DNA of 64,000 nucleotides from Lysobacter auxotrophicus (GTDB lineage: Bacteria; Pseudomonadota; Gammaproteobacteria; Xanthomonadales; Xanthomonadaceae), in NCBI RefSeq assembly GCF_027924565.1, contig NZ_AP027041.1, positions 2,170,001-2,234,000 on the forward strand, given 5' to 3'. Positions 1 through 64,000 of this stretch are shown here, one piece after another. The translations under genes were made by a program, and so were the position numbers. Positions within the stretch are counted from its first letter, which is position 1; the number at the start of each line of letters is the position of its first letter. Below the pieces are notes generated by a model. It was not told the origin of the DNA, ran no database searches, and worked only from the letters and a program-made list of their open reading frames with translations.

Positions 1-809
1 GTGACGCCGCCGACCTCGATGCCACCGCCGGACGTGGTGGCGCGGTTCTGCGCGATGGTGCTCTTGTTCACCAGCAGGCTCATCGGCACCGCATCGCGGC
101 CCAGCACCCTCAGGCCGCCGCCGCGCGTGGCGAGGTTGTTGCGGATCGACGAATAGGTGACGGCCACCGAGTGGCCCTGCACGCCGCCCGCCTCGTAGGC
201 GGAGTTGCCCGTGACCTGGCTGTAATACAGGTTGACGTGCCCCCACCCGTGCACCGCGCCGCCGGTGCCGCCGTCGGCGAGGTTCGCGTACGCCGAGGTG
301 TGCGCCAGCAGCACGTCGACCGCGTGCACGGCGCCGCCGATGCCCCACGGCTCCAGGCCGTCGGTGGCGATCGCCTGGCAATGGTGGATGCGCGAGCTGA
401 TGAGTTCCACCGCGCCGGCGGACGTGATGCAGCCGCCGTCGGCGAACGCGGACGCGTAGCGGCCGTTGGCGACGGTCATGCGATACACGCGCAGCGTGCC
501 CGTGCCGGTGTGCCGGATCGCGCGACCGCGGGTGTTCGCGTCGAGCAGGATCTCGTCGCGACCGCGGCCGAGCAGCGTGAGCGAGGCCTGCGGAACCACC
601 AGCTCGCCCGTCGTCAGGGCGATGCGCGTGCACGTCAGACGCAGCAGGTCGATGTTGTCGCCGCTCTGCGCGACGGCAATCGCGTTGCGCAGGCTGCCGG
701 CGCCTGCATCGTTGCAGTTGGTCACCACGCGCGTGGCGGCGGTTGCGATCGAAGGGGCGCCGGCGAGGAGCAGCGCAGCCAGGGCGATGCGAAGACGATG
801 CGCGACCAT
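1..809 (-). CDS. Secreted right-handed beta-helix protein (C-terminus cut off by window edge)
   Basis: Reading from an ATG at 809 the minus strand stays open to the window edge (269 codons). A GGAGGG ribosome site sits four bases upstream. The N-terminus is a signal peptide (MVAHRLRIALAALLLAGA...). It is followed by the motif NCNDAGAGSLRNAI, typical of the start of polymorphic outer-membrane/CSLREA-type beta-helix proteins. After that come short repeats with GGxxxxxG and SxIxxNxA patterns (GGAVHA, GGAVHG, SSIRNNLATRGGG, STIAQNRATTSGGG), the rungs of a right-handed parallel beta-helix. The protein is expected to be extracellular or surface-exposed. Its substrate is unknown. The true length cannot be judged because the 3' end lies outside the window. 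Confidence 0.7.
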   Translation of the reverse strand, partial: MVAHRLRIALAALLLAGAPSIATAATRVVTNCNDAGAGSLRNAIAVAQSGDNIDLLRLTCTRIALTTGELVVPQASLTLLGRGRDEILLDANTRGRAIRHTGTGTLRVYRMTVANGRYASAFADGGCITSAGAVELISSRIHHCQAIATDGLEPWGIGGAVHAVDVLLAHTSAYANLADGGTGGAVHGWGHVNLYYSQVTGNSAYEAGGVQGHSVAVTYSSIRNNLATRGGGLRVLGRDAVPMSLLVNKSTIAQNRATTSGGGIEVGGV

Positions 810-986
810 GTTCCCTCCGGACGGTGGAAACGCACCGCGCGAGTATCGTCCTGCCGGGACGAAAATGCCCGTATCAAGATCGTGAACAGCGGCACCCTCG
901 CGCAGCGCTCACAACGCTGAGCGGCGCGGTCTCGCATTCATGCACGTGGGGCCGCGCTGGCGCAATCGCGCGCGGCGCGGCGCGGA

Positions 987-1655
987 TCAGTTCACCAGCG
1001 GATAGTCGCGGATGATGTCGAGCACGCCGTTGATGACGAACTGCACGCCCATGCAGGCGAGCAGGAAACCCATCAGCCGCGACAGGGCTTCCACGCCGCT
1101 CTGGCCCAGCAGGCGGATGATCGTGCTCGCGCTGCGCAGGCACAGCAGCAGGATCACGCTGACCAGCACGAATACCAGCACCGGGGCCACCTGCATCACC
1201 CACGGCGAGAACGGTCGTTCGTCCGACATCGTGGCCGCGGTGCCGATGAGCAGCGCGATGGTGCCCGGCCCGGCGGTGGTCGGCATCGCCAGTGGGATGA
1301 ACGCAATGTCGCGCTTCTGGTGGAGCTGGATTTCCTCGTTGCGGTGCTCGACTTCGGGCGCGTCGCGCTCGTCGGGGAAGAGCATGCGGAAACCGATGTA
1401 CCCCACGATCAACCCGCCTGCGATGCGCAGGCCGGAGATGGTGATGCCGAACACGCCCATCACCGCCTGGCCGGCGTAGAACGCGATTGCCATGATCACG
1501 AAGACGTAGATCGAGCAGAGCGTCGCCTGGCGCCTGCGTTCGCGATCGCTCATGCCGCGCGACAGGCCCAGCATCACCGCGACGGTGGAAACCGGGTTGG
1601 TGAGCGGCAGGAGCATCGCCAGCCCCATGCCCACCGCCTTCAGCAACTCCCACAT
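987..1655 (-). CDS. MarC family integral membrane protein
   Basis: 222 residues with about six hydrophobic segments. The MarC/YchE family pattern is clear: an N-terminal LLPLTNPVSTVAVMLGLS segment, a central FIPLAMPTTAGPGTIALLIG segment with the PxxxGPGT signature, and a C-terminal GFLLACMGVQFVINGV helix. The length matches the family (about 200-220). MarC proteins sit in the inner membrane; despite the old 'multiple antibiotic resistance' name no drug-transport role is established. The ATG at 1655 (MWELLKAVG) begins at the first membrane segment. Longer readings in this frame add only sequence of low quality. The gene appears to stand alone. Confidence 0.88.
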   Translation of the reverse strand: MWELLKAVGMGLAMLLPLTNPVSTVAVMLGLSRGMSDRERRRQATLCSIYVFVIMAIAFYAGQAVMGVFGITISGLRIAGGLIVGYIGFRMLFPDERDAPEVEHRNEEIQLHQKRDIAFIPLAMPTTAGPGTIALLIGTAATMSDERPFSPWVMQVAPVLVFVLVSVILLLCLRSASTIIRLLGQSGVEALSRLMGFLLACMGVQFVINGVLDIIRDYPLVN

Positions 1656-1741
1656 GGGCCATCTCCGGTGATGGAGCGTGAGCGAACGCGACGTCACGGC
1701 GGAGGGTACATCGGAAGGCGGGCGAAGGACCCGCCGCCGAC

Positions 1742-1882
1742 TTACGCCAGCCAGCGTTTCACGGCGGCCAGTCCCTCTTCCGCATCGACGATGCCGAAGG
1801 CGAAGCTGATGATCGTCGCGGCGCACAACCCGCAGCCGGCTCCGGCGGCGCACGTGGCCGCCTGGTGGATGAAAGCGCTCAT
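1742..1882 (-). CDS. Small hypothetical protein, 46 residues, three cysteines
   Basis: A 46-codon reading frame starts at ATG 1882 with a strong ribosome site (AGGGGGAA, five bases away) and ends with TAA at 1742. The product begins MSAFIHQAATCAAGAGCGLC, followed by a short hydrophobic stretch (AATIISFAFGIV) and a charged tail ending KRWLA. Three cysteines lie within about ten residues. I do not recognise a family. The support is the good ribosome site and sensible amino-acid composition. It could be a small membrane-associated peptide or a chance frame. Confidence 0.4.
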   Translation of the reverse strand: MSAFIHQAATCAAGAGCGLCAATIISFAFGIVDAEEGLAAVKRWLA

Positions 1883-2070
1883 TCGATTCCCCCTGTTCCG
1901 GGTTCCATCCTACGGGGCGGCACCGTCCGGATGCATGGCGCAATGCGTCAAAAACGTCGGCAGCGCCACGCCCGTCCGGCAGGAATCGTGCCGGCCAATG
2001 CCACCGCTGGAAACACGAGTTTCCGACACGACGCGGCGCAAGATGAGCCCGGCAGACTCGGAGGTGACCC

Positions 2071-2319
2071 GTGAACACCGTTCGATTGACTGCAATGCAG
2101 CGCTATTACCTCGAAGCGCTCGGCCACCAGGGGCGCAAGCACCCGCCCGCGAAATGGGACGACGTGGAGAACCGACTGGCGTACTGCTGGTACGCCAGCG
2201 GCTTCGCCGGCGGCGTCGAGTGGGACCAGGTGCGGCACATCGTCAAGCAGAGCTGGCGCATGTCGAAAGCGGTGCGAACCGAACGCGGAAGCGTCGCGCG
2301 CCTGCTCGCGGTGCAGTGA
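2071..2319 (+). CDS. Small hypothetical protein (82 residues), paralogue of the 62110 protein
   Basis: Starts at GTG 2071 behind a GGAGG site seven bases upstream. The product is soluble and rich in aromatic residues: Y-Y-L-E-A-L, then WDDVENRLAYCWYASG and EWDQVRHIVKQSW. The same layout (W-D-[DE]-V-E-x(2)-L-x(3)-WY-x-S ... W-x-x-V-x(2)-I-x(3)-SW) is found in the 68-residue protein at 62110-62316 in this window, so the two form a small paralogous family. That recurrence supports it as a real gene. No function can be assigned. It is convergent with the efflux operon, whose last gene ends at 2339. Confidence 0.65.
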   Translation: MNTVRLTAMQRYYLEALGHQGRKHPPAKWDDVENRLAYCWYASGFAGGVEWDQVRHIVKQSWRMSKAVRTERGSVARLLAVQ

Positions 2320-2338
2320 CCGTCTTCCGTCGTCGCGC

Positions 2339-3799
2339 CTATTCGCCGAGCCGGGGCCCTGCGGCCTGTCCGGTCACGCGCTCGCCGTAGGCGGCGCTGT
2401 CGATCGTGTCGTCGCCGCCGCCCAGTGCGGTGTACAGGTTGACGCGGTCCTGCAGCGCGGAAGCGCGCAATTGCAGCAGGCCCTGTTCGGCGCTGAACAG
2501 GTTGCGTTGCGCGTCGAGCACTTCCAGGTACGGCGTCAGGCCGACTTCATACCGCGCCTGTGCGGTGTCGGCCAGCTCGCGCTGGATGCGGACGGTGAGT
2601 TCCTGCGCCTGGATCTGCTCGCGGTTGCGCTGTTCGGCGCTCAGGCCGTCGGCGACTTCCCGGAAGGCGTTCTGCGCCGCCGACTGGTACTGCAGTTCCA
2701 GCTCGTCGCGCGTGGCCTTCGCGAGGTTCACCGCGGCGCGGCGGCGCCCCCAGTCGAAGATCGGCAGCACCGCGCCGATGCCGAACGACCAGACGCGATT
2801 GGGATCGCTCACCAGGTTCGACAGCTCGCTCGACGCGTAACCGCCGGCGCCGGTGAGCGCGATGGTCGGCAGGTACAGCGCACGCGCCGCGCCGATGTTC
2901 GCGTTGGCGGCGCGAAGGCGCTCTTCGGCGAGGCGGAGATCGGGGCGGTTCTCCAGCAGTTCCGACGGCAGGCCCGGTGCGAGCGGCTGCGCCTGGATGG
3001 CCGCTTCGACGCGCAGGCCGGGCGGCAACGGGTCGGGAAGCGGAACGCCGACCAGCACCTGCAGCCGATGCTGGGCCAGCTCGCGACTGCGATGCAGCTG
3101 CGCCAGCTGCGTCTGCGCCTGCGCGACCAGCGCGTAGGCCTGGTTGTAATCGATGGACGAGGTGACGCCGGCTTCCATGCGGATGCGCGCCAGTTCGAGC
3201 GTCTCGTTGCGGCTTTGCAGCGACGCTTCGGCGAGCACGATGCCCTCCTCGCTCGAGCGGATCGCGTAGTACGTGCTGGCGACGTTGGAGATCAGCGACA
3301 GGCGGAACGCACGCTGCGCTTCCACCGTCGCGAGGTACTGCCGGCGCGCGGCTTCGCTGAGGTTCGCCACGCGGCCCCAGAAATCCAGCTCGAATGCGGG
3401 CACGGCGACCTGCACCGCGACGCTGTCCACGGTGACGCGCGGCGCGCCTTCCACGGGCGACACCGGACCGCGCTGGCGCTGGCCGGCGGCCGTGGCGTCC
3501 AGCGCCGGGAACTGCTGGCTGCGCTGGATGCGGAACTGCGCCTGCGCCTGCGCGATGCGCGCGGTGGCGGCGCCGAGATCGCGGTTGTTTTCCAGCGCGA
3601 GGCCGACGTACTCGCGCAGCACCGGATCGGCGAAGAACGCGGACCAGTGCAGCTGCGCGGCATTGGCGGCTGGTTGCACGCCCGCGGTCGCGGCCGCGGG
3701 AAAGCGCGATTCGATCGTCGCCGGCGGCCGCTCGTACGTCGGCGCGAGGTTGCAGCCGGCGAGCAGCAACGCCGTCGCGATGGCCGCGTGCCTAACCAC
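2339..3799 (-). CDS. RND efflux outer-membrane channel lipoprotein (OprM/NodT family)
   Basis: 486 residues, the usual length for the family. A signal peptide ends in a lipobox (LLLAGC, Cys16), followed by N-L-A-P-x-Y as in OprM-type proteins. The body shows the duplicated outer-membrane efflux (OEP) repeat, with family motifs such as RPDLRLAEERLRAANANIGAARALYLPTI (about residues 280-310) and FDWGRRRA. It forms the trimeric tunnel that takes substrates from the RND pump to the outside. The GTG start at 3799 overlaps the end of the pump gene by eight bases, so translation is probably coupled. It is the last gene of a three-gene operon. Confidence 0.93.
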   Translation of the reverse strand: MVRHAAIATALLLAGCNLAPTYERPPATIESRFPAAATAGVQPAANAAQLHWSAFFADPVLREYVGLALENNRDLGAATARIAQAQAQFRIQRSQQFPALDATAAGQRQRGPVSPVEGAPRVTVDSVAVQVAVPAFELDFWGRVANLSEAARRQYLATVEAQRAFRLSLISNVASTYYAIRSSEEGIVLAEASLQSRNETLELARIRMEAGVTSSIDYNQAYALVAQAQTQLAQLHRSRELAQHRLQVLVGVPLPDPLPPGLRVEAAIQAQPLAPGLPSELLENRPDLRLAEERLRAANANIGAARALYLPTIALTGAGGYASSELSNLVSDPNRVWSFGIGAVLPIFDWGRRRAAVNLAKATRDELELQYQSAAQNAFREVADGLSAEQRNREQIQAQELTVRIQRELADTAQARYEVGLTPYLEVLDAQRNLFSAEQGLLQLRASALQDRVNLYTALGGGDDTIDSAAYGERVTGQAAGPRLGE

Positions 3800-6700
3800 C
3801 CGCGCCGACTCCTGCGTCGCGTGCCGCCTTCGGCACCGCCGCGTCGCGTCGCCGCTGCAGCCACCGGCGGATCAGAAAGTAGAACAGCGGCGTGTAGAAG
3901 ATGCCGAGCGCCGTGGCGGTGAACATGCTGCCCAGCACGCCGGTGCCGACCGCCTGCCGGCTCGCCGCGCCGGCGCCGGTCGCGAACACCAGCGGCAGCA
4001 TGCCGACGAGGAAGGTGAGGCTCGTCATCAGGATCGGGCGCAACCGCTGCGCCGCCGCCTGCTGCACGGCCGTGAGCAGGTCGACGCCGCGCGCTTCCTC
4101 GTCCAGCGCGAACTGCACGATCAGGATCGCGTTCTTCGCCGCCAGGCCAATGATCGTGATCAGGCCGACGTTGAAGTACACGTCCGCCGACATCCCGCGC
4201 ACCATCGTGAACAGCACGGCGCCGAGCACGCCCAGCGGCACGACGAGCATCACCGCGACCGGCGTCGACCAGCTCTCGTACAGCGCCGCAAGCAGCAGGA
4301 AGGCGACCAGGAACGACAGCCCGAGCAGCATCGCGACCTGGCTGCCGGCTTCCTTTTCCTCGCGCGCGGTGCCGGTCCACTCGAAGCCCATGCCCGAGGG
4401 CAACGCGCGAGCGGCGATGCCTTCCATCTCGCGCAGCGCGGTGCCGCTGGACACGCCCGGCGCGGCCTGGCCCGACACCGTCGCCGACAGGAAACCGTTG
4501 TAGCGATCGATCTGCTGCGCGCCCGTCGTCCAGCGCGTACGCGTGAAGGCCGACACCGGCACCGAGCCGCCCTGCGCGTTGACCAGCCGCAGGCTCGCGA
4601 TGTCTTCCGGTCGCATGCGCTGGTCGGCCTGCGCCTGCAGGAACACGCGCGACACGCTGCCCTGGTGCACGAAATCGTTGACATACGCCGAGCCGAACAT
4701 GATCGCCAGCGCCTGGTTCACCTGCGACAACTGCAGGCCGAGCGAGCGCGCCTTCGTGCGGTCGATCTCCACCTGCAGCTGCGGCGCGAGCGGCATGCTT
4801 TCCGGCCGCACGCCCGCCAGGCGCGGATTGCCCGCTGCTTGCATCACGATCGCCATCGCGCCGGCCTGCACCGCCTGGCTGCCGGCGCCGCCGCGATCCT
4901 CGATCGCCATGCTGAAGCCCGACGCGTTGCCCAGCGCCTGGATGGGCGGCGGATTGAGCGCGAACACCTGCGCCTGCGGGATCGACGCCATCGCCACGTT
5001 CAGCCGCTGCGCCAGCGCCATCGCCCTGTGCTGCGCGCCGCCGCGTTCGGCCCACGGGTGCAGGTCGACGAAGGACATGCCCACGCCCTGTCCCTGCCCG
5101 AAGAAGCTGAAGCCGATGACCGACACGACGTTGCGCACTTCCGGTTGCGCCTTCATCACGCGCTCGGCCTGGTCGATCGCCTGCTGCGTGCGCTGCATCG
5201 TCGAACCCGGGGCGCCGTTGTAGGCGACGAACAGGTAGCCCTGGTCTTCCGTCGGCAGGAAGCCGCCGGGCAATCGCGCGTACAGCAGGCCGGTCGCGAC
5301 GACCGCCAGCACGAAGCCGGCGATCCACGGCACCGGGCGCGCCAGCATCTTCCCGACCACCCGCCCGTACGCGGCGCTGCTGCGTTCCAGGCCGTGGTTC
5401 ACCGCGTCGAACAGCCGGTGGCCGAGGTGCCGGCGCTTGGGTGCGTCGTCGGGACGCCTGAGCATCGCGCCGCAGATCGCCGGCGCGAGCGTCAGCGAGA
5501 GGATCGTCGACACCACCAGCGACACGCTCAACGTCACCGCGAACTGCCGGTAGATGCCGCCGGTGGAACCCGGGAAAAACCCCATCGGGATGAACACCGC
5601 CAGCAGCACCAGCGTGGTCGCGACGATCGCGCCGGTCAGCTGCTCCATCGCCTTGGCGGTGGCTTCCCTCGCTTCGAGGTTGTCCTCGACCATGATGCGC
5701 TGGACGTTCTCGACGATGACGATCGCGTCGTCGTTGAGGATGCCGATGGCCACCACCATCGCGAACAGCGACAGCAGGTTGATCGACACGCCGAACATCA
5801 TCAGGCCCACGCACGCGCCGATCAGCGAGATCGGCACGACCAGCGTCGGCAGGAACATCGTGCGCCAGCTCTGCAGGAACAGCAGCACGACGATGGACAC
5901 CAGCACCATCGACTGCACCATCGTGACGAACACGCTGTTCACCGATTCGGTGATGAAGGGCGTGGTGTCGAACGGCGTGGTCCACTGGATGTCGGGCGGG
6001 AACGTGGTTTCCAGCTGCGCCATGCGGTGGCGCACCGCCGTTGCGGTGGCGAGCGCGTTCGCGCCGCTGGTGAGCGATACCGCCAGCCCGGCCGTCTGCG
6101 TGCCGTTGAGCGCGAGCGAGAAGGCGTAGGTGTCCTTCCCCAGCTCCACGCGCGCCACGTCGCCCAGGCGCACGGTGGCGGCGTCCGGCGTGGCGCGCAC
6201 GATCACCTGCCGGAACTGCTCGGCGGTGGTGAAGCGCCCGCGCATGACGATCTGCGCGGTGGTCTCGGTGCCGGCGGCGAGCGGCTGCAGGCCGATGCCG
6301 CCGCCGGCCGTCTGCGAGTTCTGTTCGCGCACCGCGGCCATCACTTCGGCGGCGGACAACCCGTAGCTCACCAGCTTCTCGCGATCGAGCCAGATCCGCA
6401 TCGCGTAGCCGGAACCAAACAGCGTCACGTCGCCCACGCCGTTGAGGCGCCGCAGCTCGTCGGCGATGCGCGTGGAGGCGAAGTCGCCCAGTTCCAGCGC
6501 GTCGCGCACGCCTCCCGTGGATTGCAGCGCGATCAGCATGAGGAAGCCCGTCGCCGATTCGGTCACGCGCACGCCCATCTGCCGCACTTCCTCCGGCAGG
6601 CGCGGCTCCACGCGCGCGATGCGGTCCTGCACCTGCGAACGCGCGACGTCCAGGTCCGTGCCGGTGCGGAACGTCAGGCGGATCGACGCGGTGCCGTTCG

Positions 6701-6950
6701 CGCGGCTGGTCGAGGACATGTGCAGGAAGCCGTCCACGCCGTTGAGTTCCTGTTCGATCACCGAGGTCACGGTGCGATCGAGCGTCGTCGCGTCGGCGCC
6801 GATGAAGGTCGCCGAGATGTTGAGCGACGGCGGCGCGACGTCGGGATACTGCTCCACCGCCAGCCCGCGCAGCGCCAGGCCGCCGAACAGGATGGCGAAC
6901 AGCGCCACCACCCACGCGAACACCGGCCGGTAGACGAAGAAGCTGCTCAT
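3792..6950 (-). CDS. RND multidrug efflux pump, inner-membrane HAE1-type transporter
   Basis: 1052 residues, typical of AcrB/MexB-type pumps. The N-terminus SSFFVYRPVFAWVVALFAIL is the first transmembrane helix of the HAE1 family. The proton-relay region is present in the VVAIGILNDDAIVIVENV segment (about residues 395-415, with the paired aspartates). The second half has the matching NVGLITIIGLAAKNAILIV helix and the PILMTSLTFLVGMLPL segment. Two large periplasmic loops follow TM1 and TM7. It exports hydrophobic compounds using the proton gradient; the actual substrate range cannot be read from sequence. The start codon overlaps the adaptor gene's stop (ATGA at 6947-6950). No dedicated TetR-type repressor lies next to the operon. 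Confidence 0.95.
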   Translation of the reverse strand: MSSFFVYRPVFAWVVALFAILFGGLALRGLAVEQYPDVAPPSLNISATFIGADATTLDRTVTSVIEQELNGVDGFLHMSSTSRANGTASIRLTFRTGTDLDVARSQVQDRIARVEPRLPEEVRQMGVRVTESATGFLMLIALQSTGGVRDALELGDFASTRIADELRRLNGVGDVTLFGSGYAMRIWLDREKLVSYGLSAAEVMAAVREQNSQTAGGGIGLQPLAAGTETTAQIVMRGRFTTAEQFRQVIVRATPDAATVRLGDVARVELGKDTYAFSLALNGTQTAGLAVSLTSGANALATATAVRHRMAQLETTFPPDIQWTTPFDTTPFITESVNSVFVTMVQSMVLVSIVVLLFLQSWRTMFLPTLVVPISLIGACVGLMMFGVSINLLSLFAMVVAIGILNDDAIVIVENVQRIMVEDNLEAREATAKAMEQLTGAIVATTLVLLAVFIPMGFFPGSTGGIYRQFAVTLSVSLVVSTILSLTLAPAICGAMLRRPDDAPKRRHLGHRLFDAVNHGLERSSAAYGRVVGKMLARPVPWIAGFVLAVVATGLLYARLPGGFLPTEDQGYLFVAYNGAPGSTMQRTQQAIDQAERVMKAQPEVRNVVSVIGFSFFGQGQGVGMSFVDLHPWAERGGAQHRAMALAQRLNVAMASIPQAQVFALNPPPIQALGNASGFSMAIEDRGGAGSQAVQAGAMAIVMQAAGNPRLAGVRPESMPLAPQLQVEIDRTKARSLGLQLSQVNQALAIMFGSAYVNDFVHQGSVSRVFLQAQADQRMRPEDIASLRLVNAQGGSVPVSAFTRTRWTTGAQQIDRYNGFLSATVSGQAAPGVSSGTALREMEGIAARALPSGMGFEWTGTAREEKEAGSQVAMLLGLSFLVAFLLLAALYESWSTPVAVMLVVPLGVLGAVLFTMVRGMSADVYFNVGLITIIGLAAKNAILIVQFALDEEARGVDLLTAVQQAAAQRLRPILMTSLTFLVGMLPLVFATGAGAASRQAVGTGVLGSMFTATALGIFYTPLFYFLIRRWLQRRRDAAVPKAARDAGVGAGG

Positions 6951-8116
6951 GGAGCGGCTGCTTTGGCCTTCGCATCCGCCGGCGCCACCGCGACGTGCTG
7001 GCCGGGTTGCACCTTGTGCCAGCCGTCGATGACCACGCGCTCGCCGGGCTTGAGCCCCGAGGCCACGATCCAGCGCCCTTGCGCCTGCCCCGCCAGCGTC
7101 ACCGGCTGGCGCGCGACCACGCCTTCGTCGTTGACGGTCATCACGCTCGCTTCGTCCGCGCCGATGGCGACGGCGCGCTCGGGCACGCTGACGCCGTCGG
7201 GAATCGTGCCGGCGGTGACGATGCCGCGGATGAACTGGCCGGGCAGCAGCACGCGCTGCGGATTGTCGAACCGCGCGCGCAAGGTGCGGCTGCCGGTGAC
7301 CGGATCGACGGCCTTCTCGGTGAAGTCGACGACGCCCTCGTGCGGGAAACGCTCGCCGTTCTCCATGATCAGCGCCACGCTCATGCGCTTGCTTGCGGCG
7401 CTGTCGCCGCCTTCGACGCGTTCGAGCAGGCTGGCGAGCGCGCTGCTGGACGGGTTGAACGTCGCGAACACCGGATCGAGCTGGTCCACCTGCGTCATCA
7501 GCGTCGCCGCACCGGCGCTGACCAGCGCGCCTTCGCTGACCTGCGCGCGCCCGGCGCGGCCCGCGATCGGCGCACGCACGGTGGCGTAACCCAGTTGCAG
7601 CTGGGCGCGTTCCACCGCGGCCTGCGCCTCGAGCAGCCCCGCTTCGGCCTGGCGCAACGCGGCCTCGGCGCTTTCGTTCTCCTGCACGCTCACGGCGCGT
7701 CGGCCGACGAGCATCGACAGCCGGTTCGACATCGTGGCCGCATGCGCGCGCGCCACCTTCGCCGACGCCAGCGAAGCGCGCGCCTGCTGCAGTCGCGCAC
7801 GCAGGTCGCGCGGGTCGATCTGGAACAGCACGGCGCCGGCGGCGACGTCGGTGCCTTCCCGGTAGACCTGGCGCTCGACGATGCCGTCCACGCGCGCTCG
7901 CACCTGCGCCGATCGCACGGCTTCGATGCGACCCGGCAGCTCCACCACGTTCGGCACGGCGGTGCCGCGCACGACTTCGGTCTGCACGACGGCGGCCGGT
8001 CCCTGCCGCGCGGGTTCATCGCCGTCGCCACGGCAGCCGCCGGCGATCAGCGCCAGCGCGAGTGCGGGAATCGCGACGCGCGGCGATGCAGAAACGTTGA
8101 CACCCGCGCGCCGCAA
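6947..8116 (-). CDS. RND efflux periplasmic adaptor (membrane fusion) lipoprotein
   Basis: About 389 residues of MexA/AcrA type. It has a signal sequence ending LALALIAGGC (lipobox cysteine), a barrel-sandwich lipoyl domain (VRARVDGIVERQVYREGTDV), a helical hairpin (LQQARASLASAKVARAHA...), the second lipoyl half (YATVRAPIAGRAGRAQVSEG) and beta-barrel and membrane-proximal domains. It links the RND pump to the outer-membrane channel. The start is uncertain: there is no ATG near the signal peptide in this frame. I use TTG at 8116, about 50 bases from the divergent yqhA-like gene, but no convincing ribosome site precedes it. A sequencing indel near the start is possible. First gene of the efflux operon. 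Confidence 0.85.
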   Translation of the reverse strand: MRRAGVNVSASPRVAIPALALALIAGGCRGDGDEPARQGPAAVVQTEVVRGTAVPNVVELPGRIEAVRSAQVRARVDGIVERQVYREGTDVAAGAVLFQIDPRDLRARLQQARASLASAKVARAHAATMSNRLSMLVGRRAVSVQENESAEAALRQAEAGLLEAQAAVERAQLQLGYATVRAPIAGRAGRAQVSEGALVSAGAATLMTQVDQLDPVFATFNPSSSALASLLERVEGGDSAASKRMSVALIMENGERFPHEGVVDFTEKAVDPVTGSRTLRARFDNPQRVLLPGQFIRGIVTAGTIPDGVSVPERAVAIGADEASVMTVNDEGVVARQPVTLAGQAQGRWIVASGLKPGERVVIDGWHKVQPGQHVAVAPADAKAKAAAP

Positions 8117-8170
8117 AGTACGCCATGATGCGCGCAGCGCGCATCCGACACCGCAGGAGGCCGACGGACC

Positions 8171-8692
8171 ATGGCAAGGCAGCTGCTGTCCCGCAGTCTC
8201 TTCGACGCCCGCTGGCTGATGGTGCCGTTCTACCTGGGCCTCGTCGTCGCGCTTGCGGCCTTGCTGTTCGTGTTCGTGCGCGAACTCGTGCATGGCCTGC
8301 TCGCCATCGGCGGCATGACGCCGACCGACGCGATCCTCCTCGCACTGGCCCTCATCGACCTGTCGCTGGTGGCGAACCTGTTGCTGATCGTCACCCTCGC
8401 CGGCTACGAGAACTTCGTCGGGCGCGTGGATTCCGGCCGCGAAACGCGGCCTTCGTGGATGGGCACCGTCGATTTCGCCGGCATGAAGATCAAGCTGATG
8501 GGCTCGATCACCGCGATCTCCGCCATCGCATTGCTGCGCATCTTCATGAAGCTGGAAGAAGGCACCACGATCGACGAGCGCACGTTGTTGTGGATGACGG
8601 TGATCCACGGCGCGCTGATCCTGTCCGCGCTCGTGCTCAGCATCTCCGACCGCATCGCCGAACACCGCAGGGTGGTGCCGCCAGCCGCCTGA
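8171..8692 (+). CDS. YqhA/UPF0114 family inner-membrane protein
   Basis: 173 residues, three to four transmembrane segments. It starts at ATG 8171 with a GGAGG site ten bases upstream. Family hallmarks are the N-terminal SRSLFDARWLMVPFYLGLVV segment, the IDLSLVANLLLIV helix, and the AGYENFVGR motif followed by a conserved MKIKLMGSITAISAI stretch. The length agrees with E. coli YqhA (about 165). Biochemical function is unknown for the family. It is divergent from the efflux operon and the two share a very short promoter region. Confidence 0.88.
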   Translation: MARQLLSRSLFDARWLMVPFYLGLVVALAALLFVFVRELVHGLLAIGGMTPTDAILLALALIDLSLVANLLLIVTLAGYENFVGRVDSGRETRPSWMGTVDFAGMKIKLMGSITAISAIALLRIFMKLEEGTTIDERTLLWMTVIHGALILSALVLSISDRIAEHRRVVPPAA

Positions 8693-8990
8693 TGCGGATC
8701 GCGTTGCAAGCATCGGCGTGAGTACGGCGCCGTAGCCGAGATCGCAACCTTCCGGACGGGGCGACGGCATGGCGATCACCTGATCCCTGGCACGCGAGAT
8801 GCGTCACGCGGACGATGCTTCAGCCGCCGTAGTGCATTCGTGAAGGGCGCGCGAACAAAAACCCCGCGTTTTACGGTAAATCATCGGCTTTCTCACGCCG
8901 AGCCAACGGTTTGCTCATACCGTCGTCACGAAGCTGATCGACCGGGTTGAGGCGCGGTCCGGGCGCGCTTCGCTTATGGACTACAGACGC
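8693..8990. other. Intergenic stretch with a degenerate REP-like tail
   Basis: 298 bases between convergent genes with no supported gene. Part of it (about 8850-8930) is less GC-rich than the surroundings. The end (about 8964-8990) reads GCGCTTCGCTTATGGACTAC, which resembles the tail of the inverted-repeat element at 43186-43207 (GCGCTTCGCTTACCCGGGCT) with the central palindrome decayed. No clear terminator hairpin was found. Confidence 0.3.
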
Positions 8991-10004
8991 TCAAGGCGTA
9001 GCGGGCGCCTTCAGGGTGGTCGACGCGCCAGCCGGGCTGCCGAACACGGGGTGGCCTTCGGCGTTCCATTGCACCGGCTGCATGCGCGGCGAACGCTTCG
9101 CGGTGCATTTCATGTCGGGCCCGGGATTGGCGTGGTAGACGATCCACGTCGTGCCGTCAGCCGCTTCGAAGAAGCCGTTGTGGCCCGGCGCGTAGACGCC
9201 TTGCTGTGCGTCCTTCGCGAGCACCGGTCGCGGCGATTTGCGCCACGACTCGGCGCGTAGCGGATCGCTTCCTGGCGCGGCGTGCAGCAGGCCGATCGCG
9301 TAGTCGTCCGACCAGCACGCGCTGCCGGAATAGGTGAGGAACAGATCGCCGTTCGGCCCGGCCAGGTACTCCGGCCCCTCGAGGATCTGTCGACCGCCCT
9401 GGCGCTCCCACGATTGGTCGGGGCGCGCGATGATCGTTTCCTTCCCGCTGAGCGTCCACGGGGTCGCCATTGCGACGATTGAGAGGACGCTGTCCGGGCC
9501 GACGTACGGCGAGTACACGAAATAGCGCTTGCCTTCGTGCACGAACGTGGTGCCGTCGATGCCGGTGTGTTCGGTCTTCAGCTGCCCGCGATCGACCCAT
9601 TGCCCCTGCGCCGGATCACTGCCGGCGTTCTCCAGGACGAAAATGCCGCGATGCGCATCGTCGTCGTGGCCGCTCGCGGCGGCGGTGTAATACAGGTACC
9701 ACTTGCCGTCGATGCGATGCAGCTCCGGCGCCCATATCGACTGCGCGTTCGGGCCGCTCGCCGGCGGGGTCCACACCGTGGTTTCGGGCGCGTCGGCCAG
9801 TCGCGTGAGGTCGGAGGTCTTGCGGATCGTGAGCCGGTCGCCACGCGTGGCCATGTAGTAGTAGGTGCCGCCGTCGCGCACGATCCACGGGTCCGGCCCG
9901 GACGGCAGCAGCGGATTGCGGAAGGTCGCCGGCTCCGCGGCCTGGGCGGACGCGCCAAGCGTCATCAGCAGCGTGGCGGACAACAGCGTCATGCGGACGG
10001 ACAT
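8991..10004 (-). CDS. Secreted glycoside hydrolase family 43 (arabinanase/arabinofuranosidase/xylosidase type)
   Basis: 337 residues; signal peptide MSVRMTLLSATLLMTLGASAQA. The GH43 five-bladed propeller signatures are present: general base Asp38 in SGPDPWIVRDGGTYYYM, SIWAPELH at about residue 89, Asp150 in TGIDGTTF (pKa modulator), and the general acid Glu209 in ILEGPEY. The family acts on alpha-L-arabinofuranosides, beta-xylosides or beta-galactosides; the substrate is not fixed by sequence. The ATG at 10004 has an AAGGAGA site seven bases upstream. It is divergent from the KDGal kinase gene, and a shared operator-like motif (10078-10090) lies between them. With the galactose pathway nearby, a role in trimming an arabinogalactan-type glycan is a reasonable inference. 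Confidence 0.9.
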   Translation of the reverse strand: MSVRMTLLSATLLMTLGASAQAAEPATFRNPLLPSGPDPWIVRDGGTYYYMATRGDRLTIRKTSDLTRLADAPETTVWTPPASGPNAQSIWAPELHRIDGKWYLYYTAAASGHDDDAHRGIFVLENAGSDPAQGQWVDRGQLKTEHTGIDGTTFVHEGKRYFVYSPYVGPDSVLSIVAMATPWTLSGKETIIARPDQSWERQGGRQILEGPEYLAGPNGDLFLTYSGSACWSDDYAIGLLHAAPGSDPLRAESWRKSPRPVLAKDAQQGVYAPGHNGFFEAADGTTWIVYHANPGPDMKCTAKRSPRMQPVQWNAEGHPVFGSPAGASTTLKAPATP

Positions 10005-10077
10005 GCGTTCTTCTCCTTGCGTGGCATCGCGCGATGCGTCGCGACACGCCATTGCGCGTGACAGACGACGTAAACAT

Positions 10078-10090
10078 ATAATCGGACAAT
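10078..10090 (-). promoter_or_regulatory. Operator-like motif 1, between GH43 and KDGal kinase genes
   Basis: On the minus strand this reads ATTGTCCGATTAT and continues ATGTTT. The same 13-mer with one or two changes lies upstream of the mutarotase gene (11318, ATTGTCTGATTAT, also followed by ATGTTT) and the GntR gene (18243, ATTGTCGGATAAT). It is an imperfect palindrome (ATTGTC-n-GAyaAT), the shape expected for a FadR-type GntR dimer. It lies about 70 bases from each of the two divergent start codons, so one site could control both. Confidence 0.6.
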
Positions 10091-10160
10091 TCGCAAGGCA
10101 GCGGGCTACCGCTGCACACCCTCACGCCGCACGACGCGGCCCGCACCCGGTCCACGCGCC

Positions 10161-11084
10161 ATGAGCGACACCTCCGACTCCTTCATCGGCATCAACTGGG
10201 GCAGCTCGAACTTCCGCGCCCACCTCATCGCGTCGGACGGCACGGTGCTCGATTCGCTTGAAGCGCCCGCAGGCGTGGCGACGGTGCAGCGCGACGGCAT
10301 GGTCGAGATGGCCGCACGCGTCCGCACGCGATGGCCGCATGCCACACGCGTCTACGCCGCCGGGATGATCGGCTCGAACGTCGGCTGGACCGACGCCGGC
10401 TACGTGCACTGCCCGGCCGGCTTCGACCGGTTGTGCGACGGGCTCGTGCCCACGCGGATGGGCGAGCTCGCGTTGCGCATCGTCCCGGGCCTGGCGTGCG
10501 TGCGCGAGCGCGACGGCGCGCCGGACATCATGCGCGGCGAGGAAACCGAACTGCTCGGCCTGCACGCCGGTGGCGATCTGGGCGACGCCCCGCTCGTCGC
10601 GCTGCCGGGCACGCACACCAAATGGGTGCGCATCGAAGACGGGCGCGTGATCGAGTTCATGACGGCGATGTCGGGCGAAATCTACGACCGGCTTACCGCC
10701 GCGGGGCTGCTCGCGTCGATCGTCGAGGGACCCGGCGAGGACGGCGATGCGTTCCGCGACGGCGTCCGCACGAGCGCATCGCGCACGCTCGGACTAGGCG
10801 CGCTCCTGTTCGGTGCGCGTGCGCGGGTGATTCGCGGGCTGCTGCCGAAGGCGGACGCCAGCGCGTACCTGCGCGGGCTGTTGATCGGCTCGGAAATCGC
10901 CGATGCGCTGGCCCTGTTTCCGCGCGGCGACGACGTTGCGATTCCCCTGGTGGGTTCGCCTGCGGTGTGCGCGCTGTATGCGGCGGCGCTGGAGGAACTG
11001 GGGATCGCGTCGCGCACGGTGGCGTCGGCCCAGGCGATCGCGCGCGGGTTCGTGGAGATCGATGCGCGCGTCCGCGCTCGCTGA
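10161..11084 (+). CDS. dgoK: 2-dehydro-3-deoxygalactonokinase
   Basis: 307 residues, close to E. coli DgoK (292). It phosphorylates 2-dehydro-3-deoxy-D-galactonate (KDGal) with ATP to KDPGal, the penultimate step of galactose/galactonate breakdown. Family motifs are the N-terminal FIGINWGSSNFRAHLI phosphate-binding segment, the DIMRGEETELLG loop, VALPGTHTKWV with the conserved GTH, and the C-terminal SxxARGF-like AQAIARGFVEID. It is separate from the other pathway genes, which lie 8-13 kb downstream, but shares their operator-like motif. That supports control by the GntR regulator at 18291. Confidence 0.92.
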   Translation: MSDTSDSFIGINWGSSNFRAHLIASDGTVLDSLEAPAGVATVQRDGMVEMAARVRTRWPHATRVYAAGMIGSNVGWTDAGYVHCPAGFDRLCDGLVPTRMGELALRIVPGLACVRERDGAPDIMRGEETELLGLHAGGDLGDAPLVALPGTHTKWVRIEDGRVIEFMTAMSGEIYDRLTAAGLLASIVEGPGEDGDAFRDGVRTSASRTLGLGALLFGARARVIRGLLPKADASAYLRGLLIGSEIADALALFPRGDDVAIPLVGSPAVCALYAAALEELGIASRTVASAQAIARGFVEIDARVRAR

Positions 11085-11110
11085 TTCGCCGCAGTCGCAT
11101 TGCTCTGCTC

Positions 11111-11186
11111 TTGTAGCCCGGGTAAGCGCACGCGCATCCAGGGACTTGCCGCGCCCCCGGGTGCGCTGCGCTTACCCGGGCTACAA
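11111..11186. repeat. REP-like inverted repeat, copy 1
   Basis: A perfect 20-base inverted repeat. The left arm TTGTAGCCCGGGTAAGCGCA (11111-11130) pairs with the right arm at 11167-11186, with a 36-base spacer that contains a further CCCGGGTGCGC unit. The core GTAGCCCGGGT also occurs near 43192 and 62329, always between genes. This is the form of a repetitive extragenic palindrome. It follows the dgoK stop and may also help end that transcript. Confidence 0.7.
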
Positions 11187-11317
11187 AAGCTGGAAGAGTC
11201 TGTAATCCGGCGCCGCTATTTCGCCCCTGCCCGCGCACGTCCTTTGCATTTCCTGCCAGATCCTTCACCCCGACCTGTGCGATTGCTGTCCTTACCGTGT
11301 TGCGCCGCAACGTGCAT

Positions 11318-11330
11318 ATTGTCTGATTAT
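11318..11330 (+). promoter_or_regulatory. Operator-like motif 2, upstream of the mutarotase/TonB-receptor operon
   Basis: ATTGTCTGATTAT followed by ATGTTTT, 55 bases before the mutarotase start. It matches motif 1 over 19 bases with a single change. The region 11085-11384 holds no other supported feature apart from the REP-like element. Confidence 0.6.
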
Positions 11331-11384
11331 ATGTTTTTGTCTGTCCCACGCTGGCTATGGCGGTCCGTTGGAGGGTGAAGGGCA

Positions 11385-12530
11385 ATGGGGCTTGGCAAGG
11401 GGATCTCGCGGTTGTGCCTGGGCACGCTGGCGCTCGCGACGATGGGCGCGGCGGGCGCGCAGGAACGCGCCGTCATCGGCACGACGCCGGACGGCACGAA
11501 GGTCGAATCCATCACGCTGCGCGACGGCAGCGGCATGCAGGCGCAACTGTGGACGCTGGGCGCCGCGCTGCACGCGTTGCAGGTGCCCGATCGCGACGGC
11601 AAGTACGCCGACGTCATCCTGGCCGACGCCACGCTCGATGCCACGCTCGCCAAGCCGCAGTACTTCGGCACGATCGTCGGCCGCTTCGCCAACCGCATCG
11701 CCAAGGGCCGGTTCACGCTGGACGGCAAGGCGTACACCATCCCGACCAACGACGGCCCCAACACGCTGCACGGGGGAACGCGCGGTTTCGACAAGGTCGT
11801 GTGGGACGTGGTCGAAGCCAAACCCGATCGCGCCACGCTGCGCTACGTGAGCCCGGATGGCGACATGGGCTACCCCGGCAAGCTCACCGTCACCGCGAGC
11901 TACGCGCTGCAAGGCGACGGCACGCTGGCCATCGAATACCGCGCGACCACCGACGCGCCGACCATCGTCAACCTGAGCAACCATGCGTACTGGAACCTCT
12001 CCGGCGAGGGTTCGGGCACGGCGATGGACCACGAACTCACCATCGCCGCCGATGCGTACACACCGGTCGACGAGACGCTGATCCCGACGGGTGAAGTGAC
12101 GCCCGTCGCCGGCACCGTGTTCGATTTCCGCAACGCCAAACCGATCGGTCGCGACCTGCGCACCGGTTCGGAGCCGCAACTGCTGCGCGGCCGCGGCTAC
12201 GACCACAACTGGGTCGTGGGCCGCGCGATCGCGAAGCAGCCGCGCGAGGTCGCGCGTATGCACGATCCGCGCTCCGGTCGCGTGATGACGCTGTCGTCCG
12301 CGCAGCCCGGACTGCAGTTCTATTCCGGCAACTTCCTGGACGGCACCACGGTCGGCAAGAGCGGCCGCGTGTATCGCCAGGGCGATGCCTTCGTGCTCGA
12401 ACCGCAACTGTTCCCCGACACGCCGAACCAGCCGTCGTTCGGCTCGGCGCGTCTGACGCCCGGCAAGCAGTACGTGAACCGCATGGTCTATCGCTTCACC
12501 ACCGATCGGGGCGCCAGCGCCACGCCGTAA
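11385..12530 (+). CDS. Aldose 1-epimerase (galactose mutarotase), exported form
   Basis: 381 residues. It interconverts alpha and beta anomers of galactose or related sugars. The GalM signatures are all present: GRFANRIAKGRF, NTLHGGTRGFDK, NLSNHAYWNLSG with the catalytic histidine, GYDHNWV, QPGLQFYSGNF, and FVLEPQLFPDTPNQPSF with the catalytic base Glu. The first 25 residues (ISRLCLGTLALATMGAAGA) look like a signal peptide, so the enzyme probably works in the periplasm on sugar released by the hydrolases. The ATG at 11385 has an AAGGG site. It leads an operon with the GH-A hydrolase, the TonB receptor and a BNR-fold protein. Confidence 0.92.
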   Translation: MGLGKGISRLCLGTLALATMGAAGAQERAVIGTTPDGTKVESITLRDGSGMQAQLWTLGAALHALQVPDRDGKYADVILADATLDATLAKPQYFGTIVGRFANRIAKGRFTLDGKAYTIPTNDGPNTLHGGTRGFDKVVWDVVEAKPDRATLRYVSPDGDMGYPGKLTVTASYALQGDGTLAIEYRATTDAPTIVNLSNHAYWNLSGEGSGTAMDHELTIAADAYTPVDETLIPTGEVTPVAGTVFDFRNAKPIGRDLRTGSEPQLLRGRGYDHNWVVGRAIAKQPREVARMHDPRSGRVMTLSSAQPGLQFYSGNFLDGTTVGKSGRVYRQGDAFVLEPQLFPDTPNQPSFGSARLTPGKQYVNRMVYRFTTDRGASATP

Positions 12531-12644
12531 CGGCGACCCGTTCGACCCCGCGCCACCTTCGACGCGACGGCCGACGCCGTCGTGGATGCCGGAGGCATGC
12601 CGGCAGGAAAGACGACACCCATACGCACAAAGGAGAGGCATCCG

Positions 12645-13802
12645 ATGTTCAAGTGGCTACCCAAACTGCTCGCCGCCGTCGTGCTGGCCGGCGCCGTCCT
12701 CGCACCGGCGCACGCCGCCCCGGGCGAACGCTGGTCGCAGGAAGAAGCGAACGCCTGGTACGCGAAGCAGCCGTGGCTGGTCGGCAGCAACTACATCCCG
12801 GCCAACGCGATCAACCAGCTGGAGATGTGGCAGGCCGACACGTTCGACCCTGCGCGCATCGACCTGGAACTGGGCTGGGCGCAGGACATGGGCATGAACA
12901 CCATGCGCGTGTTCCTGCACGACATGGCGTGGCACCAGGACCCGAAGGGCTTCAAGGCCCGCCTGGAAACCTTCCTGCAGATTTCCGCCAAACACGGCAT
13001 CAAGCCGATGCTGGTGCTGTTCGATTCCTGCTGGGATCCGGATCCCGAACTCGGTCCGCAGCGTCCGCCGATCCCCGGCGTGCACAACTCCGGCTGGGTG
13101 CAGGGTCCGGGCACGGCCGCAATGGACGACCCGAAGCAGCACGCGCGCCTTGAGGCGTACGTGAAGGACATCGTCGGCAGCTTCGCCAAGGACGATCGCG
13201 TGCTCGCGTGGGACATCTGGAACGAGCCGGACAACGAAGGCGGCGGCAGCGGTTTCTACCAGCCGCGCGAAAGCAAGCACAAGTTCGACCGCGTCGCCGA
13301 GCTGCTGCCCAAGGCGTTCGCCTGGGCGCGCTCGCGCAAGCCGACGCAGCCGCTCACCAGCGGCCTGTGGCACGACCCCGACTGGAACAAGCTCGAAGGC
13401 CTCAACCGCGTCGAGCAGGCGCAGATCGAGCTGTCGGACGTCATCTCGTTCCACACCTACGCCTGGCCGGAAGACTTCGCCCAGCGCGTGCAGGAGCTGC
13501 AGGTCTACGGCCGTCCGCTGCTGTGCACCGAGTACCTCGCGCGCGGCGCCGGTTCGACCATCGACGGCGTGTTGCCGGTGGCCAAGAAGCTCAACGTCGG
13601 CATGTACAACTGGGGCTTCGTCGACGGCAAGACGCAGACGCGCTTCCCGTGGGATTCGTGGGAGCGCCCGTACACGCAGAAGCCGCCGACCCTGTGGTTC
13701 CACGATCTGCTGCATGGCGATGGAAAGCCGTATCGCGCGCGCGAGATCGAGATCATCCGCGCCCTCAGCCGCGCACCGAAGAACGAAGTTCCCGCCCTGT
13801 GA
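12645..13802 (+). CDS. Secreted clan GH-A (cellulase/GH5-like) glycoside hydrolase
   Basis: 385 residues with signal peptide MFKWLPKLLAAVVLAGAVLAPAHA. A (beta/alpha)8 retaining hydrolase is indicated by NTMRVFLHDMAW (about 85-96), the acid/base in AWDIWNEPDNEGG (Glu194), FHTYAWPEDF, and the nucleophile in LLCTEYLARG (Glu296). The spacing of about 100 residues between the two glutamates fits clan GH-A. The exact family and substrate cannot be fixed; similar proteins are often labelled cellulase or xylanase, but here a galactan or arabinogalactan is more likely given the neighbours. Start ATG 12645 behind AAAGGAGAGG. Between the mutarotase gene and the TonB receptor gene. Confidence 0.85.
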   Translation: MFKWLPKLLAAVVLAGAVLAPAHAAPGERWSQEEANAWYAKQPWLVGSNYIPANAINQLEMWQADTFDPARIDLELGWAQDMGMNTMRVFLHDMAWHQDPKGFKARLETFLQISAKHGIKPMLVLFDSCWDPDPELGPQRPPIPGVHNSGWVQGPGTAAMDDPKQHARLEAYVKDIVGSFAKDDRVLAWDIWNEPDNEGGGSGFYQPRESKHKFDRVAELLPKAFAWARSRKPTQPLTSGLWHDPDWNKLEGLNRVEQAQIELSDVISFHTYAWPEDFAQRVQELQVYGRPLLCTEYLARGAGSTIDGVLPVAKKLNVGMYNWGFVDGKTQTRFPWDSWERPYTQKPPTLWFHDLLHGDGKPYRAREIEIIRALSRAPKNEVPAL

Positions 13803-13869
13803 TCCGTGATCCGCGCAGCGGCTGCGTCGCCGCCGCGGACACCCACGCCATTGTTCCGGAGACGATCCC

Positions 13870-16611
13870 ATGAACCGCCGCTTCCCACGCTCGCTGTTGT
13901 CGCTGTCGATCCTGTCCGCGCTGGTGCTGCCGCCGATGGCGCTCGCACAGGACGCCACCACGGCCACGGCGCCACAGGCGCCCGCCTCGTCGCAGGAAGC
14001 GACCGAACTGGACACCGTCACGGTGACCGCGCTGCGCCAGAGCCTTGAAACCGCGCAGTCGCTCAAGCAGGACGCGGCGATGGTGGTGGATTCCATCGTC
14101 GCCGAGGACATCGGCAAGCTGCCCGACAACAGCGTGGCCGACGCGCTGCAACGCGTCACCGGCGTGCAGATCGCGCAGGGCAACCAGGGCGAGACGACCA
14201 GCGTCGTGATCCGCGGCCTGCCCAACGTCATCACCACCCTCAACGGCCGCGAGATCTTCTCCAGCTCCGGCCGTGGTTTCGCATTCCAGAACCTGCCGGC
14301 GACCGCGGTCAGGACGCTCAGCGTGTACAAGACATCCGAGGCCTCCCTCCCTCTCGGCGGCATTGCCGGTCTTGTCGACATCCAGCTGCGCCGTCCGTTC
14401 GATTTCGATGGCCGCGAGATCGCCGGCACCTACACCGCGACGCACAGCAAGTACGGCGGCAGCGTCGACCCCAACGCGAGCCTGCTCTTCAGCGATCGCT
14501 GGGACACCGACGCCGGCGAGTTCGGCGTGCTGGTCAACTTCGGCTACCAGGCCAAGGACTACGCCTACGACGCGGTGTGGGGCGATTTCCCGAAAGTCGT
14601 CACCGACGGCACGGGCGATCCGATCCGCACCAGCGATGGCAACCTGATCGCCGCGCCCAACGGCTGGGGCACGTCCTACAACGACGGTTACCGCGAGCGC
14701 GGCGCGTTCAACTACGCGTTGCAGTGGAAGCCGCGCGAAGACACCGAGATCTACCTGGAAGGCCTGTACGACTGGGTGCGCGACAGCTATTCGAACGCGT
14801 TCTACTTCACCTTCCCGGTGGGCGTGGTGACGCCGCAGCAACTGGGCGTGAGCGGTCATTGCTACCCGAACCAGCTCGAAGGCGCGCTGCAGGGCCAGAC
14901 CATCTGCGACGCCTCCAACGGCGTGTGGACCGGCGACACGTACGCGGCCACCAGCACGCAGGCGCACAAGCAGCGCGGACAGGACATCCAGAACGCGCTC
15001 GGCCTGAAGTGGGACGGCGAGCAGCTGCACCTGTCCACCGAGTTCTCGCGCACATCCGGCTACTACCGCGACGAGAACTTCATCATCGACACGTTCCTGT
15101 CCGGTCCCATCACGACCGTGTGGGAAGGCACCTCCGGTCGCCATCAGAACTGGTACCTGCAGGGCGATCCGGCCCTCGACCCGTCGCGCTTCTACCTCAA
15201 TGGCCTGTTCCAGACCTGGGGCTATTCCTACGGCGAGGAAAACAGCTGGCGCGGCGACGGCCATTTCGATTTCGTCGAAGGTCCCATCGCCTCGCTGCAG
15301 TTCGGCCTGCGCTACGCCGACCGCAACGCCGAGGCGAAGGGTTCCGTCGAGATCTCCACGCCGCCGCCGGGCGGCGCCGGCACGGGCAACATCACGGCCA
15401 ACCCGAACCCGGACAACCAGGTCATCGCACGCCTGCCCGGCCTGGATTTCTTCTGCAGCAAGCGCGGCAACGACGCCCTGCACCAGAGCTGGCTGACGCC
15501 GTGCTACGACACGCTGATCGACAGCGCCGACTACCTGCGCACGCTGTACGGCCTGCAGCCGGGCCTGGCCGCGGAAAACCCCGGCCGCTTCTTCGACATC
15601 GGCGAGGAAAAGCTCGCCGGTTACCTGCAGGCGGAGTACGACACCGAGATGTTCGGCCTGCGCGTGGATGGCCTGGTCGGCGTGCGCGTGGAGCGCGTGG
15701 AGCGCGACCTCAATGCGTTCTCCTTCGATGCCTCCACCGGCATCTACAGCCCGATCGCGCGCAACACGAAGGACACCAACACGCTGCCCAACGCCAGCAT
15801 GAACCTGCACTTCAGCGATGAATGGCAGCTGCGACTGGTGGCGGCCAAGACGCTGAGCTACCCGGACTTCGGCGCGCTCAATCCGTCGATCTCGCTCAAC
15901 CCGGGCACGATCAATCGCGCCGGCATCGCCTCGTCGGGCAACCCGGACCTGACGCCGATCGAGTCGATGAACTACGACGCGTCGCTGGAGTGGTACTTCT
16001 CGCCGGTGGGCTACACCAGCCTGGGCCTGTTCTACCGCGACATCGACGGCTACATCCAGAACTACGTGACCAACACCGTCATCGGAGGCGAGGACTTCGA
16101 ACTGTCGTCCCCGCAGAGTGCCGGCAGCGGCCACCTGCAGGGCGTCGAGTTCGCCTGGCAGCAGACCTTCGACTTCCTGCCCGGCGCATGGAGCGGCCTG
16201 GGCGCGCAGTTCAACTACACCTACATCGACGGCTCCACGCGCTCGCCGCAGTTCATCGGCGGCCCGGAGATCTCGCGCCCACTGCAGAACGTCTCCAAGA
16301 ACAACTACAACGCGGTGCTGTTCTACGAGAACTACGGCCTGTCGGCGCGACTGGCCTACGGCTACCGCAGCCGTTACATCGACTTCTTCACCCAGCCCAC
16401 CGTGGCGGGCAACGAGGACCAGGTCGAGCCGGCCAGTTCGCTGGACTTCTCGATCAGCTACGACGTGACGCCGCGCCAGACGGTGATCCTGTCGGCGACC
16501 AACCTGCTGGGCAACAACCTGCACCAGTTCTGGGGCGACGGCGACACGCGTCCGCGCGACATCCGCTTCCAGGACCAGACCATCGGCCTGGGCTACCGGT
16601 TCAAGCTGTGA
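13870..16611 (+). CDS. TonB-dependent outer-membrane receptor, probable oligosaccharide importer
   Basis: 913 residues. Signal peptide to about residue 26; a TonB-box-like segment (ELDTVTVTA) follows, then the plug domain (VVDSIVAEDIGKLPDNSVADALQRVTGVQI, TSVVIRGLPNVITTLNGREIF). The remainder is a 22-strand barrel ending in IGLGYRFKL with the terminal hydrophobic residue. The plug sequence is of the Caulobacter/Xanthomonas 'IGKLPD' subtype, commonly tied to plant glycan uptake loci. It is expected to import oligosaccharides released by the local GH43, GH-A and BNR proteins. Its stop codon shares one base with the next start (TGATG). Confidence 0.93.
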   Translation: MNRRFPRSLLSLSILSALVLPPMALAQDATTATAPQAPASSQEATELDTVTVTALRQSLETAQSLKQDAAMVVDSIVAEDIGKLPDNSVADALQRVTGVQIAQGNQGETTSVVIRGLPNVITTLNGREIFSSSGRGFAFQNLPATAVRTLSVYKTSEASLPLGGIAGLVDIQLRRPFDFDGREIAGTYTATHSKYGGSVDPNASLLFSDRWDTDAGEFGVLVNFGYQAKDYAYDAVWGDFPKVVTDGTGDPIRTSDGNLIAAPNGWGTSYNDGYRERGAFNYALQWKPREDTEIYLEGLYDWVRDSYSNAFYFTFPVGVVTPQQLGVSGHCYPNQLEGALQGQTICDASNGVWTGDTYAATSTQAHKQRGQDIQNALGLKWDGEQLHLSTEFSRTSGYYRDENFIIDTFLSGPITTVWEGTSGRHQNWYLQGDPALDPSRFYLNGLFQTWGYSYGEENSWRGDGHFDFVEGPIASLQFGLRYADRNAEAKGSVEISTPPPGGAGTGNITANPNPDNQVIARLPGLDFFCSKRGNDALHQSWLTPCYDTLIDSADYLRTLYGLQPGLAAENPGRFFDIGEEKLAGYLQAEYDTEMFGLRVDGLVGVRVERVERDLNAFSFDASTGIYSPIARNTKDTNTLPNASMNLHFSDEWQLRLVAAKTLSYPDFGALNPSISLNPGTINRAGIASSGNPDLTPIESMNYDASLEWYFSPVGYTSLGLFYRDIDGYIQNYVTNTVIGGEDFELSSPQSAGSGHLQGVEFAWQQTFDFLPGAWSGLGAQFNYTYIDGSTRSPQFIGGPEISRPLQNVSKNNYNAVLFYENYGLSARLAYGYRSRYIDFFTQPTVAGNEDQVEPASSLDFSISYDVTPRQTVILSATNLLGNNLHQFWGDGDTRPRDIRFQDQTIGLGYRFKL

Positions 16612-18200
16612 TGCGACGCGCGCCCTCCCCCGCGCTTTGCCTGCTCGCCGCGTCCGTGCTGCTGTGCACGGGCGTGGCGATGGCCGACGCGCCCGATGAG
16701 GTCGTCGGCGAGAAGCTCGCGCCGGGCATCGGTTACGCGTCGGCGGTGAAGCTCGCGCACCAGTCGAACGCCAGCGACAACGGCCGCCTGCTGCTGGTGT
16801 ACGAGCCATCCGAAGCCGGCAACGTGCCGCTCTTCGAAAGCCGCGACGATGGCGACAGCTTCAAGCGCGTCGGTTCGATCGACGAAACGGCGCATCGCGG
16901 CGACAAAAGCTGGGCACTGCGCTGGCAGCCGCACCTGAGCGAACTGGCGCGCAGCAGCGGCGATCTTCCCGCCGGGACGCTGCTGCTGGCGGCGAACGCG
17001 ATCCGTCGCGATGGCGGCGAACGCATCACCGACCAGGACTTGCAGCTGTACGCCAGCGTCGATGGCGGCAAGTCGTGGACGTACCGAAGCAGCATCGTCA
17101 AGGGCGGCGGCCAGCCATCGGACCGTTTGAACAAGGGCGTGTGGGAGCCGTACATCGTCGTGCTCGACGACGGCCGCATGGTGGTCTTCTACTCGACCGA
17201 ACAGCACAAGGCGCGGGGCTTCAACCAGTTGCTCGCGCATCGCGTGTCGACCGACGGCGGTCGCAGCTGGGGCAAGGAAGTGTTCGACGTCGCGCTGCCG
17301 GGCGGCGTGGAGCGCCCGGGCATGGCGATCGTCGAACGCATTCCCGGCCGCGGCTACGCGATGGTTTACGAGAACATCGACAACACCGGCGCTGCGCATA
17401 ACGGCCAGGTGCACATCAAGTTCAGCCGCGACGGACTGGACTGGGGCGACGCGGCCGATCGCGGCACGCCGATCCAGACCGCGTCCGGCGCCTATCCGGC
17501 CGCTTGCCCGACCATCCGCTGGCTCCCCGGCGAAACGCCCGACGGCGTGATCGTCGTCGCCGCGCAGCGCGCCGGTGGCGGCGGCGATGCAGGCGGACGC
17601 ACGTTCTACTGGAACGCCGATGGCGGTCGCGGCCCGTGGTGGGAAGCCGGCGCGCCGGTGCGCAAGCGCACGGGCAACATCCACGCGGGCTGGACGCAGG
17701 CGCTGATTCCTCGCGAAGACGGCAAGCTCCTGCACGTCACCTCGTCCTCCACGGCCAATGCGCCTGCGCCCGACGAGACCAACGAGATCCTGTTCGCCGC
17801 GGCGCCGCTTGCGCTCGATCGCTACGAAGCGGAGGACGCGGTGCGTCGTGGCGGTGCACAGATCGACAACGTCGACGCATCGGCGTATCGCAAGGTGCGG
17901 CTGGCCAGCGGCGAGGATGCCGACCTGACGTTCGACGTGGTCATCGGAGAGGCCGGGCCGCGCACACTCACCGTGCGCTTCGCCGACATCGGGTTCGCCG
18001 CCGCGCCGCGACTGCGCGTCAACGGCGATATCGCGAGCGGCGGCGTGCAGCCGTCCACGTCGGAAGGCTGGCGCGAAGCGACGTTCACCGCATCGCTGAA
18101 GAGCGGCCACAACCGCCTCGTGCTGACCAACCCCGACAGGCCGTTGGACTACGACTGGCTGCAGGTCGGTGCCCCGACGCGCGGGGTCGCATCGCCATGA
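16611..18200 (+). CDS. Secreted sialidase-fold (BNR repeat, GH93-like) protein with C-terminal carbohydrate-binding domain
   Basis: 529 residues; signal peptide MRRAPSPALCLLAASVLLCTGVAMA. Several Asp-box/BNR repeats mark a six-bladed propeller: SRDDGDSFKRV, ASVDGGKSWTYR, STDGGRSWGKE, SRDGLDWGDA. The arrangement resembles GH93 exo-arabinanases, which would suit an arabinan side-chain role, but family assignment needs a profile search. From about residue 400 (RYEAEDAVRRGGAQ... to NRLVLTNPDRPLDYDWLQV) a CBM6/35-like domain is visible, suggesting attachment to the polymer. Overlaps the receptor gene by one base and is the last gene of the operon. Confidence 0.8.
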   Translation: MRRAPSPALCLLAASVLLCTGVAMADAPDEVVGEKLAPGIGYASAVKLAHQSNASDNGRLLLVYEPSEAGNVPLFESRDDGDSFKRVGSIDETAHRGDKSWALRWQPHLSELARSSGDLPAGTLLLAANAIRRDGGERITDQDLQLYASVDGGKSWTYRSSIVKGGGQPSDRLNKGVWEPYIVVLDDGRMVVFYSTEQHKARGFNQLLAHRVSTDGGRSWGKEVFDVALPGGVERPGMAIVERIPGRGYAMVYENIDNTGAAHNGQVHIKFSRDGLDWGDAADRGTPIQTASGAYPAACPTIRWLPGETPDGVIVVAAQRAGGGGDAGGRTFYWNADGGRGPWWEAGAPVRKRTGNIHAGWTQALIPREDGKLLHVTSSSTANAPAPDETNEILFAAAPLALDRYEAEDAVRRGGAQIDNVDASAYRKVRLASGEDADLTFDVVIGEAGPRTLTVRFADIGFAAAPRLRVNGDIASGGVQPSTSEGWREATFTASLKSGHNRLVLTNPDRPLDYDWLQVGAPTRGVASP

Positions 18201-18242
18201 ACTTCGAAGCGGTACGCGCAACCGAACTCATGCTATACCCCT

Positions 18243-18255
18243 ATTGTCGGATAAT
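18243..18255 (+). promoter_or_regulatory. Operator-like motif 3, upstream of the GntR regulator gene
   Basis: ATTGTCGGATAAT, the best palindrome of the three copies (half-sites ATTGTC and GATAAT around a central G). It lies 48 bases before the GntR start and is probably the autoregulatory site that also controls the downstream pathway genes. Confidence 0.6.
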
Positions 18256-18290
18256 AGGAGCGACGCCGGATGCGTCGCGGAGGGGGACCA

Positions 18291-19007
18291 GTGAGACAGA
18301 TCGCGGTACGCAACCTGCACAACCAGGTCATCCAGGAGATCGGCCGGCTCATCGTCAGCGGCGAGATCAAGCCGGGCGAACTGCTGCCGCGCGAGGAAGC
18401 GCTGGCGCAGCGCATGGCCGTCAGCCGCACGGCACTGCGCGAAGCGCTGAAGGTGCTGGGTTCCAAGGGCCTGATCGAAACCAAGCAGAAGACCGGCTCA
18501 CGCGTGCGCGACACGCGCTACTGGAACCAGCTGGACGCGGACATCCTGGCGTGGCGCTGCGCGTCGATGCCGACGGAGGACTTCGTCGAGAAGCTGGTGG
18601 AGATGCGCGAGATCATCGAACCGGCGGCGGCTGCCGCGGCGGCGCGCAAGCGTACGCCGGAACAGCTGGCGCGCATCAAGGCCGCGTACGAGGCAATGGC
18701 GGCCGCGCAGGATCTGGATGCCTGGGCGAAGGCCGACCTGGAGTTCCACGAGTGCGTGCTCGACGCGGCCAACAACGAGCTGATGGGCTCGCTGTTCTCG
18801 GTGATCGACACGGCGCTGGGTGCGTATTTCATCCTGTCGGCGAAGACCGCGGTGGACTTCAAGTACTCGCTGCCGCGGCACTTCGCGGTGTACGACGCCA
18901 TCCGGCTGAAGCGGCCCGAACAGGCGCGCGAAGCGATGCACGGGATGATCGTGGACTCGCGCGCGAACATCAAAGGACGGGGACGCGCGCGCAAGGCGGC
19001 TCGCTAG
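18291..19007 (+). CDS. FadR-subfamily GntR transcriptional regulator of the galactose locus (DgoR-like)
   Basis: 238 residues. The N-terminal winged helix is plain: [48 protein letters not shown]-terminal FCD (all-helical ligand-binding) domain follows, with metal/ligand residues in [14 protein letters not shown] and [10 protein letters not shown]. As first gene of the KDPGal aldolase-galactonate dehydratase operon it is the likely repressor, released by galactonate or a later intermediate as in E. coli DgoR (inference). I chose GTG 18291, which has a strong GGAGGGGG site; an ATG at 18270 with a weaker GGAG is the alternative and adds seven residues. Confidence 0.88.
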
Positions 19008-19044
19008 CCCGGGACACGCAACCCCCCACATCGACGGAGTGCGC

Positions 19045-19671
19045 ATGAGCACCGCCTGGCTGCAACCCCTTCCCCTGGTTGCGATCCTGCGCGGGCTCAC
19101 CCCGCAGGACGCGTTGCCTGTCGGAGCCGCGCTGTTCGACGCCGGTTTCCGCGTCATCGAAGTACCGCTTAATTCGCCGCAGCCGCTGGAGAGCATCGCG
19201 CTGCTCGCGCGCGAATTCGGCGAGCGCGCCCTCGTCGGTGCCGGCACCGTGCTCACGCCCGGACAGGTGTCGCAGGTGAAGGACGCCGGCGGAAAGCTCA
19301 TCGTCATGCCGCACGGCGATACGGCCGTGATCCGCGCCGCGAAGGACGCAGGCCTGACCTGCACGCCGGGCGTGGCGACGCCGACCGAAGCCTTTGCCGC
19401 ACTCGCCGCCGGCGCCGACGCGCTGAAGCTCTTCCCCGCCGAACAACTCCCGCCCTCCGTGTTGAAGGCATGGTCGAGCGTGCTGCCCCGCGGCACCGCG
19501 CTGCTGCCCGTGGGCGGCATCACGCCCGACAACATGGGCGACTACCGGAAGGCCGGCGCCGCCGGCTTCGGCATCGGCTCGGCGCTGTATGCGCCGGGCC
19601 TGGACGCGAACGAGGTCGCGCGTCGCGCGCGCGCCTTCGTCGACGGCTGGAATTCCATCAACCGCACCTGA
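19045..19671 (+). CDS. dgoA: 2-dehydro-3-deoxy-6-phosphogalactonate aldolase
   Basis: 208 residues, the size of E. coli DgoA (205). It splits KDPGal into pyruvate and glyceraldehyde 3-phosphate. The class I KDPG/KDPGal aldolase pattern is present: LVAILRG at the N-terminus, the base Glu39 in [10 protein letters not shown], the GAGTVL phosphate region, and the Schiff-base Lys128 in [21 protein letters not shown] is the version typical of the galactonate rather than gluconate enzyme. ATG 19045 has GGAG five bases upstream; GTG 19039 is less likely. Second gene of the operon. Confidence 0.94.
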
Positions 19672-19705
19672 CCGACGCACGCAACGAGCACGGACCCCCA
19701 CACGC

Positions 19706-20854
19706 ATGAAGATCACCGCCATCACCACTTTCCTCGTGCCGCCGCGCTGGTGTTTCGTGCGCATCGACACCGATGCCGGCATCACCGGCTGGGGAGAGCC
19801 CATCGTCGAAGGCCGCGCGCACACCGTCGCCGCCGCCGTGGACGAGCTGTCCGATTACCTGATCGGCAAGGACCCGCGCTTCATCGAAGACCACTGGAAC
19901 GTGATGTACCGCGGCGGCTTCTATCGCGGCGGCCCGATCCTGATGAGCGCGCTGGCCGGCATCGACCAGGCGCTGTGGGACATCCACGGCAAAGCGCTGG
20001 GCGTGCCGGTGCACGCGCTGCTCGGTGGACAGGTGCGCGACCGCATCCGCGTGTATTCGTGGATCGGCGGCGACCGCCCGGCCGAAACCGCACGCGCCGC
20101 GAAGGACGCCGTCGCGCGCGGTTTCAGTGCGGTGAAGATGAACGCCACGGAGGAAGTGCAGTTCGTCGACACGCACGAGAAGGTCTCGCGCGTGCTGGAG
20201 AACGTGCAGGCCGTGCGCGATGCGGTCGGTCGCGAAGTCGGCCTCGCGGTGGATTTCCACGGCCGCGTGCACAAGCCGATGGCGAAGGTGCTGATGCGCG
20301 AACTGGCGCCGTTCGGGTTGATGTTCATCGAGGAGCCGGTGCTGTCCGAGCACCTGGAATGCATCCCGGAACTCGCCGCCCTGTCCCCGGCCCCGATCGC
20401 GCTGGGGGAGCGGCTGTATTCGCGCTACGACTTCAAGCGCGTGCTGCAGACCGGCGGCGTGGACATCATCCAGCCCGATCCCTCGCATTCCGGTGGCATT
20501 ACCGAAACGCGCAAGATCGCCGCGATGGCCGAGGCCTTCGACGTCGCGCTCGCGCTGCACTGCCCGCTCGGCCCGATCGCGCTGGCCGCGAACCTGCAGC
20601 TCGACGCCGTCTGCTACAACGCCTTCATCCAGGAGCAGAGCCTGGGTATCCATTACAACGCCAACAACGACCTGCTCGATTACCTCACCGACCGCGCGCC
20701 GTTCGCGTACGAAGGCGGTTACGTCGCGATCCCGCAGGGCCCGGGCCTGGGCATCGAGATCAACCAGGACTACGTGGACGAGCGCGCGGCCGAGGGCCAC
20801 CGCTGGCGCAATCCGATCTGGCGCCACGCCGACGGCAGCGTGGCGGAGTGGTGA
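19706..20854 (+). CDS. dgoD: D-galactonate dehydratase (enolase superfamily)
   Basis: 382 residues, identical in length to E. coli DgoD. It dehydrates D-galactonate to 2-dehydro-3-deoxygalactonate in the cytoplasm. Superfamily residues are visible: the Mg ligands in VDFHGRVHKP, FIEEPVLSEH and ALGERLYSRYD; the Asp/His region HSGGITETRK and ALHCPLGPIALAAN; and the N-terminal capping motif TAITTFLVPPRWCFVRI. The high resemblance to DgoD identifies the sugar acid handled by this locus as galactonate. It lies directly after the aldolase gene and its stop codon is adjacent to the next gene's start. Confidence 0.95.
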   Translation: MKITAITTFLVPPRWCFVRIDTDAGITGWGEPIVEGRAHTVAAAVDELSDYLIGKDPRFIEDHWNVMYRGGFYRGGPILMSALAGIDQALWDIHGKALGVPVHALLGGQVRDRIRVYSWIGGDRPAETARAAKDAVARGFSAVKMNATEEVQFVDTHEKVSRVLENVQAVRDAVGREVGLAVDFHGRVHKPMAKVLMRELAPFGLMFIEEPVLSEHLECIPELAALSPAPIALGERLYSRYDFKRVLQTGGVDIIQPDPSHSGGITETRKIAAMAEAFDVALALHCPLGPIALAANLQLDAVCYNAFIQEQSLGIHYNANNDLLDYLTDRAPFAYEGGYVAIPQGPGLGIEINQDYVDERAAEGHRWRNPIWRHADGSVAEW

Positions 20855-20859
20855 GCCCG

Positions 20860-21621
20860 ATGACCATGGCGAACTACCCCAGCCTCGCGGGCCGCGCGGT
20901 CCTGATCACCGGCGGCGCCACGGGCATCGGCGCGGGTTTCGTCGAGCATTTCGCGCGACAGGGCGCACGCGTGGCGTTCCTGGACATCGACGATGAAGGC
21001 GCGCGCGCATTGATCGACGCGTTGGCCGACGCCGAACACGCGCCCGTCTACCTGCGCTGCGACGTGACGGACCTCGACGCACTGCACGACGCCATCGCCC
21101 AGGCACGCGAGCGGATCGGCCGCATCGGCGTGCTGGTCAACAACGCCGCCAACGACGTGCGCCACGCCTTTGGCGGCACCACGCCGGCCGACTTCGAACG
21201 CAACATCGCCGTGAACCTTCGCCACCAGTACTTCGCGACGCAGGCGGTGGTGGACGACATGCGCGCGCTCGGCGGCGGCTCGGTGATCTGCCTGGGTTCG
21301 ACCGGCTGGATGATCAAGAACGCGGGCTATCCGATGTACGCGATGGCGAAATCCGCCGTGCACGGGCTGGTGAACGGACTGGCGCGCGAACTCGGCCGCG
21401 ACCGCATCCGCATCAACGCGCTCGTGCCGGGCTGGGTGATCACCGAAAAGCAGCAGCGCCTGTGGCTCGACGCCGAAGGCGAAGCGCAGATCGCGCGTTC
21501 GCAATGCCTGCCCGGCCACCTGAAGGCGGAGGATCTCGCCCGCATGGCGCTGTTCCTCGCCGCGGACGACAGCCGCATGTGCACCGGCCAGGATTTCATC
21601 GTGGACGGAGGCTGGGTTTGA
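20860..21621 (+). CDS. SDR-family dehydrogenase, probable D-galactose 1-dehydrogenase
   Basis: 253 residues, a classical short-chain dehydrogenase. It has the TGGATGIGAG nucleotide-binding motif, acidic LDID after beta-2 (favouring NAD), LVNNAAND, catalytic Ser147 in CLGSTGW, and Tyr160/Lys164 in YPMYAMAKSA. In the De Ley-Doudoroff scheme it oxidises D-galactose to galactono-lactone, which the following lactonase opens. Specificity is inferred from position between dgoD and the lactonase; L-arabinose or fucose would be alternatives. ATG 20860 was chosen; GTG 20851, overlapping the dgoD stop, is also possible. Confidence 0.85.
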   Translation: MTMANYPSLAGRAVLITGGATGIGAGFVEHFARQGARVAFLDIDDEGARALIDALADAEHAPVYLRCDVTDLDALHDAIAQARERIGRIGVLVNNAANDVRHAFGGTTPADFERNIAVNLRHQYFATQAVVDDMRALGGGSVICLGSTGWMIKNAGYPMYAMAKSAVHGLVNGLARELGRDRIRINALVPGWVITEKQQRLWLDAEGEAQIARSQCLPGHLKAEDLARMALFLAADDSRMCTGQDFIVDGGWV

Positions 21622-22523
21622 GCATCGAGGTGCGGGTTGCCGTGCAGGCCGAGAACCGGCTCGGCGAAGGCGTGCTGTGGTGCGATCGCGCGCAGGCGCT
21701 GTACTGGACGGACATCCACGCTGCGATGCTGTGGCGTTACGTGCCCGCCGACGGCGCCGTGCGCAGCTGGCCGATGCCCGAGCGCCTGGCATCGTTCGCG
21801 CTGTGCGTCGCCGACGACTGGCTGCTGCTCGCGCTCGCGACGCGGTTCGCTTTCTTCAACATCGCCACGGGCGAACTCCGGGACATCTGTACGCTCCCCA
21901 TCGCGCCGCAGACGCGCGCCAACGACGGCGCGTGCGACCGCCACGGACGTTTCGTCGTCGGCACGCTGCACGAGCCGTCGACGGGCGGCAAGCGCGCGAT
22001 CGGCACGTTCCTGCGCCTGGACGCGGACCTAGCGGTGCGTGAACTGCCGTTGCCGCGCGTCGCCATCGCCAACGCCATTGCGTTCAGCCCGGACGGCAGC
22101 ACGATGTACTTCTGCGACTCGCTGCAGAAGAAAATCCTGCGTTGCGAATACGGCGACGAGGTCGGCAACGTCTCGACCTTCGTCGATCTCACCGCGCTGG
22201 AAGGCGGCGAACCCGACGGCTCGTGCGTCGACCGCGAAGGCGGCGTGTGGAACGCGCAATGGGGCGCGTCGCGTGTCGTGCGCTATCGCGCCGATGGCAT
22301 CGAGGATCGCGTCGTCGCGATGCCCACCGCGCAGCCCACGCGTCCCGCGTTCGGCGGGCCGACGCTGTCCACGCTCTACGTCACCAGCGCGCACGACGGC
22401 ATGGCCGATGCGGCGCGCTCGATCGATCGCCATGCCGGCGACGTGTTCGCGTTCGAGCCCGGCCTGGCCGGCCTGCGCGAGCCGCGTTTCGCCGGCGACC
22501 CCGATGCCGCGCCGCGTCGCTGA
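21618..22523 (+). CDS. SMP-30/gluconolactonase family lactonase (probable galactonolactonase)
   Basis: 301 residues forming a six-bladed propeller of the SMP-30/regucalcin family. Metal-site residues are in RLGEGVLW (Glu), RANDGACDRHGRFVVGT (Asn/Asp), ANAIAFSPDGSTMYFCDS (Asn) and GEPDGSCVDREGGVW. It would hydrolyse the 1,4- or 1,5-lactone produced by the adjacent dehydrogenase to free galactonate. The start is TTG 21618, which overlaps the upstream stop (TTGA) and has a GGAGG site seven bases away; GTG 21630 is a weaker alternative. Confidence 0.9.
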   Translation: MSIEVRVAVQAENRLGEGVLWCDRAQALYWTDIHAAMLWRYVPADGAVRSWPMPERLASFALCVADDWLLLALATRFAFFNIATGELRDICTLPIAPQTRANDGACDRHGRFVVGTLHEPSTGGKRAIGTFLRLDADLAVRELPLPRVAIANAIAFSPDGSTMYFCDSLQKKILRCEYGDEVGNVSTFVDLTALEGGEPDGSCVDREGGVWNAQWGASRVVRYRADGIEDRVVAMPTAQPTRPAFGGPTLSTLYVTSAHDGMADAARSIDRHAGDVFAFEPGLAGLREPRFAGDPDAAPRR

Positions 22524-22553
22524 CGCCGCGCCCACCCTGCGGAGACTTTGCGA

Positions 22554-24116
22554 ATGAGCCTTTCCCCCCTCGACGTCGGCATCGTGCTGGCCTACCTCGC
22601 AGGCATCTTCGTGCTGGCGCAGTGGGTCTCGCGCGAGAAAGGCGGGCACCAGAAATCGGCGCAGGATTACTTCCTCGCCAGCCGCGCCCTGCCCTGGTGG
22701 GCGATCGGCGCGTCGCTGATCGCGGCGAACATCTCCGCCGAACAGATCATCGGGATGTCCGGTTCGGGTTACGCGATCGGGCTTGCCATCGCCTCGTACG
22801 AATGGATGGGCGCGGTGACGCTGCTGATCGTCGGCAAGTGGTTCCTGCCGATCTTCCTGCGCAACCAGGTCACCACGATGCCGCAGTTCCTGGAGGAACG
22901 GTACGGCAACCGCATCCGCACGCTGATGGCCGTGTTCTGGCTGGGGCTGTACGTGTTCGTGAACCTGACCTCGATCCTGTGGCTGGGTTCCATCGCGGTA
23001 TCGCAGGTCGCCGGCATGGACCAGACGCTGGCGCTGATCCTGCTGGGGTTGTTCGCGCTGGCGTACCAGCTCTACGGCGGCCTGAAGGCGGTGGCATTGA
23101 CCGACATCGTCCAGGTCACCCTGCTGGTGCTGGGCGGGTTGCTGGTCACCGGCATCACGCTGGGGCAGATCGGCAACGGCAGCATCGTCGCGGGCTTCCA
23201 CACGCTGTGGACCACGCATCCGGCGAAGTTCCAGATGATCCTCGACCCGTCCAACCCCTTCTACAAGGACCTGCCTGGCCTGTCGGTGCTGCTGGGCGGG
23301 CTGTGGATCGCGAACCTGAGCTACTGGGGTTTCAACCAGTACATCATCCAGCGCGCACTGGCCGCCAAGGACATCCGCGAAGCGCAGAAGGGCGTGGTGT
23401 TCGCCGCGTTCCTGAAGCTGCTGATGCCGGTGATCGTGGTGCTGCCGGGCATCGCCGCGGTGATGCTGGCGCCGTCGCTGGAACGTCCCGACGCGGCGTA
23501 TCCGACGATGATGCGCCTGCTGCCCAGCGGCGTGCTGGGCCTGGTGTTCGCCGCGCTGGTGGCGGCGATCGTGGCCTCGCTCGCATCCAAGATCAATTCG
23601 GTCGCGACCATCTTCACCCTGGACTTCTACGCCAAGCGCAACACCGAAGCGTCGCAGCCGAAGCTGGTTCGCGTCGGTCGCATCACCGCCGCCGTGTCGA
23701 TCCTCATCGCCGTGCTCACCGCGCGCCCGCTGCTTGGCAGCTTCGACCAGGGCTTCCAGTACATCCAGGAATTCACCGGCTTCTTCACGCCGGGCATCGT
23801 GGTGATCTTCCTGCAGGGCCTGTTCTGGAAGCGCGCCAACGAAGCCGGCGCGCTCGCGGCGGCGGTCGGCTCGTTCGTGCTCTCGCTCGCGCTGAAGCTG
23901 CTGTGGCCCGACCTTCCGTTCATGGACCGCATCGGGCTGGTGTTCCTGCTGTCGTTCGCGCTTGCCACCGTGGTCGCGCTGGCGACCCCCGCGAGCGGTG
24001 CGCGCGATCGCATCCGCACCGACGATGTGAGCTATGCGACGGCGCCGTCGTTCAACGTGGCCTCGCTTGCGGTGCTGGCGATCCTCGTCGCGCTGTACGC
24101 GACGTTCTGGCACTGA
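22554..24116 (+). CDS. Sodium:solute symporter family sugar transporter (SGLT type)
   Basis: 520 residues with about 14 hydrophobic helices. The sodium/galactose symporter pattern is clear: DYFLASRALPWWAIGASLIAANIS near the start, EQIIGMSGSGYAIGL, the ALYQLYGGLKAV-type segment, and SLASKINSVATIFTLDFY with the conserved Na-site region. It carries the released monosaccharide across the inner membrane with sodium. The context (mutarotase, galactose dehydrogenase) points to D-galactose. ATG 22554 has a GCGGAGA site. It lies between the lactonase and a BNR-fold gene, three bases before the latter. Confidence 0.92.
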   Translation: MSLSPLDVGIVLAYLAGIFVLAQWVSREKGGHQKSAQDYFLASRALPWWAIGASLIAANISAEQIIGMSGSGYAIGLAIASYEWMGAVTLLIVGKWFLPIFLRNQVTTMPQFLEERYGNRIRTLMAVFWLGLYVFVNLTSILWLGSIAVSQVAGMDQTLALILLGLFALAYQLYGGLKAVALTDIVQVTLLVLGGLLVTGITLGQIGNGSIVAGFHTLWTTHPAKFQMILDPSNPFYKDLPGLSVLLGGLWIANLSYWGFNQYIIQRALAAKDIREAQKGVVFAAFLKLLMPVIVVLPGIAAVMLAPSLERPDAAYPTMMRLLPSGVLGLVFAALVAAIVASLASKINSVATIFTLDFYAKRNTEASQPKLVRVGRITAAVSILIAVLTARPLLGSFDQGFQYIQEFTGFFTPGIVVIFLQGLFWKRANEAGALAAAVGSFVLSLALKLLWPDLPFMDRIGLVFLLSFALATVVALATPASGARDRIRTDDVSYATAPSFNVASLAVLAILVALYATFWH

Positions 24117-24118
24117 CG

Positions 24119-25135
24119 ATGCGCGCCTTCGTCCTCGCACTCGCATTGCTCGCCGCCGCGCCCTGCGCGACGGCAGGCGTGCAGTGGACCGACACCGCCA
24201 CCCTCGCCGAGAGCAACGCGGCGTGGGGACGGCTCGCGCGTCTTCCCGATGGCCGCTGGCTTGCGGTGACCACGCGCTTCCACGGCAAGGCAACGCCGAG
24301 CACGCTGACGATCTCGCTGGGAGATGCACGGGGCCGGCAGTGGCAGGAACTTTCGAGCGTCGCCGAAGCCGGTCGCAACATCGACAACGGCGAGCTGATC
24401 GTGCTGCCGGGCGGCCGCATCCTGCTGGGCATGCGCTCGCTGGTGGAAGGCAAGTCGTATCGATTGAACGTGCATGCCAGCGACGACGGCGGCCGGACGT
24501 GGCGTTTTCTCAGCACCATCGACCGCAACGAGGATCCGCGCGGCCGCAAGGATCGCGGCGTGTGGGAACCCGTGTTCACGCAGCTCGCCGACGGCGCGCT
24601 TTCGGTGCTCTACGCAGACGAAACGCTCGCCGATGGCGACCCGTCGTATAACCAGGTCGTGTCCCAGCGGCTCTCGCGTGATGGCGGTGCAAGCTGGGGC
24701 GCGAAATCGGTCCTGGTGAAGCAGGCCGGCGGCGGCAAGCTGCGCCCCGGCATGCCGGTGATGTCGCGCATGCAGGACGGCCGCTACCTGCTGGTGTTCG
24801 AGATCTGCGGCGACGATCCGCAATGTCCGGTCTCCACCAAGGCGTCGGACGACGGCGTCGCCTGGCCCGACGGCCTCGGCACGCCGCTCGCGGACCAGCG
24901 CTGCGGCCCGCAGCTCACCACGACCACGCGCGGCACGGTGTTCGTGACCTCGTGCCAGAACGAGGTCACCTTCAGCGACGACAACGGCGCGCATTGGCAA
25001 CGCGTGGCGCCGCCGGCGTGGCCGGGCGGCTTCCGCCATTCGTGGCCGGCGATCTACCAGCTGGGCGAGGACGAGATCGGCGTGGTCAACGGAACGCCCG
25101 GCGGCGGCGTGAAGATCCGCATCGGCACGTTCTGA
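24119..25135 (+). CDS. Secreted sialidase-fold (BNR repeat) protein
   Basis: 338 residues with signal peptide MRAFVLALALLAAAPCATA. Asp-box repeats include HASDDGGRTWRFL, SRDGGASWGAK, KASDDGVAWPDG and SDDNGAHWQRV. KDRGVWEPVFTQLADGALSVLYADE corresponds closely to NKGVWEPYIVVLDDGRMVVFYSTE of the 16611 protein, so the two are distant paralogues within one locus; this one lacks the C-terminal carbohydrate-binding domain. It probably acts on a side-chain linkage of the same polymer. Last gene of the GntR-led operon; it converges on the permease gene ending at 25145. Confidence 0.8.
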   Translation: MRAFVLALALLAAAPCATAGVQWTDTATLAESNAAWGRLARLPDGRWLAVTTRFHGKATPSTLTISLGDARGRQWQELSSVAEAGRNIDNGELIVLPGGRILLGMRSLVEGKSYRLNVHASDDGGRTWRFLSTIDRNEDPRGRKDRGVWEPVFTQLADGALSVLYADETLADGDPSYNQVVSQRLSRDGGASWGAKSVLVKQAGGGKLRPGMPVMSRMQDGRYLLVFEICGDDPQCPVSTKASDDGVAWPDGLGTPLADQRCGPQLTTTTRGTVFVTSCQNEVTFSDDNGAHWQRVAPPAWPGGFRHSWPAIYQLGEDEIGVVNGTPGGGVKIRIGTF

Positions 25136-25144
25136 CCCCGGCGC

Positions 25145-26575
25145 TCACACCGACAGCCAGCCGGCCGCCAGGCCGTGGAAGGCGACGATCGCCGCGGTGC
25201 ACACGAGCGCGCAGACAGCCCACTCGCCCGCGCGCAGCACCCGCAAGCCGCCGCCGCGCGACACCACGAACGCCACCGACACCGGCGCGTACAGCAGCGC
25301 CGAAAGCAGCAGGTAGCGCGTGCCGCCAAGCAGCAGCATCGCCGCCGTGTAGAGCGTCGCGATGGCGGCGCACGCGATGCCGCGGCGTCGCAGGTCCGAC
25401 TCCGCGGCTGCGTACGTCTGCCCGCTCCAGGCCAGCTTGAAACCCGCCGCGGCGACGAGGAAGTACGGCACCAGCGTCATCGCGCTGGTCATCTTGAGCG
25501 CAAGCAGGAAGGCGTATTCGGCGAACCACGTGACCAGCAGGAAGGTCTGGATCAACGCGTTGGTCAGCCACAACGCGACGACGGGAACGCCGCGCGCGTT
25601 CTCGCGCGCCATCGCCTGCGGCAGCGTGCCGTCGCGCGCCGCCGAATGCAGCACTTCGGCCGCGAGCAGCGACCACGCCAGGTAGTTGCCGAGCACGGAG
25701 ATCAGCAGCGACACGCTGACGAACACCCTGCCCCACGGGCCGACCACCGCCTCCATCACGCCCGCCATCGACGGCGTGGGCTGCGCGGACAGTTCCGGGC
25801 GAAGCAGGATGCCGTACGAGAACATCGTCACCAGCACCAGCAGGCACAACACGCCGAGGAAGCCCAACACCGTCGCGAGCCCCACGTCTTCCCGTCGCTT
25901 CGCGTAGCGCGAGTACACGCTCGCGCCTTCGATGCCGACGAAGGCGAACACCGTCACCAGCAAGGTCGCACGCACCTGCCCGGCGATGCCGCCCACGCCG
26001 GGCGCGTCGGCGCCCCACAGGTTCGCGGCGAACACGTCGCGCCGGAAGCCGACCACGGCCACGAACAGGAACGTCGCGATGGGCAGCAGCTTGGCGATGG
26101 TCGCGATGGTGTTGAGCGCAGCGGCCTGCTTGATGCCGTGCAGGATCAGCACGTGCACCGCCCACAGCAGCAGCGAGGCGCACACGATCGCCACCGCCGT
26201 CGTGCCGTCGCCGAACACCGTGAAGAACTGCCCCAGCGTCGCCTTGATCAGCACCAGGCATGCGACGTCGGCAAGGCAGCAGCCCATCCAGTAACCGATC
26301 ACCGACACGAAACCCGCGTAATCGCCGAAGCCGGCGCGCGCGTACGCGTAGATGCCCGAATCCAGTTCGGGACGACGCCGCGACAAGGTCTGGAACACCA
26401 GCGCCAGCATCAGCATGCCGACGCCCGCGATGCACCAGGCGATCGCCGCGCCGACCACGCCCGTCGCGCGCGCGAACGCCGCCGGTAGCGCGAAGATCGC
26501 CGAGCCCACCATCGAACCGACGACGAGCGAGATCAGCGCCGCGAACGAAAGACGCTGGTCCGTCGTGGTGCTCAT
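25145..26575 (-). CDS. APC-family amino-acid antiporter, ArcD-like
   Basis: 476 residues, about 12 transmembrane helices. The basic amino acid/polyamine antiporter (APA) signature is seen in LISLVVGSMVGSAIFALPAAFA, and again in TVFAFVGIEGASVYSRYAKRREDVG, LGNYLAWSLLAAEVL and LTNALIQTFLLV. It is a close paralogue of the permease at 27933-29351. Next to arginine deiminase it is likely to exchange arginine with ornithine or citrulline (inference). ATG 26575 was taken as the start (MSTTTDQRLSF); the ribosome site is weak. It follows the deiminase gene on the same strand with a 43-base gap. Confidence 0.88.
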   Translation of the reverse strand: MSTTTDQRLSFAALISLVVGSMVGSAIFALPAAFARATGVVGAAIAWCIAGVGMLMLALVFQTLSRRRPELDSGIYAYARAGFGDYAGFVSVIGYWMGCCLADVACLVLIKATLGQFFTVFGDGTTAVAIVCASLLLWAVHVLILHGIKQAAALNTIATIAKLLPIATFLFVAVVGFRRDVFAANLWGADAPGVGGIAGQVRATLLVTVFAFVGIEGASVYSRYAKRREDVGLATVLGFLGVLCLLVLVTMFSYGILLRPELSAQPTPSMAGVMEAVVGPWGRVFVSVSLLISVLGNYLAWSLLAAEVLHSAARDGTLPQAMARENARGVPVVALWLTNALIQTFLLVTWFAEYAFLLALKMTSAMTLVPYFLVAAAGFKLAWSGQTYAAAESDLRRRGIACAAIATLYTAAMLLLGGTRYLLLSALLYAPVSVAFVVSRGGGLRVLRAGEWAVCALVCTAAIVAFHGLAAGWLSV

Positions 26576-26618
26576 CGCCCGCGATCGCGTCACCCGCCAC
26601 GCGGGTAACGCGTGGCAC

Positions 26619-27884
26619 TCAGAAATCGACCGGATCGCGGATGATCGGGCACGTCATGCAGTGGCCGCCGCCGCGCCCGCGCCCCAGTTCCGCGCCGACG
26701 ATGGTGATCACCTCGATGCCGGCCTTGCGCAGCTGCGTGTTCGTGTAGGTGTTGCGGTCGTAGGCATACACCACGCCCGGCGAGGCGCACACCAGGTTCG
26801 CGCCGCTGTCCCACTGCGTGCGTTCCTGCTGGTACGCCGTGCCGCCGGTTTCGATCACGCGCAGCGTCTTGAAGCCCAGCGCCTCGCCGACGACGTCGAC
26901 GAAGGGCTTGTTCTCACGATGCAGTTCGACGCCGCTGGGATGGCTGCTTGGCCGGTACGAGAACGTGCGCACCTGGTTGATGAACTCCGGTGCCAGCAGC
27001 ACGACGTCGCGATCGGCGAAGGTGAACACCGTGTCCAGGTGCATCGCCGTGCGCATCTTCGGGATCACCGCGACGATCACCCGCTCCGCCGCGCCCTTCG
27101 CGAACAGCGTGCCGGCCAGCTGACTGATGGCTTGCCGCGAGGTGCGCTCGCTCATGCCGATCAGCACGTTGCCACGGCCGATCGGCATGACGTCGCCGCC
27201 TTCCAGCGTCGCCAGGCCATGGTCTGCGAGCGGGTCGCCCCACCAGACGTTCACCTTGCCCGCGAAATCCGGATGGAACCTGTAGATGGCGGTGGCGAGG
27301 ATGGTTTCCTCGTGGCGCGCGGGCCAGTACAACGGATTGAGCGTCACGCCGCCGTAGATCCAGCACGTGGTGTCGCGCGTGTAGAGCGTGTTGGGCAACG
27401 GCGGCAGCAGGTACTCGGTATGCCCGACCGCCTCGTGCACGACCTTGAGCACGTCGCCGCCGAACTTCTCCGGGAACTCCTCCACCGACAACCCGCCGAT
27501 CAGCGTTTCGGCGAGCGCGCGCGGCTCCAGGCTTTCCAGGTAGCCGCGGATCTCGTCGACGAGCCCGAGCCCGACCTGGTTCGGCACCACCTGGTGGTCG
27601 AGGATCCACTTCTTCGCTTCGGCGATCCCCATCGTTTCGGTCAGCAGGTTGTGCATCTCGACGACGTCGATGCCGCGATCGCGCATCTTGAGCACGAAGT
27701 CGTGGTGGTCGCGCTTGGCGTTCTCCACCCACAGCACGTCGTCGAACAGCAGGTAATCGCGATTGGTCGGCGTCAGGCGCTGGTGCGCGCGACCGGGCGA
27801 ACACACCATCACCTTGCGCAGCGTTCCGACTTCGGAATGCACGCCGAACTTGAGGTCAGCCTTTGGGTCTGCGGCAATGGCCAT
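26619..27884 (-). CDS. arcA: Arginine deiminase
   Basis: 421 residues, the usual length (Pseudomonas ArcA about 418). It hydrolyses L-arginine to citrulline and ammonia. Guanidine-modifying enzyme residues are all visible: [21 protein letters not shown] at the N-terminus, [33 protein letters not shown] (catalytic His region), WDSGANLVC, and the nucleophile Cys409 in GHCMTCPI. An AGGAGG site precedes ATG 27884. It lies between two ArcD-like antiporters on the same strand. The usual partners, ornithine carbamoyltransferase and carbamate kinase, are absent, so here the pathway either stops at citrulline or uses enzymes encoded elsewhere. Confidence 0.95.
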
Positions 27885-27932
27885 GTCTGGGCCCTCCTGT
27901 GCGGGGCGCCTGGGGTAGCGCGCATATGCGTT

Positions 27933-29351
27933 TCAGATCTCGATGTAACCGGTGGCGATCCACCAGATGCCGAGCACCGCGCCGATCGCGGCCAGGGCGA
28001 AGATCACCCAGTCCGACGTGCGCGCGAACACCGGAACGCCCTGCTCGCGCCGCGCCCATACGTATAGCGCGGTGCCGGGCGCGTAGAGCACGGCCGACAG
28101 CACGATGAACTTCAGGCCGCCGGCGAAGAGCAGGAAGATCGTGTAAACCGTCGCGAGCCCGGCGATGAACAGGTCGAGGTTGCGCGACTCGCCGGGCGCA
28201 TAGCCGTCGCCGCGCCGCGCGACCATGTAGCCGTAGCCTGCGACCAGCAGCAGCGGGATCAGCGACATCGCGCTGGTGAGGTTCAACATCAGCGCGAACG
28301 CATCGCGCGACCAGTACGTGGTGATGACGATCAGCTGTACCACGATGTTGGTGGCCCACAGCGCGGCCGACGGCACCTTGTTCGGGTTCTCCGTGGCGAA
28401 CACGCGCGGCATGTCGCGGTTGTTCGCCGCGGCGAAGAGGACTTCGGCGCAGATCAGCGACCACGCCAGGTACGCGCCCAGCACCGAGATCAGCAGGCCG
28501 ACGCTGACGAACACCGCGCCCCATGGGCCGACCACGGCTTCCAGCGCGGCGGCCATCGAGGGCTGGCGCATGCCGGCGATCTGCGAACGTTCGAGCACCG
28601 CGTACGGAAGCAGCGTCACCAGCACCATCAGCGTGGTGACGATGAAGAAGCCGCTGACGGTGGCGAAGCCCACGTCCTCGCGCTTTTGCGCGTAGCGCGA
28701 ATACACGCTGGCGCCTTCGATGCCCAGGAACACGAACACCGTCACCAGCATCGTCGAGCGCACCTGCGCGAACACGCTGTCGGTGAGGTCGCCGCCGTAG
28801 AAGTTGAAGCGGAACATGTCGCCCTTGAACATGAAGGCGAGGATGACGATGAACACGACGATCGGTATGACCTTCGCGATCGTCACGATCTTGTTGATCG
28901 CCGCTGCCTGCTGCACGCCGCGCAGGATCATGAAGTGGAACGACCAGATGCCGATGGACGCCACGACGATCGCGATGACGGTGTTGCCGTCGCCGAACAC
29001 CGGGAAGAACGCACCGAGCGTCGACTTGATCAGCACCCAGTACGACACGTTGCCGATGCAGCTGCCGATCCAGTAGCCGAACGCGGAGAGGAAGCCCGGG
29101 TAATCGCCGAAGCCTTCCTTCGCGTACATGAAGACGCCGGCGTCGAGTTCGGGCTTGCGTTCGGCGAGCGCCTGGAAGACACGCGCGAGCATGTACATGC
29201 CGGTGCCGGCGATGAGCCAGGCGATGACCGCGCCGAGCGGCCCGGTCGCGCCGGCAAACGTGCGCGGCAGCGAGAAGATGCCTGCGCCCACCATTCCGCC
29301 GACCACCATCGCGGTCAGTTGTGCCCGCGACATCTTCTGTGCAGACGCCAT
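27933..29351 (-). CDS. APC-family arginine/ornithine antiporter-like permease
   Basis: 472 residues with about 12 helices. Family segments are LTAMVVGGMVGAGIFSLPRTFA, VFLGIEGASVYSRYAQKREDVG, LGAYLAWSLICAEVLFAAAN and TNIVVQLIVI. The PEL-D-GVFMYAKEGFGDYPGF stretch is typical of ArcD-like APA antiporters. It is strongly similar to the 25145 gene along its length, so a duplication around arcA is likely. ATG 29351 has AGGA eight bases upstream. First gene of the minus-strand arginine cluster; the deiminase gene follows after 48 bases. Confidence 0.9.
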   Translation of the reverse strand: MASAQKMSRAQLTAMVVGGMVGAGIFSLPRTFAGATGPLGAVIAWLIAGTGMYMLARVFQALAERKPELDAGVFMYAKEGFGDYPGFLSAFGYWIGSCIGNVSYWVLIKSTLGAFFPVFGDGNTVIAIVVASIGIWSFHFMILRGVQQAAAINKIVTIAKVIPIVVFIVILAFMFKGDMFRFNFYGGDLTDSVFAQVRSTMLVTVFVFLGIEGASVYSRYAQKREDVGFATVSGFFIVTTLMVLVTLLPYAVLERSQIAGMRQPSMAAALEAVVGPWGAVFVSVGLLISVLGAYLAWSLICAEVLFAAANNRDMPRVFATENPNKVPSAALWATNIVVQLIVITTYWSRDAFALMLNLTSAMSLIPLLLVAGYGYMVARRGDGYAPGESRNLDLFIAGLATVYTIFLLFAGGLKFIVLSAVLYAPGTALYVWARREQGVPVFARTSDWVIFALAAIGAVLGIWWIATGYIEI

Positions 29352-29607
29352 GGCAACATCCTGTCGGTGAGCTGAACACAGGCAGCGCACCGGACGATGG
29401 CGTGAAGACCGTCATGGGCCCGTGAAGGATTGGTGCACGCGTCGCGGCGCTTACGTGAATGCGGTGGCGGGTTGTTGCACGAATTCTGGCTGCGAATCGC
29501 GCGATTTTGACGCGCCGTTAACGGCCGCGAACGCCAGATAGCCCACGCGCGCGCACTGCAGGCCGTGCGCCGCCAGATGCGCCGAGCCGCCGCGGCATGG
29601 AGGAGCC

Positions 29608-30942
29608 ATGCGACGCCCCAGCAGTCCGTCCGCGGCGATGCGCCGCCTTGCGCTCATGCACTGCGCGCTGTGCGCCGCGCTGCTCACCGCGCCCGATGCG
29701 CGCGCGCAGGAGCCTTCGGCCGATGCGCAATCGCTGCTGCAACAACGACGCTACGCCCAGGCGCTGGAACTGCTCGCGCCGATGGAAGCCACCAGCGCCG
29801 GCGACGCACGCTACTTCTACCTGCTGGGCCGCGCGGCCTTCGGCGCGGGCGAGGCCGAACGCGCACGAGTCGCGCTGGAACGCAGCATCGAACTGGATCC
29901 CGACGACACGAACGCGCATCTCGCGCTGGGTCGCGCGTACCACGCGCTCGACCAGCACGCGAACGCGCTCAATCAGTTCGAAGTGGCGATGCACCTGGAG
30001 AACCTGCCGCCTGACGTCTTGACGCAGGTGCGGATCTACGACGATGCGGCGCGCGAGGCCTTGGAAGAAGGCCGCCGCACCACGACCTTCGGTTACGCGG
30101 CGACCGGCGTCGGCCGTTATCGCGTGAACTCGACGCGCGGCACCAACACGTTCGGCGGCGGCGATCGTCGCGAGACGTTCTACAACCTGCGCGTCGGCGG
30201 CGGGCTCAATCACGCGTTCGCGAACGACACCTCGCTCGATGCGAGCCTCGACTACCGCCATCGCGAGTACGACGCGGGATCGCGCGACGATCGCGACCTG
30301 CGCTGGAGTTTCGCCGCGAGCCACGGCTTCAACGACAGCCGCTTTTCCGGAGGCCTGCGCGGGCGCGTGAGCTATCGCGGCAATGGCGATTATCGCAACG
30401 ACGTCGCGGGTTTCATCGACTACACGCACAACCTGGACGTCGATTCGCAGCTCACGACGGGGTTGTCGGTGCAGCGCCGGCGCTATCCCGAAGGCCCGCT
30501 GCGCGACAGGAGCCGCACCACCACGACCGGCACGATAGGCTGGTCGCATTCGTTCAACGACGGCGCGGCGAACTTCGGCATCACCGCGCATGCCGGGCGC
30601 AACACGGCGACCTCGCGTCCCGACGGGAACTCGGACGTCTTCGGCGCCACCGCGAACCTCGACTGGACCTTCAGCGACACGCTCGACGCGTTCGTCTTCG
30701 TCTGGTGGGAGCGCGATGACTTCAGCGCCGACGACGTGCGCTTCCATCCCGACGAGCGCGACGTCGCCATGACCTTCAGTCGCGAAGACAACCTGTACGA
30801 AGGTGGCGCCGGCCTGGTGTGGAGCTTCGCGGACGGCTGGTCGTTCCGCCCGGAACTGCTCTACATCCGCGACCAGAGCAACGTGGTCGCGCTCAATTAC
30901 AGCTCGACGGAGGCCTGGCTGAATGTCCGCGCGGATTTCTGA
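29608..30942 (+). CDS. TPR-containing outer-membrane beta-barrel protein (Slam-like architecture)
   Basis: 444 residues. A signal peptide (to ARAQ, about 34) is followed by TPR repeats to about residue 130 (LLQQRRYAQALELLAPM, YFYLLGRAAFGAGEAERARVALERSI, AHLALGRAYHALDQHANALNQFEVAM). The rest is a chain of alternating amphipathic strands (YNLRVGGGLNHAF, TSLDASLDYRHREYD, RFSGGLRGRVSY) ending EAWLNVRADF with terminal Phe. A periplasmic TPR domain joined to a C-terminal barrel is the layout of surface lipoprotein assembly modulators (Slam); I cannot confirm homology. ATG 29608 has a GGAGGAG site. The next gene, a lipoprotein, overlaps its 3' end by 20 bases, which is suggestive of a functional pair. 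Confidence 0.75.
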   Translation: MRRPSSPSAAMRRLALMHCALCAALLTAPDARAQEPSADAQSLLQQRRYAQALELLAPMEATSAGDARYFYLLGRAAFGAGEAERARVALERSIELDPDDTNAHLALGRAYHALDQHANALNQFEVAMHLENLPPDVLTQVRIYDDAAREALEEGRRTTTFGYAATGVGRYRVNSTRGTNTFGGGDRRETFYNLRVGGGLNHAFANDTSLDASLDYRHREYDAGSRDDRDLRWSFAASHGFNDSRFSGGLRGRVSYRGNGDYRNDVAGFIDYTHNLDVDSQLTTGLSVQRRRYPEGPLRDRSRTTTTGTIGWSHSFNDGAANFGITAHAGRNTATSRPDGNSDVFGATANLDWTFSDTLDAFVFVWWERDDFSADDVRFHPDERDVAMTFSREDNLYEGGAGLVWSFADGWSFRPELLYIRDQSNVVALNYSSTEAWLNVRADF

Positions 30943-31381
30943 AGCATCCGCACTCGTGCTGATCGCGGCGCTCGCGCTCGCGGGCTGCGCACACGCACCG
31001 ACCGACCCGCAGGCACGCCTCGCGCTCTACCGGCAGCATGCGGGGACGCCGGTCGCCGGCATCGACTACGTCCGCAACATGCGATGGGAAGCGCTCGGCG
31101 ACCAGGCGCTCGCGGTGTGGCCGCGACGCGACACGGGCTTCCTGGTCGAACTCGCCTCGCCCTGCCCCGGCCTCGACCAGGCCAGCGCGATCCAGCTCAC
31201 ACGCAGCGAAGGCCGCGTGCGTTCGCGACAGGACGCCGTGCGCGTGGTGTCGATCCCGGGTTCGCGTCCGATGCAGCGCACGCCCTGCCCGATCATGCTG
31301 ATCAGCCCGATCCGCGATGCACCCGCCGACGCACCGGGCCCATTGCGTGAGGTCGACGACACCGAAGGCTCGGCGCCATGA
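30923..31381 (+). CDS. Small lipoprotein, DUF6491-like
   Basis: 152 residues with a lipoprotein signal (ALVLIAALALAGC, Cys22). The core ALYRQHAGTPV...LGDQALAVW...LVELASPCPGL...IQLTRSEGRV is shared with the lipoprotein at 35707 in this window, so the two are paralogues of a family that resembles DUF6491. Function is unknown. The start lies inside the end of the TPR-barrel gene, so the two are probably translated together; the barrel protein could assist its export (inference). The stop codon lies within a 17-base tandem repeat. Confidence 0.75.
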   Translation: MSARISEASALVLIAALALAGCAHAPTDPQARLALYRQHAGTPVAGIDYVRNMRWEALGDQALAVWPRRDTGFLVELASPCPGLDQASAIQLTRSEGRVRSRQDAVRVVSIPGSRPMQRTPCPIMLISPIRDAPADAPGPLREVDDTEGSAP

Positions 31382-31408
31382 CAGGAGCTCCGCCATGACA
31401 GGAGCGCC
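31375..31408 (+). repeat. 17-base tandem duplication containing start/ribosome-site sequence
   Basis: Two copies of GCCATGACAGGAGC[TG]CC in direct succession, followed by a third partial GCCATGAC that holds the start of the next gene. Each unit carries both an ATG and an AGGAGC ribosome-site-like sequence, so duplication moved the start codon away from the upstream stop. The first ATG overlaps the previous gene's stop. Confidence 0.7.
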
Positions 31409-31411
31409 GCC

Positions 31412-31927
31412 ATGACGCCGCGCCACGCCGGTGCCTCGCACCGCGCCACGCTGATCGGCTTGGCGATCCTCGTCGCGCTCGCGATCCTCGCGTTCTCGCT
31501 GTTCGAGCGGCACGGGAGCCAGGACGCCCCGCCGGGCGCGCTCGTGGAACGCGGCATGTCGCCGGGGCATCGCATGCTCAACGAGGAAAGCGGCCGGACG
31601 CTGCCGTCGAACACGCCGCGCATCCAGCGCGCCGATGCGGCGATCACGCGCGTGTCGGCGCGCTTCGGCCTCGACCAGGATCGCGTTGCCGATCTCGCAT
31701 TGTCCACGCGCAACGCGATCCACAAGCAGCACACCGAGGACGTCGTCGATGTGCTCGACGCGGCGCTGTTCGCTACCGAAGGCCTGCCGCCCGAAGCGAT
31801 CCCGCCGCTGCCGCCGGTGCTCGCTGCCTACGCGCAGGCGCGGCTCAACGGTGCGGGCGTGCCGGAGGCGCGGGCCGTCACGCGATCCTTCGTCGAAACG
31901 GTGGCGAACAAACGCACCGCGCCCTGA
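31412..31927 (+). CDS. Hypothetical single-pass membrane protein
   Basis: 171 residues; one N-terminal membrane anchor (ATLIGLAILVALAILAFSLF, about 12-31), then a soluble region that is rich in alanine and charged residues with helical character (RADAAITRVSARFGLDQDRVADLALSTRNAI...). No family recognised. ATG 31412 is used; AGGAGC within the tandem repeat is nine bases upstream. It follows the TPR-barrel and lipoprotein genes on the same strand and is likely co-transcribed. Convergent with the next gene, four bases away. Confidence 0.65.
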   Translation: MTPRHAGASHRATLIGLAILVALAILAFSLFERHGSQDAPPGALVERGMSPGHRMLNEESGRTLPSNTPRIQRADAAITRVSARFGLDQDRVADLALSTRNAIHKQHTEDVVDVLDAALFATEGLPPEAIPPLPPVLAAYAQARLNGAGVPEARAVTRSFVETVANKRTAP

Positions 31928-31931
31928 GCAC

Positions 31932-32390
31932 TCATCGGCGTCGCCAGCGCCCCCGCAACGCGGCGATGCGACCGAAATACAGCGCGACCAGCGCGCCGAT
32001 CGAGAGGATGAGGATCAGCGCGGTGACGCGCATCCACTCGCCGCGCGCCTCGCTCAACCGATCGCCGCTGGCGATGTGCTCCAGCTCGGCGATGCACGGT
32101 GCGTCGGCGCGCTCGTTCGCGCGCGTCGCGCCGTAGACGGCGCCGGCGCGGCGTTGTTCGGCGACGCCGCCGCTGCGCTCGGCGAGCCGGGCCGCATCCG
32201 TGCCCTGTGCGACCTCGGCGCGGCGGCGCTCGAGCTCGCGCCGCGCCTGTGCACGCGTCACCGGTTGCGCGAGGTCCACGCAGCTGGCGGCGCTACCGGT
32301 CGACTGCGCGGTCGGCCAGTGCGGCAGCCGGAATACGCCCACCAGCGCGAGCACCACGCCGATCGCGATCAACAGCAATACCCGGTACAT
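31932..32390 (-). CDS. Hypothetical membrane protein with two transmembrane helices
   Basis: 152 residues. The first helix lies at residues 3-21 (RVLLLIAIGVVLALVGVF), the second near 120-140 (VTALILILSIGALVALYFG), with a charged, probably periplasmic domain between them that contains a pair of cysteines (SCVDLAQP, APCIAEL). The C-terminus is a short basic tail (GRWRRR). AAGGAGA precedes ATG 32390. No family assigned. It follows the AI-2E permease gene on the same strand after 42 bases. Confidence 0.65.
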   Translation of the reverse strand: MYRVLLLIAIGVVLALVGVFRLPHWPTAQSTGSAASCVDLAQPVTRAQARRELERRRAEVAQGTDAARLAERSGGVAEQRRAGAVYGATRANERADAPCIAELEHIASGDRLSEARGEWMRVTALILILSIGALVALYFGRIAALRGRWRRR

Positions 32391-32432
32391 GCACGTCTCC
32401 TTGGCTCGGGCGGAATGTCGGGACCGGCGGCG

Positions 32433-33473
32433 TCACTCGTTCGCGCGCGCGTGGCGCGACGGATCGCCCGCGAGCAGCAGCGCCCAGCGTCGCGCGGTCG
32501 GGTGGTATTCGGCCAGCGTCATCGCGGCGATCAGGATCGGCACGCCGATGAACGCGCCCGCGATGCCCCACAGCATGCTCCACATGAACACCGCGAACAG
32601 CACCAGGAATGGCGAGATGGACAACTGGTCGCCGGCGACGCGCGGCTCCAGGTAGCTGCCGATCAAGAACTGCACCACGTTCAGCCCGACGAAGATCGAC
32701 AGCGGCACGAGGAGGCTGTCGAACTGCACGATCGCGAACAGCGTCGGCAGCATCGTGGCGAACAGCGGGCCGAGGAACGGGATGAAGTTCAGCGCGAACG
32801 CGGTGACGCCCCATTCCAGCGCGAGGTCCACGCCCAGCGCATACGTCAGCGCCCAGACGCCCAGCCCAGTCGCCAGGCTCATCACCGCGCGGATCGCCAT
32901 GTAGCGCTGGAACTTCCCCGCCACCGCGCGGCACGCCGACACCAGCTCGACCTTGCCCGCGCGCACCAGCTTGCGACGCGTCGAATCGACTTCCAGCAAG
33001 CCGAGGATCACGAACACCAGCGCGATCACGACGAAGCTCGCGACGTACTGCAAGCCGGCGCCGAGCCGTTGCAACGCCGCGAACAACCAGCGCGGATCGA
33101 AGTTGTGCACGAACTCGCTCGCCAGGTACAACCCGTGCGCCTGCAGCCACGCGTCCATGCGCAGATACTGCGCCTGGAAGGCGCTCGCGTTGGCGAACGC
33201 CCATTGCACCGCGCGATTGAGGCTCCACAGCACCAGGCTCGCCATCACCACCATCACCGCGCCGGTGACGACCACCGCGAGGAACATCGCGAGCACGCGC
33301 GGCAGCTTCTTCTCCATCGCGCTCTGCAACGGCCAGACCAGCGCGATGATGAAAACGGAGAAGAACACCGGCGCGAACAGCGAACGCCCCAGGTACAGCG
33401 CGAGCAGGATCACGAACACCGCGGCGATGCCGAGCAGCGTCGCGATGGGCGTGGGGGCGCGGGCGGTCTGCAT
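32433..33473 (-). CDS. AI-2E family (PerM/TqsA-like) transporter
   Basis: 346 residues with about seven helices: the N-terminal LGIAAVFVILLALYLGRSLFAPVFFSVFIIALVWPL, then VVVIALVFVILGLLEVD, a MAIRAVMSLATGLGVW segment, and the typical EWGVTAFALNFIPFLGPLFATMLP and YLEPRVAGDQLSISPFLVLFAVFMWSMLWGIAGAFIGVPI stretches of the family. These proteins export small molecules or ions; the AI-2 name is historical. The ATG at 33473 begins at MQTARAPTP; the longer open frame upstream belongs to the opposite-frame shadow of the next gene. It lies five bases after the MipA/OmpV gene. Confidence 0.9.
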   Translation of the reverse strand: MQTARAPTPIATLLGIAAVFVILLALYLGRSLFAPVFFSVFIIALVWPLQSAMEKKLPRVLAMFLAVVVTGAVMVVMASLVLWSLNRAVQWAFANASAFQAQYLRMDAWLQAHGLYLASEFVHNFDPRWLFAALQRLGAGLQYVASFVVIALVFVILGLLEVDSTRRKLVRAGKVELVSACRAVAGKFQRYMAIRAVMSLATGLGVWALTYALGVDLALEWGVTAFALNFIPFLGPLFATMLPTLFAIVQFDSLLVPLSIFVGLNVVQFLIGSYLEPRVAGDQLSISPFLVLFAVFMWSMLWGIAGAFIGVPILIAAMTLAEYHPTARRWALLLAGDPSRHARANE

Positions 33474-33478
33474 GCGCG

Positions 33479-34915
33479 TCAGAACGCGGCTTCGAGGTAG
33501 GCGTACAGGTAGTTCGAACCGCCATCCACGGTGCCGAGCAGTTCGGAACTGGCGAAGATGCCGGAGCGGTGCGACACCGCGAAACCGAAGTACACGTCGT
33601 GCCAGCGTTTGTTGCCGAAGAGGTCGCCCACGCTCACGTCGATGCTCGGTTCCAGGTAATTGAGCAGCTTGGAGGTGTTGCGCTCGCGCTGCGCCTGCGT
33701 GACGACCTCGGTGTACGGCACGCGTTCGGCGTACGACACGCCGATGCCGAAGCCCACGCGCGTGGTCACGCGATGGCTCCACGGGAAGCCGTACCAGAAA
33801 CCCTTCATGTACGCATCGACCTGCCATCCGTCCGGTTGCAGGCCCTTCTCGTCGTGCTTGAGCAGGCCGACGTAACCGATGATGTCCAGCGGCCAGCCGT
33901 TGAAGCGCGACACGAACGGCCGGCCGACGTGCACGCCGTAGATGTCGGTGGGATCCTCGTCGTTGAGGCTGACGCACTGTAGCGTCATGATGCGCACGAG
34001 GTGGCAGCCGTCGCCGGTGTCGCGGCCGTAGAACACCTTCACGTAGGTCGGCGCGGTGGCCTCGTCCCAGCGCACCTGGCCGTTGCCGAAGTCGTACGCC
34101 GCGCCCGCCATCACGCCCCACTGCAGGTCGTCGTCCACCACCGGGCTGTTGCGGATCTCTGACGAAAGTTTGGTCACGTACGCGCCGCCAACCAGGCTCC
34201 AGTGCTGGAAGATGCGGTACTTCCCGTACAGCGCGAGCGTCGCGTTCCAGCCATCGCCCGCGTCGTACGAAGGACGATCGGCGCGCGCTTCCAGTGGCGC
34301 GACGCCGTAGTAGTAGTCGTTGAGGTCGCCGTCGCGCCACGTCGCGATCGCCACCGGTTGCAGGCGCCAGCGTTGGCGCTCGATGGTGTACGCGTAGCCG
34401 GCGCGCACTTCGGTGCCGTGCGAAAGGCCGGCGATGTCGTGCCGGACCGCCGCATCCCAACGCGACGCACCCTGCTGCAGGTAGTAGCGTACGCCGAGGT
34501 CCGCACCGGTGTTGCGCACGGTCATCCCGTCCAGCGATGCGGGCTCCTCGTCTTCGGGGAAGCCTTCCAGACGACGTTCGACGAAACCCTCCAGCCCCAT
34601 CGTGTCGTTGCGCCACAGGCGCATGCCCGCTTCGTTCGCGCGAAGGAAGAAGCGCTCGCCCTCGTAGAGGTACAGCGGAAGGAAGTCGTCGCGCGTGCCG
34701 CCGTCGCGGTATGGCGAGGATTCGGCGCGGAAGGCGAAGCCCAGGCCCGCGCTGCCGGGCTCGTCGAGCACGGTGCCCATCATCGCGTCCTGCGCGGTCG
34801 CCTGCAGGGGGATGACGAAGAGCGTCGCGAGGATCGCGACCAGCGTGCGGCGCCGCAGCGAAGCGCGTCCTTTCGGCGCGGCCGGTCGGCGGCATCGGAT
34901 CGCTGGCTTCGTCAT
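33479..34915 (-). CDS. MipA/OmpV family outer-membrane protein
   Basis: 478 residues. ATG 34915 (MTKPAIRC) is chosen for its GGAGGA site seven bases upstream. It is followed by a signal peptide (LVAILATLFVIPLQATAQ). The mature part shows the pattern of MipA/OmpV barrels: GLGFAFRAESSPYRDG near the start, NTGADLGVRYYLQ, YAYTIERQRWRLQPVAIATWRDGDLNDYYYGV, and a C-terminus of alternating residues ending YAYLEAAF. The length exceeds the classical family (about 250) because of an insertion around residues 270-340. The family has been linked to murein synthesis complexes and outer-membrane maintenance. Confidence 0.75.
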   Translation of the reverse strand: MTKPAIRCRRPAAPKGRASLRRRTLVAILATLFVIPLQATAQDAMMGTVLDEPGSAGLGFAFRAESSPYRDGGTRDDFLPLYLYEGERFFLRANEAGMRLWRNDTMGLEGFVERRLEGFPEDEEPASLDGMTVRNTGADLGVRYYLQQGASRWDAAVRHDIAGLSHGTEVRAGYAYTIERQRWRLQPVAIATWRDGDLNDYYYGVAPLEARADRPSYDAGDGWNATLALYGKYRIFQHWSLVGGAYVTKLSSEIRNSPVVDDDLQWGVMAGAAYDFGNGQVRWDEATAPTYVKVFYGRDTGDGCHLVRIMTLQCVSLNDEDPTDIYGVHVGRPFVSRFNGWPLDIIGYVGLLKHDEKGLQPDGWQVDAYMKGFWYGFPWSHRVTTRVGFGIGVSYAERVPYTEVVTQAQRERNTSKLLNYLEPSIDVSVGDLFGNKRWHDVYFGFAVSHRSGIFASSELLGTVDGGSNYLYAYLEAAF

Positions 34916-35140
34916 GGCATCGTCCTCCGGGGACGCCCGAGCGCAGCGTGCGCGCATTCCTCGCGCACGAGCCGCGAAAGTCGTCCATGCCGCGTGGGCG
35001 CCGCGTGAAATCCGCGTCATTGCGGTCGCCCGTCGTCACGAGCACTTCACCATGACTTCACCGCACCGGGAGTAATCCGGCGCCACGCGTCAGCGCTTGT
35101 GGGGCCGGCACCGCGCCGGCAGGACCATGGAGGCACCGCA

Positions 35141-35599
35141 ATGAAACGCAACGTAATGGCGGCCGCGCTGTTCGGCGTCGGCCTGGTTCTCGCGTCCGGC
35201 TGCGCGACGCACAGCACGCCATCGACCTTCAACCGCTCCGAAGTCGGCGCGGCGCGCACGGTCGAGATGGGCACGGTGCGCGGCCTGCGCGACATCACCA
35301 TCCAGAACGACTCGCGCGGCGTCCCCACCGCGACGGGCGCCGTGCTCGGCGGCATCGCCGGCAGCACGATCGGCAGCGGCACGCGCGCGAACACCGCCGG
35401 CGCCGTCGCCGGTGCGGTCGCCGGTGGCGCGGCGGGCAACGCGATGGCACGCGGGCAGCGTGCAGGCGTGGAAGTCACGGTCGAACTCGACTCCGGCCGC
35501 AGCATCGCGGTCGCGCAGGACGGCACGAGCAACGATTTCCGCGTCGGCGATCGCGTGCAGGTTTCCTCCGACGGCACGACCACGCGCGTCACGCGCTGA
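35141..35599 (+). CDS. Outer-membrane lipoprotein with glycine-zipper (SlyB-like)
   Basis: 152 residues. A lipoprotein signal ends at LVLASGC (Cys21). A glycine-zipper region at about residues 67-105 reads ATGAVLGGIAGSTIGSGT...GAVAGAVAGGAAGNA, typical of SlyB/17-kDa antigen proteins that insert in the outer membrane. The C-terminal part is a small beta domain (VTVELDSGRSIAVAQ...FRVGDRVQV). It is likely to stabilise the envelope under stress. ATG 35141 was preferred over a GTG/ATG further upstream because the lipoprotein signal starts there (MKRNVM). Confidence 0.85.
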   Translation: MKRNVMAAALFGVGLVLASGCATHSTPSTFNRSEVGAARTVEMGTVRGLRDITIQNDSRGVPTATGAVLGGIAGSTIGSGTRANTAGAVAGAVAGGAAGNAMARGQRAGVEVTVELDSGRSIAVAQDGTSNDFRVGDRVQVSSDGTTTRVTR

Positions 35600-35706
35600 G
35601 TCCGCGCTATACGGCTGCGGTGCCTTCGGCGCGCATCGCGGCCGTTGCACGCGTTCGAACGTTGCGACCTGCTTCGACACGCACATCCAACAGGGACGAT
35701 AGCGAC

Positions 35707-36180
35707 ATGACGACCCGCACGCTGGTTCTCCCGCTCGTCGCGGCCGCGCTGGCGGCCTGCGCCACCGGTCCGACGCTCACCACGCAGGAGCGCCTGGACC
35801 TGTACCGCGCGCACGCCGGTGCGCCGGTCATGTCCTTCCGCCTGGACCGAATGACGGGCACGCAGCAATGGACGCCGCTCGGCGACCAGGCGCTGGCGGT
35901 GTGGTCCAGCGCCAATCGCGGCCACCTGATCGAGCTGCGCAGCCGATGCCCGTCGATGCTGTCGGCCGGCGGCATCTCGCTGACCAATTCGCTGGGCAAC
36001 GTGACGCGCATGGACAGTGTGGTGCCGCGCACCGCCGGCGGCATGCGCAACACGTGCCGCATCGACACGATCCGCCCGATCGACGGCAGCGCCCTTCGCG
36101 ACGCCAAACGCGAACTGCGCGAGGCGCAGCTGGTCGACCGCAGCACCGTGCCGGCCGACGACCAGGCGCCGGCGCAATAG
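35707..36180 (+). CDS. Small lipoprotein, DUF6491-like (paralogue of 30923)
   Basis: 157 residues; lipobox AALAAC (Cys18). It shares with the 30923 protein the sequence LYRAHAGAPV, LGDQALAVW, LIELRSRCP, ISLTNSLGNV and a second conserved cysteine near the C-terminus (NTCRIDTI), so the two arose by duplication. Function unknown; expected to be anchored in the outer membrane facing the periplasm. ATG 35707 lies seven bases after CAGGGACGATA. It is 107 bases downstream of the glycine-zipper lipoprotein gene and convergent with the hydrolase gene ending at 36184. Confidence 0.75.
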   Translation: MTTRTLVLPLVAAALAACATGPTLTTQERLDLYRAHAGAPVMSFRLDRMTGTQQWTPLGDQALAVWSSANRGHLIELRSRCPSMLSAGGISLTNSLGNVTRMDSVVPRTAGGMRNTCRIDTIRPIDGSALRDAKRELREAQLVDRSTVPADDQAPAQ

Positions 36181-36183
36181 CGC

Positions 36184-37917
36184 TCAACCGCCGCCTTCGT
36201 CCTCGTCGCCGGCAATCTGCGCCGCGCGCCGCGCATCGAGTGTGCGCGACAGCCGGGCGATGTCGGGCGCCGACCAGTCCTGGATGCCCGCGACCTGCCG
36301 CCACGCCGCGACGTAGTGCGATGGCGCGAACACGTGGCCGAAGCCCATCGGCGCGTCGTCGGCGAGCATCATGTCCAGCACCAGCTGCATCGTCGACACT
36401 ACCGGATACCAGCGCATCTGCGGCGCGACGTCCGGCCCGCGCGGGTGCAGCCACGCCGGCGCGCTGAACACGTCGCGATGATCGAAGAAGGTGATCGCGT
36501 CGCTCGCGTATTGCAGGTAGATCACGCGCATCGGCCCCCACGGCGCGTCGGCCGGCACGGGCGAGCCGTGCTGGTTCATGAAGCGCACGAAGCGGCCATC
36601 GCGGAAGGTCGGCAACCACGCGGGCGATCCGGGATTGCGCATGAGCGTCATGCGTCGCCATTGCCGCGCGGCGAACGGCGGCCCGCTCCATAACGCGCCC
36701 TGCGGCGGATCGCCGAGCACGTCGACCAGTTCCAGCGAACGCTCCGAATTCATCGCGCCCAGGCTCAACCCGTGCAGGTACAGGCGCGGTCGCGCATCGT
36801 GCGGCAGCGTGCGCCAATAGCCGTAGACCGCCTCGAACAGCGCCTGCGAGCTTTCCTCGCCGTATTCGGGTTCGATCATCAGCGACAGCGGGCTGGACAG
36901 GTACGAGTACTGCATCGCCACGCTGGCGACGTCGCCGCGTCGCAGGTATTCGATCGACTCGATGCCGGCCGGATCGACCCATCCCGTCCCCGTCGGCGTG
37001 ACGATCACCAGCGCGCCGCGCGAGAAACCGCCGACGCGCTTGAGTTCGGCCAGCGCCAGTTGCGCGCGCGCCTGCGCGGACTCGCCTGACGGCAGGCCCG
37101 CGTAAACGCGCAACGGCGTTTGCGCCGGTTCGCCGGCGAGCGAGGCGATCTGGTGCGCGCCCGGAGCGGACGAAACGAAGCGCCGCCCCATGCGCCCGAG
37201 GTTTTCCCATGCGATGAGCGAGGCCGGACTTCCGGTGCGATACGCCTCGCGCGGCGGCGCGGTGTCGGGCGGGATCAGCGCATCGGCCTGGCGGAAGGAC
37301 GAATCGATGACCTGCAGCGCGATGCGCAGCACGATGCTGTTGCTGAGCACGATCACCACCACCAGCACCGCCGACACGCCCAGCACGCTCGCCACGCGCG
37401 GCGGCAACACCTTCGCGAGGGACAGCGAGAACACCACCGCCATGCCGCGCAGCACGCGCGCCAATGCGAGCAGCGCCGCGAACGCGAGCAGCGCCACCGC
37501 GGCGACGGTGAACGAATCGGCGCCTTCTTCCGGCGCCATCCGCAACGCGGCGCGCACATGGTTCTGCCAGTGCGGCGCGCGCCAGAACGCCCACAGCACG
37601 ATGAGCGCGCACATCCAGTACAGCGCATGCTTCACGCGCTTGGGCGTGCGGCCGCGCGACGGCGGCAGTTCGAAGGTTTCCCACAGCCAGCGCAGGAACA
37701 CGCCGATGGCGTAACCCGCGCCGAAGGCCACGCCCGCGAGCACGCCCTGCATCGTCGGCGTGCGCGGGATCAGGCTCGGCGTAAGCGATGCGACGAGGAA
37801 CAGCGCACCCAGGATGAGCCCGGCTGGCGACAGCGGCGCCCGGATGCGCGCGAACGCGGCGGCCCGCTTCCGCGTCGCCACGGCGATGCCGTTCCGATCG
37901 GCCATCTCCTCGCGCAT
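36184..37917 (-). CDS. Membrane-anchored alpha/beta-hydrolase family protein
   Basis: 577 residues. About five transmembrane helices fill the first 200 residues (GLILGALFLVASLTPSLIP, MQGVLAGVAFGAGYAIGVFL, ALYWMCALIVLWAFWRA, FTVAAVALLAFAALLALARVL, VASVLGVSAVLVVVIVLSN). The C-terminal half is a hydrolase domain with nucleophile elbow LHGLSLGAMNSE (G-L-S-L-G). This combination matches the Abhydrolase_9 family. The substrate is unknown, perhaps a lipid or cell-wall ester. ATG 37917 (MREEMADRNG) is used; ATG 37905 is nearly touching its GAGGAG and is less likely. Confidence 0.82.
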   Translation of the reverse strand: MREEMADRNGIAVATRKRAAAFARIRAPLSPAGLILGALFLVASLTPSLIPRTPTMQGVLAGVAFGAGYAIGVFLRWLWETFELPPSRGRTPKRVKHALYWMCALIVLWAFWRAPHWQNHVRAALRMAPEEGADSFTVAAVALLAFAALLALARVLRGMAVVFSLSLAKVLPPRVASVLGVSAVLVVVIVLSNSIVLRIALQVIDSSFRQADALIPPDTAPPREAYRTGSPASLIAWENLGRMGRRFVSSAPGAHQIASLAGEPAQTPLRVYAGLPSGESAQARAQLALAELKRVGGFSRGALVIVTPTGTGWVDPAGIESIEYLRRGDVASVAMQYSYLSSPLSLMIEPEYGEESSQALFEAVYGYWRTLPHDARPRLYLHGLSLGAMNSERSLELVDVLGDPPQGALWSGPPFAARQWRRMTLMRNPGSPAWLPTFRDGRFVRFMNQHGSPVPADAPWGPMRVIYLQYASDAITFFDHRDVFSAPAWLHPRGPDVAPQMRWYPVVSTMQLVLDMMLADDAPMGFGHVFAPSHYVAAWRQVAGIQDWSAPDIARLSRTLDARRAAQIAGDEDEGGG

Positions 37918-38057
37918 GGTCCCTTCGCAATGGCGTCGCACGGGACGCGCGCGAGGATAGGTGTACGCGACGTGATGGTTCCGTGATCCGCGTGCGATGC
38001 GCGCGCAGTGTGCGCAGCGCCCGTCCATGCGAACGCGCGGCACTTTATAGTGTGGCC

Positions 38058-39584
38058 ATGCAGATCCTAGAGCGGCACGGCTGGCCAAAGTGGGCAGTGG
38101 CGATCGGCGCGATATTCGCCGCGTGCGTCGCGCGCTCGCTGCTGTGGCCCGAAGTGTTCCACGAGGCCACGTTCCTTCCGTTCTTTGGGGCCGTGCTGTT
38201 GTCGGCGTGGTACGGCGGCCTTGGACCGGGGCTGCTGGCGCTCGCGCTCGGCGCGGCGTTCATGGCGTGGAGCATCTTCCCGCCGCTGGAGAACTTCGCC
38301 ATCTCCGATCCGCGCAGCCAGACCGGCATGGCGCTCTACCTCGCCTTCGGCACCGGCATCTGCCTGGCCTGCCATTCGCTGCACCGTGCGCGAAGTCGAC
38401 AACGGCTGTTCCAGTCCGAACTGCACGAGCGCGAACTGCAGCAGGCGCGGATGGAAGCCGAAGCCGAGCAGCTCGCCGCCGAAGCGCAGCGCAAGGACCG
38501 CTTCCTCGCCACGCTCGCGCACGAGTTGCGCAATCCACTGGCGCCGGTGCGGTACGCGATCGAGGTCGCGCGGCGCGACCAGAAGCGCACGCCCGACGCG
38601 CTCGCCACCATCGACCGCCAGATGGAGCACCTCAACCGGCTGGTCGAGGACCTGATGGACGTGAACCGCATCGCGCGCGACAACCTCGAACTGCGCATCG
38701 GCACGCATCGCGCGACCGACGTGCTCGCCGTCGCGCTGGAAACCGCGGGCCCGTTCATCGAGCACGCGCGCCACAAGCTGGAAATCGTCGAGCCCGATCC
38801 CGACTGGGCGCTGGAAGGCGACCTCGTGCGCGTCGCGCAGGCGGTCACCAACCTGCTCAACAACGCGGCGAAATTCACGCCGCCGGGCGGCGCGATCCGC
38901 GTGGAAATCGTGGCCGACCCGGACACGCTGGCGTTCACCGTCACCGACAACGGCGTGGGCATCGATCCGGGCGATACCGGGCGGCTGATGCAGGCGTTCG
39001 AGAAAGGCGAGCCGCCGCCGCACAAGGCGCCGGAAGGTCTCGGCATCGGGCTGGCGCTCGCCCGGCAGATCGCGCAGCTGCATGGCGGTTCGTTGAAGCT
39101 CGAGCGCGCACCCGACGGCATCGGCACGCGCGCGACGGCGTATTTCCCCCGCGCCGCCGACGCGCCGCCGCTGCCGGGCGTGCATCCCGTCGCGCGACGC
39201 CCCGACGCGGTCAGCGTGCTGGTCGCCGACGACAACCCAGACGCGGCGACGACCCTCGCGATGCTGCTGGAACTGGAAGGCCACACGGTGCACGTCGCCA
39301 GCGACGGCGAGGAAGCGTGCCGGCTGGCCGAAGCGGTGCGCCCGAACGTCGCCTTCATCGACCTGGGCATGCCGCGCCGCGACGGCCTGGAAGCCTGCCG
39401 CTGGATCCGCGAGCGCGACTGGGGCCACGACATGCGCCTGGTCGCCGTCACCGGATGGGGGCAGCAGTCCGATTTCGAGCGCACCCGCCTTGCCGGCTTC
39501 GACCTGCACCTGGTCAAACCGGTCGAACCCGGCGCGATCATCGAAGCGTTGCGCGCGCCGCTGGCGAGCTCGGCGCATTCCTGA
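38058..39584 (+). CDS. Hybrid sensor histidine kinase with C-terminal receiver domain
   Basis: 508 residues. Order: three to four N-terminal membrane helices of DUF4118 type (residues 10-110), a short coiled coil, HisKA with phospho-acceptor His155 in TLAHELRNPLAPVRYAIE, HATPase with N-box VTNLLNNAAKF and G-boxes DNGVGID and GLGIGLALA, then a receiver domain from about 385 with phospho-Asp435 in AFIDLGMPRRDG and Lys near the end (HLVKPVEPG). No extracytoplasmic sensory domain is visible. No separate response regulator or Hpt gene lies nearby; output must pass to proteins encoded elsewhere. ATG 38058 chosen because the membrane segment begins directly after it. Confidence 0.92.
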   Translation: MQILERHGWPKWAVAIGAIFAACVARSLLWPEVFHEATFLPFFGAVLLSAWYGGLGPGLLALALGAAFMAWSIFPPLENFAISDPRSQTGMALYLAFGTGICLACHSLHRARSRQRLFQSELHERELQQARMEAEAEQLAAEAQRKDRFLATLAHELRNPLAPVRYAIEVARRDQKRTPDALATIDRQMEHLNRLVEDLMDVNRIARDNLELRIGTHRATDVLAVALETAGPFIEHARHKLEIVEPDPDWALEGDLVRVAQAVTNLLNNAAKFTPPGGAIRVEIVADPDTLAFTVTDNGVGIDPGDTGRLMQAFEKGEPPPHKAPEGLGIGLALARQIAQLHGGSLKLERAPDGIGTRATAYFPRAADAPPLPGVHPVARRPDAVSVLVADDNPDAATTLAMLLELEGHTVHVASDGEEACRLAEAVRPNVAFIDLGMPRRDGLEACRWIRERDWGHDMRLVAVTGWGQQSDFERTRLAGFDLHLVKPVEPGAIIEALRAPLASSAHS

Positions 39585-39751
39585 TCGCGACGCCCAGCGA
39601 CGGGCGCGTCCGGGCATTCCGTCATGCGGCCGCCCGGCCGGTCCATCGTCGTCGCCCTGCCGCGCATCGACGCGGGCCGTTGCCCGGCGTGCGCGCGACG
39701 GTGGAATTGCTGATGGAGCACTCCGCGCGGGCGCATAGCCGCGCGGCGGCG

Positions 39752-40747
39752 TCACGCCAATGTCGGCGTCTGCGCCGTGCGCACCGCGCTCGGCGGCATG
39801 CCCATGATGCGTTTGAACGCGCGGCTGAAGGACGCTTCGGAGTCGTAGCCCAGGCGTTCGGCGGCGACGGTGACGCGCATGCCGTCGTGCTGGATCCAGC
39901 GCCGCGCCTGGAACATCTTCACTTTGGCGACGTAGCGCGCCGGGCTTTCGCCGACGATGCGCGTGAAGGCTTCGGCGAAGCGGGAGCGCGAAGCGCCCAT
40001 CAGGCGCGCGAGTTCCGGGACGTCCCAATTGCGCTCCGGGTCGGCATGGATCGCCGCGATGACCTTGCCGACCTTCGGGCACTGCACCGCCGCGATCCAG
40101 CCGGTGGAATCGCTGCAGCCGCATTCGACCCACGCACGGATGATGCTGGCGGCGAGCACGTCGGCCAGCCGCGCGAGGATGCCGCACGCGCCGATGCGAT
40201 CGAGCGACACCTCGCGCTCCATCGCCTCCAGCAGCGCGAGCACCGCCGGGTCGCGCTTGACCAGGGCGCCGGCGTGCATGAGGTCGGGCATCATCGCCAG
40301 CAGCGGATGCAGCGGATCGAGGTTGAAACGCATCGCGCCGCAGAACATCACGCTGGCATCCGCCGCGTCGTCCTGCTTCGCACCGGCCGAACGCACGAGG
40401 TAGAGGTTTTCCGACACCGCCTCGCGCGAGAGTTCGTGGATGTCGACGGCCGGAACGTCGGGCGAACTGGCCATCACGTGGAAACTGCCGCGCGGCAGCA
40501 GCACCGCGTCGCCGGGATGCAGCGGCTTCCATTCGGTGGAGGGCGTCCACAGCCAGGCCCCGCCGCGCGCGACGAAGTGGAAGCGCGCGTCGCGCTGCGC
40601 GGGGAAGGCGATCGCCCACGGCTCGCGCATGACGCAACGGCCGTATTCCACGCCGTCCAGGCGCAGGCCGAGCAGCACGCGGGTCAGCAGGTCACTCGCT
40701 TCGGGCGGTTGGACGGCCCCGATGAAGCGGGAGGAATCGTCATGCAT
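39752..40747 (-). CDS. AraC family transcriptional regulator (cupin-type sensor domain)
   Basis: 331 residues. The N-terminal half is a cupin-like ligand domain (RFHFVARGGAWLW, LHPGDAVLLPRGSFHVMAS) as in the AraC_binding_2/Cupin_6 group. The C-terminal 100 residues hold two helix-turn-helix motifs: VPELARLMGASRSRFAEAFTRIVG, and VTVAAERLGYDSEASFSRAFKRIMGMPP, the standard AraC signature. It is divergent from an MFS exporter gene with only about 74 bases between start codons, so it probably controls that exporter and itself. The inducer is unknown. Confidence 0.92.
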   Translation of the reverse strand: MHDDSSRFIGAVQPPEASDLLTRVLLGLRLDGVEYGRCVMREPWAIAFPAQRDARFHFVARGGAWLWTPSTEWKPLHPGDAVLLPRGSFHVMASSPDVPAVDIHELSREAVSENLYLVRSAGAKQDDAADASVMFCGAMRFNLDPLHPLLAMMPDLMHAGALVKRDPAVLALLEAMEREVSLDRIGACGILARLADVLAASIIRAWVECGCSDSTGWIAAVQCPKVGKVIAAIHADPERNWDVPELARLMGASRSRFAEAFTRIVGESPARYVAKVKMFQARRWIQHDGMRVTVAAERLGYDSEASFSRAFKRIMGMPPSAVRTAQTPTLA

Positions 40748-40821
40748 TGCGGCGGTTCCGGCATTCAAACGCCTGCATCGTACGCCTAACCTGCGCTGCC
40801 CCACCCCATCGGCAGCTTCCC

Positions 40822-42099
40822 GTGTCCTCAACCGAGTGTTCCGTTCTTGAGCGCGATGAGGTCGATCGCGCGGATGTCGATCGCGATGACGTCGCCCGCA
40901 ATGATCCCGTCAGCGACGCCGCATCCACCCTCGCGAACTGGCCGGCCGTCGCCTCGCTCACGCTCGGCGTGTTCGGCCTGGTGACGGCCGAATTCCTGCC
41001 GGCGAGCCTGCTTACCGCGATGGCCGCCGACCTGCACATCAGCGAAGGCGCGGCGGGGCAGACCGTCACCGCCACCGCGCTGGTCGGCGCGATCGCGGCG
41101 CCGTCGATCCCCGTACTCACGCGGCGCATGGACCGTCGCCGCGTCATGCTCGCGCTCACCCTCGCCTTGCTGCTGTCCAATGCGATCGCCGTGTTCGCGA
41201 AGGACCTGACGACGCTGCTGGTCGCGCGCGTGATGCTGGGCGTCGCGCTGGGCGGTTTCTGGTCGATGGCGGCGCCGCTCGCGCTGCGGCTGGTGCCCGA
41301 CGCGCTGTTCCCGCGCGCGATGTCGCTGATCCTTACCGGCGTGTCGGTCGCGACCGTGTGCGCGGCGCCCATCGGCGCGTGGATGGGCGACACCTGGGGC
41401 TGGCGCAGCGCGTTCGTCGCGGCGGGCGCGGTCGGACTGGTCACGCTCCTCGCGCAGTGGATCACCCTCCCCGCGCTGCCGCCGAAGTCGCAACCGGACC
41501 TGCGCGTGCTCGGCCAGCTCATCACGCGCGGGCCCGTGCGTGCGGCGCTGGTCGTCGTGCTGCTGGTGATTTCCGGCCACTTCGCCGGCTTCACCTACAT
41601 CCGGCCGTTGATGGAGAACGTCACGCACCTGTCGATCGGCGCGATTTCCGCGGTGTTGCTGGGCTACGGCATCGGCGGCTTCTTCGGGAACCTGGCCGGT
41701 GGCTACGTGGCCGGGCGCAGCGAGCGCCATGCGATCGTGCTCGGCAGCGTGTTCATCGCCGCGCTGGCGCTCGCGCTGCTGCTGGCCGGGCAATCGGCCA
41801 GCGTCGCGTCGGTGGCGATCGTGCTGTGGGGATTCGCGTTCGGCGCGTTCCCGGTCGGTTTCCAGATCTGGATCGTGCGCGCCGCGCCGGACCAGGCCGA
41901 AGGCGCGAGCGGCCTGCTCGTCGCCGCCTTCCAGACCGCGATCGCCACCGGCGCCATCGGCGGCGGCGTTCTCGTGGACCGCATCGGCGCCTTGGGCGGG
42001 CCGTGGTTCGCGGTTATCGCGATGACGCTCGGCGCCATCCTGACGCTGCGTTACGGGCCGCGGGGTTCCACTCCGGTAGCCGTCACGCCGACGCATTGA
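40822..42099 (+). CDS. MFS transporter of the DHA1 (drug/arabinose efflux) type
   Basis: 425 residues with 12 predicted helices. Motif A-like sequences occur after TM2 (PVLTRRMDRRRVML), and the TM1 segment LTLGVFGLVTAEFLPASLLTAMAADL is the classic N-terminus of the AraJ/YdhP/NepI-type exporters. Others include MLGVALGGFWSMAAPLALRL and GYGIGGFFGNLAGGYVAGR. It is expected to export sugars, nucleosides or drugs by proton antiport. The start is uncertain: GTG 40822 gives a 40-residue acidic N-terminal tail before the first helix, without a convincing ribosome site. Divergent from the AraC regulator. Confidence 0.88.
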   Translation: MSSTECSVLERDEVDRADVDRDDVARNDPVSDAASTLANWPAVASLTLGVFGLVTAEFLPASLLTAMAADLHISEGAAGQTVTATALVGAIAAPSIPVLTRRMDRRRVMLALTLALLLSNAIAVFAKDLTTLLVARVMLGVALGGFWSMAAPLALRLVPDALFPRAMSLILTGVSVATVCAAPIGAWMGDTWGWRSAFVAAGAVGLVTLLAQWITLPALPPKSQPDLRVLGQLITRGPVRAALVVVLLVISGHFAGFTYIRPLMENVTHLSIGAISAVLLGYGIGGFFGNLAGGYVAGRSERHAIVLGSVFIAALALALLLAGQSASVASVAIVLWGFAFGAFPVGFQIWIVRAAPDQAEGASGLLVAAFQTAIATGAIGGGVLVDRIGALGGPWFAVIAMTLGAILTLRYGPRGSTPVAVTPTH

Positions 42100-42120
42100 T
42101 CCATCACGAAGACCGCGACC

Positions 42121-43149
42121 ATGACCTCACCCCGCACCAACCGCCGCTTCCTCCTCGCCGCGCGCCCGCAGGGCATGCCGAAGCCCGACGATTTCCAGCT
42201 CGACACGCAACCGGCGCCCGAACCCGCCGATGGGCAGGTGCTGCTGCGCACGCGCTTCCTGTCGCTGGACCCGTACATGCGCGGGATGATGGACGAGGCC
42301 GGCCCCGGCTACGCGCCCGGCGTGAAGCTCGGCCAGACGATGGTCGGCGGCACGGTGAGCGAGGTCGTCGCCTCGCGCAATGCGCGCTTCCAGGTCGGGC
42401 AGCTCGTGCTGTCGAGCGCGGGCTGGCAGGAGTACGCGCTGTCCGATGGGTCCGACCTCACGCCGCTGGGCGAGATGTCGCGGCCTTCGCTGGCGCTCGG
42501 CGGGCTCGGCATGCCCGGCTTCACCGCATACGTCGGGCTGCTCGACATCGGCGAGCCCAAACCCGGCGAAACCGTCGTCGTCGCGGCGGCGACCGGCGCG
42601 GTGGGCTCGGTCGTGGGCCAGCTCGCGAAACTCAAGGGCGCGCGTGCGATCGGCATCGCCGGCGGCGCGGAGAAATGCCGCCACGCGGTGGAGGTGCTGG
42701 GCTTCGACGAATGCCTCGACCACCGCGCGCCGGATCTCAAGGCGCGACTCGCAGCCGCGTGCCCCGACGGCATCGACGTGTATTTCGAGAACGTCGGCGG
42801 TGAGGTGCTCGACGCGGTGCTGCCGCTGCTGAACCTGCACGCGCGCGTGCCGGTGTGCGGCTTCATCGCGCACTACAACGAGGAGCGCGGCGGCGCCGCC
42901 ACCGACAAGCGCACGCAGCTGCTCGCGACCGTGCTGGGCAAGCGCGTGCGCCTGCAGGGGTTCATCATCCTGGACCACTACGCCGACCGCTTCGCGGCGT
43001 TCCGGCGCGACATGACGCAGTGGATCGACGAGGGCCGCATCGTGCTGGTGGAGGATGTCGTCGAGCGGCTGGAACAGGCGCCGGACGCGTTCATCGGGCT
43101 GCTGCAGGGGCGCAACTTCGGGAAGCTGGTGGTGCGGGTTTCGGAGTAG
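42121..43149 (+). CDS. NADP-dependent MDR-family oxidoreductase (CurA/leukotriene B4 12-hydroxydehydrogenase type)
   Basis: 342 residues. The double-bond reductase branch of the zinc-independent MDR family is indicated by RFLSLDPYMRGMM, the GGLGMPGFTAYVGLLDIGEPKPGETVVVAAATGAVGSVVGQLAKLKG core in which the nucleotide motif reads AxxGAVGSxxGQ, then GIAGGAEKC (NADP 2'-phosphate region), YFENVGGEVLDAVLPLLN and GFIILDHYADRF. It reduces activated C=C bonds of enones using NADPH. The length fits the family (about 340). It lies 21 bases after the MFS gene and is probably co-transcribed. Confidence 0.92.
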   Translation: MTSPRTNRRFLLAARPQGMPKPDDFQLDTQPAPEPADGQVLLRTRFLSLDPYMRGMMDEAGPGYAPGVKLGQTMVGGTVSEVVASRNARFQVGQLVLSSAGWQEYALSDGSDLTPLGEMSRPSLALGGLGMPGFTAYVGLLDIGEPKPGETVVVAAATGAVGSVVGQLAKLKGARAIGIAGGAEKCRHAVEVLGFDECLDHRAPDLKARLAAACPDGIDVYFENVGGEVLDAVLPLLNLHARVPVCGFIAHYNEERGGAATDKRTQLLATVLGKRVRLQGFIILDHYADRFAAFRRDMTQWIDEGRIVLVEDVVERLEQAPDAFIGLLQGRNFGKLVVRVSE

Positions 43150-43173
43150 TCGCGGTTGATGTGGGCGGATGGG

Positions 43174-43207
43174 AAAGCCCCGGGGGCGCTTCGCTTACCC
43201 GGGCTAC
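43174..43207. repeat. REP-like inverted repeat, copy 2 (partly decayed)
   Basis: CGCTTACCCGGGCTAC at 43192-43207 is identical to the right arm of copies 1 and 3. The left arm is reduced to AAGCCCCGGG (43174-43183). It sits between the convergent oxidoreductase and OmpA-like genes, whose stops are about 140 bases apart. Confidence 0.55.
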
Positions 43208-43286
43208 GAACGCCCGCGCTTCAATGCCCCGGCAAGGCGGAACGCCGCACCCAGGACGGTGCGGCATTTGCCACGTGGCGCGTGTC

Positions 43287-45746
43287 CTATTTGCGATACA
43301 GGTAGATCTCCACGCGCCGGTTACGCGCCCGCCCGTCCGGGTTGTCGGAGCCGTCCGGCTTGCGGTTCGGCTCGACCGGCTTGGTCGCGCCGAACCCGCG
43401 CGCCGCGTCGAAGGCGTAGTCGCGGTTGAACGCCCACTTGTTGCGCGTGAAGTAGTTCAGCACGCTCTGCGCGCGCCGCTTCGACAACGCGAGGTTGTAG
43501 CCGGGTTTCTTCTCCACGCTGTCGGTGTGGCCTTCCACGCCGATGCGCACATAGCCCGGCGGCAGCGTGTTGATGTAGCGGATGATGTCGCTCAGCGTCT
43601 GGTCGGCCTGGTAATGCAGCCAGTCGGTGTCGAAATCGAACAGCACGTCGCCCGGCGCGCGGATGACGAGGCCGAAATCGAAGGTCGCCACCTTGAAACC
43701 GACCGGGACGTCCTCCTTCGCCGGCAGGTTGAGCTTGAGGTCGTAGTCGGGATTGCCGGTCGGCCTGCCGTTGCCGTAATGGATCGACGTGCGTCCTAAG
43801 CCGTTGAAGCCGTGCCAGCCGGTCAGGTTCCAGTTGTCGACCTCCACGCGCATCAGCTCTTTCACCTTGTCGACGTCGTACACGGTGACCGAGCGCCACG
43901 ACTTCCCGATGCGATCCTTCAACGTCAGGCGTGCGAGCCGGTCGTGGAAATCGGCGAAGCTCATCGGCACGCGCGTCTTGAACTTCACGTAGCCCGAGTC
44001 GCGGAACGACACGCCCACCGGCAGGCCCGACGTCTTGCCGAGCGCGCTGATCGACATGCGGTGCGCGCGGTTGGTCTCGCGGTTCATCAGGTCGAACAGG
44101 CCGATCGCGCCGCCGACCTTCTTCGCGCCGCCGCCGACGGACGACAGGAACGCGATCGACCAGCGGTCGGTCTTCACGGCGTCCTGCGGATGGCGGCGCC
44201 GTGCTTCGTCTTCGTATTCGCTTTCGGCGCCTGCGTGTTGCCATGACATCGATTCGAGCGCCTGCGCGACCGTGCTTTCATCGAAACGTCCTTCATCGAG
44301 CCGGCTTTCATCGAGCTGACTTTGGTCGACCTGGTACTCGCTCGAAGGCGTTGCATCGAAGTACTCGTCGAAGCCGCGCTCGTCCAGCGACTCGGGTTGC
44401 TCCGCTTCCTGGCTCGGTGCCGGCGTGCCGACCATGCGCATGTAGCCGTGCGTCGCGTGGCCGAACGAAATGCCCGGCGTTGCGATGGTTGCGTTGTTGC
44501 CGCCCGGGATCGGGATCACAGACGGCTGCGTGTTCGCGCCGTTGGCCTCCAGTGCGTCGAAGGAGATCGAGAGCGACGCGCCGGCGGTCTTCGGACCTGC
44601 GCCGCCGCCCGGATCGACGAACACCGTGACCTTGCCGTCGAAGCTGCCCAGCCCGATGTTCGGCGCGCCGCGTCCGAGCAGGCGGAACGTGCGGAACTTC
44701 CGCGGCGGCCCCTCTTTGTAGTTGAACGAGCCGCCGAGCTTCGTCGGCCCGATGCCGAATCCCCCGCCCATCGTCTCGACCTTGAACACCGCGCGCTTGT
44801 TCTCCATGTGGTCGACGATCTGCAGGTCGGCCGCGACGGTGAGCACCTCGACGCCCGTCGCCACGCTCACTCCGATCGTGGCCGCACGCAGCAGCTGCAC
44901 GGAGAAGCGGTCTTCGATGACCGACGACGGCCGCTCCGGCGGCTTCGGCGGCGGCGGGATGAAGGTCACCTGGCGCACGATGAACACGACGCGCCGGTTC
45001 CGGCGGAACTCCGCTTCGTTCTTCGCGTTGGGCACTTTCAGCCGCTGCGAACCGAGGCCGAACTTCGTCGAGCGCCGCGCGATGCGGTCGGCGATGGCGT
45101 TGCCGCCCTTGCGCCGCAGCGCATCGACCAGCAGCGTGAAGCCGTTCTCGGCGCGCTCCTTGCTGATGCCATCCTCGAACCACTTGCGCTCCTTCGGGTC
45201 GGGAATCCGCCGCGCGATGTCGGCGAATCCTTCCACGCGAAAGGCGTAGATCGGCTGGCTGGTCTCGTTGCTGCGGATGATCTGGATCGCGAGGTCCTCG
45301 ATGGCCTTGCGCTGCGCCGGCGTGATGTCGGTGATGTATTCGGGGAAGCCGTCGAGCTCCAGCGCGGCACGCTCGCGGAAGTCCACCGGCGTGGGCAGGC
45401 GCTGCCGGTCTTCGTGCTCCTGCGCCGGCGTGGCTTCGTCCTCCGACCAGCCGACCTGCACGTCGGCCTCGGACTCCGATTCGCCCGGCGACCATTCGCC
45501 TTCCAGCGTTTCGTTCGTCGTAACGTCCGATTCGGCTTCCACGTCGAGCCAGGCGAGCCCTTCGTCCTCGTATTCGCCATGGCGCGTATCGGACGCTTCC
45601 TCCTCGCCGGCGATCGTCCCGCTGTAGGGCGTTTCCAGTTCGCTCCACGTCGGCGTGGTTTCGAAGCGGCTTGAGGTCGTGTCGGATTCGGCGAACGGCG
45701 CATCCAGTCCCAGTTCGTCGTACGGGGTGATCGGTGGCGCGGCCAT
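43287..45746 (-). CDS. Large protein with two OmpA-like domains and no signal peptide
   Basis: 819 residues. The first 110 are acidic and low-complexity with no export signal. An OmpA/MotB-like domain is visible at about 120-262 (YAFRVEGFADIARRIPD...FRRNRRVVFIVRQ) and a canonical one at the C-terminus (VLFDFDTDWLHYQ...IGVEGHTDSVEKKPGYNLALSKRRAQSV...GRARNRRVEIYL). Between them are two beta-rich segments of unknown type, separated by a short tandem repeat (SQLDESRLDEGRFDEST, about 485-505). OmpA-like domains bind peptidoglycan, yet no Sec or Tat signal is present. GGAGA precedes ATG 45746. Last gene of a five-gene operon, 22 bases after the previous stop. Confidence 0.82.
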   Translation of the reverse strand: MAAPPITPYDELGLDAPFAESDTTSSRFETTPTWSELETPYSGTIAGEEEASDTRHGEYEDEGLAWLDVEAESDVTTNETLEGEWSPGESESEADVQVGWSEDEATPAQEHEDRQRLPTPVDFRERAALELDGFPEYITDITPAQRKAIEDLAIQIIRSNETSQPIYAFRVEGFADIARRIPDPKERKWFEDGISKERAENGFTLLVDALRRKGGNAIADRIARRSTKFGLGSQRLKVPNAKNEAEFRRNRRVVFIVRQVTFIPPPPKPPERPSSVIEDRFSVQLLRAATIGVSVATGVEVLTVAADLQIVDHMENKRAVFKVETMGGGFGIGPTKLGGSFNYKEGPPRKFRTFRLLGRGAPNIGLGSFDGKVTVFVDPGGGAGPKTAGASLSISFDALEANGANTQPSVIPIPGGNNATIATPGISFGHATHGYMRMVGTPAPSQEAEQPESLDERGFDEYFDATPSSEYQVDQSQLDESRLDEGRFDESTVAQALESMSWQHAGAESEYEDEARRRHPQDAVKTDRWSIAFLSSVGGGAKKVGGAIGLFDLMNRETNRAHRMSISALGKTSGLPVGVSFRDSGYVKFKTRVPMSFADFHDRLARLTLKDRIGKSWRSVTVYDVDKVKELMRVEVDNWNLTGWHGFNGLGRTSIHYGNGRPTGNPDYDLKLNLPAKEDVPVGFKVATFDFGLVIRAPGDVLFDFDTDWLHYQADQTLSDIIRYINTLPPGYVRIGVEGHTDSVEKKPGYNLALSKRRAQSVLNYFTRNKWAFNRDYAFDAARGFGATKPVEPNRKPDGSDNPDGRARNRRVEIYLYRK

Positions 45747-45768
45747 GGCGGTTCTCCGTTCGAAGGGT

Positions 45769-46902
45769 TCAGCGCACGGCGGCCAGGCGCGGGCGCCCGA
45801 CCTCCACCGGCTTGGCGCGTGTCTTGAGGTCCTTGCCGGTGGCGGCGGCCCACTCGGTGATCACGCGGCGCGTCGCGTTGCCCAGCTCCGTGCCTTCGGC
45901 GATGAGCACCTGCACCGACGAGGTGTTCGCGATCAGCGGCGATTCGAGCGTGCGCAGGAACAGCGACAGCTCCGAGGCCATCGAGAAGAACTCCGCCGAC
46001 TTGCTGTGCGACGGCAGGCCCACGCGCTCGCCGATCAGCTTCAACCGGTTCGCCGACGAGGTCGCGTTCGCCTTGAGGTCCTGCACGACGGGCGTGTTGG
46101 TGGCCAGCGTCGCGTCAATCCAGCCCAGCACCAGCGAGGAGGCGAGTTCCTCGCGCGCCAGCATCTGGTTCTGCCGCCGCGAACGCAGCACGAACTGCAA
46201 TTCTTCGGCGATGCGGTAGATGCGGTCGCTGTCGGCGTTGTTGGCGCCTGCGAAGTTCTTGCGGTTGGCGATCGCCTGCCACAGCTCGAACAGCAGTTCC
46301 TCGAACAGGCGCACGAAGCTGGCGTTGGACGCGGCCGCCTTGATGTACGTCGACGGCCGGTTGTCCTCGGCGCCGAACGCCAGGTCCAGGCCCAGCAGGC
46401 GGTGGTAGGCCGCGCGGCGTGCGGCTTCGGGATCGACCACCGGCGCGCCCGCCGGCAGCCACGAGGTCATCGGGTTGATCGCGCCGAACAGCAGCGCTTC
46501 GGACACGTTGAGCCAGCGCTGCGTCGCCACGGACGGAATGCCCAGCGATTCGCCGGCGCGGTATTCGCGCACCACGCGGCGCAGGATCTGCACGGCGCGC
46601 GTGTTCTCCAGCACGTAGCTGTAGCCCAGGTGGTCCCACGCGGGATTGGCGTTGGTGCCGAGCGAACTGAAGCGCCCCAGCACCCACAGCTGGCGCCGCG
46701 CGGGACCGGCCGGCGCGGGATTGGGCGACCACGGACCGAAGGCGTCCCACACCTGCTCCATGTAGAGCGTCAGGTCCAGCGGATCGGCCGAGAGCACGGC
46801 GGTGGCAGCCGCCTCCAGGTTGCCGGGCGGCACCGCCGGATAATCCGGGCCCGCCGAAAGCAGGCCGATGTCGTGGATGCGCCGGATGAGTTGCTGGATC
46901 AT
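45769..46902 (-). CDS. Hypothetical protein of the BTAD/OmpA cassette
   Basis: 377 residues, soluble and mostly helical; begins MIQQLIRRIHDIGLLSAGPD. No signal peptide, no membrane helix and no catalytic motif that I recognise. Conserved-looking blocks include LDLTLYMEQVWDAFGPWSP, WDHLGYSYVLENTRAVQILRRVVREY and FVRLFEELLFELWQAI. ATG 46902 overlaps the stop of the upstream 134-residue gene (ATGA), so translation is coupled. Its constant partnership with that protein may mean they form a complex (inference). Function unknown. Confidence 0.75.
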   Translation of the reverse strand: MIQQLIRRIHDIGLLSAGPDYPAVPPGNLEAAATAVLSADPLDLTLYMEQVWDAFGPWSPNPAPAGPARRQLWVLGRFSSLGTNANPAWDHLGYSYVLENTRAVQILRRVVREYRAGESLGIPSVATQRWLNVSEALLFGAINPMTSWLPAGAPVVDPEAARRAAYHRLLGLDLAFGAEDNRPSTYIKAAASNASFVRLFEELLFELWQAIANRKNFAGANNADSDRIYRIAEELQFVLRSRRQNQMLAREELASSLVLGWIDATLATNTPVVQDLKANATSSANRLKLIGERVGLPSHSKSAEFFSMASELSLFLRTLESPLIANTSSVQVLIAEGTELGNATRRVITEWAAATGKDLKTRAKPVEVGRPRLAAVR

Positions 46903-47303
46903 GACGCGGTCCTCCCGTAGGGCGTGCTGCCCGGTTCGTGGTCGCAGCGGCCCGGCACGTCGTCGCCGATGTATTTCACCGGCGCGGTGTCGAACGACAG
47001 CGAGGTGAGGCTCCTCCAGTCCGGCGCGCGCCAGCCGGCGATCAGGTATTCGAGCAGTTGCTCCTGCTCGCGGCTGAGCGGCGGGGTTTTCGTGAGCGCC
47101 ACCAGCGGCGCCATCTGCGCGCTGATGTTCTCCAGATGGCGGGACACCGTTTCCAGCCATTCCGACGTGGAACCGAAGCCGACCCCGATGACGTTCTCGG
47201 TCGAGCTGGTCGCGGCGAACTGCAGGAACGCACTTTCGAGCATGCGGAGCCGGTGGTCGTACATCGGGTCTTCCGGCGGCGCGATGGGGGTGTCTTTGGG
47301 CAT
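46899..47303 (-). CDS. Small hypothetical protein of the BTAD/OmpA cassette
   Basis: 134 residues, soluble; begins MPKDTPIAPPEDPMYDHRLRML. A helical middle (LETVSRHLENISAQMAPLVALTKTPPLSREQEQLLEYLIAGW) looks suited to oligomerisation or protein binding. No family recognised, no export signal. GGAAG lies six bases before ATG 47303. It is 16 bases after the metalloprotease-like gene and its stop overlaps the next start (ATGA), so it is part of the same transcript. Confidence 0.72.
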   Translation of the reverse strand: MPKDTPIAPPEDPMYDHRLRMLESAFLQFAATSSTENVIGVGFGSTSEWLETVSRHLENISAQMAPLVALTKTPPLSREQEQLLEYLIAGWRAPDWRSLTSLSFDTAPVKYIGDDVPGRCDHEPGSTPYGRTAS

Positions 47304-47319
47304 GGTCTTCCTTCCTTCG

Positions 47320-48585
47320 TCAGGCGACGCGGACTTCGTGGGTCAGCCAGGCGCGCGCGCGGTCGATCCACGCAGGCGCGGTTTCGGGGTGTTCGGCTTC
47401 GCGCAGGCCGGCCAGCGCGACGATGCGGATGCCGTCGGTATTGCGCCAATGCGCGCTCGTCCACAGCGCGGGGCCCGCGCTGCGCTCCAGTTGCGCGAGC
47501 GCTTCGGGCGAGACGCGCCGCGGATCGAGCACGTCGGTCATCGGCCGGCCCTTCAGCGCCGGCACGGGCGCGGACAGGCACGCCGCGGCGATGCGCGGCA
47601 TCGCGGCCATCGAGCGCGCGAGCAGGGGCTGCACGCTGGCCTCGGCGTTGGAGACCGGGTGATGCGCCTGCATTGCGCGCTGCAGGTGCACCCACGGGCC
47701 GTTCGCGCCGAAGCACAGGCGCGAGAACGCGCAGCCCAGCGCGGTGCGCAGCCAGCCGATGGGATGCGGATCGCCGATCGGCCATTGCAGGATCGTGCGC
47801 GAATCGCCGACGACGTCGTAAAGCGCCGCCACCGACGCGTAACCGGTCAACAGGAACGCGTGCACGTCGGCGGCGATCTCCGACGCCCACGGCGTCCACA
47901 TCGCCTGCAGCTGCGCGTCGTCGGCGAGCGCGCGTGCGAGGGCGTCGCGCATCGCCGGCACCCAGCCGGTGAGGTGCGCCACCTGGTGGCCGGTTTCGTG
48001 GAACAGCGAGGTCGGGCGGTACAGGTTGTGGCGCACGATCTTGATCGCCGCCACCGGCATGATCGCGCCCGGCACCCACAGGCGGATGCCCGCGCGCAGG
48101 ATCGACGCACCCGTGCCCTTGTCCTGGTAGACGAGCGCGCGCGGCACGGGCTTGCCGGCGCGTTGCAGCACCGGCGCCATGCTCGCCACGGCGAGGCGGT
48201 CCAGCGTGGACAACGCGGCGCACAGCGTCGGGTTCGTGCGCGAGTTCACCGCGTCGCCGAGGAAATCCAGCGTGGTGTCGACCTGCACATAGCGCCGGCG
48301 GAACCGCTGCACCGACGATGCCGCCTGCGACAGCAGCGACGGGTCGCGTCGTGCCTTGGCGATCAGCGCGTTGCTCGCCTCGCCCAGCGCGATCAGCTCC
48401 TCGACGATCGCGTGCAACTGCTGGCGCAGCGGCGCGCCGATGTCGCGTTCGACCGACTTCCATGCTGCCAGCGACGCGAACTCCTCCGCATCGCGGAACG
48501 TGCGCGCGGCCGCCAGCCAGTGCGCCACCTGGCGTTGCAGGTCGGCGACGACCAGCGCGTGGTCCAGGGACTGCACGGCGCTCAT
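47320..48585 (-). CDS. HExxH zinc-metalloprotease-like protein of the BTAD/OmpA cassette
   Basis: 421 residues. The motif HETGHQVAHLTGW at 196-208 is a zinc-binding HExxH, and about 36 residues later ASEIAADVHAF supplies a glutamate (Glu236) and an aspartate in the spacing of a gluzincin-type third ligand. The first 150 residues are helical (coiled-coil-like), with no signal peptide. It follows the 802-residue gene with an ATGA overlap (48582-48585) and shares its transcript. A role in processing one of the cassette proteins, or in cell-wall/host protein cleavage, is speculation. It does not match any peptidase family I can name with confidence. Confidence 0.75.
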   Translation of the reverse strand: MSAVQSLDHALVVADLQRQVAHWLAAARTFRDAEEFASLAAWKSVERDIGAPLRQQLHAIVEELIALGEASNALIAKARRDPSLLSQAASSVQRFRRRYVQVDTTLDFLGDAVNSRTNPTLCAALSTLDRLAVASMAPVLQRAGKPVPRALVYQDKGTGASILRAGIRLWVPGAIMPVAAIKIVRHNLYRPTSLFHETGHQVAHLTGWVPAMRDALARALADDAQLQAMWTPWASEIAADVHAFLLTGYASVAALYDVVGDSRTILQWPIGDPHPIGWLRTALGCAFSRLCFGANGPWVHLQRAMQAHHPVSNAEASVQPLLARSMAAMPRIAAACLSAPVPALKGRPMTDVLDPRRVSPEALAQLERSAGPALWTSAHWRNTDGIRIVALAGLREAEHPETAPAWIDRARAWLTHEVRVA

Positions 48586-50990
48586 TTGCGGCCACGCCCC
48601 GGGGTAACGGTGATCGCGACGGTCGGCGTGCCGCGCAGCGCGTTCTCGATGGCCGCCGGCGTCGCCCTCGCCGCGCCCTGCCCGGCCTGTGCGAGCAGGT
48701 CCATGCCCGGCACTGCGCCCAGCCTCACGCGTACCGTGACGCCCGCATCGGGATGCCCCGCGGCGCGCGCGAACGCCTCGCCGTTGGCGCGTGCCCACGT
48801 CGCCAGCGCCGGCAGCACCCACGCATCGATCCGGCGCCGCAGCACCGCGGCGACGGCCGGGGGCATCGACACGCGCGCCTTCGCCGCTTCGTCCTCATGA
48901 TCCTCGCTGTCTTCCTGCACGATGCGCACGTGCCCGGCCGGCGCGCTCGCGGTTCGCTGCTGCATCGCCCGATACGCACGCGTGAGCGCCTGCAGCAGCA
49001 CCGGCCCGCGTCCCTGGCGAATGCCGTCGGCGACGGTCTGCGTGTCCGCTTCGGACAGATAGAAACCTACGGTGATGCGCGCGCGACGCAGGTTCACGAC
49101 GATCCACGCGCGGCTGGGCGCGAGTCGCGACGCCGCGGCGCGCGTGGCTGCGGGCGGCATCGCCAGCGCGCCCGCGGCGTTGACCGGTTCGAGCAGGTAG
49201 AAGCGCTGTCCCACGGCGATGCGATGACGTGAACGCAGGAACGCCGGCGCGGTGGCGACGCCCAGCTTCGGCTCGCGCAGCAGCAGGCCGGCCGCTTCCG
49301 GCGTGAGCGGATGCACGCGCCAGGAAGCCGCTGCGCCGCGCGCGCCGTTGCCGCGATCGGTGCGGATCATGCGCGGGAAGGTCGTGCCGGCCGCCGACTG
49401 GTAGATGTGCATGCGCGCGCGGAACGGGAACGTCGCGCCCGCCGCACGCAGCACGGCGCCGACCGTCGAGCCGCCGAAGGTCGGCAGCGCGTCGGCGATC
49501 TGCGCGGTGATTTCAACCTCCGGCGTGCGGTTGTACTTGCGGTACGTGCGCACGCTGCGCGGCCGCCGCGCGACGAACGTGCCGCCGACCGAAGGCGCCT
49601 GCCGCAACGGCGGGCGCACGAGGTTCTGCGGGAAGTGCGTCGCCACCGCCTCGCCGAACGCATCCGATGCAGCGAGCTGCAGCAGGTCCTCGTTCTCGAA
49701 CACGTAGTCCTCCTGCTCGGCGAGGCGCCGCACCGTGTCCTCGACGACGCTCGCGAGCGCGACCGGCGCGGCCTCGTCCGCGCGCGATTCGCGCGTGCCG
49801 TCCTCGGCTTCCAGCGCGACCAGGCGCATGCCGGTGTCGACGATCGCGTTCGACAGCGGACCCGACAGTTGCGGGCCGACCCAGCGCGAGATGAGCTTGC
49901 CGAGGTAGCCGGCCAGGAAGCGCACCACTTTCGAGCGCCCCACCAGGTTGATGCCCACGCGCAATGCGCCCAGCAGCACGGGCGCGAACTGTTCGACGGC
50001 GGGTGCGAGGTCTTCGTTGTCGTCGGCCGAGCGGATGCGGTCGATCAGCACCCCGCGCGCCTGCGCGAGGTGTTCGAGCGCGCGGCCGTCCTCGCCGGAC
50101 TCGGACTCGTACTCCGGCTCCTCGTACTCGCCGCTGTAACCGCCGGTCGCCTCGCCCGTGATCGCTTCGGCGAGTGCGGCGTCGAAGGATTCGGCCAGCG
50201 ATTCGACGTCGACGAGATTCGTCGGCGAGGACGCTTCGTACGTGCCTTCCGAATCGAACGCTTCGGAAGTGATCTTCGCCGCCAGCGTGCGCGCGGCCGG
50301 TTGCAGCGCGGCGGGAAGCCGGCCGATCGCCATCGACAGCACGCGCTTGAGCAGCGGGTTGATGAGCGCCTTCAGGCGCTGCAGCACGGGGCCCAGCAAC
50401 GTGCCCGCCACCTTGCCCACCGTCTTGGCGGTGTTGGCGACGAACTTCACCACCTTCTTCGCCTTGCGCACGATGGCGCTGACGAACTCCTCGCCGGCCG
50501 GCGTCATTTCCCCGGTCTGCGGGTCCAGGCGATCGAGCGCTTCGGACAATTGCTCCTCACCCATCGATTCGAGGTCCTGCCCCGCGAGCGCCTGCTCCAG
50601 CGACTCCAGGTACTGCCCGGCTTCGAAGCGCACCGGCGAGAGCTGCGCGTCGGCGTAGCGTTCGCGCTCGGCGGCGGACGACGGCGACTCGTCGGTGAAG
50701 CGGTCGGCGACGGTCTGTTCGGTTTCCTCGGTCAGGAACGCGACGGCCTCATCGAACGCCTCGTCGCGCAGTTCGGCGAAGGCCTGCGCGAGCAGGCGAT
50801 CGGATTCGGATTGCGGCATCGCCTCGCCGATGGCTTCGGCGAACGGCGAGGCGCTCTCGTCGCCGGGCGCCATGCGCTCGGCGGGCGGCGATTCCGCTTC
50901 GGGCATCGCCTCGGCCATCGCCTCGGCGAAGGGATTCTGCTCGGACTGCGCGTTCCATTCCCGGTCGAGCGCTTCCTGGATCATCGTCAT
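48582..50990 (-). CDS. Large acidic/cationic hypothetical protein, lead gene of the BTAD/OmpA cassette
   Basis: 802 residues, no signal peptide. The first 165 residues are acidic, with a repeat (NPFAEAMAEAMPEAES and SPFAEAIGEAMPQSES). Residues 168-240 switch to a strongly basic amphipathic helical run (RKAKKVVKFVANTAKTVGKV, LQRLKALINPLLKRVL). Another acidic block (about 243-330) precedes a second basic hydrophobic run at 332-392 (GINLVGRSKVVRFLAGYLGK). The last 340 residues form an unrecognised domain. ATG 50990 has GGAG at a proper distance. The frame continues upstream without a credible start. The helices look membrane-active, but no known toxin family is evident. Confidence 0.78.
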   Translation of the reverse strand: MTMIQEALDREWNAQSEQNPFAEAMAEAMPEAESPPAERMAPGDESASPFAEAIGEAMPQSESDRLLAQAFAELRDEAFDEAVAFLTEETEQTVADRFTDESPSSAAERERYADAQLSPVRFEAGQYLESLEQALAGQDLESMGEEQLSEALDRLDPQTGEMTPAGEEFVSAIVRKAKKVVKFVANTAKTVGKVAGTLLGPVLQRLKALINPLLKRVLSMAIGRLPAALQPAARTLAAKITSEAFDSEGTYEASSPTNLVDVESLAESFDAALAEAITGEATGGYSGEYEEPEYESESGEDGRALEHLAQARGVLIDRIRSADDNEDLAPAVEQFAPVLLGALRVGINLVGRSKVVRFLAGYLGKLISRWVGPQLSGPLSNAIVDTGMRLVALEAEDGTRESRADEAAPVALASVVEDTVRRLAEQEDYVFENEDLLQLAASDAFGEAVATHFPQNLVRPPLRQAPSVGGTFVARRPRSVRTYRKYNRTPEVEITAQIADALPTFGGSTVGAVLRAAGATFPFRARMHIYQSAAGTTFPRMIRTDRGNGARGAAASWRVHPLTPEAAGLLLREPKLGVATAPAFLRSRHRIAVGQRFYLLEPVNAAGALAMPPAATRAAASRLAPSRAWIVVNLRRARITVGFYLSEADTQTVADGIRQGRGPVLLQALTRAYRAMQQRTASAPAGHVRIVQEDSEDHEDEAAKARVSMPPAVAAVLRRRIDAWVLPALATWARANGEAFARAAGHPDAGVTVRVRLGAVPGMDLLAQAGQGAARATPAAIENALRGTPTVAITVTPGRGRK

Positions 50991-51186
50991 GACACGGCTC
51001 CGCGGCGGTGGCTTGCACGCGGGCAGTCCACCACGGCGCCCGTCCAGCGACGTACCTGTGTGCGTTGCTAGGCCGTGCGCGCTGCGTCGTACGCGCATCA
51101 ACGCGGCGTCGGCGTATCGGTCGCGCTGCGTCGCCGTTGCGTCCGCAACGCGTCCACGCGCGAGCTGGGCACTGCGATTGCCGGAT

Positions 51187-51891
51187 TCAGTGAGCGTGCG
51201 TGCGGGCGTGCGCGAGCTCGCCGACGCGCCGCGCGAGCGCGGGATCGGGTTCGACGCCCAGTTCATCGTCCAGCCGCTGCGCGAGCAGCCGGAAACACTG
51301 CACGGCCTGGTAGCGGTTTCGCTGCGCGAGGTGCGCGTCGATCAGCGCTTCGGCGGCCGATTCGCGCAGCGGTTCGGCAGCGAGCGCCGCGGCGCCGGCC
51401 TGCGTCGCCAGATCGTGCTGGCCCAGCGCGGTCAGCGTGCGGCACGCCGCCTCCAGCGCCTGCACGCGCAGGATGCGGAACGCGTCGTAATGCGCGAGCA
51501 CCCATTCCTCGTGCCAGCCGGGCAGCAGGTCGCCCGAGAGCAGCGCGATGTCGTCCAGCGTGAGCGCCTCGCCTGCCAGCGCCTGTGCGGCGACGCGATG
51601 GGCATGTTCCAGATCGCATTGCGCGTCCAGGGCGAGCTCATCGCCGAGTGCACGGATCCAGCCACGCGGCACGTGCCAGAGCGCGCGGCGCAGGTTGGCG
51701 CGACCGGCCTCCTCGCCCGCATTCGGCCACAGGTGCGCCGACGCCAGCGCACGCGCGACGGGCTGCCGCTGCAATGCCAGGTACGCGAGCAGTCGCCGGC
51801 CGGGCAGCGACAATCGCATCATCGGATACACGCCGAGGCGTCCGACGATGGCAATTTTGCGTGTCACGTTGTCGTGGGGGAGATCCGTCAC
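51187..51891 (-). CDS. BTAD-domain (SARP-like) transcriptional regulator
   Basis: 234 residues. The N-terminal third (KIAIVGRLGVYPMMRLSLPGRRLLAYLAL... LWPNAGEEAGRANLRRALWHV) is the OmpR-like winged-helix half of SARP regulators. It is followed by a bacterial transcriptional activation domain of TPR-like helices (LLSGDLLPGWHEEWVLAHYDAFRILRVQALEAAC ... LDDELGVEPDPAL). There is no receiver or ATPase domain. The start is GTG 51891 with GAGGCAGAGG upstream. The gene is on the same strand as the five-gene cassette and ends 197 bases before it, so it is the probable activator. Confidence 0.88.
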   Translation of the reverse strand: MTDLPHDNVTRKIAIVGRLGVYPMMRLSLPGRRLLAYLALQRQPVARALASAHLWPNAGEEAGRANLRRALWHVPRGWIRALGDELALDAQCDLEHAHRVAAQALAGEALTLDDIALLSGDLLPGWHEEWVLAHYDAFRILRVQALEAACRTLTALGQHDLATQAGAAALAAEPLRESAAEALIDAHLAQRNRYQAVQCFRLLAQRLDDELGVEPDPALARRVGELAHARTHAH

Positions 51892-52059
51892 CCTCTGCCT
51901 CGACGGCGCGGCGGAACGGGGCCGCGTGACGCGGACTTTCAGTCCACTTCGATAGGACGCATTCCGTGCGCGCTTTCGGTCAACGACAAGCGTGAATGGC
52001 GAAACGGATGCGCCGCCGCGCGCAGCCGGCGATGCATCCGTCGCGCGGGGTGCGTTCGA

Positions 52060-53343
52060 CTACTTGTCCTTCGACGATGTCGTTGCAGCGTCCGCATCGT
52101 GAATGACGCGCCCGTCGCGCACGGTCATGCGAACGTCGGCGAAGGCTTCGTTGCTCTTGCGCGGATCGCCGCGCAGCAGCACGAGGTCGCCCGCGTAGCC
52201 TTGCGCGATGCGCCCGCGCTGCGCGCCCTGCCCGAAACGCTGCGCCGGCGCCGTGGTCAGGCTCGTCAGGATCTGGCGCCAGTCCATCCCGGCCGCACTC
52301 ATCAACCTGTATTCGAGGTGCGTGTCGTAGACCTCGATGTAGCCGGCGTCGGTGCCGAACAGGATCTGCCCGCCGCCCTGCGCCATCGCCCGCACCTGCT
52401 GCGTCGCGGCGCCAACGAAGCGCTGCAGGACCTCCTCCGGCACGTTCTCGCGGCGCAGTTCGGAATCGAACAGCGTCAGCGTGGGCACCAGCGCCATGTC
52501 GTCGGCCTTCAGCCGCGCGACGAACGCCGGCGACCACTCGCCCGCGTCCGGCGCGGTGTGCGCGAGCACGTCCACGCCGCTGTCGATGGCGACGTCCAGG
52601 CCGGCCTGGTCCGTCGGATGGGCGAAGGCGGGCTTTCCGTGCGCGTGGGCTTCCTCGACGATCGCACGCGCGATGTCGGCGGACATCGGCAACACGCCGC
52701 GCGGCCCGCCGACGATGGCGCCGGTGAACAGCTTCACGCCGTCGGCGCCCGCCTGTATCTGCGACGCGGCGCGCGAACGCCCCTGCTCCGCGCTGGCGAT
52801 CTCGGCGCTGGGCGCCTTGGTCTTCTCCCACAGCTCGCGCACGTAGATCGGCGTGCCGTGTTCGGGATAGAACGGCATGTCGACGGTCAGCAACTGCGGG
52901 CCGACGACATCGCCGCGCTCGATGCGGCCGCGCAGGGCGCGCACGTCGCCGGGCAGCGAGGCGATGTCGAACAGCGTGGTGAAGCCCCACTGCGTGAAGC
53001 GCTCGCGCAGCGCATCGCTCAACACGGCCGCGGGCTGGTCGCCCGGTTGATGGAACGGCGGCGCGATCAGGTGGACGTGGCTGTTCCAGAAGCCGGCCGT
53101 CACGCTCGTTCCGCGTCCGTCGACGACCTGCGTCCCGCGCGGCACGTCGACGCGCTTGCGCGGACCGACGGCGGTGATGCGGCCGTCGCGGATCAGCACC
53201 GTCGCGTCGTCGATGGGCGCGGCGTCCGGCGCGGGAAACACGCGGGCGCCGACGATGGCGAGGTCCTGCGCCATGGCGGGCATCGCGATGGACAGCAGCA
53301 GCGCGCTGGCGACGGCGCACAGGGTTGGAACGGTCTTGCGCAT
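52060..53343 (-). CDS. Secreted amidohydrolase family protein
   Basis: 427 residues with signal peptide [25 protein letters not shown]. The amidohydrolase superfamily metal sites are visible: [10 protein letters not shown] (HxH), [12 protein letters not shown] (the carbamylated-lysine position), [20 protein letters not shown], and [11 protein letters not shown] (catalytic Asp). The imidazolonepropionase-like branch is the best fit. The periplasmic location and the neighbours do not define a substrate. ATG 53343 follows a GGGGAAA site. Divergent from the aldehyde oxidoreductase operon across a 258-base region in which I see no further feature. Confidence 0.88.
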
Positions 53344-53601
53344 GTGGTTTCCCCGGATGGGCGCCATCTCGCCCGATGCCGTATCGTGCGACAGACGCCG
53401 CGGCCGAGGTAGCGCCGGAAGTCAGGTTCGCCGCCGCGCCGCACCGCTTTGCCGACTCCACGCGTTCGAACGCGACGCCGCGCCGATCACGCAACCCTAC
53501 CGGCCGGCGTGATACCACCCACGGTCAGGCCCGGTTGCAAGCGTCACCGCACCACCGCCCGCAATGCCCATCAGCCAGTCCTCTTCGGGGAAACGCAGCC
53601 A

Positions 53602-54291
53602 ATGGACAAGGATCCTTCGCCCCATGCACGCGCGCCCGCCGACGGCGGCCCGCTCGACACGCGCGTGAGCCGGCGCAACGTGCTCATCGCCGGCACCGTC
53701 TCGGCGGCGGCCGGCGCCCTGCCCGCGGTCGCCACATGGGCGAACGAGGCGACCGCTCCGACCGAGGCCCGACCGGTGGTCATGTCCAAGGTGACGTTCG
53801 AAGTGAACGGCAAGCCGCGTTCGCTCGAAGTCGATACGCGCACCACCCTGCTCGACGCGCTGCGCGAGCACCTGCGCCTCACCGGCACCAAGAAGGGCTG
53901 CGACCACGGCCAGTGCGGCGCGTGCACGGTCATCGTCGATGGGCGGCGCATCAATTCGTGCCTGACATTGGCGGTGATGAACGAAGGCGCGCACATCACC
54001 ACCATCGAAGGCCTCGGCACGCCGCAGCAGCTGCATCCGATGCAGGCCGCGTTCGTGAAGCACGACGGCTACCAGTGCGGCTACTGCACGCCGGGGCAGA
54101 TCTGCTCGGCGGTGGCGATGCTGGACGAGGTGAAGGCCGGCATCCCGAGCCACGTGACGGCCGACCTCACCGCGCGCTCGAAGCTCAGCGCCGAGGAAGT
54201 CCGCGAGCGCATGAGCGGCAACCTCTGCCGTTGCGGCGCGTACTCCAACATCCTGGATGCCATCGACGACGTGGCCGGAGGCCTCGCATGA
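53602..54291 (+). CDS. paoA: Aldehyde oxidoreductase 2Fe-2S subunit, Tat-exported (PaoA type)
   Basis: 229 residues. A twin-arginine signal ([20 protein letters not shown]) means the complex is exported folded to the periplasm. Two [2Fe-2S] clusters are coordinated by [12 protein letters not shown] plus NSCLTL, and by QCGYCTPGQ plus NLCRCGAY, as in xanthine oxidase-family small subunits. The subunit passes electrons from the molybdenum centre to FAD. It is the first gene of a three-gene operon and its stop overlaps the next start (ATGA). Length and Tat signal match E. coli PaoA (YagT). Confidence 0.94.
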
Positions 54292-55244
54292 AGGCCTTCG
54301 CCTACGAACGCGCGCGCACGCCGGCCGAAGCCGCGGCGGCGGTCGCGCGGCAGCCCGGCGCGAAATTCATCGCCGGCGGCACCAACCTGCTCGACCTGAT
54401 GAAGCTGGACATCGAAACGCCGACGCACCTGGTCGACGTGAACGGCGTCGGGCTCGACGAGATCACCAGGGCCGACGGCGGCGGCCTGCGCATCGGCGCG
54501 CTGGTGCGCAACACCGACCTCGCCGCGGACCGCACGGTGCGTCGCGATTACCCCGTGCTGTCGCGCGCGCTGCTGTCGGGCGCGTCGGGCCAGCTGCGCA
54601 ACCGCGCGACCACCGCCGGCAACCTGCTGCAGCGCACGCGCTGCCCGTACTTCTACGACACCGACCAGGCGTGCAACAAACGCCTGCCGGGCAGCGGGTG
54701 TTCGGCGCTGGGCGGATTCTCGCGGCACAACGCCATTGTCGGCGTGAGCGATGCATGCATCGCCACGCATCCCAGCGACATGGCCGTGGCCATGCGCGTG
54801 CTCGACGCGGTGGTCGAGACCGTCGACCCGCAGGGCCAGACGCGCGCGATCCCCATCGCCGAGCTGCATCGCCTGCCCGGCGACACGCCGCACATCGAGC
54901 ACACCTTGAAGCCCGGCGAGATGATCACCGCCGTGACGCTCCCCAAACCCGCTGGCGGCACGCAGATCTATCGCAAGGTGCGCGATCGCGCGTCGTACGC
55001 GTTCGCGCTGGTCTCCGTTGCGGCGATCATCCAGCGCGATGGCACCGGGCGCGTCGCCATGGGCGGTGTCGCGCACAAGCCGTGGCGCGTCGAGGCCGCG
55101 GACGCCGCGATGCCGCAAGGCGCGCGCGCCGTCGCGTCCGCGCTGCTGGAGGGCGCGCGCACCACGCACGACAACGCGTTCAAGAAGCCGCTGGCCGAAC
55201 GCGCCATCGCCGCCGTGCTGGTCGAGGCCGGGAGGACCGCATGA
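54288..55244 (+). CDS. paoB: Aldehyde oxidoreductase FAD-binding subunit (PaoB type)
   Basis: 318 residues, matching E. coli PaoB (YagS, 318). The FAD-binding site is in [19 protein letters not shown] and the second loop [19 protein letters not shown]. The cysteines [21 protein letters not shown] correspond to the extra [4Fe-4S] cluster known in PaoB. It accepts electrons from the iron-sulphur subunit. The start overlaps the paoA stop and its own stop overlaps the paoC start, so all three are translated together. Confidence 0.94.
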
Positions 55245-57439
55245 AGTTCGACACGCCCGCGACCACCAATCCGATCGACCAGGGCAAGGTCGTCGGCCGC
55301 GCCACCGACCGCATCGATGGCCCGCTGAAAACCACCGGCACCGCGCCCTACGCCTACGAGCGCCACGACGTCGTGCCGAACCAGGCCTACGGTTACGTGG
55401 TCGGCGCCGGCATCGCCAAGGGCCGCATCACGCACCTGGACGACAGCGCCGCGCGCAAGGCGCCCGGCGTGCTCGCCGTGGTGTCGGCGAAGAACGCCGG
55501 CACGCTCGGGCTGGGCCGGTTCAATACGGCCAAGCTCCTCGGCGGGCCGGAGATCCAGCACTACCACCAGGCCATCGCGATCGTCGTCGCCGAAACCTTC
55601 GAGCAGGCGCGCGCCGCCGCGCAGACGATCCGCGTCGATTACGAACGCACCCAGGGCGCGTACGACCTGGAAAAAGCCAAGCCCGGCGCGATCGCACCGA
55701 AGGGCGAGAAGCCCGACAGCGGCGCCGGCGATTTCGATACGGCGTTCGCCAACGCGCCGGTGCAGTTCGACGCGACCTACACCACGCCCGACGAATCGCA
55801 CGCGATGATGGAGCCGCATGCGTCCATCGCCGCGTGGGAGGGCGACAAGCTCACGGTGTGGACGGCGAACCAGATGATCAACTGGGGCGTCGGCGACCTC
55901 GCCAAGACGCTCGGCATCCCGAAGGAGAACGTGCGCCTGGTGTCGCCCTACATCGGCGGCGGCTTCGGCGGAAAGCTCTTCCTGCGCGCCGACGCGCTGA
56001 TGGCCGCGCTCGGCGCGCGTGCGGCGAAGCGTCCGGTGAAAGTCGCGCTGCAACGGCCGCTGATGATCAACAACACCACGCACCGTCCGGCGACGATCCA
56101 GCGCGTGCGCCTGGGCGCGACGAAGGACGGCAAGCTCACCGCGATCGGCCACGAAAGCTGGAACGGCGACCTGCCCGGCGGCGGGCTGGAAGTCGCCGTG
56201 CAGCAGACGCGCCTGCTCTACGCCGGCGAGAACCGCATGACGCGCATGCGCCTGGCGACGCTCGACCTGCCCGAAGGCAACGCCATGCGCGCGCCCGGCG
56301 AGGCGCCCGGCATGATGGTGCTGGAAGTCGCGATGGACGAGATGGCGGAGAAGCTCGGCATCGATCCGGTGGAGTTCCGCATCCTCAACGACACGCAGGT
56401 CGATCCGGAAAACCCGTCGCGCCCGTTCTCCAAGCGCCAGTTCGTCCAATGCCTGCGCACCGGCGCCGAACGCTTCGGCTGGAACAAGCGCGTCGCCCGG
56501 CCCGGCAGCGTGCGCGACGGACGCTGGCTGGTCGGCATGGGCATGGCCAGCGCGTTCCGCAACAACCTGCTGATGAAGTCGGCGGCGCGCGCACGGCTCG
56601 ATGGCCGCGGCATCGTCACCGTCGAAACCGACATGACCGACATCGGCACGGGTTCGTACACGATCATCGCGCAGACCGCCGCGGAAATGATGGGCGTGCC
56701 GCTGGACAACGTGGTGGTGAAGCTGGGCGATTCCAGCTTCCCCGTCTCGTGCGGCTCGGGCGGCCAATGGGGCGGCAACAACGCCACCGCCGGCGTGTTC
56801 GCGGCGTGCACGAAACTGCGCGAAGCGGTCGCGCAGAAACTGGGCTTCGACGCGTCGACCGCGGAGTTCGTCGATGGCCGCGTGCAGTCCGGCGCACGCC
56901 GCGTCGCGCTGACGGACGCCGCGAAGGACGGCGAGATCGTCGCAGAGGACACCATCGAATACGGCGACCTGGACAAGAAGTACCAGCAGTCCACCTTCGG
57001 CGCGCATTTTTGCGAAGTCGCCGTGCACGCCGACACGGGCGAGGTGCGCGTGCGCCGCATGCTCGCGGTGTGCGCGGCCGGTCGCATCCTCAACCCCAAG
57101 TCCGCGCGCAGCCAGGTGATCGGTGCGATGACGATGGGCGTGGGCGCGGCGCTGATGGAGGAGCTGGCGATCGACCAGCGCATGGGCTTCTTCGTCAACC
57201 ACGACCTGGCGAGCTACGAGGTGCCGGTGCACGCCGACATCCCGCACCAGGAAGTGATCTTCCTCGACGAGACCGATCCGATGTCCTCGCCGATGAAGGC
57301 CAAGGGCGTGGGCGAACTGGGCATCTGCGGCGTCGGCGCGGCGGTGGCGAACGCGATCCACAACGCGACGGGTTTTCGCGTGCGCAAGTACCCCATCACG
57401 CTCGACAAGCTGCTGGAGCACCTGCCGGCGGTCAGCTGA
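55241..57439 (+). CDS. paoC: Aldehyde oxidoreductase molybdenum-binding subunit (PaoC type)
   Basis: 732 residues, the length of E. coli PaoC (YagR, 732). The xanthine oxidase large-subunit hallmarks are [21 protein letters not shown] (cofactor loop), [34 protein letters not shown], and the catalytic glutamate in [19 protein letters not shown] near the C-terminus. It oxidises aldehydes to acids with water as oxygen donor, using the molybdenum-cytosine dinucleotide cofactor. No PaoD-type maturation protein is encoded beside it. The modABC molybdate transporter begins 5 kb downstream. Confidence 0.94.
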
Positions 57440-57779
57440 GCAGCGCGACCTCGATCAGGCGGCGCTGGTCGTCCGCGTATTCCTCGCGGACGGCATGGCA
57501 GTACGGTCCGCCCATCACGAAACGCCGGCACACCTCGGGCCGGCTCTCGTAGATGCCGCAGTTCATGCGCGCGCCGTCGAGCGCGACGCACCAGCCGTCC
57601 TCGTCGTGCGCCATCACCAGCAGGTTGGCGTCGGTGCGCGCCGTCAGGTGCGCCGGGATGCGGTCTTCGGGCTGCAGCACGACGGTGAGGCGGCAGCACA
57701 CCGCATCGCAGCGCGAGCAGTGCGCCTTGCCTTCCGCATGACGGCTATCGGGCCTCATGGCCGTAGCGTGGCGCGTCAT
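57432..57779 (-). CDS. YkgJ-type cysteine cluster protein
   Basis: 115 residues with the CxxCxxxCC motif (HCSRCDAVCCRLTV) and further cysteines in GWCVALDGARMNCGIYESRPEVCRRF and PYCHAV, the metal-chelating pattern of the YkgJ/UPF0153 family (probable Fe-S or zinc binding). Cytosolic, function unknown. ATG 57779 is the outermost start; ATG 57758 (MRPDSRHAEG) is an equally good option. It overlaps the paoC 3' end by eight bases in the opposite direction. Confidence 0.85.
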   Translation of the reverse strand: MTRHATAMRPDSRHAEGKAHCSRCDAVCCRLTVVLQPEDRIPAHLTARTDANLLVMAHDEDGWCVALDGARMNCGIYESRPEVCRRFVMGGPYCHAVREEYADDQRRLIEVALLS

Positions 57780-57783
57780 GCCG

Positions 57784-58095
57784 CTAGGGCAGCGTGAACT
57801 TGCGCGTGGTGCGCAGCGGCCACAGCGAGGTGAACTTCGCGCCGCCGACGAGCCGGTACGCGCTGGACACGCCCTGCACCACGCCCATGCGCTCCAGCAC
57901 GTCGCGCGCCTTGCGGAACGACTGGCGCGGATCGGCGGTGAGCATGAACAGGTTGATCTCGTCGCGGTGGACGTCGTAACCCTCCAGTTCCACCTTGTCG
58001 CCGAGCGCCTGCTTCAGTTCGGCCTCGATCGTGGCAAGGAAGGTTTCGTCGGCGAGCGATTTTCGCCAGAACTTGATGATCAGCTGGTAATCCAT
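57784..58095 (-). CDS. Hypothetical protein, 103 residues
   Basis: Soluble, mixed alpha/beta: begins MDYQLIIKFWRKSLADETFL, then a helix LATIEAELKQALGDK and strand-like VELEGYDVHRDEINLFMLTA, finishing with a basic FTSLWPLRTTRKFTLP. The acid-base alternation resembles small regulatory or immunity-like proteins but I recognise no family. Start ATG 58095. It lies four bases upstream of the YkgJ-type gene on the same strand, so the two probably share a transcript. Confidence 0.7.
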   Translation of the reverse strand: MDYQLIIKFWRKSLADETFLATIEAELKQALGDKVELEGYDVHRDEINLFMLTADPRQSFRKARDVLERMGVVQGVSSAYRLVGGAKFTSLWPLRTTRKFTLP

Positions 58096-58121
58096 CCGGC
58101 GATTATGGCGGACGAGGCGGT

Positions 58122-58865
58122 CTAACGCTTGCGGATCGGCCCCAGCGATTCCACCCGCCCGTCGTTACGCACCATGCACAGGTAGCGTCCGTCGTCGTAA
58201 TCGACGATCAATTCGGTGACCTCATCGTTGACCGGCACGAGCGTGACCAGCGCGCCCTGCTTTCCGGCACGCGCGTTGCACGCGCCCAGCAGCGTGTCGC
58301 CGGCCGGTGCGGCGGGCGCCTTCGCATTGCCGACGTTGCGGAACACCGCGCGGCAGCCGTCCGACACCCAGATCGAGTGGCGGTTGAGGCCCCAGTTGCG
58401 GCCCTGCTCGCAACGCGTATCGCTGAGTTGCCGCACCATCCGCACGTCGCCGCGCGTGTCCATGTCGCATTCGGTCTGGCGGTGGTCGCGCGATTCGCAG
58501 GTGACTTCGCGCGGAAGCTCGCGCGGCGCGGCCTGCGCCGGCGCAGCGACAGCCGCATCGCCGAGCGTGCACACGCCGTTCGCCCCGCCCTTCCCCGTCC
58601 AGGAAAGCTGCACGCCGCCGTCCGGGCTGCGCGAGATCGACACCGTCGCGCCGCTCTGCCCGTCGCGCGCTTCGTAATAATCGTCGTTGAACCGCTTGAG
58701 CTGCATCGCGCGCCCGTCGACGAACACCGGCCCGCCTTCGTCGGCGTGCACGCTGCGTCCGCCGGGACACGTCGCGTTGAACGCGGGAATCGCGGCGTCG
58801 GCCGGCATGGCCGACAGCAGCACGAGGGAGCCCAACACCAGCGACAGCACGGCGGCACGCGTCAT
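58122..58865 (-). CDS. Secreted DUF3011-containing protein
   Basis: 247 residues; signal peptide MTRAAVLSLVLGSLVLLSAMPADA. A DUF3011 domain is seen in the second half: VTCESRDHRQTECDMDTRGDVRMVRQLSDTRCEQGRNWGLNRHSIWVSDGCRAVF, with the characteristic paired cysteines and the WG...IWV..GCRA pattern. The N-terminal part is a separate small beta region with a cysteine pair. The last 40 residues form another beta segment (ELIVDYDDGRYLCMVRNDGRV). The family is common in Xanthomonadaceae secretomes; function unknown. It stands alone, 26 bases from the next stop. Confidence 0.85.
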   Translation of the reverse strand: MTRAAVLSLVLGSLVLLSAMPADAAIPAFNATCPGGRSVHADEGGPVFVDGRAMQLKRFNDDYYEARDGQSGATVSISRSPDGGVQLSWTGKGGANGVCTLGDAAVAAPAQAAPRELPREVTCESRDHRQTECDMDTRGDVRMVRQLSDTRCEQGRNWGLNRHSIWVSDGCRAVFRNVGNAKAPAAPAGDTLLGACNARAGKQGALVTLVPVNDEVTELIVDYDDGRYLCMVRNDGRVESLGPIRKR

Positions 58866-59200
58866 GGCTCACCTCTTCGGGGCATTGCTCGCATCCTAAT
58901 CGCGTGCATTCCGACGCACCTTCACAAGCGGGCTCGGCCATCGCACCGGCGCAAGTGAATGCAGCTTCCCGCACGCGTTCTTCTTAACTTCGCTCCGACA
59001 AAACACCGGCCGAACGGCAAAGACAATCACACAAAACGACACGCATCGCGCCGTTCGTCGAAGAGCGCCGACGACTTCACATTTTCCTTGCAAACGCGCG
59101 AGCACGATCCGCCGGCCGGGCCAGCTTCGCCCGTTGCGACAATGGATCCGCCGCAACCCTCGACACAGGTCCCGCATTCCGACCTTCATCTTCCGGGGTA
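58866..59200. other. Intergenic region between DUF3011 and protease genes
   Basis: 335 bases between divergent genes. The middle part (58970-59060) is clearly lower in GC than its surroundings (runs such as TTCTTCTTAACTTCG and ACAAAACACC), as expected for a promoter region serving one or both genes. No specific operator or small gene could be identified. Confidence 0.4.
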
Positions 59201-60418
59201 ATGCCGATGCGCAAGTTTGCTTCCTGGGCCAAGCGCGGCCTGATTCTTCTTTCGCCACTTCCGCTGTTCGCCGCGATGACGGCGTACGCCGCCGGCCCGT
59301 CCGACGAACTCCAGTCCTCCGTGCGCGCGGCGATGCAGCGCGATCTCAACCTTGACGCCAGCCAGCTCGCGCAGTACCTGAAGGTCGAGCGACTGGCGAA
59401 CGTGCAGGAGAAACAGCTGGCGAAGGCGCAGGGCCGCGATTTCGCGGGAAGCTGGATCGAGCGCAAGGCCAATGGGCAGTTCCACCTGGTGGTGGCGACG
59501 ACCTCGCTGCGTCCGGCGAAGGGCCTGGCCGATGTCGAAATCCGCAACGCGCGCCACAGCCTGGCCTCGCTGGAAAGCGCCAAGGGCCAGCTGGACGGCG
59601 TGCTCGCGCGCGCCGGCAAGGCGCCCGCCGGCGTGTACGGCTGGTACGTCGATTTGCCGAGCAACAGCCTGGTGGTGAGCGTCGGCAAGGGCCATGAGCA
59701 GGCCGGCATCGATTTCGTCGCGGCCAGCGGCGCCGATGCGCGCGCCGTGCGCATCGAAACCGCGGAAGAACAGCCGAGCCTGCGCGTCGCGCTCGAAGGC
59801 GGCCTGGGCTACCTGCGCAATCCGGGCGACGGCTACCTCTATGCGTGCTCGATCGGCTTCCCCGTCACGCAAGGCGGCTACGTCACCGCCGGCCACTGCG
59901 GCGACGCCGGCGAAGTGGTCTATTTCGAACCGTCGCAGTGGACGCTCGGGCCGAAGATCGGTTCGTTCGTCGCGTCGAGCTTCCCGAACGCCGGCCAGAC
60001 AGGCAACGACTTCGCGTGGGTGAAGGTCGATGCCGGCCACACGCTCGCACCGGTCGTCGACGGCTACGGCAACGGCGACGTGACCGTTCGCGGCAGCACC
60101 GAAGCGGCGGTCGGCGCGGCGATCTGCCGCTCGGGCCGCACGTCCGGCTGGCGCTGCGGCACGATCGAAGCGAAGAACCAGACGGTGAGCTACAGCACGG
60201 GCGAGACGATCCTCAACCTCACGCGCACCACCGCGTGCTCGGAAGGCGGCGACTCGGGCGGCTCGTTCATCACCGGCCCGGGCCAGGCGCAGGGCGTGCT
60301 GTCGGGCGGCAGCGGCAGCTGCAAGGGCAAGACGCCCAACAACCGCACGCGCAGCTTCTACCAGCCGCTGCTTCCGATCCTGCAGAACTACAACCTGACG
60401 CTGCTCACGGGCACCTGA
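59201..60418 (+). CDS. Alpha-lytic-type serine protease precursor (S1E family)
   Basis: 405 residues: signal peptide to about residue 31, a pro-region of about 165 residues of the alpha-lytic pro-domain type (APAGVYGWYVDLPSNSLVVSVG), and a mature chymotrypsin-fold domain beginning near VALEGGLGYL (about 197). Catalytic triad: His232 in YVTAGHCG, Asp270 in TGNDFAWV, Ser352 in CSEGGDSGGSF. Disulphide cysteines flank these (CSIG/HC, CRSG/RCG, ACS/SC). The protein is secreted and needs its pro-region to fold, as in Lysobacter enzymogenes. ATG 59207 has the better spaced GGGG site and may be the true start. Confidence 0.94.
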   Translation: MPMRKFASWAKRGLILLSPLPLFAAMTAYAAGPSDELQSSVRAAMQRDLNLDASQLAQYLKVERLANVQEKQLAKAQGRDFAGSWIERKANGQFHLVVATTSLRPAKGLADVEIRNARHSLASLESAKGQLDGVLARAGKAPAGVYGWYVDLPSNSLVVSVGKGHEQAGIDFVAASGADARAVRIETAEEQPSLRVALEGGLGYLRNPGDGYLYACSIGFPVTQGGYVTAGHCGDAGEVVYFEPSQWTLGPKIGSFVASSFPNAGQTGNDFAWVKVDAGHTLAPVVDGYGNGDVTVRGSTEAAVGAAICRSGRTSGWRCGTIEAKNQTVSYSTGETILNLTRTTACSEGGDSGGSFITGPGQAQGVLSGGSGSCKGKTPNNRTRSFYQPLLPILQNYNLTLLTGT

Positions 60419-60444
60419 TCGCCCGCCTCGCGTCGCATCCAACG

Positions 60445-60476
60445 AACGCCCCGGCTCGCCGGGGCGTTTGTCTGTT
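60445..60476 (+). terminator. Rho-independent terminator after the protease gene
   Basis: A perfect ten-base-pair stem (AACGCCCCGG at 60445-60454 with CCGGGGCGTT at 60459-60468) around a CTCG loop, followed by TGTCTGTT. It lies 27 bases past the protease stop and directly against the convergent VOC gene. Confidence 0.85.
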
Positions 60477-60859
60477 CACGCCGCGACCGGCGCGTTGATC
60501 GTCGCTTCGATCCGGTGCCCGTCGGGATCGACCAGGAACGCGGCGTAGTAGTGATCCCCATAGTCCGGACGCAGGCCGGGCGCGCCGTTGTCCTCGCCGC
60601 CGACCTGCAGCGCCGATGCATGGAACGCATGCACCGCGTCGCGCGACGGCGCGCAGAACGCGATGCGGAATCCCGGCCCCGGCGGCGTCGCATCGTTGCG
60701 CAGCTTCAGGCACAGCAGGTCTTCGCCATCGTGGAGGCCGTAGCCGATCGCGGTGTCGTCCTCGAACACGCGTCGATAACCGAGCGCGCCGAGCGCCGCG
60801 TCGTAGAAGCGTCCGGACAACGCGAGATCGCGGACACCGATGGAGAGGTGGTGGAGCAT
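60476..60859 (-). CDS. VOC family (glyoxalase/bleomycin resistance fold) protein
   Basis: 127 residues, one VOC module pair: LHHLSIGVRDLALSGRFYDAALGALGYRRVFED at the N-terminus with the metal-ligand His, GFRIAFCAPSRDAVHAFHASALQVGG in the middle, and DHYYAAFLVDPDGHRIEATI at the end carrying the ligand Glu. Such proteins act as lyases, isomerases or ring-cleaving dioxygenases, or bind antibiotics; the substrate cannot be inferred. ATG 60859 was chosen because it begins directly at the first beta strand. Confidence 0.88.
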   Translation of the reverse strand: MLHHLSIGVRDLALSGRFYDAALGALGYRRVFEDDTAIGYGLHDGEDLLCLKLRNDATPPGPGFRIAFCAPSRDAVHAFHASALQVGGEDNGAPGLRPDYGDHYYAAFLVDPDGHRIEATINAPVAA

Positions 60860-61141
60860 GTGGCGCACTCCAATGGCACGGGTCGCGCAGTCTAATCGCA
60901 CCCGCACGCCGCCCGTCACGCAAACCCGACGACCTGTCATCCGGGCGCTGCGGTGCTGTGCCACACTCGACCTTCCCGCCCGTTACAGAACGCGGAGGAA
61001 GACGCAGCCCGCCCTTCCGTTCGCCAGACCGCGCCTTCACGGCCGCGACGTCTTTCGCGGCGATCCGCCGCGCCGCTGCCGCCATCGCCCATCGCGCTCC
61101 GCTCGACGCTCCCGACCCTCCCCCAACCGAGGACCACCGCA

Positions 61142-61963
61142 ATGAGCACCATCACCACGCAGGACGGCACGAAGATCTTCTACAAGGACTGGGGCACCGG
61201 ACAGCCCATCGTCTTCCATCACGGCTGGCCGCTGTGCGGCGACGACTGGGACACGCAGATGCAGTTCTTCCTCGCGCAGGGCTATCGCGTGATCGCGCAC
61301 GATCGCCGCGGCCACGGGCGTTCGACGCAGACGGCAACCGGCAACGAGATGGACACCTACGCCGCCGACGTCGCGGCGCTCGTCCAGGAACTGGACCTGC
61401 GCGATGCGATCCACATCGGGCATTCCACCGGCGGCGGCGAAGCCACGCGTTATGTCGCCCAACACGGCAAGGGCCGCGTGGCGAAGCTGGTGCTGATCGG
61501 CGCGGTGCCGCCGGTGATGGTGAAGTCGGCGAGCAATCCAGGCGGTCTGGACAAGTCGGTGTTCGACGACATCCGCGCGCACGTGTTCGCCGATCGCGCC
61601 GGGTATTACTGGGATTTCCCGGTGCCGTTCTACGGCTACAACCGCGACGGCGCCAAGCTGTCGGAAGCGGTGCGCCACAACTGGTGGCGCCAGGGCATGA
61701 TGGGCGGCGCGAAGCCGCAGTACGACTGCATCGCGGCGTTCTCCGAAACCGACTTCACCGAAGACCTCAAGAGTATCGAGGTGCCGACGCTGGTGATGCA
61801 TGGCGACGACGACCAGATCGTGCCGATCGACGACTCCGCGCGACTGTCGGCCAAGCTGCTGCGCAACGCGACGCTGAAGGTGTATCCCGGCCTGCCGCAC
61901 GGCATGTGCACCACGCACGCCGACACGATCAATCCCGACCTGCTCGCGTGGATCCGCAGCTGA
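61142..61963 (+). CDS. Alpha/beta-fold hydrolase, non-haem chloroperoxidase type
   Basis: 273 residues, the size of cofactor-free haloperoxidases/esterases. Family motifs: [15 protein letters not shown] (oxyanion hole), [13 protein letters not shown], the nucleophile Ser95 in [11 protein letters not shown], Asp in [11 protein letters not shown], and His in [15 protein letters not shown]. It hydrolyses esters and may form peracids in vitro. ATG 61142 is taken as start. The 282 bases upstream contain no recognised feature. It stands alone. Confidence 0.92.
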
Positions 61964-62109
61964 TGCGATGACGCACGTGCGCCGGCGATCGCGTCGGCGC
62001 ACGTCGCGAACGTTCCAACGCGGGCAAGGCTGCGCCGTCACCTGCGTTCAGCCATGTCGTCACAAAAAGGGCGTAGCGTGCAAGATCCCCGTCGAACCGG
62101 GAGTGCGTC

Positions 62110-62316
62110 ATGTACGAGTTGTCCGTGACCGATAGCCAGCGCTCGTTCCTCGAGGACCTGGGGCGCACCGCCCGCGCCCATCTCGCGCACCTGGACTGGG
62201 ACGAAGTGGAGCCGCACCTGCGGCTGGGCTGGTATTCCAGCGTGCTGTCGAACGACCTGGACTGGGGCCACGTGGAGGCCATCGCGCACGAGAGCTGGTC
62301 GCGCGATCCGTTCTAG
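62110..62316 (+). CDS. Small hypothetical protein (68 residues), paralogue of the 2071 protein
   Basis: Soluble, rich in Trp and acidic residues: RSFLEDLGRTARAHLAHLDWDEVEPHLRLGWYSSVL and LDWGHVEAIAHESWSRDPF. The spacing WD-x-VE-x(2)-L-x(3)-WY-x-S and W-x(2)-V-x(2)-I-x(3)-SW is the same as in the protein at 2071-2319, so this is a small family with at least two members in one 64-kb window. GGGAG lies seven bases before ATG 62110. No function known. Confidence 0.65.
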   Translation: MYELSVTDSQRSFLEDLGRTARAHLAHLDWDEVEPHLRLGWYSSVLSNDLDWGHVEAIAHESWSRDPF

Positions 62317-62328
62317 GCGCCGCGCTCG

Positions 62329-62374
62329 GTAGCCCGGGTCACTAACCCGGGTGCGCGGCGCTTACCCGGGCTAC
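62329..62374. repeat. REP-like inverted repeat, copy 3
   Basis: GTAGCCCGGGT (62329-62339) and ACCCGGGCTAC (62364-62374) form an exact 11-base inverted repeat. Inside is AACCCGGGTGCG, as also found within copy 1. Followed by AAAAGCCCGGCTAC, a further half unit. It lies between the small hypothetical gene and modA. Confidence 0.7.
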
Positions 62375-62436
62375 AAAAGCCCGGCTACGGGGGGCAAGCG
62401 TGGACGCCGGAAAGGCGGGCGTCGCGACGGAAGATG

Positions 62437-62460
62437 CGCTATATAGCGCCCTATATCCCG
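62437..62460 (+). promoter_or_regulatory. ModE-type molybdate-responsive operator of modABC
   Basis: CGCTATATAGCGCCCTATAT followed by CCCG has the layout TATAT-N7-TATAT. The known E. coli modA operator has TATAT-N7-TACAT with the same outer CG positions. It ends 18 bases before the modA start codon, over the expected promoter/leader. A molybdate-bound ModE repressor would shut off uptake when molybdate is plentiful. No modE gene lies in the window. Confidence 0.8.
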
Positions 62461-62478
62461 CCGCCCTCCGGAGCCCCC

Positions 62479-63246
62479 ATGCCCGTCTGGATCCGCCGCG
62501 CCGCGCTGTGCGTGCTCGCATTCGCGCTCGCCGCCCCCGCCTCCGCCGGGCAGCCGGTCCGCGTCTTCGCCGCCGCCAGCCTGACCAATGCGCTCAACGA
62601 CATCGCCGTCGAATGGGAGAAGGCCGGGCACGCGAAACCGAGCCTCGCGTTCGCCGCATCGTCCGCGCTGGCCAAGCAGATCGAAGCCGGCGCGCCCGCC
62701 GATGTGTTCGCCGCCGCCGATCTCACGTGGATGGATTACCTCGACAAGCGCGGCAAGCTCCAGCCCGGCACGCGCGCGAACCTCGCCGGCAATTCGCTGG
62801 TGTTGATCGTGCCGGCGGGCCGGCGCATCCCGGTGCGCGTGCAACGCGGTTTCGACCTCGCCGGCGCGTTCGATGGCAAGCTCTGCACCGGCGACCCCGG
62901 CGTCGTCCCGGTCGGCATCTACGCGCGCGAGGCGCTGCAGAAGCTGGGCTGGTGGTATGCGCTGCAGGGCCGCGTCGTCGGCACCGACGACGTACGCACC
63001 GCGCTGGCGTTCGTCGAACGCGGCGAATGCCCGCTCGGCATCGTCTACGCGACTGACGCGAAGATCAGCCGCAAGGTCGAGGTGCTCGCGACCTTCCCCG
63101 CCGACACGCACAAACCCATCGTGTATCCCGTCGCCGCCGTGCGCGGGGCGCGTCCGGAAACCGCCGCGTTCCTGCAGTACCTGAAGACCTCGAAGACCGC
63201 CGCGACGATCTTCGCCCGCTACGGTTTCACCGTCGGCACGCGTTGA
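62479..63246 (+). CDS. modA: Molybdate ABC transporter periplasmic binding protein
   Basis: 255 residues; signal peptide MPVWIRRAALCVLAFALAAPASAG. Molybdate-binding fold motifs are VRVFAAASLTNALNDIA (first oxyanion loop), FAASSALAKQIEAGAPADVFAAAD (second loop with Ser), ARTNLAGNSLVLIVP-like, TGDPGVVPVGIYA, and IVYATDAK. It captures molybdate (or tungstate) for ModB/ModC. Start ATG 62479, with a GGAG six bases upstream. The ModE-type box lies just before it. Confidence 0.94.
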   Translation: MPVWIRRAALCVLAFALAAPASAGQPVRVFAAASLTNALNDIAVEWEKAGHAKPSLAFAASSALAKQIEAGAPADVFAAADLTWMDYLDKRGKLQPGTRANLAGNSLVLIVPAGRRIPVRVQRGFDLAGAFDGKLCTGDPGVVPVGIYAREALQKLGWWYALQGRVVGTDDVRTALAFVERGECPLGIVYATDAKISRKVEVLATFPADTHKPIVYPVAAVRGARPETAAFLQYLKTSKTAATIFARYGFTVGTR

Positions 63247-63256
63247 GCACGCGCCC

Positions 63257-63979
63257 ATGACGATGTGGCTGTCGCCCGAGGAATGGAACGCGCTGGCGCT
63301 GTCGGCGAAAGTCGCGTTGTGCGCGACCGCGGCGTGCCTGCCGTTCGGCATCGCCCTGAGCTGGCTGCTGGAGCGCCGCGAATTCCCCGGCAAGGTGTGG
63401 ATCGACACGCTCGTGCAGTTGCCGATGGTGCTGCCGCCGGTCGTGCCCGGCTACCTGCTGCTGTTGCTGCTGGGCACGCAGGGGCCGCTGGGCCGATGGT
63501 TGCTCGATACCTTCGGCGTGGTCGTGGCGTTCACCTGGAAAGGCGCGGTGATCGCGTCGGCCGTGATGGCGTTTCCGCTGATGGTGCAGCCGATCCGCCT
63601 GGCGATCCGCCTGATCGATCCGCGCCTGGAAAAGGCCGCGGCGACGCTCGGCGCGAAACCGTGGGACACGTTCTTCAGCGTGACCCTGCCGCTGTCGGTG
63701 CCCGGCCTGGTCGCCGGCTGCATCCTGTGTTTCTCGCGTAGCCTGGGCGAGTTCGGCGCGACGATGGCCTTCGTCGGCAACATCCCCGGCGAAACGCGCA
63801 CGCTGCCGCTGGCGATCTACAGCCTCACGCACGTGCCCGACGGCGAGGCCGCCGCGCTGCGGCTGTCGCTGCTGTCGATCGCGCTCGCGGTGATCGCGCT
63901 GCTGGTCAGCCGCTGGATCGGCCTGCGCGCCGAGCGCCGGCTCGGCTACCTCGATCGGGGGCCGCATGCTGAGCTTTGA
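63257..63979 (+). CDS. modB: Molybdate ABC transporter permease
   Basis: 240 residues with five to six helices. The ABC permease signature is the EAA loop DPRLEKAAATLGAKPWDTFFSVTLPLSVPGLVAG. Others are LPMVLPPVVPGYLLLLLLG and FSRSLGEFGATMAFVGNIPGETRTLPLAIY, typical of ModB/CysT-type molybdate permeases. It begins ten bases after the modA stop. The start of modC overlaps its 3' end. Confidence 0.94.
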   Translation: MTMWLSPEEWNALALSAKVALCATAACLPFGIALSWLLERREFPGKVWIDTLVQLPMVLPPVVPGYLLLLLLGTQGPLGRWLLDTFGVVVAFTWKGAVIASAVMAFPLMVQPIRLAIRLIDPRLEKAAATLGAKPWDTFFSVTLPLSVPGLVAGCILCFSRSLGEFGATMAFVGNIPGETRTLPLAIYSLTHVPDGEAAALRLSLLSIALAVIALLVSRWIGLRAERRLGYLDRGPHAEL

Positions 63980-64000
63980 CCTGCACCTGGCGCGCGGCGA
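63966..64000 (+). CDS. modC: Start of molybdate ABC transporter ATPase (cut off by window edge)
   Basis: ATG at 63966 opens the frame MLSFDLHLARG, which runs to the window end. It overlaps modB by 14 bases, the usual arrangement in modABC. The beginning resembles ModC proteins (short strand, then the Walker A region, which lies outside the window). Identity rests mainly on position. Confidence 0.7.
   Translation, partial: MLSFDLHLARG

What the first reader, a model, noticed from the sequence alone, without database searches (positions are those of the whole stretch)
43287..51891. Unnamed five-gene cassette with a BTAD regulator, HExxH protease and non-secreted OmpA-domain protein
Five minus-strand genes, with two ATGA overlaps and gaps of 16-22 bases, encode: an 802-residue protein with alternating acidic and cationic helical blocks, a HExxH protein, 134- and 377-residue unknowns, and an 819-residue double-OmpA protein. 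A SARP/BTAD regulator, a class unusual outside actinobacteria, lies 197 bases upstream on the same strand. None of the five has a visible Sec or Tat signal although two have envelope-type features. I find no tail sheath, tube, baseplate or secretion ATPase, so it is not a canonical contractile injection or secretion system. It looks like a conserved module with its own regulator, possibly an envelope-acting or toxin-like system.
Basis: partly seen in the sequence, partly recalled or inferred. Interest (0 to 1): 0.82.

Follow-up and report, generated by a model that had tools for sequence, protein, structure and literature searches.

The report
Mobile cassette with exchangeable cell-wall cargo
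A small set of bacterial genes from unknown families, found together in bacteria of several phyla and usually with its own switch gene, ends in an exchangeable protein that mostly targets the cell wall, so it may be an undescribed way for cells to make and deploy such proteins without the usual export signal.

Summary
g802, the HExxH peptidase and g377 recur in fixed order, usually with BTAD upstream, in 53 genomes of Pseudomonadota, Actinomycetota and (MAGs only) Acidobacteriota and Bacteroidota (g802 53 of 53, g377 52 of 53, BTAD within 2.5 kb upstream 46 of 53; loci were found by their HExxH). The fifth gene is not fixed. It is an exchangeable cargo: acidic N-terminus, no signal peptide, often a short motif, then differing domains, mostly peptidoglycan-directed (26 of 33 scanned; OmpA here). 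A three-heptamer, 11-bp-spaced SARP-type operator precedes g802 here and in much of the first clade, but not in most of the second. In two congeners the flanking genes abut, so the cassette is an 8.9-kb insertion. g802 and g377 match no family and no solved fold. This genome has no contractile sheath and no eCIS_core protein. Most likely it is a horizontally spread, SARP-controlled cassette that equips and deploys signal-less cell-wall-acting proteins. Delivery versus lysis versus storage is unresolved. Nine searches of an open-licence library listed no paper that I recognised as describing it.

The parts
51187..51891 (-). BTAD (SARP-type) transcriptional regulator, 234 aa
   Evidence: Pfam BTAD E 9.5e-14; BTAD within 2.5 kb upstream of g802 in 46 of 53 related loci
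51128..51155 (-). putative SARP operator: three heptamers (GGACGCG, GGACGCA, CGACGCA; the last base of the third lies at 51127) with 4-nt spacers, 11-bp period
   Evidence: this locus p 0.05 in 60 shuffles; the only exact match in 4.16 Mb (the pattern was drawn from this site); SARP spacing as in PMC10972967 and PMC5930380 (passages)
48582..50990 (-). g802: acidic, low-confidence N-terminus with NPFAEA/SPFAEA motifs, alternating cationic helical blocks, predicted alpha/beta C-terminal region; no known family or fold
   Evidence: residues ~166-220 align with the acidic partner protein of type B clusters
47320..48585 (-). HExxH protein, 421 aa, gluzincin-type motif; start overlaps the g802 stop (ATGA)
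   Evidence: H196, E197, H200, E236, D240 and H274 identical in 34 of 34 aligned homologues
47986..48000 (-). HExxH motif (HETGH, residues 196-200)
   Evidence: sequence
46899..47303 (-). g134: small, fast-changing protein; 47 of 53 loci have a called ORF between HExxH and g377
   Evidence: sequence relation to g134 seen in 6 loci only
45769..46902 (-). g377: all-helical protein, AF2 pLDDT 86.6, pTM 0.86, no match in PDB or viral fold libraries at E <= 0.001
   Evidence: found in 52 of 53 loci
43287..45746 (-). cargo gene, 819 aa: acidic N-terminus then OmpA-containing body; replaced by other domains in relatives
45417..45746 (-). cargo N-terminal region (residues 1-110, acidic, with LGLDAPFAES); all or part of it is what aligns with the cargoes of L032, L033 and L034
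   Evidence: no other copy in this genome at E <= 1, and none in G019
43350..43643 (-). C-terminal OmpA (peptidoglycan-binding) domain of the cargo
   Evidence: Pfam PF00691, residues 702-799
43150..52093 (.). approximate extent of the insertion relative to congeners G001 and G003
   Evidence: flanking genes abut in G001 and G003

Best explanation
SHOWN (by sequence comparison): this is a horizontally mobile cassette with a conserved core (g802, HExxH protein, g377, usually a BTAD regulator and a small gene) and an exchangeable last gene, the cargo. The cargo has an acidic N-terminal region, in most cases a short motif there, no hydrophobic N-terminal signal, and mostly peptidoglycan-directed domains. 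INFERRED: the BTAD/SARP protein binds the three-heptamer operator and switches on one transcript. g802 and the HExxH protein are made in coupled fashion and act together, the peptidase probably processing g802 and/or the cargo. g802's cationic amphipathic blocks act on the membrane, g377 is an adaptor or scaffold, and the cargo thereby reaches the cell wall (own or neighbour's) without Sec or Tat. In this genome the cargo is a double-OmpA protein that would bind peptidoglycan. The delivery step is the weakest part of the inference.
For: Co-occurrence and order: g802 53 of 53, g377 52 of 53, BTAD within 2.5 kb upstream 46 of 53 loci chosen by HExxH alone; in two of the six loci without BTAD the contig ends at g802. 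Congruent divergence: Mantel r 0.89 (BTAD), 0.92 (g377), 0.93 (g802) against HExxH, 0 of 999 permutations as high. Cargo exchange: window vs L032 share 83% in HExxH, but only cargo residues 5-112 align. Cargo domains: 26 of 33 cargo proteins have an above-cut-off peptidoglycan-directed domain (VanY/M15, glucosaminidase, NlpC/P60, PG_binding_1, phage lysozyme); tyrosinase, PhoD and trypsin also occur. Motif: PF[AVSR] in g802 N-termini 36 of 42 (4.7 expected) and cargo 23 of 47 (5.4 expected); WPxRxDV in 15 of 47 cargoes, all actinobacterial (0.25 expected); cargo N-termini 24% D+E; 0 of 47 hydrophobic. Operator: mean triple-repeat score at period 11 is 14.19 against 12.2 +/- 0.22 in shuffles, best of periods 8-15. 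Insertion. Coupling: g802 and HExxH genes overlap by 1-11 bases in 42 of 50 called pairs. The six loci with tyrosinase-type cargo carry a PpoB2-type gene (Pfam for tyrosinase in L046, L051, L054 and for PpoB2 in L046).
Against: No component is a recognisable translocase. g802 has no stretch above 1.34 in 19-residue hydropathy; the cargo has one of 1.64, at the conventional transmembrane line (line recalled). Delivery, processing and membrane action are untested. The motifs were defined after inspection; 11 of 47 cargoes have neither, and motifs differ between clades. The window's cargo N-terminus does not align at E 1e-3 with the cargoes of L035, L036 (G019) or L038. Many close actinobacterial pairs keep the same cargo over its whole length, so exchange is not frequent everywhere. 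The heptamer repeat is significant (p <= 0.05) in 15 of 25 loci of the first clade (window, L031-L054) but only 4 of 28 of the rest. Seven of 33 cargo proteins lack an above-cut-off peptidoglycan domain. Four loci with enough upstream sequence (L058, L063, L068, L081) have no BTAD. The congruence test does not by itself separate co-transfer from joint vertical descent.
Confidence: 0.45

Rival explanations
1. Programmed lysis or altruistic-release cassette: g802 damages the membrane (activated by the HExxH peptidase, gasdermin- or holin-like) and the cargo, often a peptidoglycan hydrolase, opens the wall, killing the producer and releasing products or stopping phage.
For: Signal-less peptidoglycan hydrolases paired with a protein of cationic amphipathic blocks; distant HExxH relatives sit beside CHAT and patatin genes in L008 and CHAT and C25-peptidase genes in L011; T10SS/holin release is a known parallel (search listing and starts of abstracts only).
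Against: The cargo here (OmpA) and some elsewhere (tyrosinase, PhoD, trypsin) is not lytic; no holin-like transmembrane segment in g802; PADLOC gives the non-OmpA core proteins nothing better than E 0.028.
Confidence: 0.25
2. Bacteriocin-like maturation: g802 is a precursor whose acidic leader is removed by the HExxH peptidase to free membrane-active cationic segments; the cargo is a co-exported partner.
For: Acidic N-terminus followed by cationic helices; gene overlap with the peptidase; in type B clusters the partner has the form acidic region + FLGxLIKKA + hydrophobic/cationic region.
Against: g802 has a predicted alpha/beta C-terminal region with conserved residues, unlike a peptide precursor; no exporter recognised in the cassette; long multidomain cargo is unexplained.
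Confidence: 0.14
3. Cytoplasmic particle or storage body: g802 and g377 form an assembly that holds tagged enzymes, as encapsulin cargo tags do (analogy recalled).
For: Short N-terminal motifs on otherwise differing cargoes; no export component recognised.
Against: Most cargo domains act on extracytoplasmic substrates; no shell-like fold found.
Confidence: 0.1
4. The cargo is loaded into an eCIS (contractile particle) encoded elsewhere.
For: BTAD and C-terminal OmpA domains are reported with eCIS/PVC loci (passages of PMC8213781 and PMC3482391); G019 has a sheath gene and two eCIS_core genes on another contig.
Against: No sheath and no eCIS_core match in the window's complete genome; 11 of 13 carrier genomes searched have no sheath (a fourteenth, L032's, is not held).
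Confidence: 0.03

Closest known systems
Polymorphic toxin/effector systems (2012 survey, PMC3482391; passages seen)
   Same: Conserved N-terminal region followed by exchangeable C-terminal domains; OmpA listed there as a putative PVC-delivered toxin domain; metallopeptidases as releasing enzymes
   Different: Pfam recognised no trafficking domain in the cargo scanned here; no recognisable immunity gene; the N-terminal region is acidic with a short motif; core partners are unknown families
eCIS/PVC cargo loci (2021 survey, PMC8213781; passages seen)
   Same: BTAD as associated regulator, an HExxH metallopeptidase, diverse cargo towards the 3' end of the operon
   Different: No sheath and no eCIS_core match in this genome; the HExxH protein has no Pfam match
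Type 10 secretion / lysis-cassette export (recalled; listing seen)
   Same: Signal-less proteins handled together with peptidoglycan endopeptidases
   Different: No holin-like transmembrane segment in g802; different core genes
SARP-controlled gene clusters of Streptomyces (PMC10972967, PMC5930380; passages)
   Same: BTAD regulator with triple heptamers at 11-bp period
   Different: Here beside a protein-cargo cassette, not an antibiotic cluster, and in a proteobacterium
Type B HExxH clusters (L084-L110; I know no name for them)
   Same: Acidic FLGxLIKKA-type protein before a ~30% identical HExxH protein
   Different: No g802, g377 or BTAD match at 1e-5 in the 27 loci held (some flanks short); instead, in L086, Amidohydro_2, a sigma-54 activator and a sub-cut-off aminotransferase match, with similar neighbours by eye elsewhere

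Membership tests
eCIS / PVC | contractile sheath protein (PF04984) | tested here: not met
   0 matches in G000; 2 of 13 carrier genomes have one
eCIS / PVC | eCIS_core / DUF4157 (PF13699) | tested here: not met
   0 matches in G000; 2 of 13 carriers; no Pfam hit to the HExxH protein
Type 10 secretion | holin-type transmembrane protein | tested here: not met
   hydropathy scan only: g802 at most 1.34, the small protein 0.85; the cargo reaches 1.64 once
Type 10 secretion | peptidoglycan endopeptidase encoded in the operon | tested here: inconclusive
   M15/VanY in many relatives' cargo, not in the window, where the cargo is OmpA
Polymorphic effector systems | conserved N-terminus with exchangeable C-terminal domains | tested here: met
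   window against L032, L033, L034; not alignable against L035, L036, L038 at E 1e-3
Polymorphic toxin systems | downstream immunity gene | tested here: inconclusive
   recurrent neighbours are NlpC/P60-like, PpoB2-like and unknowns; none is recognisable as immunity
SARP regulators | BTAD domain | tested here: met
   E 9.5e-14
SARP regulators | N-terminal winged-helix DNA-binding domain | tested here: inconclusive
   not reported by Pfam; only a weak PDB match to AfsR over residues 117-221, E 0.57
SARP regulators | heptamer direct repeats with 11-bp period at the target promoter | tested here: met
   window p 0.05; 15 of 25 first-clade loci, 4 of 28 others; binding itself not testable here
Gluzincin metallopeptidases | HExxH plus downstream Glu zinc ligand | tested here: met
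   34 of 34 keep H196, E197, H200 and E236; ligand role recalled; fold not predicted, activity not testable
Known anti-phage defence systems | match to PADLOC models | tested here: not met
   only OmpA-domain hits to ZorB and one weak hit (E 0.028)

The most novel reading that the evidence does not exclude
A previously undescribed class of protein-deployment system, working in both one-membrane and two-membrane bacteria, in which an acidic N-terminal tag directs signal-less, cell-wall-acting cargo to a device made of g802, an HExxH peptidase and the all-helical g377, under SARP control and spread by horizontal transfer across phyla.
Probability: 0.38. Interest if true: 0.88.

Novelty: categorically new. 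Interest (0 to 1): 0.73.

Why it matters
Three core proteins of a cassette found in at least two phyla of isolates (four with MAGs) have no family in the four libraries searched and, for the two modelled, no recognisable solved fold; yet the cassette carries exchangeable cell-wall enzymes without a hydrophobic N-terminal signal. If the cargo leaves the cytoplasm, this is a new export or delivery route; if it kills the cell, a new lysis module. Either way the motif, peptidase, adaptor and operator are defined well enough to test in a few experiments, and the cargo list is a source of unusual peptidoglycan hydrolases and tyrosinases.

Tried and rejected
Rejected: eCIS delivery (no sheath or eCIS_core in this genome). 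Phage origin: no HExxH relative among phage records; 75 pattern hits in viral contigs, none confirmed; no fold match in the viral library for g377. Housekeeping genes: of 119 genomes searched, own included, only own and G019 have the HExxH gene. Chance adjacency.

Led nowhere: PDB sequence searches for HExxH, g377 and g802 profiles (no useful match for HExxH (best E 0.066), none for g377, and one weak hit, E 0.005, of g802 residues ~62-157 to 3a8r, not pursued); Foldseek for g377 and g802 (nothing at E <= 0.001); HExxH vs g377 profile comparison; nine paper searches, none of which listed a paper that I recognised as describing this cassette. The library holds open-licence PubMed Central papers only, so this is not proof of absence. 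A first gene caller trained on longest ORFs picked wrong frames and was replaced.

Caveats on counts: the 53 loci were retrieved by HExxH and are the first 53 of the 80 kept from 288 confirmed relatives, so HExxH presence is by construction. The four Acidobacteriota and Bacteroidota loci (L056, L073, L058, L081) are MAG contigs. Gene starts in relatives come from my own caller. One search's crude up/down label put 42 BTAD upstream and 5 downstream; by the coordinates four of those five merely overlap the g802 reading frame and only L066 is truly downstream. In L064 another gene lies between BTAD and g802. The motif and heptamer patterns were chosen after looking; shuffles and other periods are the controls (period 12 was also raised, 13.28). 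The 33 cargo proteins scanned come from 31 of the 46 loci with a called cargo; two of them are second cargo genes (L065, L083); the window's own cargo is not in that count. Sub-cut-off hits (L054, first gene of L083) and the DUF2272-only protein were not counted. Among the 47 cargo proteins, L082's is a fragment of a locus broken by frameshifts (described only) and L052's called gene may not be a cargo. G558 and G795 HExxH loci were fetched but their neighbours were not annotated (low GC). On re-checking I changed the overlap count (41 to 42), the cargoes without motif (9 to 11) and the wording on BTAD, operator, tag and phyla; the odds did not need changing.
Full report
The observation. Pfam and NCBIfam recognise only OmpA (two Pfam stretches) and BTAD; the other four proteins have no family there and nothing better than E 0.028 in PHROGs or PADLOC. 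None has a hydrophobic N-terminus. The genome is held as one 4.16-Mb contig.

It is one module. Plasmid searches with the HExxH protein first found distant relatives in Rhizobium, Ensifer, Paraburkholderia and Bradyrhizobium, and a close one in another genome of the same family, G019 (L009, the same locus as L036). A scan of one genome for each of 84,980 species with a five-sequence HExxH alignment gave 288 confirmed relatives, of which the best 80 were kept. The first 53 (L031-L083) form type A. Profile searches of these loci find g802 in 53 of 53, g377 in 52 of 53 (the exception is cut by a contig end) and BTAD within 2.5 kb upstream of g802 in 46 of 53. L066 has its BTAD downstream. Of the six loci with none, two have no upstream sequence to test and four (L058, L063, L068, L081) do lack it. 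A called ORF lies between HExxH and g377 in 47 of 53, but only 6 of these are alike to g134 in sequence. By their record titles the hosts are Pseudomonadota (alpha, beta, gamma) and Actinomycetota, and, as MAGs only, Acidobacteriota and Bacteroidota. Pairwise divergence of BTAD, g377 and g802 is strongly congruent with that of HExxH (Mantel r 0.89-0.93, 0 of 999 permutations). Apart from the cargo and the small-protein slot, the most widespread neighbouring gene family occurs in 9 loci. The g802 and HExxH genes overlap by 1-11 bases in 42 of 50 called pairs.

It moved in. In two congeners, G001 and G003, the two genes that flank the cassette here (curcumin-reductase-type oxidoreductase and amidohydrolase) abut tail to tail, so the window carries an insertion of about 8.9 kb. 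In G003 only the 3' half of the oxidoreductase gene lies there, the rest elsewhere; three other congeners with close copies of both genes (G007-G009) have them apart. The cassette's HExxH gene was not found in any of the 11 congeners searched. HExxH is 83% identical to that of the betaproteobacterium Cupriavidus necator, as high as the flanking amidohydrolase is to a congener's (75-84%).

The fifth gene is a cargo slot. In relatives the gene after g377 encodes proteins of 286 to 2110 residues (the broken L082 apart) with different domains. Of 33 such proteins scanned (from 31 of the 46 loci with a called cargo; two are second cargo genes), 26 have an above-cut-off peptidoglycan-directed domain: VanY/M15, glucosaminidase, NlpC/P60, PG_binding_1 or phage lysozyme. 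Tyrosinase (with PG_binding_1), PhoD, M35-type peptidase and trypsin also occur. The OmpA domain of the window's cargo fits this pattern, and an actinobacterial cargo (L083) shows a sub-cut-off OmpA match. Between the window and L032, whose HExxH proteins are 83% identical, only residues 5-112 of the window's cargo align; with L033 and L034 it is residues 2-74 and 5-73, with L031 residues 2-260 at 29%, and with L035, L036 and L038 nothing at E 1e-3. Exchange is not universal: many close actinobacterial pairs keep one cargo over its full length. The N-terminal part is acidic (24% D+E over the first 120 residues of 47 cargoes, against 11% later), never hydrophobic (0 of 47), and often carries a short motif: PF[AVSR] in 23 of 47 (5.4 expected) or, in part of the actinobacteria, WPxRxDV in 15 of 47 (0.25 expected). 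L064 and L066 have both; 11 of 47 have neither. g802 carries the PF motif in its own acidic N-terminus in 36 of 42 (4.7 expected). The six loci with tyrosinase-type cargo also carry a PpoB2 (copper chaperone)-type gene (Pfam on examples), which suggests that this cargo is a working enzyme.

Control. Upstream of g802 three heptamers at 11-bp period recur; the mean score over 53 upstream regions is 14.19 against 12.2 +/- 0.22 in dinucleotide shuffles, and 11 is the best of periods 8-15. The signal sits in the first clade (window and L031-L054: 15 of 25 at p <= 0.05, 60 shuffles each) and is largely missing in the rest (4 of 28). The window copy is at 51128-51155 (p 0.05) and its exact pattern is unique in the genome, though the pattern was drawn from it. 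Published SARP operators have this form: three heptamers with four-nucleotide spacers (PMC10972967, passages; PMC5930380, passages).

The proteins. The HExxH protein keeps H196, E197, H200, E236, D240 and H274 in 34 of 34 aligned homologues, as expected of an active gluzincin (motif knowledge recalled). g377 is predicted with good confidence as all-helical (pLDDT 86.6, pTM 0.86) and matches nothing in PDB or viral libraries at E <= 0.001. g802 is modelled less well (pLDDT 72.5, with low-confidence stretches), alternates acidic and cationic stretches and has no PDB fold match at E <= 0.001. Its residues ~166-220 align by profile with the acidic protein that precedes the HExxH gene in type B clusters (hhalign probability 82%), so 'acidic FLGxLxxKA protein + HExxH protein' may be the older pair from which both cluster types derive (inference).

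What it is not. The window's genome has no contractile sheath and no eCIS_core match, and 11 of 13 carrier genomes searched have no sheath. No HExxH relative was found in phage records or confirmed in viral contigs. g802 has no holin-like segment by hydropathy. There is no PADLOC defence match beyond the OmpA domain and one weak hit.

Mechanism. I commit to a deployment cassette: the SARP regulator switches on the operon; g802 and the coupled HExxH peptidase form the active pair; g377 and the small protein serve assembly; and the cargo is brought to the cell wall without Sec or Tat. The module, its mobility, the cargo exchange and the first-clade operator are shown in silico; processing, membrane action and delivery are inferred. 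Programmed lysis is the strongest rival. Nine literature searches in an open-licence library listed no paper that I recognised as describing this cassette; four papers were seen in passages only.

Noticed in passing
L084-L110, L004-L006, L018-L020, L027: Type B clusters: one or two acidic 'MHDIDR...FLGxLIKKA' proteins, a ~30% identical HExxH protein, often a ~500-750-aa unknown, a PLP-enzyme-like protein, an amidohydrolase and a sigma-54-type activator (Pfam on L086 only; the rest by eye); several neighbours also carry N-terminal PF motifs.
   Followed up: partly
L008 19491-20912; L011 19743-21131: Distant HExxH relatives on Bradyrhizobium and Sinorhizobium plasmids sit beside CHAT genes with patatin and phospholipase D (L008) or C25 peptidase and ATP-binding protein genes (L011), a neighbourhood that looks like conflict or defence.
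   Followed up: no
window 43177-43210 and 11152-11184: A ~32-bp intergenic repeat, also present in congeners L114 and L115, lies at the 3' edge of the cassette.
   Followed up: no
G019 contig 8, about 374-382 kb: The related genome G019 carries a contractile sheath gene and two eCIS_core genes, separate from its cassette.
   Followed up: no
L065 4710-6428 and 8 similar loci: A 452-593-aa gene with no Pfam family (tested for L065) lies upstream of the cassette in 9 actinobacterial loci; 7 of the 9 have a second BTAD gene.
   Followed up: partly
L031 18439-19350 and L032, L033, L035: An NlpC/P60-like gene (Pfam on L031; relatives by BLAST) follows the cargo in four proteobacterial cassettes.
   Followed up: partly
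window 43287-45746 (OmpA domain): The best PDB sequence match of the cargo's OmpA domain is a photosystem I PsaB chain (7f4v), matched at its C-terminal end.
   Followed up: no
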